From NCBI GenBank assembly GCA_029961685.1, contig JARWKL010000015.1:24583220-24647219 (forward strand): a DNA stretch of 64,000 bases. Direction: 5' to 3'. A model generated the notes under the pieces. It made no database searches. It saw nothing but the letters and a program-made list of their open reading frames with translations, and was not told where the DNA came from. A program made the translations under genes and the position numbers. The DNA is from Aristolochia californica. Taxonomy: Eukaryota; Streptophyta; Magnoliopsida; Piperales; Aristolochiaceae. This document shows positions 1 to 64,000 of the stretch, piece after piece; within the stretch, counting starts at the first letter, position 1, and each line of letters opens with the position of its first letter.

Positions 1-57
1 TAAAAATCCTTAACTAGAATCACAAAAAAGTCACTCAACTGGAACAATTTGGCTTAC

Positions 58-1588
58 TTGTATAGAGCAGCAAGGCGTATGAGCTCACTGTAGTGGATGG
101 AATAAAAGGGTACCTTTCTCCATTTATGACACACAGACGCAAATACATGGACTGGAGTATCCTTCAGCAGCTCATCAAGATTAGGCATCACAACAGCAAT
201 TTTGAAACTGGGAAAGCAGAAGGAGAACAAGTCAAGATCAAGAACCGATAATTAGTAATAAAAATTTCTAAAACAAGTGCTTGCAAATGGTTAGGTATCT
301 TAGAAGAGCATGTATTAGACATTCTTACAGTATGACAGGGAAGTCTTGATTAAAGATCATACCCGTCTTTCACAAAATCATTAAAAAAATCAAGCTCAAT
401 GGTTTCAGAAAACACCACAACACAAGCATCCGGATGGTTGTGGAGAACACTTTCGAGTCCTCTCTGATGTCTAACTCCAAACATCCATGGTGGACTATTC
501 CATACCATGAAAACTCGCATGAAACACTTTTTCCCTCTAAAAAAATCACCCATAAATGCTGAAAAAGACAAATGAGTATCCAATCCAGGGTAGTAACCCC
601 ATCTCCAGCCATCAGCATGAATCGGGTTTTTTGAATCCATATGGCTATAAACTTTAGAATTCAACTTCCTCAGCGTTTCTCTCCTTGAGTGCTTACTGGA
701 TGACACTCGTTCCAAGGGAGAGCCACCAAAAGGCACCTTGCGAATTTCCTTCCACATTGCTTTCTGCAGGATTCTATCACCCTTTGTTAGGCTAGTGACT
801 CCAGGCATATCAGGATCTTGCAACAAGGGGTTATTCAAAGGATTCAGCCTTTCGAAATTCGACCTGAACATCCGTTCCTTCCTCAGAAAAGCACCTTTTT
901 GATCAAACCAAGGAGCCCACCCATCCCTCAGAACAGATGCACCGCCCCTTGTTTTGAACAACAAAGCATCTTCTACCACCATCACTTCATTCAGTTTCTC
1001 CCTGATCTTCTCATCCAGAGACTGATCATCTGAAGCGAAACCACTCCTGCTCCGATCCTCCGAATCGGGATCAGAACTGAATCCGAACTGATCTTCCTCT
1101 GCACTTCTCTTATCAAATGCACGACGAGTAACTCCCGAGACATGGTCCCAGAAATACCCAGAATTTTTCTTTCCAGCATCCTCTCCTTCCTCCGCACTTT
1201 CATCTCTCCCGAATTCGTCATCGTCCCGCGCTTCTTCATCGGTCCTACCCTCCTCCAAGTTATCAAACTCATCAATAAGATCCTCCGTGTCGCTCACCGC
1301 AGGTTCGTCTTTTTCGTTTTCCTCATCAGCGAGGAGATCGAGGACGGCAACTTCATCGCGGCGGGATTCCACGGGCGAGATCAGATTTTTCCGGTGCTGA
1401 TGAGATTCTGATAAAGGAGGCGTCTGCATCACCAGCCCCAACCCTATCCCTAACCTGAACGACCCGAGACGACTATGGAGAACCGCAAGCGAGAGAAGCA
1501 GCAGCAGAGAGGCCAACACCGCACAAAGCTGGGCACTACCAATGCCAGGCCGGCGGCGATGCCCGCCGCCACGCAGAGTTTTCAGCAT
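58..1588 (-). CDS. alpha-1,4-glycosyltransferase family protein (At4g19900-like), 3' part outside window
   Basis: Two exons are visible: exon 1 at 1588..363 and exon 2 at 207..58; the gene continues beyond the left edge. The junction GG|gtatga ... cag|T restores a Gly codon and the frame, and exon 2 ends in a good donor (gtaagc, from 57). The first ATG is at 1588; the frame is open a few codons further up but only with a non-ATG codon. The N-terminus is basic, followed by a Leu-rich membrane segment (about residues 17-37), so it looks like a type II membrane protein. An Asp/Glu-rich stem follows (about 70-130), then the glycosyltransferase region with motifs RVFMVWNSPPWMFGVRHQRG, MPNLDELLKDTPVHVFAS and YSELIRLAALYK, typical of the Gly_transf_sug/Gb3-synthase family. 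The DXD motif should lie in the next, unseen exon. Family members are Golgi enzymes whose substrate in plants is not established; this is family knowledge, not visible here. Confidence 0.85.
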
Positions 1589-1893
1589 TGCCGGAGCAGA
1601 GCCCAACTGACAGACAACATAGCCAATGGAAACATCAAAGAAGCGTCACTCTTCTTTATTCTCGGACAACCCTGGGTCCTCCATTTTTCAAAATATCCCG
1701 AGGTTTTCTGCAATGTCACAGTTGCATAGAGATGCCTTCAAGATTTGATAAACTGACAATTCTGAGGCAAATTTTGCTGGCAAAGTTGGTGATTTCTCCA
1801 GCATTTTACCTACCATTAGGGAAGAACAGCCAGCAGGGACTCGACTTTAAACGGGTACCATTCTGTTGGTTGATGATTGATTTATACAGCTAA

Positions 1894-2061
1894 AAAGTTT
1901 CAGATTCTACTGCAGCAAAATGGGTCTTCACCGACAACACAGGGAAGAAGCAGCTTACCTTTAAGAGAAATCACCCATATGTGGTTGCAGTTCGAGGTAG
2001 TACCATTATCGATGGAGATTGTTCTGGTGTTAGTGAGAGTAAGACATTTGAAGTGTTTTAA
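1894..2061 (+). other. unrecognised coding-like fragment (possible terminal exon)
   Basis: An open frame of 55 codons ends in TAA at 2059-2061. Its composition is protein-like (motifs AKWVFTDNTGKK, FKRNHPYVVAVRGS, DGDCSGVSESK) and stands out from the AT-rich DNA after it. An acceptor-like cag sits at 1901-1903. No start codon or upstream exon could be matched, and I recognise no family. It could be the last exon of a decayed gene or chance. Confidence 0.2.
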
Positions 2062-4655
2062 ACGTATACTTTTCTTTATCATATTAATGGGTTAAAAGTT
2101 TAAATACTTTTTTCTTTTTCCACGTCATATTTTTAAGAAACTTGTATAAGTCGTATTTTTTAACAGAGTTCTTTTAATCTGAATAAATATAAATTGTCTT
2201 TTAATAATTTGAAATATAATAATATTATATAATAAATAAAACTAAAAAAAATGAATGGGGTATCTCCACTCAGGCCACTTTGACCGCAAAAAGAGATGGA
2301 AAGTGAGAGAGAGAGGGTTGATCCAATACGAAAAATCATTTGACGTGAAACATGCGAAATGCTGAGGCTTATACAGGAATGGAGGACTAGAAAGACAAAG
2401 AGTTGTTAATATTTGAAAGTAGAGCAAACTCATTAATTAATGTTTATGAACAATGGTCTCAAATCCATAGACATGTCCCTATAATTTAATTACCATTCAC
2501 ATTGTCTATGCATGTGAGGTTTCCAAGTATGCTTCTATCTTTTCGGTACTATTACCATGCATAATTTTGTAATATCTGAACAAGAAGTAGCATTGCTTGA
2601 ATCACATAATAATATTTGAAAAATAAAAACCAGAAAAATTTATCTTAGTTGACCAAAATTTGGCATGCTCGAAACTACCGAATAGAGCTTCCTCTCAGGT
2701 TTAGATGTCTCAAATGATGGTGTTGATTTCTAAGTTTGACCTGCTGTGGTAGAAATTATTCGACCTAGGTGGCTTTTGAAGATAGGGGTGAATTGAGATT
2801 CTAAATTATAAAATTTAAGTACATTGAATGCAAAAATAAAGTATGACACATAATAAACAAGCACATACCATAAAGAGAATGATTTTTTACTCTCGATGTT
2901 CTCCTGGTTGTAGTCATCGCCCAAAAATTATCGTGTAATCCCTAATTACGCTAATTGATATATCTCCAAAAGATTCAATACAAACTAGATTGCAACTCTA
3001 GTGGACACTTCATTTCTACATTCCAAGCTCTATAATGTCATTTTTCCTAGTTTTAAGGTATTAGATAACCTCTATAAAGAAAATGTAAAATAGAAAGGAA
3101 TAAAAACAAATTTATAATTTTCTTTTTAAAGAGATAACCCTTCTTCAGGTGAGATCTAAACCTCTAAATCTTTAGCACGAGAAGTGAAATGTATAGGGAA
3201 GAGAGATTAGAGGATGCGGGGAAGTTTAGAGTTTTTTTCTCTTCTATACAGGGTAAAATCACAAATTTTAAGCTCAAAAGATTTTTTCCAAAGGTTTGGT
3301 GTGCCAACATAGACTCAACTCTTAGTCCCCCATCAATTCGAGGGCCGATTTATAAGTTTTTCAACCAAACTAGTCGTTTTTGCCTGTTAACAAAAAACAA
3401 CAAAAAAAGTTTATCAGTCAACAAACATGTATAAAAGACTTTATTTTTTGTGTTCCCTAAACCTATTGATCAATCAGGGCATCAATCAACGAGTTTTTGA
3501 CTTTCTAGAAAACCTATTGATCGATCAAACCAATTCAATCGATCGATCATGTTTAATAGTACTAGCTAAGCAGAGTTTTGTATGATGATCATGCTTCATA
3601 GCATTTTCCTGGTAGCATTCTATATGATTGGTCATACTTGAGCCAATGATTGACCATGTTTTTATAAGTTATGCTAGAATGTATTTTGGATGATTGATTA
3701 AGTCCATGTAGGTTGATCCGATCAAACCCATGTAGGTTAACTAATCATGCCACATGATAGTGTACTATTTTAACATTTAAACATGAAGTAGGTTAATCTA
3801 AGAGATTTACCAATTGTAAAACATTCATATGCATTCGACTAAAAACATGGTTTTGAAATATTTCATACCTTGAAGCTCCATGATATAAATGGGCTTACGA
3901 ATTGAAGTTTGGTTAGTTATCTATTTACATAGCTAGGGTTCTTGAGATTTTATATTTGACTTCGACTTTAGTCTTCAAGTCTTCAAATTTCTTCTTTGTA
4001 TAAGTTATGCTTCACAACTACAATCTTCAATGAGTTTTTGCTTTGGGTCTTGACTTCCGCACCTTGATTGATAATTCTTTAATCTTAAACTTTTGTCATA
4101 GACTTCATTATAGTTGTGTTGGAAGGCTTAGTCTAAAATATACTGATAATGTCGTTAGTAACATATTTTCAAGTTACCCATTTTGTTATCATCAAAATAA
4201 TGGAGATCAACGTGATTGTACCATTCCTGGTTGGTAGGAAAATTGTCGGCCTCATTCCCCTCACTTATTATCGTTTTTATTATATCTCAAGTCTTATTAA
4301 AATAGTGAGTAGAATAATAAATTGAGTTTTATCATAAAAGGGCACATAAATTTATATTTTATTTTTTAAATATTAGACATATCTCTTTATTTATTTATTT
4401 TTCTATGTGCATCCATTCCAAAGTTCCAAATGTGGTTTTTTGACCTAGTGAACTAACCTAATGACTTAGTCGGATTAATATTATTTTTCAAGGGGGGCAA
4501 ATTGGGTGGGTCAAAACTTTTTAGATGGTTAAACTCATCTTTTGTATTTTGGGACTTACCACGAATCAAATTCTAGACTTAATCTGGCTCAACTCAGGTG
4601 ATGCTACTTGTCTTCACAGTTGAAACATTTTTTCTTTTCTCTCACTTAACATTTG
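2062..4655. other. AT-rich intergenic region, no gene seen
   Basis: Only short frames without family signal occur. Around 3455-3760 there are several near-palindromic copies of GATCGATCA and related words, which suggests an old element, but no terminal repeats could be defined. Otherwise nothing recognisable. Confidence 0.5.
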
Positions 4656-4697
4656 ATGGTTGGAGAGGTTGGCAACCGGGGAAACGGACGACCTGAG

Positions 4698-7600
4698 ATG
4701 GAGAACCAAGATACGGGGTTTGTGGAGGTAGAGAGAATAAGGGGGAAGTCGACTGTCACTCGCTGCTTTTCCAAGTACCCTCTCAAATTCATAGTACCCA
4801 CGAAGGTTCGTCGTTGCATAACTCCTGTAGAAAGCAAAGCAATTTCGTTTTGTATGATCTGTCTTCTAGAAATAGCTCTCTTGTATGATTCTTCTCAGGT
4901 CCTTCATCCTCTTGTTCCATTTCTGTAATCATCAAAGTTCGGCTTTTCATGTCTAATATTTGTAGGTTATTGAGACTGCCTCATGTTCCGTTTTTTTTTT
5001 TTGGCTTCAGGTGGGTCCGTCCAGCACAGATGCTGTATGGATTTACAGTATTTCTTATGGCGGGGGCATAGTTTCGGTATAACATGTGACATGTCTTCAT
5101 CTTCTTCTAGTCTCCTATGCCATCTGTGCAAATTTTTTCTACTTTATTTTTTATCTTGTCCTTCATTATTATGTTCCATTAATTTTATATAGGGAGATTG
5201 CATTTCATGTGGTATCAGTGTAGGAGAAGGTTGTACAGTGGTCTTGACCACTCAAGCTTCGACTAAGGTACGATCTTTAATTTATTCTTGACATTTTATT
5301 TGTTTAGTTGAGGTTTTCTTTTTGGCACCAAGCAGGAGTTTTAGATAGCAATTAAATCTTGTCTAACATGGGGAATCTCACATTTCACGATATTTGTCAC
5401 TAAAAGTCGAAGGATATTTGGATCCTAGGTGCTACCTCTACCTTGATGAGACATCCTGCTACTTCTGTCATTGAATAAAAGTTAGCTATCTAACTTTGGA
5501 ACGTACCTTGCACTCCATGATCTTTGGTTCAATTGGGGAAGTTGCTATCTCAAAGTATTGTGTTGGATTACTTAAATCTTCTCAACAACTGGAAGACATT
5601 TGAGAAGAAACAAAGAATAAGAAAAACAAAGCCAAACTTATGCCTATTTTGAAAAGTTTCCTGCTTTCTCAAACATGAATCTTTTTGGCCTATTGGAATT
5701 CAGTTTTCCTCTCAAGTGACAGGTGTTCTTATGGACGAACTATACATGGTAGCAGCTTGACGAGCTTCAATTTGTGTTCATGGATCATTGGATGAGTGAT
5801 AAATTGACTGCTATACCTTGTTGAAAATGACAAATGTGTGATATAAACTATAACTTGAAAAGAAGATATACCATCTACAATGTCAAAATTTGGTTCTTCT
5901 GATCAACCATTTTTCTGTAGATATCTGTATATCCAGCTTATTGAATGGAGAAAGAAGTACCTTAAATTCATTACTTTCTGTCTCATAAGTTTTTATAACT
6001 TTTTCACATTATTGTCTTTGAAACTATTTGTGAGGGCTGGAGACAAGGGAGGATGGTTCTCTTTTGTTCTAGCGTTTTTAAAATCTCATTCTATACTTAC
6101 TGTTAAGTAAATTCTTAAAGGAAAAATTTTAAGGTACAAATTTTTGACAATTATATTCCTTATATACATAAAGTTATATAAGACCTGAAGAAACCCTAGG
6201 TAAAGATAGCAGTGAGGGTTTGGTTTAAGCCGATTCTCCAAATGCTAGTTATGTCATTGCCTAATGTGAGAGTGAACTTTTCAAGGAGTCATAGTTAACG
6301 TGCAAATGGCAACTTGTAGCTTGGGAAAATCCGGGTCTACCCGGAGAGAGAGAGAGAGAGAGAGAGAGACATGGGTGGGTGGGTGGGTTGGTTGTTGTTC
6401 TTGGTAATATTCTTTTTGTCTTCTCTATTCCTTTTTGTCTGTGCGATGAACCGGTGACGGAGTTGACAGCCCTTCACTAGGTTATTCGACTCTTCACAAG
6501 CAGATTCTCATCTCCTCTTGCTCTAGAGGGTGACTAGGCAGTTGTCACTATTAGTTGGAGGCAAGGGCCACCAAGTTACTTATTGATGTATTTTGATAAC
6601 CTTGAAGATATATGTTAAAGCCTCAATATTTCATGTGTGCATACACCTAGGAGCGTTAATTGCTTAGCTAAAGCTTAGAGAGGGTTTGCATGGCAGCATC
6701 TCACTGTTGGCACCAATCTTCCCCTTTGACATTTGATTTCTTTTTGTTTTTATAGCTTTCTTATCATTCTATGTTGTGCTCACATATTTGTATTCTTCTC
6801 CCTCGGGAGCCTTGTTTCTAGTTAATCCTCTTTTTTTATTGTTATAAAGAAATAGTACATTGGAAGAAACTGTGTATACATAAGAAATTAAAAGCAGGCA
6901 TGGAATGACAAAATCATGAAAATATTCATGTGATACTGGCTCTTTTTTCACATTTTTGTCACAATTATTTGTCTTGAACCTGAACCTTTTATCAACAAAG
7001 ACCCAACTCTACAAGGCTTTTGGTGGCTGCTCATTTCACTTAATTTCTGTTTACCTTTTTGGTGGATTTTCAGGCTTGGGTACTAGTAAGCCTAACCCTA
7101 ATTTTTTCTACATGCTATGGAATATTTTCTTTGTTCAGATAAAAGATAATTAAGCAAGCAAAATGTTGGTGTTTCTAAGAATACCCTAAAAAGCTTGTTA
7201 TAAATGATGACTTCACTGTAATGCAGGTATACAAATCTGTGGGGTCAAAATGCTCTGAACAGTATGTGGAGGTACTATTTTTCCTGAAACCAATTAATAG
7301 CTCACAGATACTGACTAGTTTCCTTTCTGTATTCAACCTTGAAAACTCTTTAATCGACCCTTAATTGTTGAATTCTATTGGCTGCTTGGTAGCCATCAGA
7401 GGTGTATGAAAGAGCTTGTGTATATTACCATTTAATCATTTGGTCATTGTTGGATGTTTCAGCTTGTGTAATGTCAAAACTTTCAAGATTTAATCTGTTT
7501 TCCGTATACTGGTGTGTGTGTGTGTGTGTGTGTGTATTTGAAATTTATGTTGATATGTATTCAACATCCAAGGAAAAAAATCAATTTTCTTTATTGTTAT

Positions 7601-9293
7601 GCATCCCCTTTTCCTTGTCAAGAAATTCAGTATGGTCGTAAAAAAAAAAAAAAAAAAGTACACACCTGTCAGGGTTATGGACTTAACTGTGACATCATAA
7701 TTGGCTGTTTGCATGTTTGTTTGCTTGATTTCATTACTAGTAACAATTTCAAATTTCATGATGCAGTAGGCAAGAATTGGGAAGAACGCACTGTTGGTTG
7801 TTATTCCAGACCCTGTTACATGTTTTTCAACTGCAAGATACTGCCAGAAGCAAGTCTTCAGATCCTTTCCAGACTCCAATTTGGTTCTTGTAGATTGGCT
7901 TACCAGTGGAAGATATGAGAATGGGGAGAAATGGGAGTTTGATTTCTACAGAAGCACCAACCACATTTTTCTCGATGGAGATCAGCCTATCTTCCTAGAT
8001 TCAGTAATTTCTGTATCTTCATTTGTTCATCTATACAGAATACTTGCAATCTTGCAAAACTCATGAACTTTTATCCATCTGAATGGTCGTTTATCTGTTT
8101 TGGACAAACTAAACTTGAAACTCTGTTTGTGTAAATTTTTCCAAATCTGAATAGTGTTATATGAGCTGGGTTTAGTTTAGTTCTGCTTCCTCCCTTCAAG
8201 CCTTGGTGGGTTTTTTTTCTTTCTTTTTTTTCAACTAATAAGAAAGAAAGCCTTGTTGTGGTTTTGTTTGCTCAAACAGACCTTGCTAGAACAAGGGCCA
8301 ATCACCAGCATTGCTGAACGTATGCAGGATTACCATGTGATTGCAATGGTTGTACTCGTGGGGTGAGTTCTTATTTACCTTTTTGATGAACTTGCTCGAA
8401 TCTTCATGGTGCTTTGGCCAGTTGAAGTCTTTTCTATTTGTTCGACCTCACTCTATTTGGATGCAGGAAAAAGTTGAATCATGTTAAAGATCTAGTGCAA
8501 GAACTTGTGAAGGAGATGATGTCAGAGCAATTATATGCGCCAAAATCTGTCATATCAGGTCCTCATAAGAAAATAAAGTTTATGCATAGCCCACCAAGAC
8601 CTGCTCTAATTGCCTCTTGCAGTTCCTTTGGTCCTAAGGTACCTTACCATCTCATCTGATATTCAAAGAGATTGCTTGAATGATGTAATTGCATATAGAT
8701 TTTTGTTTAGTTACAGTCATCTAGACACTACTGTTGAAACCAACTTTAGGTTGGAGCTTACACCATGGATGGGCTCCTGGTTCATACTTCTGTTTGGTTG
8801 GTATCCCCATTCGGCGCCTTCTGCACAGGGGTCTTTGAGCAGCAAATCTTAAGATGGAGTAGGAAACATTAGTTAAAGACCTGAGGCTGAGTAGTTAATC
8901 CATAAATGCATGAGTAGGGACTCAGAACCCAACTTTGCTCCAGCAAAATCGTGGTTGTTGCCCATGTTGGTTTGGTTTTTCTGAGCTCAGAAGCTGGACT
9001 TGGGAGTTGAACACAAACAGCAAGTCTGATCCCCTGACTTGACCCGCCCCTTGTCTAATTGTGTTTGTGAAATTGCATCTAGATTTTCAAGCTTGACTCC
9101 ATAAAGGGTACATGAATCCCATGATAAACTCTGGTTATTTGATTTGTCATGTCATTAGACCTTATTTTGGTTCCAGGGTATAGGCATGGTTGTTCGAATT
9201 GCAGCAGAGACAACGGAAGCAGTGTACCAGTTTTTGAGGGATTCTTTGGGCATCTTGGAGCCGCTTCTTGGGGTGGCACCGTATTGTTCTTAG
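4698..9293 (+). CDS. URED: urease accessory protein UreD
   Basis: Eight exons join in phase: 4698-4805, 5011-5076, 5193-5267, 7227-7271, 7770-8003, 8280-8362, 8467-8638 and 9177-9293, giving about 299 aa. Diagnostic UreD stretches are STVTRCFSKYPLKFIVPTK, AVWIYSISYGGGI, TTQASTKVYKS, LLVVIPDPVTCFSTARYCQK, SIAERMQDY, ASCSSFGPK and the C-terminal EPLLGVAPYC. UreD works in the cytosol with UreF and UreG as the scaffold that delivers nickel to apo-urease, so the gene links to urea-nitrogen recycling (family knowledge). The ATG at 4698 gives the usual plant N-terminal length; an in-frame ATG at 4656 would add 14 residues. Introns are GT-AG; intron 3 is about 1.96 kb and holds (GA)n/(GGGT)n simple repeats at 6343-6388. 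A TG-rich microsatellite and a poly-A run lie in intron 4. The frame looks intact. Confidence 0.92.
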
Positions 9294-10144
9294 TAGCCAA
9301 GATGATTTGGGATGGCATTGTGTCTTAAGTTTTTCAGATAGAAAAAAGAACATTATTTTGTTCTTGTATCATTATGTTGGCCTCTTGGAGGATTGTGACT
9401 ACAAAACCATAAAGGAAGGCAAATTGTGTTGCAGAAATGCTTTGAAAGAGGTCTCCAACAAATCTTCTGCAAGCTTAGTAATGGGCGGTTGGAGACAAAT
9501 AAGGGCTAGGCTTTTTTCCTATGTTATTAGTTGAGGGAGGGCACCCCACCCTTCCTGTTATGTTTGTTTAAATTAGTATTTATTTTTATTGACAATGACT
9601 TCATTTTAAAATACATAATTAAAGATAATAAATTATATAATTGGTTAATTTGATGTCATTTTATAGGTTTTTAATGTTATTATAACCAAAATATTATACT
9701 TTTAGCAATTTTATTTACCTATTTTTTTTTGCTCTATTAAATAATTTTAAAATAATAATTAGTTTTACGAAAAATCATTTGGTGTAAAATATGCGATTAT
9801 TTCAGCCCATTATTAATAATTGATCCGGTTTATTATGTGAACAAAACCCTGGTTTCTTTACACACTGTTGTCTGGTTTGAGCCAGTGTCATTCTTAGTAG
9901 TGGGTCGTCGTTACAAATAACGCTCCAGTATACAGAAGGAGCCAGTTTCAGTAGTCTCTGAGGCATTTCGTCGAGCAGGTGTGTTAGCTTGTATCCACCT
10001 GGAAAAATGGTGGAAAGGTTTTTCTCTACGATGCAGAAACATCCGCGGGACGTCAAAAAGGAAAAGTTCATCCGTCCTTCCGGAGGTTTATGTATTTAAT
10101 CGGGGTGCTCGCTTCTTTTCCAGTTTGCTATTAATTCTGTTCAG
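9294..10144. other. URED 3' flank and AT-rich spacer
   Basis: The URED 3' UTR probably lies in the first few hundred bases. After about 9540 the DNA becomes AT-rich. No RNA gene or conserved reading frame was seen. Confidence 0.5.
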
Positions 10145-11011
10145 GAATGTGAAACCGGTGATCTGTCTTTATCTGCAACAGGAGATTGGATTCCAATCCC
10201 CTTTGTCTATGTCAGGCAAGCTTCTCTCTCTTCTTCTGTTTTTTTGTTCACTAATAACAGGGTTGTGCAACAGAAGATGATGAAGGGATTAAGAAGTACT
10301 GTGCAGCGTTTCATTTGCATGACGCATTTCCTTTGGCGTTCACGATTGATGATTTTGGTGATTTTTTTTCAGGAAAAGTAATGCACCAGCTCGGATTTTC
10401 CTTACTAATGGTAGATAATTCTACCTTATATTATGAGAACATTCACTCACAGTAGCAAAAAACGCTTATAATTTCTGAAGCCTGAAATGATGTTAAAACT
10501 TGCCATTTCATGATTCCTGTCTGCTATGAAACGAAGTAGAGTTTTGGACTGGTTAAAGAGTTTCTGATGTCCAAACACAAGGAAGAAGTCTAACTAGTGC
10601 TTCCATCAATTAAAAGGAAAGCGATTTCCAGTGCCATCTTTCTTCCTGCAGGAATTGTCAATAGAAGTTTGGAAATGCAAGAGGCAAAGACATAGGCCAT
10701 GGTTAGACTTTTGGCAGTGTCAGGATCCCATTAACCATGCCAGGTAACCTTCTACACCCTTGACAGTTTTATTAGATTTTTTGTGCTCCGTCGTCCCTGA
10801 GGCTCTCTCTGTAAATTTCCTACTCATCGGCCGTTAACGGTCCTGCTCTCTGATACAAACCATGGGGAGATTCCCAGAAGCCATTAAAGGTGCTGCTTCC
10901 AGGAAAACTGCCAAATACTCTGCTGCCTTGCAGTATCTTGTGCTAGAGGATTTGAGTAGAAGCCCCATGTTTTTTGTCCGTAAACTCACTCTAATGAGGT
11001 CATTTTCGTAA
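10145..11011 (+). CDS. unrecognised multi-exon candidate, probably 5'-truncated
   Basis: Four blocks splice in one frame: 10145-10215, 10274-10377, 10652-10743 and 10870-11011 (stop TAA at the end). The first intron would be of the GC-AG type (AG|GCAAGC donor); the second and third are GT-AG, though the third acceptor (gag|A) is poor. The predicted peptide contains VICLYLQQEIGFQSPLSMS, then EDDEGIKKYCAAFHLHDAF, LAFTIDDFGDFFSGK, EVWKCKRQRHRPWLDFWQC and LQYLVLEDLSRSPMFFVRK. This is well-behaved protein sequence, but I recognise no family and see no good start codon or upstream exon. It may be the 3' end of a gene whose 5' part has been lost, or a conserved exon set of a gene I cannot name. The phase agreement is the main support. 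Confidence 0.35.
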
Positions 11012-11285
11012 TAATGCACGGCCGTGAAACACCACCTGAATCCCAAAACCGTAAATTAATAAAGCTTCCTGCCCCTTATTGTTCGACGCTAAAATAAAAA
11101 CCTAAAACATCGACTTTTTTATTATTTATTTTTCTGAAGAAAAAAAGGTTCAGGGTGGTGGCTGCCTTCCCCGCCATAACCCACCGCACCCAAACCACTC
11201 AGAACTCGGAAAGACAGAAAAAATAAAATCCCGAATTTCGATTAATTTTCTCCTCATATAATTAAATTTTTTACAGTTCTTCGGC

Positions 11286-11293
11286 TATAAATA
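11286..11293 (+). promoter_or_regulatory. TATA box of the PLATZ gene
   Basis: TATAAATA lies 124 bp upstream of the PLATZ ATG, leaving about 95 nt of purine-rich 5' UTR. Position and sequence fit a plant core promoter. Confidence 0.6.
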
Positions 11294-11416
11294 CCGGAGG
11301 TTCGTTAGGGTTTAGAGTCCCCTCCCTCTACCGTCTACTCCTGCTGCTACCACTAAAAAAAGAAGAAGAAAAAAGAAATTAAAGCAAGCTCCCCCTAGCG
11401 AGATTAAGCTCCGGCG

Positions 11417-13589
11417 ATGGTGAATCAATTCGGGGAGCCGGAGGGTCGGCCGGCGTGGCTGCGGGGCCTCATGACGGAGACGTTCTTCGAGCTATGTGTG
11501 ACCCACGACTCCGCCCGGAAGAACGAGAAGAACATCTTCTGTTTGTGCTGTTGCAGGAGCATTTGCTCCAATTGTCTCCCTTCTCATCGCTCCCACCCCC
11601 TCTTGCAGGTACTGTGTTACGGCTTCCACGACTTCAATTCTCCTCCGTTGCCAAATTCTCGTCTTCTTCTCAGCGACGCTTCCTCCGTGCTGAATTTGAT
11701 TGAGTTCTGTCTCTGCTCGGCTGGTTTCGTCAGTGCTTTAGTAGTGGGTGTTTCTGAGATCCATCGATTCGTTTCCATTCCACTAGGTTTTTTTCTTCTT
11801 CTTCTTGTAATTAGAGTATGGGATATGACCTGTTTGTTCAATTCCGGTTATCATTTTGATTATTTAATTCCGTCTTCAACAGACCATCACGAGTCGCATT
11901 CACACCAGCTCTTCTCTATCGATTTTCTTGCTTTATTGCTTTAAATCATTTTCATTCTTGTCAAACAAGTTTTAATTTACTTTTTCTTCTGAAGCATCCC
12001 ATCCCAGTCCTTCGATTCTCGTCTCTTTTTCTTCTTCTGCTTGCGCCGATGATTTCCCATGGACACTGGATCTTCATTCGTAATTAATTATGTAAATATT
12101 TTAATACTTTATTTTCCGAATTTCCGTCGTAAATTGGGGCCGCCGCAGTGTTTTTGCCCTTTTTTTCCTCTCAACTCTCTTTTTCTTTAATTTTTTCCGA
12201 GGAATTTAATTTCCTCGTTTCATCTTCTCTGAATTTTTTTGAATTTCGAGTATCTGTCCACGACTTCGGTCAATTTACCACTCTGCAGTTTTCCTGGAAT
12301 AAAACTTTCAATTTGTCGTTATCGGGAATTTAATTTCTTCCCATTTCTCACATATTTCTGTCTTTTTTCCATCAATTTCCCATCCGGGGACGGTTCCTTT
12401 TTTAAATCGCAAGTCGGCGCTTCGCCGCCTTCGTGCAAGGGTCATAACCGTCATTTCTTCGTCCGTCCAGTCTTGAACTAAGCACACATTAAAAAACCAA
12501 AATCTAAATAATTACTGACGCATACACCATTTATTCGGTGCATGCACCTCAGATGGCCGATATTCACCGCACCTCTCTTCTAATTAATCGGGCAGCTAAT
12601 CGGATTCATCGTGGAGGACAGCGATTGGTGTCAGGCTGTGGGCCTGTGTACATATTGTGGGCCATGGGATGGGTTTGAGTAAGGGCAGTTACAGTATCTT
12701 ACTCAGCTAATCATTGCTTACAACCATAATTAGTCAACGTTGGACCTGAAAGATGCCTTTGACTGGCACAGGGCGTCAGAGTCTGACGTGTCAGATGTTT
12801 TCAGTGGGCCCCTGGCCCTCGCGAGACACCATGGTTATCTTAATCTCCTTTTTTCATTAATATGATTGTTTAACAGGTGAGGAGATACGTGTACCATGAC
12901 GTGGTTAGGTTGGATGATCTGGAGAAGCTGATTGACTGCTCTTACGTCCAGGTATGTATTACACAATGTGGTTTGTTTGCTGTAATTGGGTGATTAACGT
13001 AATTGGGATTGATTTTTGGTAAATTGCAGCCATACACGATCAATAACGCGAAGGTGGTGTTTTTGAATCAGAGGCCGCAGACGCGGCCATGTAAGGGGTC
13101 GGGGAACATTTGCCTGAGCTGCGAGAGGCTGCTGCAAGAACCTTATCACTACTGTTCTCTCTCCTGCAAGGTCATGATTGGAGGTTTTTTATCTTCTTTT
13201 GATGGTAATGTTGAACATGTTATGATTTTGGTACGGCGATGCAGGTGGAGGGAGTCGTGGATCACGCGGGGAACCTGTCGAGCATTCTGTACATGACGGA
13301 CAATGAGTCGGAGTTCGCATTCTCCCAGTTCGAGGGGCTGCGGATGGATGGGACGGACGTGGAGGACGGCGAGACGACGCCCAGCTCCGTCTTGGAGGGT
13401 TCGTTGCAGTACCTGGAAGGCTCCTCCTGCTCCAGCTCCAGCAGCAACCCCAGGCTCGGCGGCAATCCGGGTGTCTGTGAGGATTCCGAGGTGGTGGTCA
13501 AGAAGAAGAAGAACAACGGGCTTTTCCCCAAGATTATGATATCTCTGAGCAGGCGTAAAGGAGAGCCTCACAGGTCTCCTCTTTCTTAA
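11417..13589 (+). CDS. PLATZ-type zinc-dependent transcription factor
   Basis: Four exons, all joined in phase 0: 11417-11608, 12877-12951, 13030-13170 and 13245-13589; 250 aa. The PLATZ signature is complete: Cys27-x2-His30-x11-Cys42-x2-Cys45-x4-Cys50-x2-Cys53-x3-His57-x2-His60 in exon 1, and Cys117-x2-Cys120-x10-Cys131-x3-Cys135 in exon 3. Between them lies the conserved RRYVYHDVVRLDDLEKLIDC stretch (exon 2). The C-terminus is Ser-rich and then basic (KKKKNNGLFPKIMISLSRRK), a likely nuclear-localisation tail. PLATZ proteins are plant-specific nuclear regulators that bind A/T-rich DNA and act mainly as repressors, with roles in seed and stress programmes (family knowledge). The GC-rich exons contrast with a T-rich 1.27-kb first intron. 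The start is the first ATG downstream of the TATA box. Confidence 0.95.
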
Positions 13590-16500
13590 AACAATGGAGA
13601 GAGACATCAAGACAGAAAAACAGAAGTACAGGAGTCGCCATTGTTCTGATTAATATCGAGATAGTCTTATTGAACTAAGTAATATTAGTTGTTGTTATTA
13701 TAATCACCATAATTTTTATTTTACTTTTGGTTTTTGTGGGAAGACGGGCCGGTAAGAGTCCTGACTGTACTGTGGACTAGCTGCTCATGGTTGGAGGAAG
13801 GGGAAGGGGCTGCAGTGTCCATTACTAACCCGGTGGCCGAAAGGCCTTTATGCCACCAATTTTGTAATCTCTTGTAATGGAATGCGCGTTTATATAAAAT
13901 ATATAATAATTATAAATATTCTCAATCTTTCATCATTTTCATGGCTTAATTTTCATCCATCGTCTTCTTTAGCGAGAGAGAAGGAAGGAGTAGGACATGC
14001 ATGTGATCAGACTAGCGGGAACGAATACAAAGCACATAGAAGGGGAAGACGGCCGTGCCAACTGCCAACCGGCAACCGGCAACCGGCAACCCGTGACGGA
14101 GGGGTGGTGAGGATGTCTTCGCCGACCGTACGCGAGGCCGGCAGTGGGTCAGGCGATTTTTACTGGAACGAAGCAGGTTTCCTGAAAACTGGGAAAATTA
14201 AATAAAGAAGGAAAGAAGGGAGTGTTTGTTTTTGGCGCCATTGTTGATGGAATCGAACGGGTTTCGAAATAAAAGGTTGTTGTAGCAGGCAGGAATGGAT
14301 TATCTTTGGGTTGACTAGGAAGGACAAGAGGGCTCCAAATTGCGAAGAGCTTCTCGAGGCCAAATATGCAGCGATTGCACATTGATTCTCGAGATGACAA
14401 AAGGGAAAGTGACGACGACGCTGGTCAAGAACTGGCGTTTTCGTCCGCTGTAGTCTGTATTTCTCCTCATTCTTTAATTTTTCGAAAAAAAAATCAAATT
14501 AAAAATATACCCTAATCCAAGGATGGGCTCACCTATCCCATGCTATATCTAATGTTATTTATTAATTTATATAATATTTTTATTTGAAATAGGAAACTTG
14601 AAGGATTAATTTGATGCATCGTAAGAAATGTGATGAACTCAGGAAATTGTTGTTTGCAAACACTAATGTAAGATTTATAATGCATATTAATTGAAATTTT
14701 GTCACTAATTAAACCAATGTGTAGCTAATTTAGGATCCAAATCTTAAAATCTTCGTTTTTGTTGTTATACTTGGTCTAATTTTTATAATCGAAATTTCCA
14801 ATTTTATCGTTTTTCTTTCTTAATATCTCTCAGCTTTGAATACCCTCTCGATTCGACCACTAATTCAACTTTCATCATCTTCTGGAGCTGAAATCTTCTG
14901 AATACCAGATCGAACCAGCCTTACCCCATCTCCCCAATTGAGATTTCTCTCCGGACCCGATGCTGGCCTGTCACAATACAGGTGTAGAAATCTCCACTCA
15001 CTCGGAGAGAGCAGAAGACGAGTAGACGAAGATGCTGCAGAGACAGATACAACTGCGACAGGAGCAGCCATTCCTACGTCTCCCTTTCTTCGTCAAGAGG
15101 AAGGCGCTTAAGAAAGACGACTACATGCAGAGAAACGGAACGATACGTGGAGGGCGAGCTGATGGAGGCTGGCGTGGGCTTGTTATGGGCGCCATGAATG
15201 CCCATGCAGCGGGAAGCAGAGAGATAGGTTGCGGCCTCGCCGTTCAAGGTGTGAACAACTTCGAGAAGGGAGGAGAGAAAGAAACAATTTGCACAAGTGG
15301 GGGTTGGTCGATTCCATTATTTATACGCCGTAGGCGTCATGTCACCTGAAAAGGGACGTCGTTTCCCAGTGGGTTCCGCAGTCTTCTCCCTCCTTTTGGA
15401 GGCAACGCGCAAATGACATTCACCTTGAAATTCACAGTCATGGGCGGCAGACGCAGAAGCAACAGCAGGAGGCAGCACCTCAGGAGACGACGCGGTCCGG
15501 CATTGGGCGTGAAAGGAGCGCCATGTGGTATTCTTCTCTCATTGGACCAAATACAAACACCTTGACGGCACACACGTCGTCGTCTCGCCGGCGTCGGCCA
15601 GTCGTACAGAGAAACTTCACGGGACCACCCTATTGACCCTTTTGGAAACCGGATTCGTAATTTTAGTGATTATTCCGCCATTATAGACTTCTTATTTCCT
15701 GTGGTGCGGTTGTTTTATTAAACTTCGCCAGTCACGCAGTCTGCACGTAAATCGATCAGGCTTGAACTAATTAAATCCTCGATTACAGAAGCTGAGTTAC
15801 GGATTATTATTTTTCCTGTTTTAGCTATCTGGGTTTGGTACTTGTGTCGAGACTCGAGATCTATGGAAGAACACCGAGTCACCGACTATGGATGAGAAGC
15901 AGGGACCAAGGCCTTTTCTGGGCGATGAAAATGCCTCGTCTGCTCGATAGAATTTGATACAACCCAGATAGTTCTTATTCTTTAGGTCATAATCTGTATT
16001 ACAGAACTGATCACTGATGAAGCTTTACTGGGACTGTCTGGCGATTTTCTGGAGTTTCTTGTTTTGTCTCACTCTTTCTTGCTGAATTCAAAGTTCACGC
16101 CTGCTTTACAGCTTAGGCTCCCCGTACTCACCCGTAACCTTTTTCCACTCATCAGTCTCTGATGATTTCATGGGTAAACTATTAAGAAAACCATTCATCT
16201 GAGACGATTCCCGTTACTGTAAATAACTATTTTCAGCCCAAGGAAGAAGCCGAAAGAAACGCAGTCAAACTGTTTTTGAGAAAAGCCTTACAGCTTCAAC
16301 AAGGGATTCATTCCTTTTTTATCGAGACCCTTTTCCTGTTTATCTACAGTTTCTCCGCCAACCCTACTTCATGCACTGTTCTTGATACAGAAAGACACCG
16401 AACATGGAAGGATGGCAGTATCTAAGTGAGATGACAGAGAAAATCCAAAGGGTTCTGGTTTCAAGGGATTTGAATGATTTCTGCCAGAGGGGAGATTGGG

Positions 16501-17754
16501 AGCAGTCCCTATCTGAGTAGAGCAAAGGGTTATCAGCTGAGAGTTCCCACTGGTTTTTTTATTTTAAAATTTATTTTGCTGTAACAAGTCCCCATGATTC
16601 TTTATAAAGCCTACACATTTCTAGCTTTCTATAGGGAGTTTAGGGAGTTTTGACTTGAAAGCCCTAGTTTCTTCTCTGTCCATTCAAACCCTGGTTTTTC
16701 TCTTTATTTTTATTTTTTTTGAAAAAGCCCTAGTAGCAGTGGTTGTTTGTTGGCTAGCTGAATCAATTCACAGGCTTTTTGATCGCCTCCCCCCTCCTGA
16801 ATTCCCTCCTGAATTGAATAAAGGGTATTCTAATCAATTTGAACAAATCTCCATGACCACAAGCTTCGGCTCCAGCTCTGCTCTCCCCTCACTAACTCTT
16901 TAGAGGAAGCAGCAGAGTCTGATCCAGACGAAAGAAAGGAAGAAGCCATGGCAGCTTTCCACGTGCCTCAACACCCTCATTCACTCCCTTGGCGGCTTCC
17001 TGTTCTCTTTTTGACCACTGAGAGAACTCTTTTTTGTTGTATTATTGAAGCAACAGATGCTTCTCTCTCCTGACCACCCTGTGCATACATTTATTTATGT
17101 GGGCATCATGAAAGAGACAGGGGTTTTAATTAGGGTTTTTGGGGGTGGGGAAGATGGCAAATATCTCCACCACCTCCTCCCTGTGTCCTCTGCCATGCAC
17201 AAGACGGGATATTTCCTTGGGCTATTCAGGTCCCATCATTTTCCCATGCTTCGACCATCTTCCCACAAATTTACCCTTTTTGCCATTCATTTCAAATTTC
17301 AGTATTGCTTACCAATAAGGGCTTATAGTATAGTATTGAATAGTTAAGTATAAATGGAGAGATTAGGGTAAGTGTCTTATCTCATGTTTTTTGCCTTATG
17401 GGGGATGTTTAAAAAATTGAAACATCCACCACCCCTAGATACAATCATAGGGTATTTTTTTTTAAGAAAATAATTGATGATTTTGTGAAAAAATGGTTTA
17501 GTAATTTGATTTATCGTTCTTTTAAAAATGATCGATCGATATAAAATACCTTAAAACCCAAAATACCCACTCTTGGACACAATTTTAGGGAACAAAAGTT
17601 TGGTAAGTGGAATTCATGGAGTCAAGTGGTTACTTGGTTTATATATTAGGGTTTTTTTCAAAAGAAAACTATTTGGTGATGAGGGTAATTTGATAGTTTG
17701 TGGAAGAAGACACATATAGCTAGGGTTCCCATTTTGGAAGAAGTGGCAAACTCT
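13590..17754. other. 3' UTR of PLATZ and long intergenic region
   Basis: PLATZ 3' UTR is probably up to about 13.9 kb. A short AACCGGC tandem repeat lies at about 14065-14092. The only gene-like signal is a small minus-strand frame near 15.0 kb (separate entry). I searched by eye for known miRNA and tRNA sequences in the 15.8-17.4 kb stretch and found none. Confidence 0.45.
14865..15071 (-). CDS. small minus-strand frame with an upstream TATA box, doubtful gene
   Basis: A 68-codon frame starts with ATG at 15071 and opens with an Ala/Ser-rich, organelle-targeting-like N-terminus (MAAPVAVVSVSAASSSTRLL). A minus-strand TATAAATA lies about 250 bp upstream (near 15320-15328), and a donor-like GG|gtaagg occurs about 49 codons in, so this could be a first exon. 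No downstream exon was found. It may be a broken gene. Confidence 0.2.
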   Translation of the reverse strand: MAAPVAVVSVSAASSSTRLLLSPSEWRFLHLYCDRPASGPERNLNWGDGVRLVRSGIQKISAPEDDES

Positions 17755-18005
17755 AGCAAAAAGTTGTGATCAGTGGCAGATTGCCCAAGCAGACTTTTCT
17801 AAGGCAATAAGAGTCGTCTATCAAAATATAAAACAAAAATAAATAGAAAAAAAAAAAAGAGCAATACACCACATATGGTTCACATACACAGAAGGCAAAG
17901 GTACACCAAATCTCTGCTTCTATGATACCTAGACCCCACATCTGGACCGTTAGGAAAGATTTTCAAGGCAAAGGTGGAAAATGCTTTCATTCACGTGACA
18001 AGCAA
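17755..18005 (+). repeat. direct segmental repeat, copy 1
   Basis: About 250 bp match the segment at 25015-25337 in the same orientation. Shared words include GATTGCCCAAG, AGTCGTCTATCAAAATATAA, ATGGTTCACATACACA, GTACACCAAATCTCTGCTTC and TTCATTCACGTGACAA. Copy 2 has an extra insert of about 70 bp. The nature of the parent sequence is unknown. Confidence 0.8.
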
Positions 18006-19205
18006 AAATAAGGGTGGTGGTCACATCTTATAATGTATCAAAGAAAAGAAAGGACGAGTACTGAAACTTGAAGAAAACCCAAGTTTGATGGGAATACTGC
18101 CAGGGTGGGTAGTAGACAGAAGAGGAGCTGACTTACCATGGCTGTTTCCTTTCAACTTTCTCAAGAATTATCATGTCAAGGTATAAGAGCTTCACTCTTA
18201 TCTGCAAAAGTTAAATATTAACATGGAGATTTTCTCTTTATATTTGGGGATACTATTGTTAGGGTTATCATCAAGGATCATCAGTTGATATAGAGAAAGG
18301 TTAGAGAAAAACACTTGAGTGTATGAGATTTCTCTTGTAAACTACTTCATCATCATAGTGAATTATTGTTGCGGCGGAAAACAAGACGTAGTCTCACCTT
18401 GAAGCGAACTTTTATAGATCTTTGTAATTTTAGTATTTGATTATTTCTTCTTCCGTGATTATTATTGCTTTTATTAGTATTAAATTAAGGTATCTAATTT
18501 CTAACAATAAGTTTCCTTATCTTTTTACCATCTTGAGAAAAGTAGAAGGTCGACTAAACTCAAAATAAGAAGGGCTTATTGGTAACATTTTGAAACCAGA
18601 GAATCTAGGAATGTGACTAATCAACCGTAAGTAAACCATAAGTGCGTGATAAGTATTTTGAAACAACAGTAAGCACCAAGAAAAACCAAACAATTAAATT
18701 AAAACCAAAATTTCATCATTTTTTCAGTCAAAGGCACATTTGCCCCAATTAGGCTTTAGGAGGTCTTCATATTTGATATGGAAAAATAAACCATTAGAGA
18801 TTTGAAAGAAAATGGAGTAAAAGGCAGTCAAATGACATGACTCAAGCAGACCCATCAAAAGGGGCAGAAAAGTGAGACAACTTCACAAAAGTTCACACAA
18901 GCTAACTAGTTTTATGGGAGCAAAAGATTCAAATGTAATTGGTTTTTTCCCAGTCTATTCTAAGATAAAACACTAAAGCTGATGGAGACATTCTGATTTT
19001 CATGTTAGTAATCAAGAGCATAGTTTGAGAACAAAATAATACAACAAAGGATGCAAAAGAAAAATGAATTTTCAATTCATTTTTTGACTGATTTATGTGA
19101 ATATGGTTTAAAAATAAGGGAACCACATCTAGATCCAACAAAAAAAATACAGCTCAAAGGACAAAATTGTTAAGTTGTTGGATTTAATTAATGCCTTACA
19201 CAGAA
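18006..19205. other. AT-rich intergenic region, no gene seen
   Basis: Only short, low-complexity frames. Nothing recognisable on either strand. Confidence 0.5.
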
Positions 19206-20135
19206 TTAACACATAATTTCATTTTGTACAGACTTTAATCAGTCGAATCATTCTATTTACAGATTAACAATCTAAGAGGCAAACAATTTACTCTTTTTTA
19301 TAATAGTATGTACAAATTTTATTGGCAGATTCAATAGTATGTACAAATTTTATTCTGTTACATACTCTAATCACGCGATTCATTCTATTTACAGATTAGC
19401 AATCTAGGAGGCAAGCAATTTACTATTTTTTTAATATTATGTACAATTTTTTTTTAATTATATGAACAACAGTTGAAACACGTTTTGCCCAAAAATGTAA
19501 AAGAAGGTAGGCTCTGATACCATGTAAAAACGGGAGCAATCTATTTCTAGAAATCTCGATTCAATTAAATAAGACAATGTATATTTATACATTTGTTTTT
19601 ATAAATCTCGGGACTATAATCACGCGTCTACAATTACGCTTAGATTTCTACAATCTCGCTAATTTTTTCTGTCACGCGATTTCATTATGTTACAGACTCT
19701 AATCACGTGATTCATTCTATTTACAGATTGACAATCTAAGAGACAAGTGATTAAATTTTTTTTCAATAGTATATACAAATTTTATTGACAGATTCAATAG
19801 TATATACAAATTTTATTTGATTACAAACTCTAAGCACGCGATTCATTCTATTTACAGATTAACAATCTAGGAGACAATCAATTTACTCTTTTTTTAATAG
19901 CATGTATAGTTTTTTTAATTATATGAACAACAGTTGTAACACATTTTGCCAAAAAATGTACAAGACAGTGGGCTCTGATACCATATAAAAATGGGAGAAA
20001 GGTATTTTTTAAAATTTTGATTCAATTGAATCAAACAATGTATATTTATATAATTGTTTCTACAAATCTCGGGATTGTAATCATGCATAGATTTCTACAC
20101 TCTCACTGATTTCTTCAATCACACGATTTATTCTA
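19206..20135 (-). repeat. 461-bp tandem duplication with tRNA-Met PBS motifs (LTR-retrotransposon remnant)
   Basis: Two diverged copies (about 19206-19670 and 19670-20135) share long blocks such as ATTCTATTTACAGATT, CAATAGTATRTACAAATTTT, AATTATATGAACAACAGTTG and ACAATGTATATTTATA. Each contains GCTCTGATACCA (19511-19522 and 19972-19983, 461 bp apart). This is the exact reverse complement of TGGTATCAGAGC, the primer-binding site used by many plant LTR retrotransposons primed by initiator tRNA-Met. Each copy also has an internal duplication of the ATTCTATTTACAGATT block. The likely origin is the LTR-PBS-leader region of a minus-oriented element multiplied by unequal exchange; no coding part is left. 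Confidence 0.65.
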
Positions 20136-20198
20136 TTATGGAATGACTAGCAATAGGTGAAGAACAACAAATTATCTGAGAGACACATAAGAGAATCT

Positions 20199-20530
20199 TG
20201 TTATGCACACAATAACATTAATTTACTTTATTTTATTTCAGTTAAAGAATTAATAGGCTACATGGGCATTTTTGGAATATTTTATTTATAAGGGTATTTT
20301 TGTAATATTTTATCTTAAACCTTGTAAGGGTGAACCCTATTTAAGAGGTAAGAGTAATGAGAAAGAGAAACATTGATTTAGCATAAAGAAGGTTTTGAAT
20401 TCTCCTCAATTAGCTCAGGGGTGTGCATTTTCCTCAGAGAACCTAGGTTTTCAAGCCTCCCTTTGGCTTAATTTTCGTCTTTCTCTCCTTCCTCCCTACG
20501 AATCCATGTGTCAGATCCGAGACCATAACA
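20199..20530 (+). repeat. 5' LTR
   Basis: 332 bp, TGTTATGCAC...GACCATAACA. It includes an internal promoter-like block (ACCCTATTTAAGAGG) followed by a purine-rich leader, and matches the 3' LTR over nearly its whole length. Confidence 0.9.
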
Positions 20531-20532
20531 AC

Positions 20533-20544
20533 TGGTATCAAAGC
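20533..20544 (+). other. primer-binding site of the LTR element
   Basis: TGGTATCAAAGC follows the LTR end after two bases. It is the initiator tRNA-Met complement with one mismatch (A for G at position 9). Confidence 0.8.
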
Positions 20545-20562
20545 GGGAACACAATGAGCGAT

Positions 20563-20799
20563 TCTATGTCCCAAGAAAAATGGATTGTCATGCACAATCA
20601 ATTGGAAGAAATACGCGCATGGTGTTTAGCATTTGACGTTGTATGGCGTGCAACTTCCATTAAAATTTCTGCAAGGGAGAAACTCTATGCCACAAAAAAG
20701 GTCATACGACCTAAATTGTCCGAGCACAAAAAATTCACAGAAGGAAAGACAGTAGATGCTGTCTCCGACGGGAAGATAGGCCACGGGCCAGAAAAATGA
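20563..20799 (+). pseudogene. leader/gag-like frame of the LTR element
   Basis: The open frame downstream of the PBS has methionines including MSDSMSQEKWIVMHNQLEEI and is rich in charged residues, as retroelement gag N-termini often are. It ends at a stop before any capsid or zinc-knuckle motif. Assignment to gag rests on position only. Confidence 0.3.
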
Positions 20800-21624
20800 A
20801 AAATTTCTCGAGCAGGGAAATCCTCATCTTGCTGTTCACCATCTGAAGTCGCTGTGGACGATTTGGGTGCGACCTCAAATCCAAAATCGGGAACCATGAA
20901 AATCTCCGAGAAGGACCCAGAAAATCCGAAATCAATCTACTCCTGCTCACGGCAAACAAAACTCCTTCCCGAACAAGAGAAAGAAATATTTTTGGCGACT
21001 CTTCCGACCAGGATATGTTTCCAAGAGCCCTCTGTCTCGGATAATCTCCAAACGGTGAAGCCCCAAAGGACTGTTGTTCGCCACCAAAAAAAGTGGAGGC
21101 TCCGTCAGCTCCGTCGGACAAAATTTCAGTGGGCGTTGGCTTCCAAACTCTCACTCTCACTCTCAATCTACCTCTCAGCAGAACAACAGAAACCCAATTT
21201 CCACTACTGTTGGGGTAAGTCTCTGCGACCTATTAATTTGATTCAATCCTTTGGGAAGATAGGAAAAATAATTGTAAGGGTGCATTTTCATTCAATCCTT
21301 CGAAAATTTTCATGTTGTTATTGTTCCCCATCGGAAAACAGTAATGTTGTCTTCGCCAGAGGAAAATACTTCAAAAACAGTAGGGTTGGAAGGGATGAGA
21401 TTGAAGAGTTTATTTTTTTGGATGAAATGTATGTGTAAAGAGTCTGAGGTGCATTTGTCCCAAGGAACCCTTAGGGAACGAAAGGGGGAGCCATAGGATC
21501 CATATGACGATCTATTTGAACTTGGTAATGAAAAACACTGTAACCAAACGACAACAAATCCCCTCCAAGAAAATTTCACCAAAGACTCTGAACTACATGT
21601 AGCTGCCTCACCGACTCTATCGCC

Positions 21625-22064
21625 TCAAGATGCTGACGAGAATTTCAGGAAAATGAAAGAAATGGGGTTCATCCCCAATGTCATTGCAGTGCTAGATGGC
21701 CTATGCAAGGACAATTTGATTCAAGAAGCTATGAAGCTATTTGGGTTAATGCGTAAAAAGGGTACAATCCCTGAAATTGTAATCTATACGGATGTGGTAG
21801 AAGGCTTCTGCAAGGCACTAAAGTTTGAAGATGAAAAATAAGTTTGAAGATGAAAAATGGGTTTTCAGGAAAATGCAAAACAATGGTATATCTCCCAATG
21901 CTTTCAGCTTTACAGTGTTTGTTCATAGATTATGTAAAAGGAAGCAACTGGAAGATAAGATTGGGTTTTGCATTGAGATGTTGGTGGCTGGGCATTCACC
22001 AATTGTTGCTACTTGTATTGGGTTGGTTGATAAGAGATCAGAAGAAGCTCAATGTGTTATTTAG
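21625..22064 (+). pseudogene. captured PPR-repeat fragment
   Basis: Translations read as pentatricopeptide helices: KMKEMGFIPNVIAVLDGLCK, EAMKLFGLMRKKGTIPEIVI, YTDVVEGFCKA, then FRKMQNNGISPNAFSFTVFV and HRLCKRKQLEDKIGFCIEML. The frame is broken at about 21839 by TAA, where a stretch of about 20 bp (GTTTGAAGATGAAAAAT) is duplicated in tandem; the downstream part resumes in a different frame. PPR proteins are normally organellar RNA-binding proteins; this piece covers only about four repeats and cannot act as one. Confidence 0.7.
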
Positions 22065-22689
22065 AGGTTGAGAGAAATGGCAAAGGGTAGGGGCTCAAGT
22101 AGATAAATTGGTTGGATTATGAGTTTGGACTTTAGTTGTTGTTGTTGTGGCAATAGAAAAATGGACTCAAAAGAAAAAAATAAAACCGATTAGAAGTGAT
22201 GAAGATGAGCAACACCTAGAATATGTAGAAAATGAAAATGAATCACAGGGTGCATCTATAGCTCATGAGAATCAAGGACATGTAGCAGTGATTATTGTTG
22301 TTCAGATCTATGAACACAAATTGGTCAACAGAACACTAATAGGTCCATCTTTAGGCCAGTACCATAGCAGTGTTTATTGGAAGAATGAAAGTTCCACCTA
22401 TTGTTCCAGCTCACTCCAATGCATTGCTGGATTGTAAGACATTGTTTTGACACTGCAGAACACAGTGTTGCCAACAGTGCCACTGCTGAACACAGTGCTG
22501 ATAATTCTGCAAGTAGTAGCAGCAGTGACTTATGACGCACAATTATCTGTTGTTGTGGGCACAACATATAGTCCTTTGCAGGATGTAGCTAATTTTAGCT
22601 GAACAGGGACAACAACAAAAATAATTTATGTTCTTACTGCATGTACCAGTAGTGGAGCTCTTGAGCCCAAGATGATGTTGATATTTATT

Positions 22690-22962
22690 ATTGCTGCTGT
22701 TATTGCAGTGAAGATAAGGGCACCCCAGCAAAAACTACAAACTGCAAAATATAATGCACCTGAGCACCACCTGGGAAATTCTGACTTTGACCAAATGAGA
22801 CAAGACTTGAATGTGCTTGTGCATGGGGGGAACATTGATGCTGCTCATGGTGTATTCAATGGATTACCAGTCTTTGATCTCATCTCAATTGAAATCATAT
22901 GTGGCAGAGTTATCTTTGGTAAAGATTGTCTTAATACCATTGATTTTGAGAAGTTCTCGTAG
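22690..22962 (+). pseudogene. second PPR-like fragment
   Basis: The frame contains VLVHGGNIDAAHGVFNGLPV followed by FDLISIEIICG, resembling a PLS-class PPR unit (NMYxKCGNIDxARxVFDxMP, RDxxSWxxMI). It ends at a stop. The match is to one repeat only, so the assignment is tentative. Confidence 0.4.
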
Positions 22963-23086
22963 CCATATTTTGAATGTTATGCTGTGGGGAATGATTTTTA
23001 TGACTGTTGACGGGAAAACTATTAAATTCTGGGCGGCTTCTGAATAGAGTATAAATGATGTTGATGTTTTGACACTGCAGAACACA

Positions 23087-24142
23087 ATGCTGCCAACAGT
23101 GCCACTGCTGAATCCAGTGATGCTAGCCATCCAAGCAAACAATGTTGTTGTGACAGTCCAGAAGACATTGTTACTAGACAGCCAAGGACACAGTGCTGCT
23201 GTCGCAGTGCAACACACATTGCTGCTAGACAACCAAGGACACAATGTTGTTGTGACAGTGCAACAAAAATTGTTGCTAGACAGCCAACAACCAGTGCTAA
23301 AAACAGTGGCCATGCAGAATGAAAACGGTGCACTTAATTTTGGAAATCTTGACAACTGTTTGGCAGTAATTGAGAACCATTCAGATTTCCATGATCGTGT
23401 TGTTGTTGACGTTGGTGCTGGTAGTGGTATTCTTTCATTATTTGGGAGGATACACTTGGCTCCCTTCAATGATGAATTTTTGTATATTGAAATTGCAAAC
23501 AAGACCCTCTTTTGGCAACAACATAATTACTATGGGGTTGATCTTACACCTTTACATGGACCTGCATTTCAAAGATATTTTTCTCAGCCTGTAATAGATG
23601 CTTTTGATCCAAAGATTGTCGAGGAGATGACAAAGATCTTCTCTGGTTTACAAGGAGGAATCCTTCAAGGTGGACGCCTGGGTGCTCCTTATGTTGCTAG
23701 ACAAAAGAAGGTTGTTGCCTGTGAGAAGCACTTTCTTGGTGATGGCGGCAACCAGAAAGGGATCAATAAGTACCTCACCATAATCAACTTCCATTCACTG
23801 CTGAGTATTCACATACCTGCTTACTATGAGGCTTACTATGATGTCTGGCAAGGAGTTGATAGAATCACGTACCCACCTCACACCAACTACTCGTCCTCTA
23901 TGGCTGTTGCAATTCAAGCTGGAATCGACATGGTAATGGTGGGGTATAACTTCATTGGATTCATTGATGACCTAACCAATCTTGTGAGCAGCAAAGTCAT
24001 TCCCATGAGCAGAATTGACAATGCAGTAACCAGGATCTTGCGTATCAAATTCATGACTGACAACAACTTGATCAATCAAATTGGAAACCACGAACACAAA
24101 GAGCTGGCTAGAGAAGCAATTAGAGTATCATTGTGCTTCTGA
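23087..24142 (+). CDS. chimeric ORF: 17-aa repeats + PRMT4-like + GH3 glucosidase-like
   Basis: One uninterrupted frame (first ATG 23087, about 351 aa) joins three unrelated parts. First, three 17-residue repeats at 23141-23293. Second, a PRMT4/CARM1-like segment with the SAM-binding motif VVVDVGAGSGILSLF, then directly GRIHLAPFNDEFLY, LFWQQHNYYGVDLTPL and YFSQPVIDAFDP; the protein between SAM motif I and GRIH is missing (join near 23444). Third, from about 23611, a plant GH3 beta-glucosidase segment: GLQGGILQGGR, VVACEKHFLGDGG, LLSIHIPAYYE, AIQAGIDMVM and IDNAVTRILRIKFM. GH3 homology continues past the stop with in-frame stops ([11 protein letters not shown] near 24290). The GH3 part lacks the block with the catalytic Asp (SDW motif), so no hydrolase activity is expected. 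It lies inside the LTR element. Whether it is expressed is unknown. Confidence 0.8.
   Translation: MLPTVPLLNPVMLAIQANNVVVTVQKTLLLDSQGHSAAVAVQHTLLLDNQGHNVVVTVQQKLLLDSQQPVLKTVAMQNENGALNFGNLDNCLAVIENHSDFHDRVVVDVGAGSGILSLFGRIHLAPFNDEFLYIEIANKTLFWQQHNYYGVDLTPLHGPAFQRYFSQPVIDAFDPKIVEEMTKIFSGLQGGILQGGRLGAPYVARQKKVVACEKHFLGDGGNQKGINKYLTIINFHSLLSIHIPAYYEAYYDVWQGVDRITYPPHTNYSSSMAVAIQAGIDMVMVGYNFIGFIDDLTNLVSSKVIPMSRIDNAVTRILRIKFMTDNNLINQIGNHEHKELAREAIRVSLCF
23141..23293 (+). repeat. three tandem 51-bp units in the chimeric ORF
   Basis: Units start at 23141, 23192 and 23243. Each encodes 17 residues of the pattern NVVVTVQxxLLLDSQGH. A related unit of about 60 bp is also shared between 22441-22502 and 23064-23122 (ACACTGCAGAACACARTG...CCAACAGTGCCACTGCTGAA). 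Confidence 0.9.
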
Positions 24143-24605
24143 AAATTGGAAAAGACTCTAGTCAACCATAGCTTCCCCTCCCCAAGAAGGCAAAGAGAAT
24201 TCTCATAGCATGAAGCCATGCCCATGACCTGGGTTCCCAATGCGATGGTTGGACCATCCCAAGGCAAGGTCTCGAAGGAAACAACCTCACCGAAGGAACA
24301 ACAATCTTGAAAGTTGTTCCTGCTAATATCAAAGCAGAAGTTGCCAGTTTGGAGCAGGTGATAGTTCAACTTGTTGTTTGGTTGTTTATCCGTATTGAGC
24401 TATGCTACAGCAAGTGATACTAGCAGTGTTGATAAAAATAAATAAATAAAATTTGTTTCTCAGGTGAAATTCTCCAATTTTTTCGTCTAGAGGGCTGACA
24501 CATATACCACGGATGCGACTTGGAAATAGGTGGAAACGTCAGCATGGGCAAGTAAACCCTACCTTCGAGCTTGAGGACAAGCTCTTTCTCCCAAGAGAGG
24601 TGTAA

Positions 24606-24960
24606 TGTTATGCATGCAATAATATTATTAAATTAATTATTTTTATTTAATTTACTTTATTTTATTTCAGTTAAAGAATTAATTGGTCATAGGGGCATTT
24701 TTGGAATATTTTATTTATAGGGGTATTTTTGTAATATTTTATTTTAAACCTTGTAAGGGTGAACCCTATTTAAGGGTAAGAGTAGTGAGAAAGAGAAGCA
24801 TTGATTTAGCATAAAGAAGGGTTTTGAGTTGTCCTCAATGAACTCAAGGGTGAGCGTTCTCCTCAAAGAACCTAAGGTTTTCAAGCTTCCCTTTGGCTTT
24901 ATTTTTGTCTTTCTCTCCTTCCTCCCTACAAATTCATATGCCAGATCCGGGACCATAACA
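24606..24960 (+). repeat. 3' LTR
   Basis: 355 bp, TGTTATGCATGCAA...GACCATAACA. It is colinear with the 5' LTR except for about 27 extra A/T-rich bases near its start and scattered substitutions. Confidence 0.9.
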
Positions 24961-25014
24961 AATGTCCAAACTCTTTCTACAATAATCCAATAGACATTCT
25001 GATGTAAACCCCTA

Positions 25015-25337
25015 GCTAAAAGCTATGATCAATAGCGGATTGCCCAAGGAGGCTTTTCTTTCTTTCTTTGTTTTGAGATTTACAGAGACCAAGATATGTT
25101 TGTTCTGTACTTGTCTAAGCATTTTTCCAAGGCAATCAAGAGTCGTCTATCAAAATATAAAACTAAATTAAATAGAACATATGGTTCACATACACATAAG
25201 ATTGAATATCCAGAAACATAGGTACACCAAATCTCTGCTTCTAAGATACCTAGACCCCCCCCATATACGGACCGTTACGAAAGCTTTTCAATGCAAAGGT
25301 GGAAAAGGGGTCTCATATTTTCATTCACGTGACAAAC
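25015..25337 (+). repeat. direct segmental repeat, copy 2
   Basis: Same orientation as 17755-18005 and about 7.26 kb downstream of it. It begins about 55 bp past the 3' LTR and is interrupted by about 70 bp not found in copy 1. Confidence 0.8.
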
Positions 25338-26993
25338 AGATAAGGAGGAAAAGAGGTCTCATATTTACAGTAAGAAAAAATAGACATAGAAAGAGTTGAT
25401 AGCATAGGGTCGTGGATTGTTTGGGGTTTAGGGTTCGATTGAGAAGGAGAGAAGTAATGGTTTTGCTGGAGCCTGCGATGGCCCTTTCATCTGTAAGTAT
25501 CGTTTCCTCCTCTTTGCTTTTGGAGGAGATATAAAAGACCTAGATTGACCACCCTTTTGGAGATAACAGTTGAGTAGACCGAGTTCACTTTTGGTTTTTT
25601 CTTTACTACTGTACCACAATTTACATTCTCATGTTGTATTTCCTTACTCAAAAATGAGTAACTCAAGTTTAAAATACATGCTTTAGAAAGCTATGGGAAT
25701 GTTCTTCCTTGCAATCCCTTCCTAGTTTTATTCTTTTTGTTAACTTGTGATTCTCTATTAGAGAACCTCCATCTTCCAGCAAAGGAGCTGAAGCTGTTTT
25801 TCTAGCCTGGAAAGCAGGCATTATGCATACGGATATCCCATATTACTACCTAATATTCTAGTCTTCCCATTACCCACTTTAGAAAAAAAAAAAGAGCAGT
25901 TCAGGAAGAATGAAACCGGCATATCCAAATTCCAAATTCCAAATTCTCTCTTCTGTTCCTGCTCCTTTGACTCAACCCGTTAGGATTAAATGCGCAGTTC
26001 AACGTGGCCAACTGACTTAAATTTCCTGCAGGAAATTTTAACATATTACCCAATTTTTTTTAACATAATAACACTAATAACCTAACTTTTTAACTTATTT
26101 ACGTAAATACCTAACTTTGACCGATAAAATGTACAGTCATAATTGACACATAAACTTATGCCATAGTGGCACTTGAAGAGTCTTATGCCAAGTCAATTGA
26201 TACGTCATAGGTGTGCCATATCATTCTCCCTACAGGATGACACATCACCTTGCACGTCCTTAAATGCCACATAAGCCATCCACTTCAGTTTACCTTTTTT
26301 TCTTCTTTTTTTATGATTGATTTAGGGTATTTTGTGATTAAGTTTTTTTTAAATATTAATTTCTGGTTTTAAAAATTCTTGCACATTTCATTTCATTACT
26401 TTACTTTAATATAATAAAAAATATAAAATTTGATTTTAATTATTTCAAAATATTTTTTAATATAATTAATACTTTATTTTAAGTAATATCTTAATGTAAT
26501 TATGTTACTTTAAGATATTATTTAATTTAATACAATATTTAGTAAAAAATAATTTAGTTTTAACATTCTTATTTTTAGGTACAAATATTCTACCTTTTTT
26601 TTATAATAACAAAACATAAATTTCGTATTAATTAATTAAAAATATTAAAAATTATTTTAGAGTGTAAAATTTTAATTTATTAGTACAAGTTTTATTACCT
26701 TATATATAATAATATTCTCGTTTTTAAATTTATTTTAATCCTAAAAATATTTTTCTAAAATATTTAAAAATTTTAGAAAATATTTAAAAATATTATTAAA
26801 TTAATTAATTAAGTATTTTTAATTTTATTTTTAAATATTTATTCGATGATGTATCAGGATGACGTGGTGTACTAATGACGTGTCACTTTACGTGGCATAT
26901 TTGTGCACAGAAGTTAAATTAGTGAATTTTCCCCAATTGTCTTGTCAACACCACAGGTTTACAATTACGTCTCGTAACGCATTCAATTTGCTC
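25338..26993. other. intergenic region, extremely AT-rich from 26.0 to 26.85 kb
   Basis: No supported gene. A short plus-strand frame at about 25458 (MVLLEPAMALSS followed by gtaagt) could be an orphan first exon, but no partner exon was found. The 26040-26850 stretch is almost pure A/T words. Confidence 0.5.
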
Positions 26994-27000
26994 TATAAAT
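26994..27000 (+). promoter_or_regulatory. TATA box of defensin 1
   Basis: TATAAAT, 59 bp upstream of the defensin ATG, in a suitable promoter position. Confidence 0.6.
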
Positions 27001-27058
27001 TGCGATACTCATTACCCATCTCTCTCGCTACAAACCAAGGGCTCTGGCTTTTGAAGTG

Positions 27059-27443
27059 ATGGAGATGGAGATGAAGAAGAAGCTTCTGGCCTGTTTCATC
27101 CTCTCCTTCATGCTCCTTCTTTCGTCAGGTAACACTGAATCTTCCCCTTTTCAATCGTCTAATTTGTTTCAGATGGAGTCTTTCATGGTTCTAACACAAA
27201 CCCATTAGATAGAACCCTCTCTTCGTCTACTTCTTCTTCTTCTTATTTGTTCGTTTTTGTCCGGTAATGGCATTTGCAGAGAAGTTGATTGTGGAAGCTG
27301 GGTTTTGCTGGCTGAAGCTCCCTGATTTCAAAGGGATATGTCTTCTGAAGACTCAGTGCGTAATGGCGTGTAATAAGGTTGGATACAGGGACGGGAAATG
27401 TCAGGGGATCCCCCACAAGTGCTTCTGCCAAGTTCCTTGTTAG
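27059..27443 (+). CDS. plant defensin (gamma-thionin family)
   Basis: Two exons, 27059-27128 and 27280-27443, split in the Glu codon at the end of the signal peptide, the standard place for plant defensin introns; 77 aa. The signal peptide has a Lys-rich start and the core LLACFILSFMLLLSS. The mature part has the eight-cysteine CS-alpha-beta pattern C-x10-C-x5-C-x3-C-x9-C-x6-C-x1-C-x3-C, with the gamma-core GYRDGKC. The product is expected to be secreted into the apoplast; family members are antimicrobial or act in development (family knowledge). A polyadenylation-like AATAAAA follows near 27475. It is convergent with a second defensin 0.6 kb away. Two extra in-frame ATGs lie within the first five codons. 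Confidence 0.92.
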
Positions 27444-28051
27444 TCTATTCGGTTCTGCATGCGACTGATTTCTGAAATAAAAGATTCATTTTTGTGATTT
27501 CTGGCGCTCTCGATTCTATTAATAAGAAAAAATTATTTTCTCGAATTACCCATAAAACCATGAAAAGTGATCATGTTACAGTTCCGACATATTGGTAATA
27601 AAGAAAAAGAAGAAAATCGGAGAGGAAGAAAAAAAAAAAAACTTAGCTTTTCGTCTTTTCTTTTTTCTCCCTTCATTTCCATTGTTTGTATCAATGGAGG
27701 AAGACGAAGGTGCATACCAACAGACTGCATACCAGAAACTCAAATCAATTTCTTGCCGGTTTCACCAGAAACGATTACTACAATTTTCACATTTCTTCAG
27801 TGATCTGTCTTCGTATTTTCTGGGATGCCAAATTCTGCTTCCAAAAATATTTTTGATCCGATTCTCGGAAATCCTGGAATTGTTTATACATAGAAACAGC
27901 AAAGACGATCTACAAGGAAAGGTTTATGACAATAAGATAAAACAGTAGACATAATTTTATTGCAAGACGAAAGTAAACTGCTGAAGCAACTTAGAACATA
28001 TCCACGGCGAGCAAGATCAACGCAGACAATTCAACCACTATGATCACTCCA
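27444..28051. other. spacer between the two convergent defensin genes
   Basis: Contains both 3' UTRs and a purine-rich A tract at about 27628-27643. No gene seen. Confidence 0.5.
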
Positions 28052-28331
28052 TCAACAAGGTTTCATACAGTAGCATCTCCTTGGGAAGTGATGAAAGCAT
28101 TTTCCATAACCGTAACCTTCATTTCTGCACACAGCAGCACAGTTAGTATTACTAAAGCACAGTCCCCTGAACGTTCTGCACCGAACTTGACACAGAGCTC
28201 CATCGACTCTTCTGACATCCTCTGCAAGTAAAACACAAAACCCAGAAACATAAATTCAGTTAGGATTAGTTCCCATAACCTGATGCGGAGAGCAGCACGA
28301 GGCAAAGGAGGAGATTTTTGTTCGACGCCAT
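28052..28331 (-). CDS. plant defensin with an extra cysteine
   Basis: Two exons, 28331-28280 and 28221-28052, again split in a Glu codon; 73 aa. Signal peptide MASNKNLLLCLVLLSAS. Mature pattern C-x10-C-x5-C-x3-C-x9-C-x7-C-x1-C-x3-C with NCAAVC, the gamma-core GYGYGKC and the terminal RRCYCMKPC, much closer to classic defensins than its neighbour. A ninth cysteine occurs in the first loop (CQVRCRTFRGLC), which would be unpaired unless the peptide dimerises or the residue is modified. This frame overlaps another open frame on the same strand, which lacks the cysteine pattern. Secretion is expected. Convergent orientation and the low identity to the other defensin suggest an old inverted pair or independent members of one cluster. 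Confidence 0.9.
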
Positions 28332-28382
28332 TGTTGTCGTTGGACTGCAAATTCGATGCAGAGAACCATGGTTGGGTTGAGA

Positions 28383-28389
28383 ATTTATA
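28383..28389 (-). promoter_or_regulatory. TATA box of defensin 2
   Basis: Minus-strand TATAAAT (in CATATAAATTC), 52 bp upstream of the start codon. Confidence 0.6.
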
Positions 28390-28769
28390 TGCAATTATGG
28401 GGCGAAAGATTGCGAAGGTGATGGAGATGATCTTTTGTTTGGATTGAGTTTCAGCTGCGAGTGAACGTGGAGAATAGATGGGTTGTTAGACTGACGAGTG
28501 GAGCTTGCATGGAGGGATGTTTGCTCACATGGTGGATCCACATTTTCTTTGATTGACACTTGCCATGTAGGGTAGGGCACCCCATGGAAGTGGCTTAAAT
28601 TAATTGAAAATAATTTAATGACATTCACTAGTTTCGAATTAAGGGTTTATATGTTATTCTACATTTCTGATGAACAATTTTTATTCGAATCTTGTTTGGG
28701 CCCACAAAGGGAATATGCAGGAGGGGTAGAAGAAAAATTAGGGATATGCTCCGAAGAAGAAGTCACCCA

Positions 28770-29645
28770 TCTATAGACTTACTATGTCCTTTTTGCAACA
28801 ATGAAGCCAAATCCGCCTTTTGTTTTATGCAAGTTGGGGTTGCAATTCAGTATATCTGCTGATCTGATCGGTTTTTGCAAGTTGATCATTGGCTGTCCCC
28901 TTCCTAGTTTCGGTAAATTGATAATCTCAGCTTGCGCTAGTTTCATTCCATGGGGGCTTTGGAATGAACGGAATAGAAGGAGGTTCGATGCTAAAAGTGA
29001 ATCTGAAGAAAGAGTAGCAGAAAGAGTGACATGGCAAATATCCACCTGGCTTTTGACTAAAAACCCTTTCTGCTCTTTCAAGGGCACTTCCATTCGAGAT
29101 AACTGGAGTAATTTAGCAAGGACGCACATTGGGACCAAGGTTCAAGTAATAAAGGAGTGGACTCCCCTAAAGGTTGGTTACTTAAAATTCAATTTTGATG
29201 GTTCTTCTTTTGGCAATCCGAGGATAGCTGGTTTTGTGAGTGTGATTTCGGATCCATTTGGAAATCAGTGTTTCTCTTATGTTGGTCCGTTAAGCATCTT
29301 TGACTCTATGTCGGCAAAGTTACATGGCCTTCTTAATGGGGTCCGTGTGTTTAGAGACAACTGCAGTGGTTCTATTCACATTGAAGGGGACTCTAAGATA
29401 ATGATTGGCTGGGGCTAGCATAATTCCCTTCCGCCATGGAGGTATTGGGACATATTTCAGGAGATTTTAGATATTGCAATATTATTTTTTTGTTTTAAGT
29501 CTCACATTTCTAGATCTGCAAATTCGGCAGCTGATGTACTTGCCAAGCAGGGAGTTTCATTACAATCTCTTGTTGTAAGGGATATACTCTCTCTTCCTTC
29601 GTAAATTTTCTCTTGTTAATATAAATATATTTTTTAAAAAAAATG
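28770..29645 (+). mobile_element. 3' end of a LINE retrotransposon (zf-RVT and RNase H remnants)
   Basis: Near 28783 a shifted frame reads CPFCNNEAK, the zf-RVT zinc knuckle. The main frame then gives ACASFIPWGLWNERNRRRF and an RNase H-like domain: FNFDGSSFGNPRIAGF, IEGDSKIMIGW and SANSAADVLAKQG, closing at TAA 29602-29604 and followed by a T/A-rich tail. There is one in-frame TAG at 29416 and at least one frameshift, and the reverse transcriptase is missing, so it is a dead 5'-truncated copy. The same family is present antisense at 55.7-56.7 kb. Confidence 0.85.
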
Positions 29646-31632
29646 TTAATGGGTGGCCATAGAGTCATGCAAGTCTATCTATTTTTTGATTCCTGACAAT
29701 CAATCAGACGTACATGTCCATTGCCCATTTTCCCCTACTTTTAAAAATCATTACCCTTCAAGACTCGTCTAAACTACAAAAATGCCATTACCCTCCTCTC
29801 GTGTGTATCCATAGACCCTAATGGGATTGATTCAAATGCTCTGTAGCTCCCATGAGTAGGGGTGGGGGGTCTTTATTTTATGAAAACCAAAGATTGAGCT
29901 AAGATCAAATGAAGGGGGGTTAGTCAACATGACTCATGACATGAAGATCAAGCGTATTACTTAGTTCATGTCCTGATGTCGTTAGGGAGCGCCAAAGATC
30001 ATGTCATGTACATGATTATCTATGACTCAGGAGTTCATGTCCCAAGAGTAAACGGCGGAAAGCGCTTTCTGCCCAATTTTGAGAATCATGTACATGATAC
30101 TCGCGGGACGCTCTTTCGGGCCCCTGTCTCTCGCACACCGTCGCTCTCATTTTCGCTCTCTGGTTCCTGCAGCTCTCTTTCATTCCGCAACCTTCTCTTG
30201 TCTCCACCATCCCTCTTCGAACTCTCTCTCTCTCCGGTCTCCCTCTCTACAACGTCCTTCTCTTATTCTCGGACTCGCTCTCCCTCTAACCTCTCGCTCG
30301 CTTCTCCCTCTCTCTTATCTCTCTGTCTCTTCTCCATTTCGGCATCTCACTCCCTTCTCCCTCATGCTATTATCTTTTCCCCCAAAAGACCTTCCAATTT
30401 TTTGCGATTTCCCCTGTTTCAGTTTCGGTTTTCTTCGATTTTGACATTTGGGCTTCGATTTCTTAATTTCTACTTCGATTCGGCATCGATTTCCCCCTTC
30501 GGCTTTGATTTCAGCTGTCAGCTTTGGTTTAACAACCATCCACCCTCTCCTCTCCCTCTTGACCTTCGTCGCAAAACAAGGGAGGTCGAGCATCTATTGC
30601 AGAGCTACTCGGCCTCCCTCTCTTCTCCCTCTCTGCGTACCGTCGGAGCGCCGCCTCTATCGGCGTTGCCCGCCGCCGTTGCCGTTGCCGTTGCCGTTGC
30701 CCACTGGCCCGTCACCACCGCCGTTGCCCGCTGGCTCGCTGCTTGAGGAAGACGAAGATGGTTTAATTTTTCCTAAGTTAGAAAAAATTAAACTATCGTC
30801 ATCAAAATCATTAATTTATAAAATTTATTTATAAAATAATTATTTTTATCTATTTAATATATTTATTTTATAATTACTATATTAAAATAGTGATTTAATA
30901 GTCATAATTAAAATATTTTTAAAATAAATATTTGATAAATTATTTTGGCATAATTATCGATTGCTATAGTTAATTAAACCAATGGTTTTAAATTTTGTGA
31001 TAATATATTATTAATTAATAATACATAAAATATATTATGTACAAATATATAGTGTGTTAAATTTATGATTAGATCAATTTTTTCTCTTAAATTATTCATT
31101 TTTAGGTTAAATTATATCATATGTTATTAATAAATTAATAACTCAACGTATTATTTTTATTTTTGTTATTTATAACGTTATTTATTTATTATTTGTAATT
31201 AATCATGTGCGTATTTCATTGGCTCATGTAATTACCATATTAATACACAATAAAATATCTAATTTAATTAATAAATATATTAATATATTTAATTATACAT
31301 TAAATAACTTATTCATGTAGTAATAATAGTTGTTTTACCTAATTTAAGGTTTAAGGATTATATTGTAATTAAGTGTACTATAAAGGTTTAAAGATTCTCT
31401 TGTTGTTTTTTATGTTTTTTTCATATTGTGGCACTAACACCGGAAACTGTTTTCCAGTGCACATGAAGTTGTCAACACTAACTCAAAGTGAGAAGATGAT
31501 ATAATCATGATCTTAATGTTGGACATGAACTTGATCGTTCATTTGTCCATCGGCGGACTAACACCCCCGAAATGAACCTCGAAGATAATGAAATAACAAT
31601 CGGAGTATAATAAACAAACGCAATCTCAACAC
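29646..31632. other. intergenic region with pyrimidine-rich and AT-rich blocks
   Basis: 30110-30420 is dominated by CTCTC words. At about 30676-30703 a GCCGTT hexamer is repeated. From 30780 to 31440 the sequence is strongly AT-rich. The long frame at 29976-30746 is judged non-coding. Confidence 0.45.
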
Positions 31633-31639
31633 TATAAAA
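31633..31639 (+). promoter_or_regulatory. TATA box of the small gene at 31690
   Basis: TATAAAA, 57 bp upstream of the first ATG. Confidence 0.5.
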
Positions 31640-31689
31640 GAATAATCAACGGGTATCCAATCCAACTGAGCTCCATCTTCTTCCCTGTA

Positions 31690-32142
31690 ATGAACACCTT
31701 CAGCAGCAGGAAGAAAGAAAAGAGACGAGCAGTTTATAGCATGACAGAGATGGGTCACGTACGGTGGCAAAAACACAGCTCTTATTCCATTTCCGGTGTT
31801 TCTGGAGCTGGGTTTGACGCCATCAGGCAGACGCCGCACCACCGGCGGCCATCGTCGAGCTGCTACTTGAGAAAGTTGATGAGGAAGCTGAAGAAGCATA
31901 GCAAGATGCTGTGCTCGGCCACCAGGCCTGCCGCGTTCCACAGTCACTACGATACGTTGAGCTATGCCCGGAATTTCGATCACAGTGACTGCTCCTTCGA
32001 TGATGGGTCCAATCGGTTTTACGCACTCGTCGAGATTTGTTCTCTCGTCGGCTACCTCGGATCCTCCGGTGCTTGCCGCTGTTCATTAATAGTTGGAAGA
32101 TCGCTCCTTTTTTCTCCTTTCAAGGATTTTCTGGTTATATGA
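31690..32142 (+). CDS. small uncharacterised plant protein with YDxLSYARNFD motif
   Basis: Single-exon frame of 150 codons, starting at the first ATG downstream of a TATA box; an in-frame ATG at 31741 is an alternative. The middle is basic (YLRKLMRKLKKHSKMLC) and is followed by HYDTLSYARNFD and an acidic/Ser patch. This resembles small plant unknown proteins with a basic stretch and a YDPxSYxxNFD-like motif. No transmembrane or signal peptide is obvious. The C-terminal 40 residues (after NRFYA) look less protein-like, so the true end may be earlier through splicing. A same-size frame on the other strand has no such motif. Function unknown. Confidence 0.55.
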   Translation: MNTFSSRKKEKRRAVYSMTEMGHVRWQKHSSYSISGVSGAGFDAIRQTPHHRRPSSSCYLRKLMRKLKKHSKMLCSATRPAAFHSHYDTLSYARNFDHSDCSFDDGSNRFYALVEICSLVGYLGSSGACRCSLIVGRSLLFSPFKDFLVI

Positions 32143-34876
32143 TGGGTGTCAGTGTTGCGGATGCATGAACACCCCAAGTTTTGGTAGATCAAAGTGATGT
32201 ATTTATGATGTCTGATCGCTGTACTAATGATCTTTCTTTTCTCTTTTTCTACAACGAAATCAAAATTATTAATCAATCCTTCTCCTACATTTCACAACGG
32301 ATTCTCCCTTTTTTTCTTTTCCTATTGAAAATACATTTTTGCTGCTGAAGCAAAAGAAGAGAGCCTGCATCTGCATCTGTTAGATTCTGTTCGGATATTT
32401 AGAACGAGACGGAGTGATGGGATATTGAGGCAGCGAGAGGAAGAGAAATTGGCTTCTCATTTCTTGCGTCTGGTTCTGATTTCATGGCCATCCATTTTTT
32501 GGAAAAGAATAGGCAGATTCTGGGTTTCCGATACTCATGTTGCGTCTCCAGGTTGACATTATATAGGCATGCTTCTTCCTGTGATAATTCTTTGATGCAT
32601 GTCGATGTCGGCATGGCCGTTGATGCGAATGAAACAATCTTAAGAATTTAATGCTTTCTATAAGTATGTTTCTCTGCAAAGTTGATCAACTCCCAGTCGA
32701 AGGATTCTGCTTTAACAAGACGCAACCCGTTCGAGATTTTCTACTTTCAGGTTTTTCTTCCTGTGTTAACAGATTTCGAGTTGGAAGATCGAGTTTTGGC
32801 AATTTTTGCCCGCTAGTAACAATCAGAGGATGGATTGTAAGTTTCGTGAAAGTTGCAAAACAGAAGCATTTCCAGAATTCAAGCAGTTGATGAAACATAT
32901 GTTACAAAATTGTAGCTATGCTTGCTGATTAGAGGTTTACTCTACATCTGGGAGAGACCATGACACCCTTTAACAGAATGGAAATAGATTTACAGGAAAG
33001 GGTTACAACCAATGTTAAAAATCAAAAAAATTAAAAAAAATAAAATAAACTGATCAGCTTCCAGTGTTTTTTATTACCGGTTGACCCAGAATAACTTCAT
33101 AGTATGTCATCCTCGTCTCCTCCCTGACCTCTCTATTACTAAACAATGGGCTGAGAAGAGGGAACTCTTGCCTTGCCTTGCCCTGCCCTGCCCTGCCCCC
33201 CTCTGTCATCAGAGCTCCACCCTCCCATCTGCCAGGAAGCATAGACTAGGCTTCCCCGTCAACATACACGAGACCAGCCCAGTCGAAACCAGTTTTGTGC
33301 GGCTTTCCACCAGCTCGGGGGTTTTGTTGGGGCAGGTCGGGTCTGGTTGAGCCAGTGGCACCCATTTCAACCAACTGATCAGCTGTGAGTTTGATAATAT
33401 AGGCTACATGAGAAAGTCAATAACAGAAAACAAATTGCTACAACCGACTGTGGCCACTGTTTTAAGAGAATAATTAATTAAGGAGCATGAAGAGTAATGT
33501 AAAAATTTAGTTACATAGTAGGAGATCCGAAAATGCTCTTTGAGGTCATTAATGTAAAAATTTTATAGACTCTTCAAAAAATAAATGTAAAAATCTTATA
33601 GAAATGATAAGTACAAAGAGACCAGTTGCACTAAACACTGTACACCACACAGAAAAGTGTTACTGCCATCATTTGAACCTAATAACCACAGCATTACACT
33701 AATAAAACCCTCAAAGCCCCAAAAAGATTTAGGATCCAAAGGAGTTAGAAAAACAAAAGATCTGTATTTTCAAGTATTTTAAAAATACAGACAATGCTAT
33801 ACATACATTTCACTTTTGTTACTGGATTACCTGCTTAAAGAAAGTCTTCCTAGGATTACTTTCCATAGGCACAACTAATTATAAGCTATTTAGCACATAC
33901 AACAATAACATCCTAGAATATTGTCAACATATGCTTCCTACGGTTACCACAAACAAAACGCCGTATTCAGCTTTTGCTTTGAAAAACTCCTAGTCCATAA
34001 GAAAACTAACAAACAGTATGGCTTCACATTTCACAAACAAGGCTAAAAAGACAGCTAAAAACAGTTAACAAACCACATGAATTTTCTTTTCTGCCACACG
34101 CTTTCCAAGACTGAAATACTATAACTCTATGTCAGTTAGGCATATGGCTCAACAGCCCCATGGAGGGTTCTAATGCTAGGTCTTGGATTCAAGTTCCACC
34201 CAGTGCATGAGGCATATTGTGTGTATAATCAAATATTCAAAAAAACAAAAAACAATATCTATTTTCTCAATGTAGGCTCTTTATCAAGGATCAAGACAAA
34301 TAGATAAGAGTTATAGTTTTTGGATGGGATTAACAACGAAGGTTAGATACAATTGAATTTTGTGGGAACAGTCCAGCCTCAGCTTACCCATGAGAATTAT
34401 GGAAGCATTACTTCCTGGTGCAGCTTTAGCCTTCCAAAAAGCCTGCATCATGTTTGATCCTAAAAAAACAGTTTAAAGCATCAAGGAAAACAGAAGGTGA
34501 GTACTACCTCTGCAGCTTTAGGAAAGAGGTCTCAGGTTACTGCTAGAAAGACCTGCTTACTCAACACCGATATCAACCTGTATTGGAACACCGGAAATTA
34601 TGTTATTCCCTTCCAAATGAATGTAGGATAATATTCCAAAATTTGGGAAAGAAATCTATTCCAACAGATTTGGTATGTAAACAAATTTTAAGAATAAGAA
34701 CACTACTAATGAAAAAGAAACGCTGGGGAACAACTCCATGAAGGCAAGACTATATTTTTCTCTCTGTTACAAAATCTTTACTAAGGGATGTCCAAATAAC
34801 TGTTCCCTCATTAACACTCTAAAAATCATGCTTACAAAAATGGCACATTGTTGATGGAGACAAAACGGCAGATCCA
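32143..34876. other. intergenic region and 3' flank of the remodeller gene
   Basis: Contains a CCTTG/CCCTG simple repeat at about 33170-33197 and a possible tRNA-derived SINE at about 34135-34255. No gene supported. Confidence 0.45.
34135..34255 (+). mobile_element. possible tRNA-derived SINE
   Basis: An A-box-like block (TATGGCTCAACAGCCC) is followed by a B-box-like block (GGATTCAAGTTCCA) at tRNA-like spacing, then an A-rich end (CAAAAAAACAAAAAAC). There is no folded tRNA, and the boundaries are guesses. Confidence 0.25.
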
Positions 34877-44068
<9,192 letters not shown>

Positions 44069-45800
44069 CTTGACAGATGTTTATTTCAAAAACATGACTA
44101 CTCCGAAGCATGACATAAGTTAATCATCCAGGATATGAATCCACCATCAACAAGGAGTTGCAGCCCCCCAGGTCCGGTTCCTACAGGAATTAAAAGAAAT
44201 CACACTCATTTTTATAAAAATGTAGTGATAATAAGTCAGACAAACCACTGATAAATAAAGTCAGCAAGAGGAAACAACAAGACAAGTTCCATCAATAAAA
44301 GTCAGCCACCAAGAAAACCACAACTTTTGAACCATTCTTTTAAAATAGGAAAACTCTTTAAAGGACAGAGATTGCATATTTTAGCATGTGAACTTGTGCT
44401 TTCATAATATGAAGATGTGCAATCACATTATCCAACTTCTGTTTGTTCCGACAATTAGATCCAGTTCCTTCACACCCTGTAAATATTAGCGTCCAAATAA
44501 AGCAGGAAGGTCTAAGCCAAACCATGAAATGTTTGACTTGTTTCCAATTTACTTCAAATCCAAATATAATCTCTACAGCTCCACATAAATACCTTTTTCA
44601 TTTTCAGAATAAAGCATAGCAAAGAGGTACAGCTGAGTATGGAACCTAAAATTTGACCTTCAAAGCAATGTAAGCTCCTTTTGCACCTAGTTGCACAATC
44701 CGGTGACAAGGAGTCCCATCACTGGATGTCACTAGAAATAGCACATACATCAAAACTCAGAATCATTCAGAAACTACTAACCAAACTTATATTCTTGAGT
44801 ACTTAGTTAGCAAGAACAAGACAGCATTATCCAAAAATACACAAACTCCATCAGATAAAAAAAACAGTAAACTACCACTAATTGGTCAAAGTTAATGGTT
44901 GAGAAAAGAAAATCACTACCAAATTTTCAAGTTCCTCTTTCTTGTTAAACTTAAAGGGACAATGTTACTGGATCAATTACTTACCAAATGCAAACCTGTC
45001 CTAGAAACAACATTCATAAAATTGAAGTCAAGTAAACTAATCACCAACTACAGAAGTAAACCCACTTTCATCTACTTCTCTACTAGGCAAAAGAATCAGA
45101 TTCCAGTAAGTCCAAAAATACAGATCTGTGTGCCAAATTCAATGACCAAGCTAAATACATTCTACACTAACTGAACCTACTCCATCAGAAAGTCCAATCC
45201 TTGTTTAATTTCACCAAACCATTTACTCACAGAATCTTAAAAGGCCATCTTCAGATTCATAGGTATCGCACACAGTTAGAAACAAAAAGCCACAGCAACA
45301 GCCAAGCCAATAGCTCATTGAAAAAGCCAAACTTAAATGAGGATTTAAACTGAATTAATTCAATAATATAAAAACATAATCCCAAATGACAGTCGAGTCA
45401 CAATTCCAGAAACTAAACCACAATCAGATAAACCCGAGCAAATTCGAGATAATGAATATCAAACATAAACACCACAACCTTACAATCAAAAGCAACGCCA
45501 CAGAGCAAACATCGAATATCAGTAAAACTCACCATTCTGAACCGTGAGTACACCCAGAACCGCAAATTCTTCACCAAAGAGCTGTACAAACCAACTGGTC
45601 GCCCAGATCATCCAAACGGATAAAAAGGGAGGTAGTGGATTGAACGAAGAGCAGCGCAAGGGTAGCAGGCAGCGGAAGAAAAGGGGCTAGGGCTTTGGAG
45701 AGCAGGTGATAGAGCGAGAAAGAGAATAAATATGAGAGACGCACAAGATACGGAATCGGCGGGGTCGTAGGACGAGAGAGAAAACCATCGCGGGACTGAC
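44069..45800 (-). other. 5' UTR, leader intron and promoter-proximal region of the remodeller gene
   Basis: A strong minus-strand donor (ATG|gtgagt, intron starting 45532) marks the end of a non-coding first exon that probably starts near 45.8 kb in CT-rich (plus-strand AG-rich) DNA. About 1.4 kb of leader intron follows before the coding start at 44068. No coding signal was seen in the intron. Confidence 0.5.
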
Positions 45801-48800
45801 ATGGCAGGTGTGGGCCAATGCTTCCCTTCCACGTGGCGCAGCGAGGGCAGATTGCTCCTCGAGAGGGCGCATTTTTGTTTCCTCTAATCTTCACTCCTCC
45901 CTTTCTCTCTCCTCCAAGACGAGCTAGAAAGCAAGAGCCACCCTCCCTCTTGACAGAATCGATCATTTTGCTGGTTTTGATGTGTTGAGGAAAGCTATGT
46001 GGGCTGTTACCAGCAGCCTTTTCAATTTTTTTCTCCACTTTTTCCCCGTTCACTTATCTTCTCTCTTTAATCTGAAAATCCCGTTTTCTCCTAACTCCAA
46101 CGTGTGACGCCATAAATACTGAAAATTTGAAAAATAAATGAATTAAGAAACCCCGATTCTCATTTTCCCAATTTCTGCTTTTGTTTTCCAGAATCTTAAT
46201 CTTCGTATTCTCTCTCCTCCCGCCTTCTTTCTCTCTCCTCTCCTTCGTACCTGACTTCTGTACTTTTTGTCTCCTCGCTGTGTTTTCTTTTGCTTCTGAC
46301 AATTTCTTTATCACCTGTCTGATCGTGTTATTCATTTTTCTTCAATTTTCATTTTCTCTCCTCGATGACGTCATAATTACGTTTGACTCCTCGGCAGCTG
46401 CTCTCTGCACTGTTACCTAAAAAGCTTAGTTGCTGTTTCAATTTTGTCTAAATACCCACCACAAGGTGGAAACCACCGACAAAGTTGCTGAATCTTGGAG
46501 TATTACACTTCGGTCCTTGATAGTATGTTTTTTTTCCAAATTGTTCCCTGGAGAGTTGAGTTTAGCCGAACCGTCCTTGATTATTTCCAATTTTCCCGTC
46601 GGCAGCCTCAGCATTGTTATCTGAGGAAAGAAAAGAACATGAACGGCTTTGACGTCTTTGTCTGAAACTTTGAATTGAGGGAACGACGATCATTCAGAGT
46701 TCAGACTACATTTCCTTTTAGAGTCCAGACTGTGCTGGAGTGTGGGTTTTGACTATGTTTTCTTCATCAGAGGAGAAATGGGGAGGAGCACTGTGATGGG
46801 AATGTATGGTTTAGCGGAGTGATTTGGCTACTTGTAGTCATTGAAATGTATTAGAACCTGCAGCCATCTGAATTGCTACTTAAAATGCCTCAAATGGGTA
46901 GCTGACAGAAATCAGTTATGAGCTTCTAAGGTGCTTTAATCTACGTCAGAAATCACAGGTTTTGCTAGTCATCTTGTCATATCCGTTTACGATTCAAACT
47001 CCAGACTGTATTTCTGAAGGTTGTTGGACTGTGTTTTCCTCGTCGGTGGGGAAATGGGTAGGATCACAGTGGACAGATGGGAATGTATGGTTTTATTGGC
47101 TGCTTGAAGCCATTGAAATATATATATATCCATGGAACCTGCACCATCTCCATCGCAACTTAAATCCCTCAAATGGGCATCTACCAGAATTAATTTCTAA
47201 GCTGCTAAGATGCTTCGATCTCCGTCTGAAATCACAGGTTCTCCTGATCATCTTGTTATATCCATGTACTGTTCAGACTTCTGACTGCATCTACACAGTC
47301 ATTGGCTGTTTGCAGTCATTAACATTTTTGGGAAGCATCCCCAAGTTTCACTTCTGCCTGAATCTCCACCAGAAATGACAGCTTCAAGCAGTCATTTTGT
47401 CATACACATTGTTCTAGTCTCTTCTCTACTCCCACACATATGGAAAAGCATCTGTCCTGCAAATACCCACTAAGGAAGCTCCTCAAGTTAACTTGTGAGC
47501 AACAAGTAGCAGGAAACTATGTCTATGGGAATTGGGGATTCCTGAGCATCAATTTTGCTAGCTGCAACATCAAGAATTAGAACCAAAACTAGAGCTTTCT
47601 GTATCTAAAGAGGAGAAAATCTCATAGTCCCTAAGTTGGCGAACCCTATCTCACTTTCCATTGTCTAACTTCTTTTATATAAGTAAGTGCTTGCACTTAG
47701 AAGAATTTATCCACTACTATTAGTTCTCCTTAAAACTAATGGTTGTAAGCCTAATAATGGTATAAGCAATTATTTGAAAAAAACTTTTGTCAAACTACTA
47801 AAAAAGTGCCACTTTATCTCCATGATTTTTTGACCTGTCGAGTTGACTCGTGACTCAGGTGAGTTAGATCGGATTTTAGACAGGTGAGTCAAGTTATAGA
47901 GAGAGACTCAAATCTTTTCCGACTTGCCCCGAGTCCAATCATTGGACCAATGAGTCTTGATTCAACTTAGATTTTCGAGTTCTGAGTCGAGTCAAAAAAC
48001 CTTGCTTTCTTTTAATCGAATCATTATCATGATTCAAATACATCAAAATACAATATCAATCACAGCTATTCGAAGGTCAGTGCTATTTGAATAATGGACT
48101 AAGTAATGTGGGAATAATTCATCTCACTTTATTTTGGACTAACCCCCCTTAGATGACCGGTTCGATCATGTCTAGTGATATTTGAATCATGGTAAGCTCG
48201 ACTCAGTAGTGGGTGGACTCAGCAGATCAATGAATATGGGATAACACCTTCCCCACCTGGAGGCTTCGGGCCTAATGAAGGCCGGAGGCTGGAGCGAAAA
48301 GGGGAATCTCATAATTATATGGGTCCCATTCTAATCCCACCAAACTACCCCTATAATTTCCATCTAAAATGGGACCCACAAAAATCCACGGCTTGCGCGA
48401 CTTTCCTGACTTTGAAAAGGCAATTCGCAAACGGCGTTTCTAGATGGCAAATAATAAGTCATCCAACGGACAGGATCAAAATAATTAAGTGAGCCCATTA
48501 TCTAGAGTAGCAATTCAATCGTAGATCACGTGGCACTTGGCGTAAATTTTACAATAACGATGTCCAGATTCAGGCGCCTGCAATTCTACATAGTGGAAAA
48601 CGGGTTCTACTTTTCAGCCTTTTTTTTGACTAGAGAAGAGCCTAGTAGTTTATCGGATGCAGTCACTAGGCAGAAAACTCGACCAAAGCAATCAATCATA
48701 GCCTCATCGGTCCGCAGTGTGTCCACTCTCTCCGTGGAGAACACGATTGATACACCGAAGCTTCTGTTTTTTTCTAAAGATTGTTGGACCTCAGCAAGAC

Positions 48801-50056
48801 CTTTCAGTGATTGTAACAAGATCGTGGGGAGCTGTATAAGTACCTGATCGTTTTTAAGTTGCAGTTATGGCGGATTAATTAAAACCGTAATCAGCCAATC
48901 CTTTCGTTTTAGTTGCTGATTTTGCCTTGGTTGGAGAGGACCTTTTTGGTCGTGGAGATTGGAAGGTGTTGGTTGAAGGTATGGACGGAGTTCGAGATTT
49001 TTCTTGTTTTTTCTCGATGGTTTTTCTTTGAATTTTGAGCTGATTTTTAGTCGTTTGAGGATGTAGATCTGGTGGGAAACTTTTTGATGGTTTGGATGTC
49101 GGAAAGGTAGCGCTTTTATGTGTATAGAATGCTTTTTGTCTTGGTTTATACTTATTTTCTTTTGGGGTTTGAGTGGTTGTGGTAAATGTTTTTCCTACAA
49201 AATTTGGCCCTTGTGCCCAACGCTGTGATGTCGTCAAAGTGATTTTAGGATTTATGATTGTTTCTCCACGTCCACAGGCGTCCTTCTCAGCTTTACTTTT
49301 TCTATAGATACTCGGAGACGAATCAATGTTAGTAAGCCCCAACATCGGAAGTTTTCTGGATTTTAGTTGAGTATTTTGGGATAACCTGAGCTGAAATTCC
49401 AGACCTTTTTTTTTTTTTTTTTGACGATTTTACTGATTGAAGATGAAATATGAAGAGTCAACAGACGTTGGCACCTTAAAATTGCATTTAGAAAAGATGA
49501 TATGAAGCTTCCCATGCTCTTATCTTTGCCTTTTAGTAGAACACAATAACATAATTGGACATTTATCTATTATGCTGTTGCTTGAGGTGATACTGATGTT
49601 TGACCTTATAACTGCGAGTGCTGCTTTGCATCTATTGAGCTGTCTAAGATGTTCCATGTTTGCTTCTAGTGCCATTTGAATTTTTTTGTTCTGTGAAGTC
49701 GAAAATGATTGATTTTGGTGCTTTTCATTGGGCCACGGTTGGTTAGTTTCTGTTGTTTTGTGAACGTTATGCAATACATGGAAGATGACCTGTTTATGAA
49801 ACATATTGTTGTGGCTTCTTTCCCCTTTTTTAAAAAATTTTCTGGAGCTTAACTTTACTTTGGTTTTGCAATTCATTCCCCCTCTAAACAAAGCTATTTC
49901 TGCAGAGAGCTTGATAAGCACGAGAAAGAGAGAAAACACATATTTGGTTAAAAAGTATAAAAAGTTGATTGAAAAGCATTGGGTTTGAATGCTGATTTTA
50001 TATGATCCTTATGGGATTGACACTCGGGGGGTTTATCCCCACTGAAAAGGTGACAA
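45801..50056. other. intergenic/promoter region between divergent CHR4 and MAP3K genes
   Basis: Apart from the 280-bp tandem repeat I see no gene. The T-rich stretch 48.9-50.0 kb is likely the MAP3K 5' UTR and leader intron; an acceptor-like TTTCTGCAG ends at about 49905. A T20-like run lies at about 49406-49424. Confidence 0.45.
46690..47400. repeat. tandem repeat of about 280 bp, two good copies plus a degraded third
   Basis: GGGAATGTATGGTTT occurs at 46798 and 47079, and AATCACAGGT at 46951 and 47230, giving a period of 279-281 bp. Other shared blocks are CCAGACTGT..., GCCATCTGAATTGC/CACCATCTCCATCGC, CTCAAATGGG and TCATCTTGTYATATCC. A shortened third copy runs to about 47400. It lies between the divergent CHR4 and MAP3K genes. 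Confidence 0.75.
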
Positions 50057-53000
50057 ATGGAAAAGAGGCCATCAGAAAGGTTGGTGAATCAGATAAAAAA
50101 AAATGAACAGTTTCAGTCTGTCACCATGGGAACTAGAAGGGAAGGGGCTGCGCCAACAGGTCAGAGGATTCCACAGGACCCACCTAGTTCCTTCAATACC
50201 AGTGATAGACCTCCTGACTTCCATGCAACAAGTGGAGTTAAACCTGTACTTTTTTCTATTCAAACTGGTGAAGAGTTTGCGCTGGAATTCATGCGAGAGC
50301 GTGCAAATTCACGCATACCTGTAGCATCAAATCCATCGAGTGATCGAGGTAGTGGTCATGCATATACAGATTTGAGAATGCTTGGTGTCACTCACATGGG
50401 ATCGGAAAGTGGGTCTGATATATCAACAATTACAGCACTTGAGAAAGGACCAGTGAAGGAGATAGAAAAGAAGAGTGGGATAGAAACAGAGAGTAGAAGC
50501 TATTATGGGTCTGCACGATCTGTGCCACGCTCTTTGTCAGGTGATGGAAGTAGCCGTGGTGCTACTTACGGATACATGTCTTCTGGGGCTTCAGATAGTT
50601 CATCAACAAAGATGAAAGTTCTTTGCAGCTTTGGTGGCAAAATGTTACCCCGCCCAAGTGATGGAAAGCTTAGGTATGTAGGGGGCGATACACGAATTAT
50701 TCGGATCAAAAGAGACATTTCATGGCAGGAACTTGTCCACAAAACTTCATCTATCTTCAGCCAAACCCATGTTATCAAATACCAGCTACCCGGTGAGGAC
50801 CTTGATTCTTTGGTTTCTGTATCTTGTGATGAGGATCTGCAGAACATGATGGAGGAATGTAATGATTCTACTGGGGGTTCACAAAAACTAAGGATGTTCT
50901 TGTTTTCCACGAGTGATTTGGATGGTCCCCATTTTGGTCTAGGTAGCATGGATGGTGATTCGGAAGTACAATACATGGTTGCAGTTAATGGAATGGACAT
51001 GGGATCAAGAAAAAACTCAGCAGGAAATGTTGTAGCAAGCACATCAGAGAATGATTTGGATCAATTAATTAGCCTAAATTTTGGTGGCGACAGGGGAAAC
51101 AAACCAGACATGGGCTCAACAGCTGTGACTGGTGCTACGGCCCCTTTGACTGATGTGCCTATGCCTCCACCATCTAGGAACCCATCTGCAGTCCCAATGC
51201 AAGTAAATGAATATGAATCCCATGCAGAAACTTGCCAAGTTGAGGTGACAAACAACAGGCAGACTGAGAACTTCCCATTCTCAGCTGCCCAATCCCAGTA
51301 TGAGTACAGTTCATCCCATTATGCCCCTTCAGGGGAAAACGTGGTTCCAGTGCCATTGCATGAGCTGCTATCAGTTCAACAACCTGATGGACGTAATCAT
51401 CTAAAAAATGAACTTGAGCACGTTTGGTCTCTGGAAAATGCTTTCTGTTCTAATCAGAACCACACTCCCACAGAAGTGGTTCCAGGTGGAATCAATTTAT
51501 CATCTTCACAGCGCAATGAAAAGCACCAAGATTTGGACGATGTTGTTAGTGCCAGCCAAGTTCAGGAGCCTACTGATGATGACCACTACTACAAGTCCGG
51601 AGGGGCTTTAGGCACTACATATGCAAACTCTGAGGCGGACCAATCAGAATGCAGCTCCTACGATCCACCTCTTCCCCCTCCTCGGGTCTTTCGCTCTGAA
51701 AGGATTCCAAGGCAGCAGTCTGAGTCAATGAATCGGTTGTCAAAATCTGATGATTCTCTAATATCTCAATTTTTGGCGCCACATTTACGCCCTGCTCCTG
51801 TGTCAGAAGAGCCTGCGACAGAATCAATTGATCCTTCAGTTGAAGGATCTGTGCCAGCAAAACCGCATGCAGATACTGCAACAGTAGGTGATGAGTTGAT
51901 GAAATATGAAGAGTACAAGGAGTTGACTGAAGCAATTACTCAAATAGGTCATTGCGAGCTCGAGGAAGATTTGGAATCTGGCAAATATTCTCCTCGTCAT
52001 CAAGTAGTGAAGAATTCTAATTATAATGAAGATGTATCAGGAGCTGCAGCGCAAAACCAGGAGGATTCTGCTTCTAGTCTGCCAGAACGGCATTGGGGAG
52101 AGATGGCTACAAACGGCAACAATGTTGTGGGGGTGGGTCCAACATTTACATGGGCAGGGGGTTCTGCCGCCGGAGTTCCTCAGGAGGGATCTTCTGCTCA
52201 GGAGCAAGGGGACATTCTAATTGATATTAATGATCGGTTCCCTCCTGATTTACTCAATGGTTTGTTCTCTAAGGCCATCCTTACTGAAGATGCTGGAATG
52301 GGGCCCCTGCTCCATGATGAAGCAGGGTTAAGCTTGAACATGCCAAACCATGAGCCCCAGCGTTGGTCTTTCTTTCGGAACTTGGCACAAGAGTTCAATA
52401 GGAAAGATGTTTCACTTATGGACCAGGATCACATTGGATTCTCTCCTCCTATCACAAATGTTGAAAATGTTGGCCCTAGATCCTACGGCATCTCACCTTT
52501 GAAGAGTGCGGGAACTATTTTGGGTCATGATATCTCTCAACTTGATTTTGATGAGCGAATTCAGAATGATTCTGCTACTCATATTGGATCTGATGCTGCC
52601 AGTTCACATCCGGGTTACTTTGCATCTCATGCGCTTCCTCAGGATTTTGAGAAGGGCATTGAAGATGTACAGACAGACGATATTTCTTTCTCTAAAATAG
52701 CAGCAGAATTACAAACTACGGATTCTGAGTATGAGGTATTTTTTCTTCTGGTTAATTTTTAATCAATACAAAGAGTGTGAGCTCTCTTTTGTTTTATTTT
52801 ATTCTTTTTATCGAAATAGTTTTCATTTGATCTACTTTCACAAACATCACTGGTATAATGTAATAAATTTGATATTCAGGAAGGGAAGTTGCATGCTCGC
52901 CATACTGGTGGTCCTGTCATTGAGTCTCCGGTGGGAGAATTTGGTATCAATGACTTGCAGGTAATATTCTTGTTGCCTTTGGGATACCTAAAGCAGCATA

Positions 53001-56000
53001 AAAAGAGTAGGCATGCCAAGAAAGGTGACTGTACAACTTCGCTGAGTTTACTCACATAGCTGCTCCTCTGTTCCTCTCTTATGTTGTCCATACTATTTTT
53101 GACTTGTTTTCCAAGATAGATAGTAGGTTCATAGAGGCCTTGGTAAACTCATTTTGTTCATGCCTTAATACTTTTGTGCATGTTTTGGTTGCCGTTGTCT
53201 CCATTAGAATGTTTTGGAAGTTGGACCCATGTGATAAGTGCTCTTTTCTTTTCCTCTGCTCTGATATCGAGAGCTAACAAAGAGATGAGCATCTGAAATA
53301 AATATAGTCAGTCCAGTCTTCTATTACATAATACAGATTACACTAGGTACTTGATCAGATGAAAAGGACAGTGTGAGAGAGGATTCTTAATATTGTTATC
53401 ATCAAATATCAAACTGGGGGTTTATTTGTTTCCATGGGCTTTCTTTGTCTACTGTTGTTTTCATTTTTCTTATGCTCCTCAAACAGATCATAAAGAACGA
53501 AGATCTTGAAGAACGCAGGGAACTTGGTTCTGGTACTTTTGGAACTGTCTATCATGGAAAATGGAGGGGCACTGACGTTGCCATTAAGCGGATAAAGAAA
53601 AGCTGCTTCACTGGTCGATCATCTGAACAAGAAAGATTGGTGAGGATTCCTGATCATGTTTGTGTTCATTTGCATTTTGGATTGTCATAATCTATTCGCT
53701 TGTGATTTTCTTTTGCTTTACAATCCACTATTTTAATACATGATAATGCTGTATCAGACAGTAGAATTCTGGCGAGAAGCTGAAATTCTGTCAAAGCTGC
53801 ACCATCCAAATGTAGTGGCATTCTATGGTGTTGTACAAGATGGGCCTGGTGGGACATTAGCCACAGTTACAGAGTACATGGTGAATGGCTCTCTAAGGCA
53901 TGTTCTGCTGCGAAAGGACAGGTGACTTTAAATCTTGCTATTGCTATCTGTTTTCATGTCAATGTTCAGATCCCATTGACTTGAAATACAATGAAGAAAA
54001 TTTAAGCAGACTTATTATTTAACTTAGTCTTGTCAAGTTTCAGATAAAAAGTCCAGTCATAACACTGGCCCATCATTTAATAATGAATCCTAAGTCATTA
54101 TAACTGCCTAAATGAGCAGACAGTTGGCAGCTTTAGAGAAGTTGACTTATTTGATTCAAAAATTGTATTTTATTAAATGCATTTCTGACTTTTTTTTACG
54201 ATTAGGACCTAGCTGACGTCTGATCTTAGTTAAGTGGTCAGGTTTTACTTGCTCTTTCAAGATGTTTTTTTCCATTCTTGCAGCATTGATTTTAAGAAAA
54301 AAGACTGGTTTGCAGGTATCTTGATCGTCGTAAAAGGCTTATAATTGCAATGGATGCAGCTTTTGGGATGGAATATTTGCATTCGAAGAATATTGTTCAC
54401 TTTGACTTGAAGTGTGATAACTTGCTTGTCAACTTGAAAGATCCGTTACGACCCATCTGCAAAGTAAGTCATATAAGATAACTTTTACTAGGTATGTGTT
54501 TAAAGCAAACTTCCAAATTGCTCTATGTTTTTGTTCAAGTGATGAAACCAAGGGCTTATGCTTATTTCCCATCTGGAGCTATCTAATTAGGAAATCCTTA
54601 CTTTCCAGGTTGGAGATTTTGGCTTGTCAAAAATTAAGCGAAATACACTTGTCTCAGGGGGTGTAAGGGGAACATTGCCTTGGATGGCTCCAGAGCTATT
54701 GAATGGCAGCAGTAATAAGGTCTCTGAAAAGGTGGGGTCATTTCTCTGTTTTTATTCAATCTTGATCATAACTTCTGCTGTTTGTGATATGTTAATATAA
54801 GGTTAATTTGCAACAGTTGTTTGAATTTCGTTTTACCTGCAACTGGATTAGACATATGCTAGTACTGATCTGTCATCATGATTTTCAGGTTGATGTATTC
54901 TCCTTTGGCATTGTTATGTGGGAAGTTCTCACTGGCGAGGAACCTTATGCCAATATGCACTATGGTGCAATTATAGGTACACTTTTAGAGTGTCTCATTT
55001 TGAATACTGGGTTAAGAACTCTTTAAGTTTGTGCTGGTCCTGGATTTTGCACCAAAGCCATCAAGTGACCTAGATAATTCCTTGCTGGATGGTGAAGTGA
55101 TAGAACTAAACGTTGCTGTAGGCCTCCTGGTAACCTAACATATAATGATTCATGAATTTGTGGGCAAGTTGGTTTGACTGATCAACTGGAATCAAGGTCT
55201 TGGCCTTTGACAATTTGTATTCGTGATAACCTTGTTGATACCTCATGCTGTACATAGGGGTAGGCGCAGGTTGGGTTCCGGTGGGTTGTTAAAAACCCAT
55301 TCCCCTCCTTTGAACCTGACGTAAACTCCAGCTCTGCAAAAATCCGTTACAGTTTGGAAATCTAACCCCATCCCTACCCCATGATAGGGTTTTACTGGTA
55401 CAGGTTTTAGCAGGGATAGGTTTCAGGTCAAAAGTTCACGGGGTGGGAATGAAAAATAATAAATTTGAAATTACACAAAACCTATCATAATTTGTTGTAG
55501 CAATTCATGTTTATCATTTAAATTGACCTCGGACAAAAAACACTAAGAAATTTTCCTTTCTTTCTTGTTAAGCTTCTACATCTCTTTTTAAAATACACCA
55601 TGTAAGTAAACCTTGAGGTTTGGGTTCAGGGCAGGGATGGGAAAACCGTCTACAAGCCTATATTTTTTTTGATAAAAGTGATAATATATTAAACAAGAGA
55701 ATGATTACACTAAAGGAGGGCCTCCCGTAACAACTAGAGAAAGGAGGGAGGTCCCATGTTTAGCTAGACCGTTGGCCAAAGAATTGGCTGAATGGGGAAC
55801 ATGAGACCAAGTATCATTAAGGTTGGCAGCGAAGTCAAAAACACGGTGATAAATATGCCAATGTCTCCAAGGGGGAGTAGTAGCAATGGAGCACCAATGG
55901 ATGACAATGCTGGAATCACCTTCCACAATGAGGGGGCTGTGGAGATGTTCACGAAAGGTAGCTAGCCCATGGTATAAGGCCAAGAGTTCAATAACAGTAG

Positions 56001-57703
56001 AATCCGAATTACCCATCAGGCCAGCATAGGAGAACAAAATAGTACCGGAGGCATCTCTAATAATGCCGCCAAACCCAGCCGGACCCGGGTTTCCTTGAGC
56101 ACTCCTGTCAAAGTTTAGCTTAGAAACCCCATTTGGGGGGGGGGGGGGGGGAGACTGGCTGGTGGGGGTGGCGGCGACTTCCTACCATTTGAGCGATGCA
56201 TCATCGCCAACTAGATCTTAAAGAGGTACCGCTTAAGGTGTCCCTTGTGTGAAGCCAAGCAGATATGTGCCCAACAATCGATTCAATGACCTCGTTGGTG
56301 GAGCAGGATATTGAGCTAAAACTCCTACTGTTCCTCTCCTGCCAAAGCAACCAAGGAATGTGCCCAAGGCAGGCAGAGGCCAACAGGGGCCCCAGCTTGG
56401 GCAGAGGAATATGTTGGAGGAATTGGCATACATCGGATTAGTGTTCTGGCATACAGAAAGTAAGGCCAATGCGCTGCAAGATGTGGGTCCAAACTCTCCA
56501 AGAGAAATGACAGTGTAAGACCAGGTGCGAGATAGTAGCCTGGGAGCAAAGAGGACATAGGCTGCAGGGTGCAGAATTTCCTTTCTTGTAAGATTATCTG
56601 CTGTCAGAATCTGACCATGAAGGGCACACCAAAGAAAGAATTGAATCTTTGGAGGAGCCAATATCTTCCAAGCAGTAGAGCTAATATGAGGAGGGTGGGG
56701 TCTATATTTGCACCGGGGTTTTTTTACTCATGCTATCACTGCCTTGTGGGGTGAGGGGGAAACCCCATTCCTGCCAAGATGGGGTTGCATTCCCTGTTTA
56801 ACCCAGCTTATGCCCATCCATAGCTCTACATGATTGAGCTGTGATTTTGGTTGAACCTTTGAACTAGTCCTGATTGACAGGTACAGACATTTTTCAGGCA
56901 TTATCTGGGACAATCTGATGAGACTCAGATTATATGTTTACCTTTGAAATAAGTAAACTGGAAGTAAAAGGAGGGAAAAATAAAGCTATTAAATTGAGAG
57001 ATTGAGGAGTGGAGAGAGAAGAAAAAAGATAGAAAGAAGAAGAGAGCTGAGAAGTGTGCTGCAGTATGCCGCTCTACATTCACTAATCCCTATATGTCCC
57101 TATGGACACTTATAATTTAATGAAAATTGGAATTTAAAGATCCTATAAACATCTGAGCTTACTACTACTCTAGAGGGCAATCTGACAAATATAAATTTAC
57201 CAAAATACCTTCACATAATTCAACAAAAACCATTAGTAATCCTGGTCATTCTGTTGTTTCTCCAAGTCAATTTTTGGTTTTTAAGGTTGCTTTAGAGAAG
57301 AGATATGTTTGAATGATATTTGCTAGGTCATCTGGATCAGCTGGGGGATTCCATTAGACTGACCAAGTGTTTGTGTGGTCTGTATAACTGAAGTCTGGAC
57401 CAACCTGTCTGAAGCAGGTTGAGTGGGCTGAACCTGAAAAAATATGGGTTTGATTGCTGATTGTTTATCTAATCATATTTCAGCAGTTAGCAGGAGTAAC
57501 ATATTCAGATTATTGCAGGAGGTATTGTCAACAACACACTGAGGCCCCCGGTGCCAAGTTTTTGTGATCCTGAATGGAGGAAGCTAATGGAGCAGTGTTG
57601 GGCTCCAGACCCCACAGCTCGGCCCTCATTTACTGAAATAGCAAGTCGCCTCCGTTTGATGTCCAATCAAACTAAAAACCAAGGCCACCAGGCACACAAG
57701 TGA
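50057..57703 (+). CDS. PB1-domain Raf-like MAP kinase kinase kinase (subgroup B4 type)
   Basis: Eight coding exons join in phase: 50057-52735, 52880-52960, 53487-53639, 53758-53921, 54316-54463, 54609-54731, 54889-54976, 57519-57703; about 1206 aa. The N-terminal box [17 protein letters not shown] (about 66-82) and the PB1 domain (about 186-284, [18 protein letters not shown]) are those of the plant Raf subgroup with At1g16270/At1g79570. A long disordered middle precedes the kinase: Gly loop GSGTFGTV (934-941), VAIK lysine 954, catalytic loop HFDLKCDN (Asp1056), DFG (Asp1078), APE, and the C-lobe [18 protein letters not shown]. All catalytic residues are present; HFD in place of HRD makes it a non-RD kinase, usual for this subgroup. 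B4 Rafs act in the cytoplasm upstream of SnRK2 kinases in osmotic stress (family knowledge). Most of the coding sequence is one 2.7-kb exon; the last intron is 2.5 kb and holds an antisense LINE. Confidence 0.93.
55660..56720 (-). mobile_element. antisense LINE fragment in the last MAP3K intron
   Basis: Minus-strand frames give, in order, [20 protein letters not shown], the zinc knuckle [16 protein letters not shown] (zf-RVT), [19 protein letters not shown], and an RNase H-like region with [26 protein letters not shown] and [13 protein letters not shown]. The parts sit in different frames, so the copy is dead. A run of about 19 G (near 56137-56155, plus strand) interrupts it. The 3' end is at the low coordinate (TATATTTTTTTTGATAAA, plus strand near 55660). 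It is from the same family as 28.8-29.6 kb. Confidence 0.85.
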
Positions 57704-58839
57704 TACACCAGAGAATCATCAATTTTTCACTGCTTATGTTTCTTGCATAGGCTTGAATGACTTTCAAGTATATAATCAATTATGAATCATTGTATTATAA
57801 GCCTATTTATTTTGTTGATAATAGAGGGTTGGCCCTTGGAAGCATGTGATTTGGGTTTGTGGCAAGACGAGATTGGGATTTGCAGACATAATTTTTGGGA
57901 TCAAGTAATTTATGTTTGCCACCAGAAATTGTTGTAATTTTGAACACTTATATAGACTGTATTCTGTTTCATTTTACTGTTTCTATGTACTGGCAATGTG
58001 TTCCTATCAAGAATGATAGCTCTTGTTTGACATTGCTAAAGGCAAACAAAAAATTTGGCATCCTTAAAGCGTTACGTTACCCTTTAGCTTGAATTACACG
58101 CTTGATGTGGCAGTTTAATAGTCTGTTGCATCATTTTTAACATTTATGTTTGTACTTTTCTCATTCTTTTCTTCTTGTTCTTGAGATCCTATTCTCTTCT
58201 TTTTTCCCTTTTTTCTTTTCTCATCTAATTCTATTTTTTCTCTTGTAATTTCTTCTGAAGTTGCTGTTTTTCAAAGGGGAGCAGTTGTTGTGTAGCTGGG
58301 GAAGGGCTGCTGTAAAGAGAAAAATGTTAGAGAAAGAAAAAGAAAAAGAAGTAATGGGATGCTGCAGTTGCAGTTGGAAAAGAATAAAAAGCATTAGGGA
58401 GGTGCAAGACACAAAGATGGAAAAAACAGAGAAGAAGAATACTGGAGCAAGGGTGGACGAGGGGAAGATGAAAAAAAGGTGTTAAGCTTTTGGTTTCTGT
58501 TAGGATGGTATTTTACCCCATAGCATGCCAAAATAGACACTTACGTGGGACTTTCTTACCAAACTGTTCTGTTTGGAGAAGGATTTGGACCTGGGACTCT
58601 GTTCGGAGAAGAAGAAAAAGGACGGTGTCAACAAAGATCTACAGTTCCTATAATGAACTTTAATCACAGAAAAATAGGCTTTACAAACAATTGACTAAAT
58701 CAGCTTATCTGATAGAATTCTCGGTGGTTTAACTATATGACTTGTTCACGCAATTGTTCATCCATAGATCAGTGCCAAATGATTTTTTTTTTTTTTTTCA
58801 GATTTGAGGTTAAATATTAATGTTGAAAACGGTAAATCT
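57704..58839. other. MAP3K 3' UTR and spacer to the GRAS gene
   Basis: Convergent 3' ends. Includes an A/G-rich low-complexity stretch at 58320-58480 and a T-run at about 58783-58798. No gene seen. Confidence 0.5.
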
Positions 58840-60393
58840 TCAATTAGATACAGCATTGTGTACTTGCCATGCAGACGCCACCATTATGGGCCTTCCTTTC
58901 CATCCAAGAACCAGACACCCCTTCTCGGTAGCTAAACTGTACCCATCACAGCCATACACAGACAACAACAATCTCGCCTGGCTCATGGACTTGAGGTTCA
59001 CTGCCTGGAATCCTGCTCGACCCATTTGTCTTCTCCATTGATCGGCTCTTTCGTGTCTCTCCACTCTCTCCGATCCTTCGTAAGCGATGATGTTGCCAAT
59101 CTCTTCACCGAAGTGGGTCTTCTCTAATTTGTTCCTGACAGGGCTTGGCCGAGGAAGACAAGCTTCCAGCGAGTCGAAAATAGCGGAATAGTAGTGCAGG
59201 GATTCCAAGAATCTGCCGAGGAAGAAGGGTCCATTGTGATTCGCATCTTGTTCGACGACAGTGAAGAGGGTTGGACCCAGTTTCCGGATCGCTTGGAGGA
59301 TGGCTTTGAGGGAGCCTCTGCTCTCTTTAACGTATTTGTGTAAATGCATGATGCTGTTCACAAACAAAGATTCTCCTTCTTTCAAGCCGAGGGTGTCGGG
59401 GTTCAGCAGGGAGGGAGTCATGTGTTGTGGAATCGTTTGAAATTCCAGCATCATGCCGAGGAAGTTAGCTTCTTTGGCGAGTGATTTCATGCTTGCCTGT
59501 AGCTCGTCGACGACGTCGGGAGCCGTGCCAACTCCGGTGATCCGTAGCTTCGGTGGTCTTCCTGGGCATGAAGCCAGGTTTCTGATGAGGGACGACCATT
59601 GGAGTTCATGCTCCATGCCTAGATCAATGATGTGTAGCGAGTCATGCCCTTGAGCTGCTTGATAAATTGCCTCATTGGCAGCCAGGTAGCCGAAGGCAAT
59701 GTATGGAGTGGTTTGGTGGAGGAGGTGGAAAGCTTCCACCCTCTCTTCTCTGGTGATCACTGCTGCATCTACTGCTACATTTGCTAAGGAGCCATTAGGA
59801 CCGACATTATGCAGGAGACACAACCTGGACCTTAATCCCATGGCAAAGCAATGGGAGACTCTCTGCAAGGGGTCTCCCCATGGATTCGTTGAAGCCCAGA
59901 TTTGATTAAGCAAGGAACTAGCAAGCTGAGTGTCCCTGCACCCAACAGCTTCCGCGCAGGCCAGCAACAAGTGCACCAGATGAAGCCCCGCATGAACCAC
60001 CTCATGTGTGATCCCCTCCTTGGTGAGCTCCTGCTCTGGAGTCACTCCCAGCTCTTCTACCAGGCCTCTCATCTCCACTTCATCAGCCTCGTTCATTGGA
60101 ACTTCGTTGTAGACATTACTTACTGGCATCGAGAAAGACTCCAATTCATCAGGAGATTGATGGGTCATGGCAGATTTGCTATCACATTCCCCGAGAGTGT
60201 CCATGTTGATGAAGCTGTGAACGAAATCGTCTTGCTCTATGGGAGCTAAGCCAGGAGATGACCCATCAAAATCCATCGTCGACCATGAATCTAAGTCGTC
60301 AAGGATGTCATTGATGTCAATCTGTTGATCTTCCTGATTCAGACTAGCCGGCCCAAACCTTCGGATTGCCGGATTCGAAAGCCAGCCAGTCAT
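58840..60393 (-). CDS. GRAS-family transcriptional regulator (RAD1/RGL1-like)
   Basis: Single-exon frame of 517 aa from ATG 60393. The N-terminal 130 residues are acidic (DINDILDDLDSW) and lack the DELLA and TVHYNP motifs. The GRAS domain is complete: LHR I from about 138 (LVHLLLACAEAVGCRD), VHIID-type motif LHIIDLGMEHELQW (253-266), LRITGVG, the PFYRE-like region around FVNSIMHLHKYVKESRG and VVEQDANHNGPFFLGRFLE, RVERHERADQW, and the SAW motif GWKGRPIMVASAWQVH at the C-terminus. These phrases fit the clade annotated as RGL1-like or RAD1, which in legumes acts with RAM1 and NSP2 in arbuscule development; the exact clade is my inference. GRAS proteins are nuclear co-regulators. A TATATA lies 87 bp upstream. 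Intronless genes are normal in this family. Confidence 0.9.
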   Translation of the reverse strand: MTGWLSNPAIRRFGPASLNQEDQQIDINDILDDLDSWSTMDFDGSSPGLAPIEQDDFVHSFINMDTLGECDSKSAMTHQSPDELESFSMPVSNVYNEVPMNEADEVEMRGLVEELGVTPEQELTKEGITHEVVHAGLHLVHLLLACAEAVGCRDTQLASSLLNQIWASTNPWGDPLQRVSHCFAMGLRSRLCLLHNVGPNGSLANVAVDAAVITREERVEAFHLLHQTTPYIAFGYLAANEAIYQAAQGHDSLHIIDLGMEHELQWSSLIRNLASCPGRPPKLRITGVGTAPDVVDELQASMKSLAKEANFLGMMLEFQTIPQHMTPSLLNPDTLGLKEGESLFVNSIMHLHKYVKESRGSLKAILQAIRKLGPTLFTVVEQDANHNGPFFLGRFLESLHYYSAIFDSLEACLPRPSPVRNKLEKTHFGEEIGNIIAYEGSERVERHERADQWRRQMGRAGFQAVNLKSMSQARLLLSVYGCDGYSLATEKGCLVLGWKGRPIMVASAWQVHNAVSN

Positions 60394-60479
60394 GGTTTCT
60401 CTCTGAACCTCTTAGCTCCAGTCTGCCCTTTCCCACAGTGACAATGGTGAGGTTGCCTCTACTGGGTTACCATCTGGCC

Positions 60480-60486
60480 TATATAT
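60480..60486 (-). promoter_or_regulatory. TATA-like element of the GRAS gene
   Basis: Minus strand GATATATAGG, about 87 bp upstream of the ATG, compatible with a short 5' UTR. Confidence 0.45.
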
Positions 60487-62500
60487 CTCTTCCAAGCTAC
60501 ACGGGAAGGAGAGTTTGCATCTACTTACAAAGAAGGCATATCATTTGCTTGAATATTATTTTTAGGCCTTCGTGAGCGAACAAAGAAAAAGCATCTGTTT
60601 TGCTGAAACATTAAAAATTGACTCTGGTAAGAAAAAACTAATTAAAAAAGCCTGCTTTGGAGTGATCAACATTTTTGCATATTTTTTGCTTAAACATACT
60701 GTAAATGTTACCCACATATATAGCCGTAAGTGACTAAGCAATCGATACTTCCTATACCATTAAAGCTTCATTATTTTACTGACAGGCATTGCTTTTGGTT
60801 GATCTGAAGTGAGTCTTAAGGTTGATGAACTGTTTATGTAGATAGTCAAGCCAGCCCATTCCAAAATGACAGAAAGGCGAAGAAGAACTGGAGAAGATGT
60901 CCATGACTGAAAGAGAGCTCAAGCAAGAAGACATTGTTGGAGCTCCTTAAGGTATCATAATCCATTACATGGAGAACCCACTTGGGATTTTTACCGATTT
61001 ATGATTATATATGTGGAAGATTACCATTGACAGGGAAAATCAAGCAAACAGGTGCAGTCTTCTGTAATAAGAATTACAGCAGTAAATGGTAGAGGAATCT
61101 AATCATAGGTGAAGGTGAGTGAAAGTGACACGGGTGGAGACACCAAAACTAAGCTGATTTGCTACAATATTAAATGAAAATTAAGCTAAGCAGAAAAAAA
61201 TTAATCAAGAGCCGGCTCCAATTAGCATTAAATGGCCATTTGGGGTGGACCCTCTTTGGGGTGGCATTAGCTTTTGTCCCACCCTTTCTTCTCCTTAGTC
61301 GGCCAACAAGCAATGAGACATGGAAGGTGGCCTGTATCAGAAGTTTCAGATTTAAGCTAATTCCTAAGGTTTTCTATTCTTCAGTGTTATCTACAGAGAT
61401 TTACAAATGGTAGGAAGCTAGGGTTGATGAGGAATGATTTGTTGAGCTACAAAATTGAGCTGGGGTTTGTATTTTATATCATCTTGAGTCTATGAGTCGG
61501 TGGAAATTTGGTATGTAAATAAGGTGACCCAAGCAACCATCCTATATTAGTAAAATTCTATTTTAAACTTTTAATTGATTTAGATTAATTTTAATTTAAT
61601 ATATATTAATGTAACTTTTAAAGTTTTCAATAAATTCGTGTCTTTGTAAATTATTGAAAAAAATTTAGTTAAAAGCATTTATCCTTAAGTCGGACATGGC
61701 AGCTTCAGGAGAATTTGAGAATTTAGTCTATGATGATTATTATTATTTGATCAACAAACAAAAAACCCTAATTGAGATTATTTGTATTAGTCAAATTGTT
61801 TATTCGACCTCATTAATAATATTTTTTCCCATAAAATATGCAAATAAGGGCTTTGATGGCCCTTTCCCCCCTAATTTTTGCCTTGTTCTTGATTTTGACT
61901 CTCTCAAACTTAATCTTAAAAGATGCCCTGATTGACCTAAACTCTGTTATTCAAATAGGGTGAGATAAAGCAGTTTTGGCAAGGGAGAGGGAGAAGGAGA
62001 CATTGCTTCCTTTGAAATAAACAATTCTGCCTTCTTAAATTAATGTGAATTAATATAAATTTTAGATATTTTAAATTTAGCAATATCAAACTATTTCTTA
62101 TCTTGAATTTAACCTAGGTCAATTATTAGAGATGGATTGGATTTCCTTTTGATTGAATTAGGTTCAATTGAAGCCTGGCTTTGATATGACTTAACCTGGC
62201 TTTTGATTGAATATGGGCCGTTCACTGCCTTGTTTTTTATGGGCCTAACCCGCCTATTACCAAGGCCCACCTATCCTTTTTCTGATTGAAATGACTAGAT
62301 GACCCCTAATCTTTCTCAAAATTCTCCATGGTCTCTTTCTCCGTACGGGTCCCGGAGACCACGGTCTGTGCTGTCGCGAAGAACCGGGGCATCTTTTCTC
62401 TCTAAGTAATTCTCCAATCAAAATCCGCCACGTATCTCCATAACGACAGCGTTGTTCCCCAACAGAAGCATATGCTTTTGCCACGTGGCCCTCGTACTCG
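60487..62500. other. GRAS upstream region and intergenic DNA
   Basis: No supported gene; frames at 61174-61413 and 61696-61935 show no family motif. AT-rich blocks at 61.55-61.65 and 62.04-62.10 kb. Confidence 0.45.
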
Positions 62501-64000
62501 GTTCCCACCCGACTCTTCGCTCTCTCTCAGATCTCTCTCTCTGTATTTTCAAAAGCTCCCCCTTTTCTCTCTCTAGGGTTTCTTACGACCGTAGCTGCAA
62601 TTCCCTCCCTCAGGTACCGTTGCTTGCCCCATTGCGTTTCATAATCCTCACCCTTTGTTGTTTTCTTTTTTCCTTTTTAGTTTCGCTTCTTGGTTCTTTT
62701 TTCAATTTTTGCTCCTTGGCTAGGGTAGCTGTACTGGGTTGATCGCAAGGGTTTGGTATCGATTATTTTTCTTGGGTTTTGACTGTTATAGTGGAAGGTG
62801 ATCTTTGTTGTCGGTCGTGTATGATGATTTTGTTTCTTATTTTTGAATTTTTTGCACAAACATAATGTTGTTGCAGCGTTTTCTGATTTCCTTGGCCTCC
62901 TTTACGGTTTGATTGGCTCATATGGACTACGGCAGAGTGGTTTCCATTTGATGGTATAAAGCCCAAATAGATTTGGGAGGCGGCCTTCCCGCCGCCGGAC
63001 TGAAATTCTCTTGACTCGTCTGGTTTTTGGGCAATTTATACATGTCAGTCTTCTTTTTTTCGACTGAATTTCTCTGCTGACTTATACGTTATTTTTTGCA
63101 TCTTGTATTATTGATAGACGAGATATGCGTATTATTCACAAAAAAATATGAGAAGAAGTTTGACGAGATATGTGGTTGGTTTAATGGAATCTTAAGCTGT
63201 GCTTGGGAGGATGTCTTATGGTCATCTCTGTGTGTTGTGAGGGTCCTCTAGGTATTCCTGCTTTGAATGCTTGGTGCTTAAAGTTTTGGACTTGGAAATA
63301 GTGTTAAAGTGGTTGTTACTTCTATTCTATGTGGATCCTAGAGGGAAGTTACACATCTCATGTATGTTTACTGTAGTTTATAGGTTTGGAATAATTATTT
63401 GTGAATTTAAGGTAGAATTTTCATTATAATTATAGTGACTACTGGAAGGGATATATCACATACTATTTGGAGTTCAACAAGGTATCTTGAAAAACAGCTT
63501 GCAGTTCTAAGGATTCTTTAAAACCATCCATTAGTTTGTTGACTTCTTCTTTGCAGACTACTCTGGCTAATTTTGTTGGATCTTGAGTATGACCTGTAAT
63601 TTCTCAAAAATTGAGATCTTTCTGTGCTTGTTTTAGTTCGTGTGGTGGTGCTGCACATAGTTTTGTACAGTTCAAGAACTCTATTGATCTTGTGTTCTTT
63701 ACTGGTTTATTGTTCTTCTTTATTGGTAGATTACTGTAACATGTTTAGGGTGATAATAAAAAAGAGTCACCAGGTAAACTGGTTGTAGAATTTAGAGATT
63801 AACAAGCAGGAGAGAGAAGCGAAGGAGAGAAGAGGAGAGGAAGTTGAGGCCAGAGCAGCGTGATGGGAGCAGCTCAAGTTGGGAGTTGAAACTTGACCCC
63901 TAACTCTTGTTTTTTTTTTCAATCACTTAAGCTCTACTGAACTATATCTTACTAAAAACTGACCAATTTAATTTTAATTTAGATAAGACTCTCCTGACTT
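62501..64000 (+). other. probable promoter, 5' UTR exon and first intron of a gene beyond the right edge
   Basis: A CT-rich leader (CTCTCTCTCAGATCTCTCTC, then TCTCTCTAGGGTTTC) with the plant 5' UTR word TAGGGTTT ends at a donor-like CTCAG|gtaccg (exon end 62613). The following 1.4 kb is T-rich and has no coding frame, as expected for a leader intron. No start codon of the gene is in the window, so the product is unknown. Confidence 0.4.

Follow-up and report, generated by a model that had tools for sequence, protein, structure and literature searches.

That LTR elements of plants can capture genes is already known, both from single elements such as maize Bs1 and from surveys. In the excerpts considered of PMC13317346, Bs1 is described as carrying, between its LTRs, segments transduced from three host genes, with no full-length frames. 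The element described here lies in the window, i.e. the whole stretch of 64,000 nucleotides of Aristolochia californica DNA that was analysed; it resembles the Bs1 of these excerpts in that it also encloses fragments of three host genes with no full-length frames, but differs in belonging to a family with many copies, fragments from about six host gene families, of which two are tentative, and varying module orders. A survey of genes inside full-length LTR elements is alike in having PPR among its domains, and the passages considered of that survey hold no family with shuffled multi-gene fragments. In pepper, according to excerpts of PMC5664825, retroduplicated NLR genes are intron-reduced, lie inside LTR elements (≈ 72% non-autonomous) and are amplified in copy number. 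The likeness to the present case is the presence of intron-reduced host genes within LTR elements; on the other hand, the pepper excerpts concern mostly one gene family per element under purifying selection, whereas several genes, as decayed fragments, are found here. For Veju and BARE-2, chimeric cDNA has been attributed to abnormal template switching between two packaged RNAs (PMC13317346, in the same excerpts), which joined unknown sequence or another retroelement, in contrast to the several host mRNAs proposed here. A literature search found no description of this A. californica family. Taken singly, the element looks Bs1-like, and the many-copy, many-gene, shuffled family appears to be a novel variation on that kind.

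Structure, copies and age of the element

The LTR element occupies positions 20199-24960 of the window, with a 5' LTR of 332 bases, a 3' LTR of 355 bases, and the termini TGTTATG...CATAACA. Its features are compiled below in window coordinates.

20194..20198, no strand: left target-site copy AATCT, 4/5 match to 24961-24965
20199..20530, plus strand: 5' LTR, lacking ≈ 20 U3 bases present in the 3' LTR
20533..20544, plus strand: primer binding site TGGTATCAAAGC
20554..20796, plus strand: leader reading frame, gag-start-like by eye
20701..21433, plus strand: 5' family-core region
21435..22075, plus strand: PPR fragment, At4g38150-like
22136..23126, plus strand: second family-core module, no host gene assigned
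23121..23298, plus strand: 51-base tandem repeat, 3.5 copies
23363..23444, plus strand: PRMT4/CARM1 piece 1
23444..23612, plus strand: PRMT4/CARM1 piece 2, past the internal gap
23606..23833, plus strand: GH3 piece 1, donor coding bases 571-798
23845..24313, plus strand: GH3 piece 2, donor coding bases 930-1423
24593..24600, plus strand: purine tract AAGAGAGG
24606..24960, plus strand: 3' LTR
24961..24965, no strand: right target-site copy AATGT

The LTR structure is directly observed. The LTR pair, primer binding site, purine tract and near-perfect target duplication described in the initial annotation were all located, the duplication agreeing in four of five bases (the chance of 4/5 or 5/5 being ≈ 1.6%); its statement that no pol genes lie inside also held, with no pol domain in any of 18 segments (10 plus-strand segments in Pfam and 8 of the longer minus-strand ones). 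The evidence supports a non-autonomous LTR retrotransposon that holds host-gene fragments. The primer binding site, which we take to be of the tRNA-iMet type, reads TGGTATCAGAGC in copy L028. Among the six copies examined, window included, the target duplication is perfect (5/5) in L024 (TGACT) and L028 (CTCTG), and a clear one is absent from L027, L031 and L034. The window LTR pair aligns with an identity of 0.909-0.912 and 25 gap columns, and the LTR distance of 0.095 translates into 3.6 million years at 1.3e-8 substitutions per site per year, a rate used in the excerpted PMC5664825 that may not be that of this plant.

The surroundings of the element hold repeats of their own. A cluster of direct repeats at 19211-20138, whose copies measure 65 to 177 bases and are 64-89% similar, stops shortly before the 5' end of the element, and 25123-25338 in the right flank is 78% identical to 17795-18004 on the left side, so that both flanks lie within repeated DNA. 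Farther to the right, long open frames at 34877-41836, 50054-52762 and 58840-60411 look by eye like a CHD-type remodeller, a PB1-domain kinase and a GRAS protein.

Copies were sought in the same genome, an assembly of 659,574,684 bases in 521 contigs in which the window occupies 24583220-24647219 of contig C57, and proved to be dispersed, with at least 41 matches to the element (best 40 of 3281 candidates). Sister copies are thus observed directly: in L024, everything from element base 20 onwards is present in colinear order (87%), with LTRs of its own that are 96% identical to each other, and L036 covers most of the interior (element bases 1376-4762, 88%), with one LTR located, the 3'. Near-full LTRs flank L024, L028, L031 and L034 on both sides. 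The leader (20530-20800) is matched at at least 40 places (best 40 of 1094 candidates, window included), its reading frame having no Pfam match; the 5' core region is matched in 40/40 scored (best 40 of 996, window included), as is the second core module (best 40 of 646, window included), for which many of these best matches begin at 22136 or stop at 23126. A retained 5' intron near 21213-21333 (GTAAGT) was considered and dropped because this stretch is family-core sequence, and a PPR-like reading of 22603-22959 was set aside, both Pfam and PDB giving no support.

Captured fragments and their joins

At least three unrelated host gene families had been proposed to lie inside the element, and pieces of all three (PPR, PRMT4/CARM1 and GH3) were identified, and host genes were located for each. 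The abbreviation GH3 is used for glycoside hydrolase family 3 (of the barley ExoI type) and should not be confused with the auxin family of that name.

The PPR fragment is recognized by Pfam as PPR_2 (E 6.7e-11). An intact PPR gene at C46:279754-280386 has a stop-to-stop frame of 423 residues in a single exon, and an RNA step is therefore not readable for this module. The element fragment is 79% identical to this gene and 84% to L032 on contig C24, a decayed duplicate of the PPR gene that has no LTRs and was copied at the DNA level with flanking sequence (84.6% over 1574 bases). The PPR query gave at least 43 matches, the window and host-type genes among them (best 40 of 104 candidates), and 20 PPR-match loci were fetched for copy comparison. 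In 16 of these 20 the PPR piece ends no more than three bases from base 1651 of the donor; the ends differ at L033, L039 and L041, and L032 is the duplicate gene. A second PPR suspected by eye in L028 received no Pfam support.

The PRMT4/CARM1 fragment was identified by a PDB match (E 1.3e-22). There are two multi-exon host loci, C111:42674809-42690861 and C221:13158995-13168699; donor exons were read from the former (L047-L049), which served for the base-by-base comparison. The element crosses three PRMT4 splice junctions with no intron, namely the exon end GGGAG, the exon start GCCCTC, and TCTCAG/CCTG (the slash marking the junction); the first of these rests on five bases, and the comparison covers the exons on either side of the short one between GGGAG and GCCCTC. 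The GH3 fragment (PDB match E 1.7e-41) was compared base by base with one host gene, that at C35:531609-534215; this gene has nine exons and eight introns and shows 0 mismatches to the A. californica protein P0001 in a spliced alignment. The GH3 introns at coding bases 668, 1017, 1200 and 1405 are all cleanly absent from the element, the last junction being crossed by 18 bases. Because four GH3 introns and the introns at three PRMT4 junctions are missing, a direct observation in each case, derivation of the GH3 and PRMT4 pieces from spliced RNA is supported. The earlier suggestion of capture through RNA is accordingly upheld for these two genes, with seven donor splice junctions crossed intronless, and the PPR piece is uninformative.

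Fragment edges do not coincide with donor exon junctions, the coincidence that the initial annotation had raised: the GH3 edges lie at coding bases 571, 798/930 and 1423, the 5' edge of the PRMT4 fragment lies 13 bases inside a donor exon, and none of the three readable joins (PRMT4-GH3, PRMT4 gap, GH3 gap) is at an exon junction. Short identities are observed directly at two joins. The PRMT4-GH3 join lies inside GATCCAA, seven bases common to both donors, and at the PRMT4 gap TTATTTG abuts GGAGG, with TTG shared; the GH3 gap join reads TACTATGATGCT, a second TACTATGATG, then CTGGCAAGG, with one base shared (all raw counts). Exon skipping was rejected as the source of either gap, because the PRMT4 gap opens 8 bases before one exon end and resumes ≈ 5 before another, and the GH3 gap spans from exon interior to exon interior (798 to 930, with the intron at 912). 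Ungapped PRMT4 also occurs, for example in P0124.

The order of the modules varies between copies. PRMT4 pieces are present in 8 and GH3 in 2 of the 20 fetched loci, and in six of the eight with PRMT4 (L025, L026, L027, L031, L040 and L043) the PPR piece leads through a repeat tail directly to PRMT4; core-module sequence follows 3' of PRMT4 in three of these six. Just 3' of PRMT4 the same six loci also show a coding-like stretch (...VGASDFDGRIREMRQEEAAVFA...), which may be another captured gene. The alternative orders are a matter of direct observation, with PRMT4 preceding GH3 at at least six places and the reverse order at at least three, mostly by contig coordinates. The GH3 query gave at least 94 matches (best 70 of 150 candidates). 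In L006 and L046 the GH3 sequence extends back to its start and has the internal gap seen in the window, and a weak match at C221:40646256 (residues 179-293, 49%, five stops) spans the gap position. Since the gap (≈ residue 267 to 310) is common to at least 11 places with both sides listed, window included, yet ends and orders vary, each module was most simply captured once and later re-cut and re-ordered.

Proposed template switching and its alternatives

The reading that we consider likely is that a non-autonomous, many-copy LTR family took up host RNA by template switching and then re-shuffled its modules. Element RNA and spliced host mRNAs would have been co-packaged and copied together, with the reverse transcriptase supplied in trans by a presumed partner. 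Where templates shared short identical stretches, the enzyme would switch from one to the other, and the resulting chimeric cDNA would integrate between LTRs. As the element multiplied, captured modules would have multiplied with it, and they may have been re-cut and re-ordered when the enzyme jumped again, now from one element RNA to another.

A well less probable course of events is assembly at the DNA level, in which PRMT4 and GH3 processed pseudogenes came to lie within an old LTR element or next to it, were reordered by deletion and ectopic recombination, and were carried passively. The internal gaps, with few or zero shared bases, also fit deletions, and L032 demonstrates an LTR-less duplication of the PPR gene; however, the PRMT4-GH3 join lies in its shared bases inside both transcripts rather than at pseudogene ends, and GH3 and PRMT4 are both intronless and found in both orders. 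That the two LTRs stem from different insertions with unrelated pseudogenes between them is highly improbable: the imperfect target match of the window and the raw identities, by which the two window LTRs each have a closer match in an LTR of L024 (0.928 and 0.915) than in one another (0.909), point that way, but L024 has the same interior, colinear between its own closely similar LTRs and within a perfect target duplication, which also opposes separate pseudogenes, and a tree of 23 LTRs joins the window pair as sisters (support 0.877). Of the two LTR comparisons that bear on this possibility, which the initial annotation had itself raised, sisterhood thus counts weakly against it and raw identity is of no help.

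Annotated proteins and implications

The family may also have left traces among the annotated proteins of A. californica. In one of these, P0002, GH3 precedes PRMT4. P0121 and P0122 share the core module; the former has a carbamoyltransferase domain at 28.1 bits, just below the Pfam cut-off of 29.4, and the latter a thiolase match (E 4.8e-18). L034 gave a weak match to UPF0004 (25 bits versus a Pfam cut-off of 27), and this stretch had no PDB match. Together with PPR, PRMT4 and GH3, the family and its related sequences would thus draw on about six host gene families, the carbamoyltransferase and UPF0004 being tentative members of this set. P0002, P0121, P0122 and P0124 are annotated genes that look like family pieces fused to host-gene fragments.

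In the window copy the captured reading frames are broken. Over 228 bases, the dN/dS values are 0.096/0.083 between window and donor, 0.077/0.130 between window and L024, and 0.089/0.156 between L024 and donor. At the sequence level there appears to be no sign that the window copy makes a useful protein, 228 bases being too few to exclude weak constraint. It is conceivable, if rather doubtful, that the family as a whole could be a continuing exon-shuffling machine, drawing on about six host families in template-switched orders, and that its annotated products (P0002, P0121, P0122 and P0124) may be expressed.

For the annotation of A. californica a warning follows, as several annotated proteins, a thiolase-like and a carbamoyltransferase-like one among them, share core sequence and may be transposon pieces. 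Furthermore, host genes, processed pieces and rearranged descendants are present in one assembly, which makes it feasible to read the joins, to place them in a time order and to test whether they arose by template switching.
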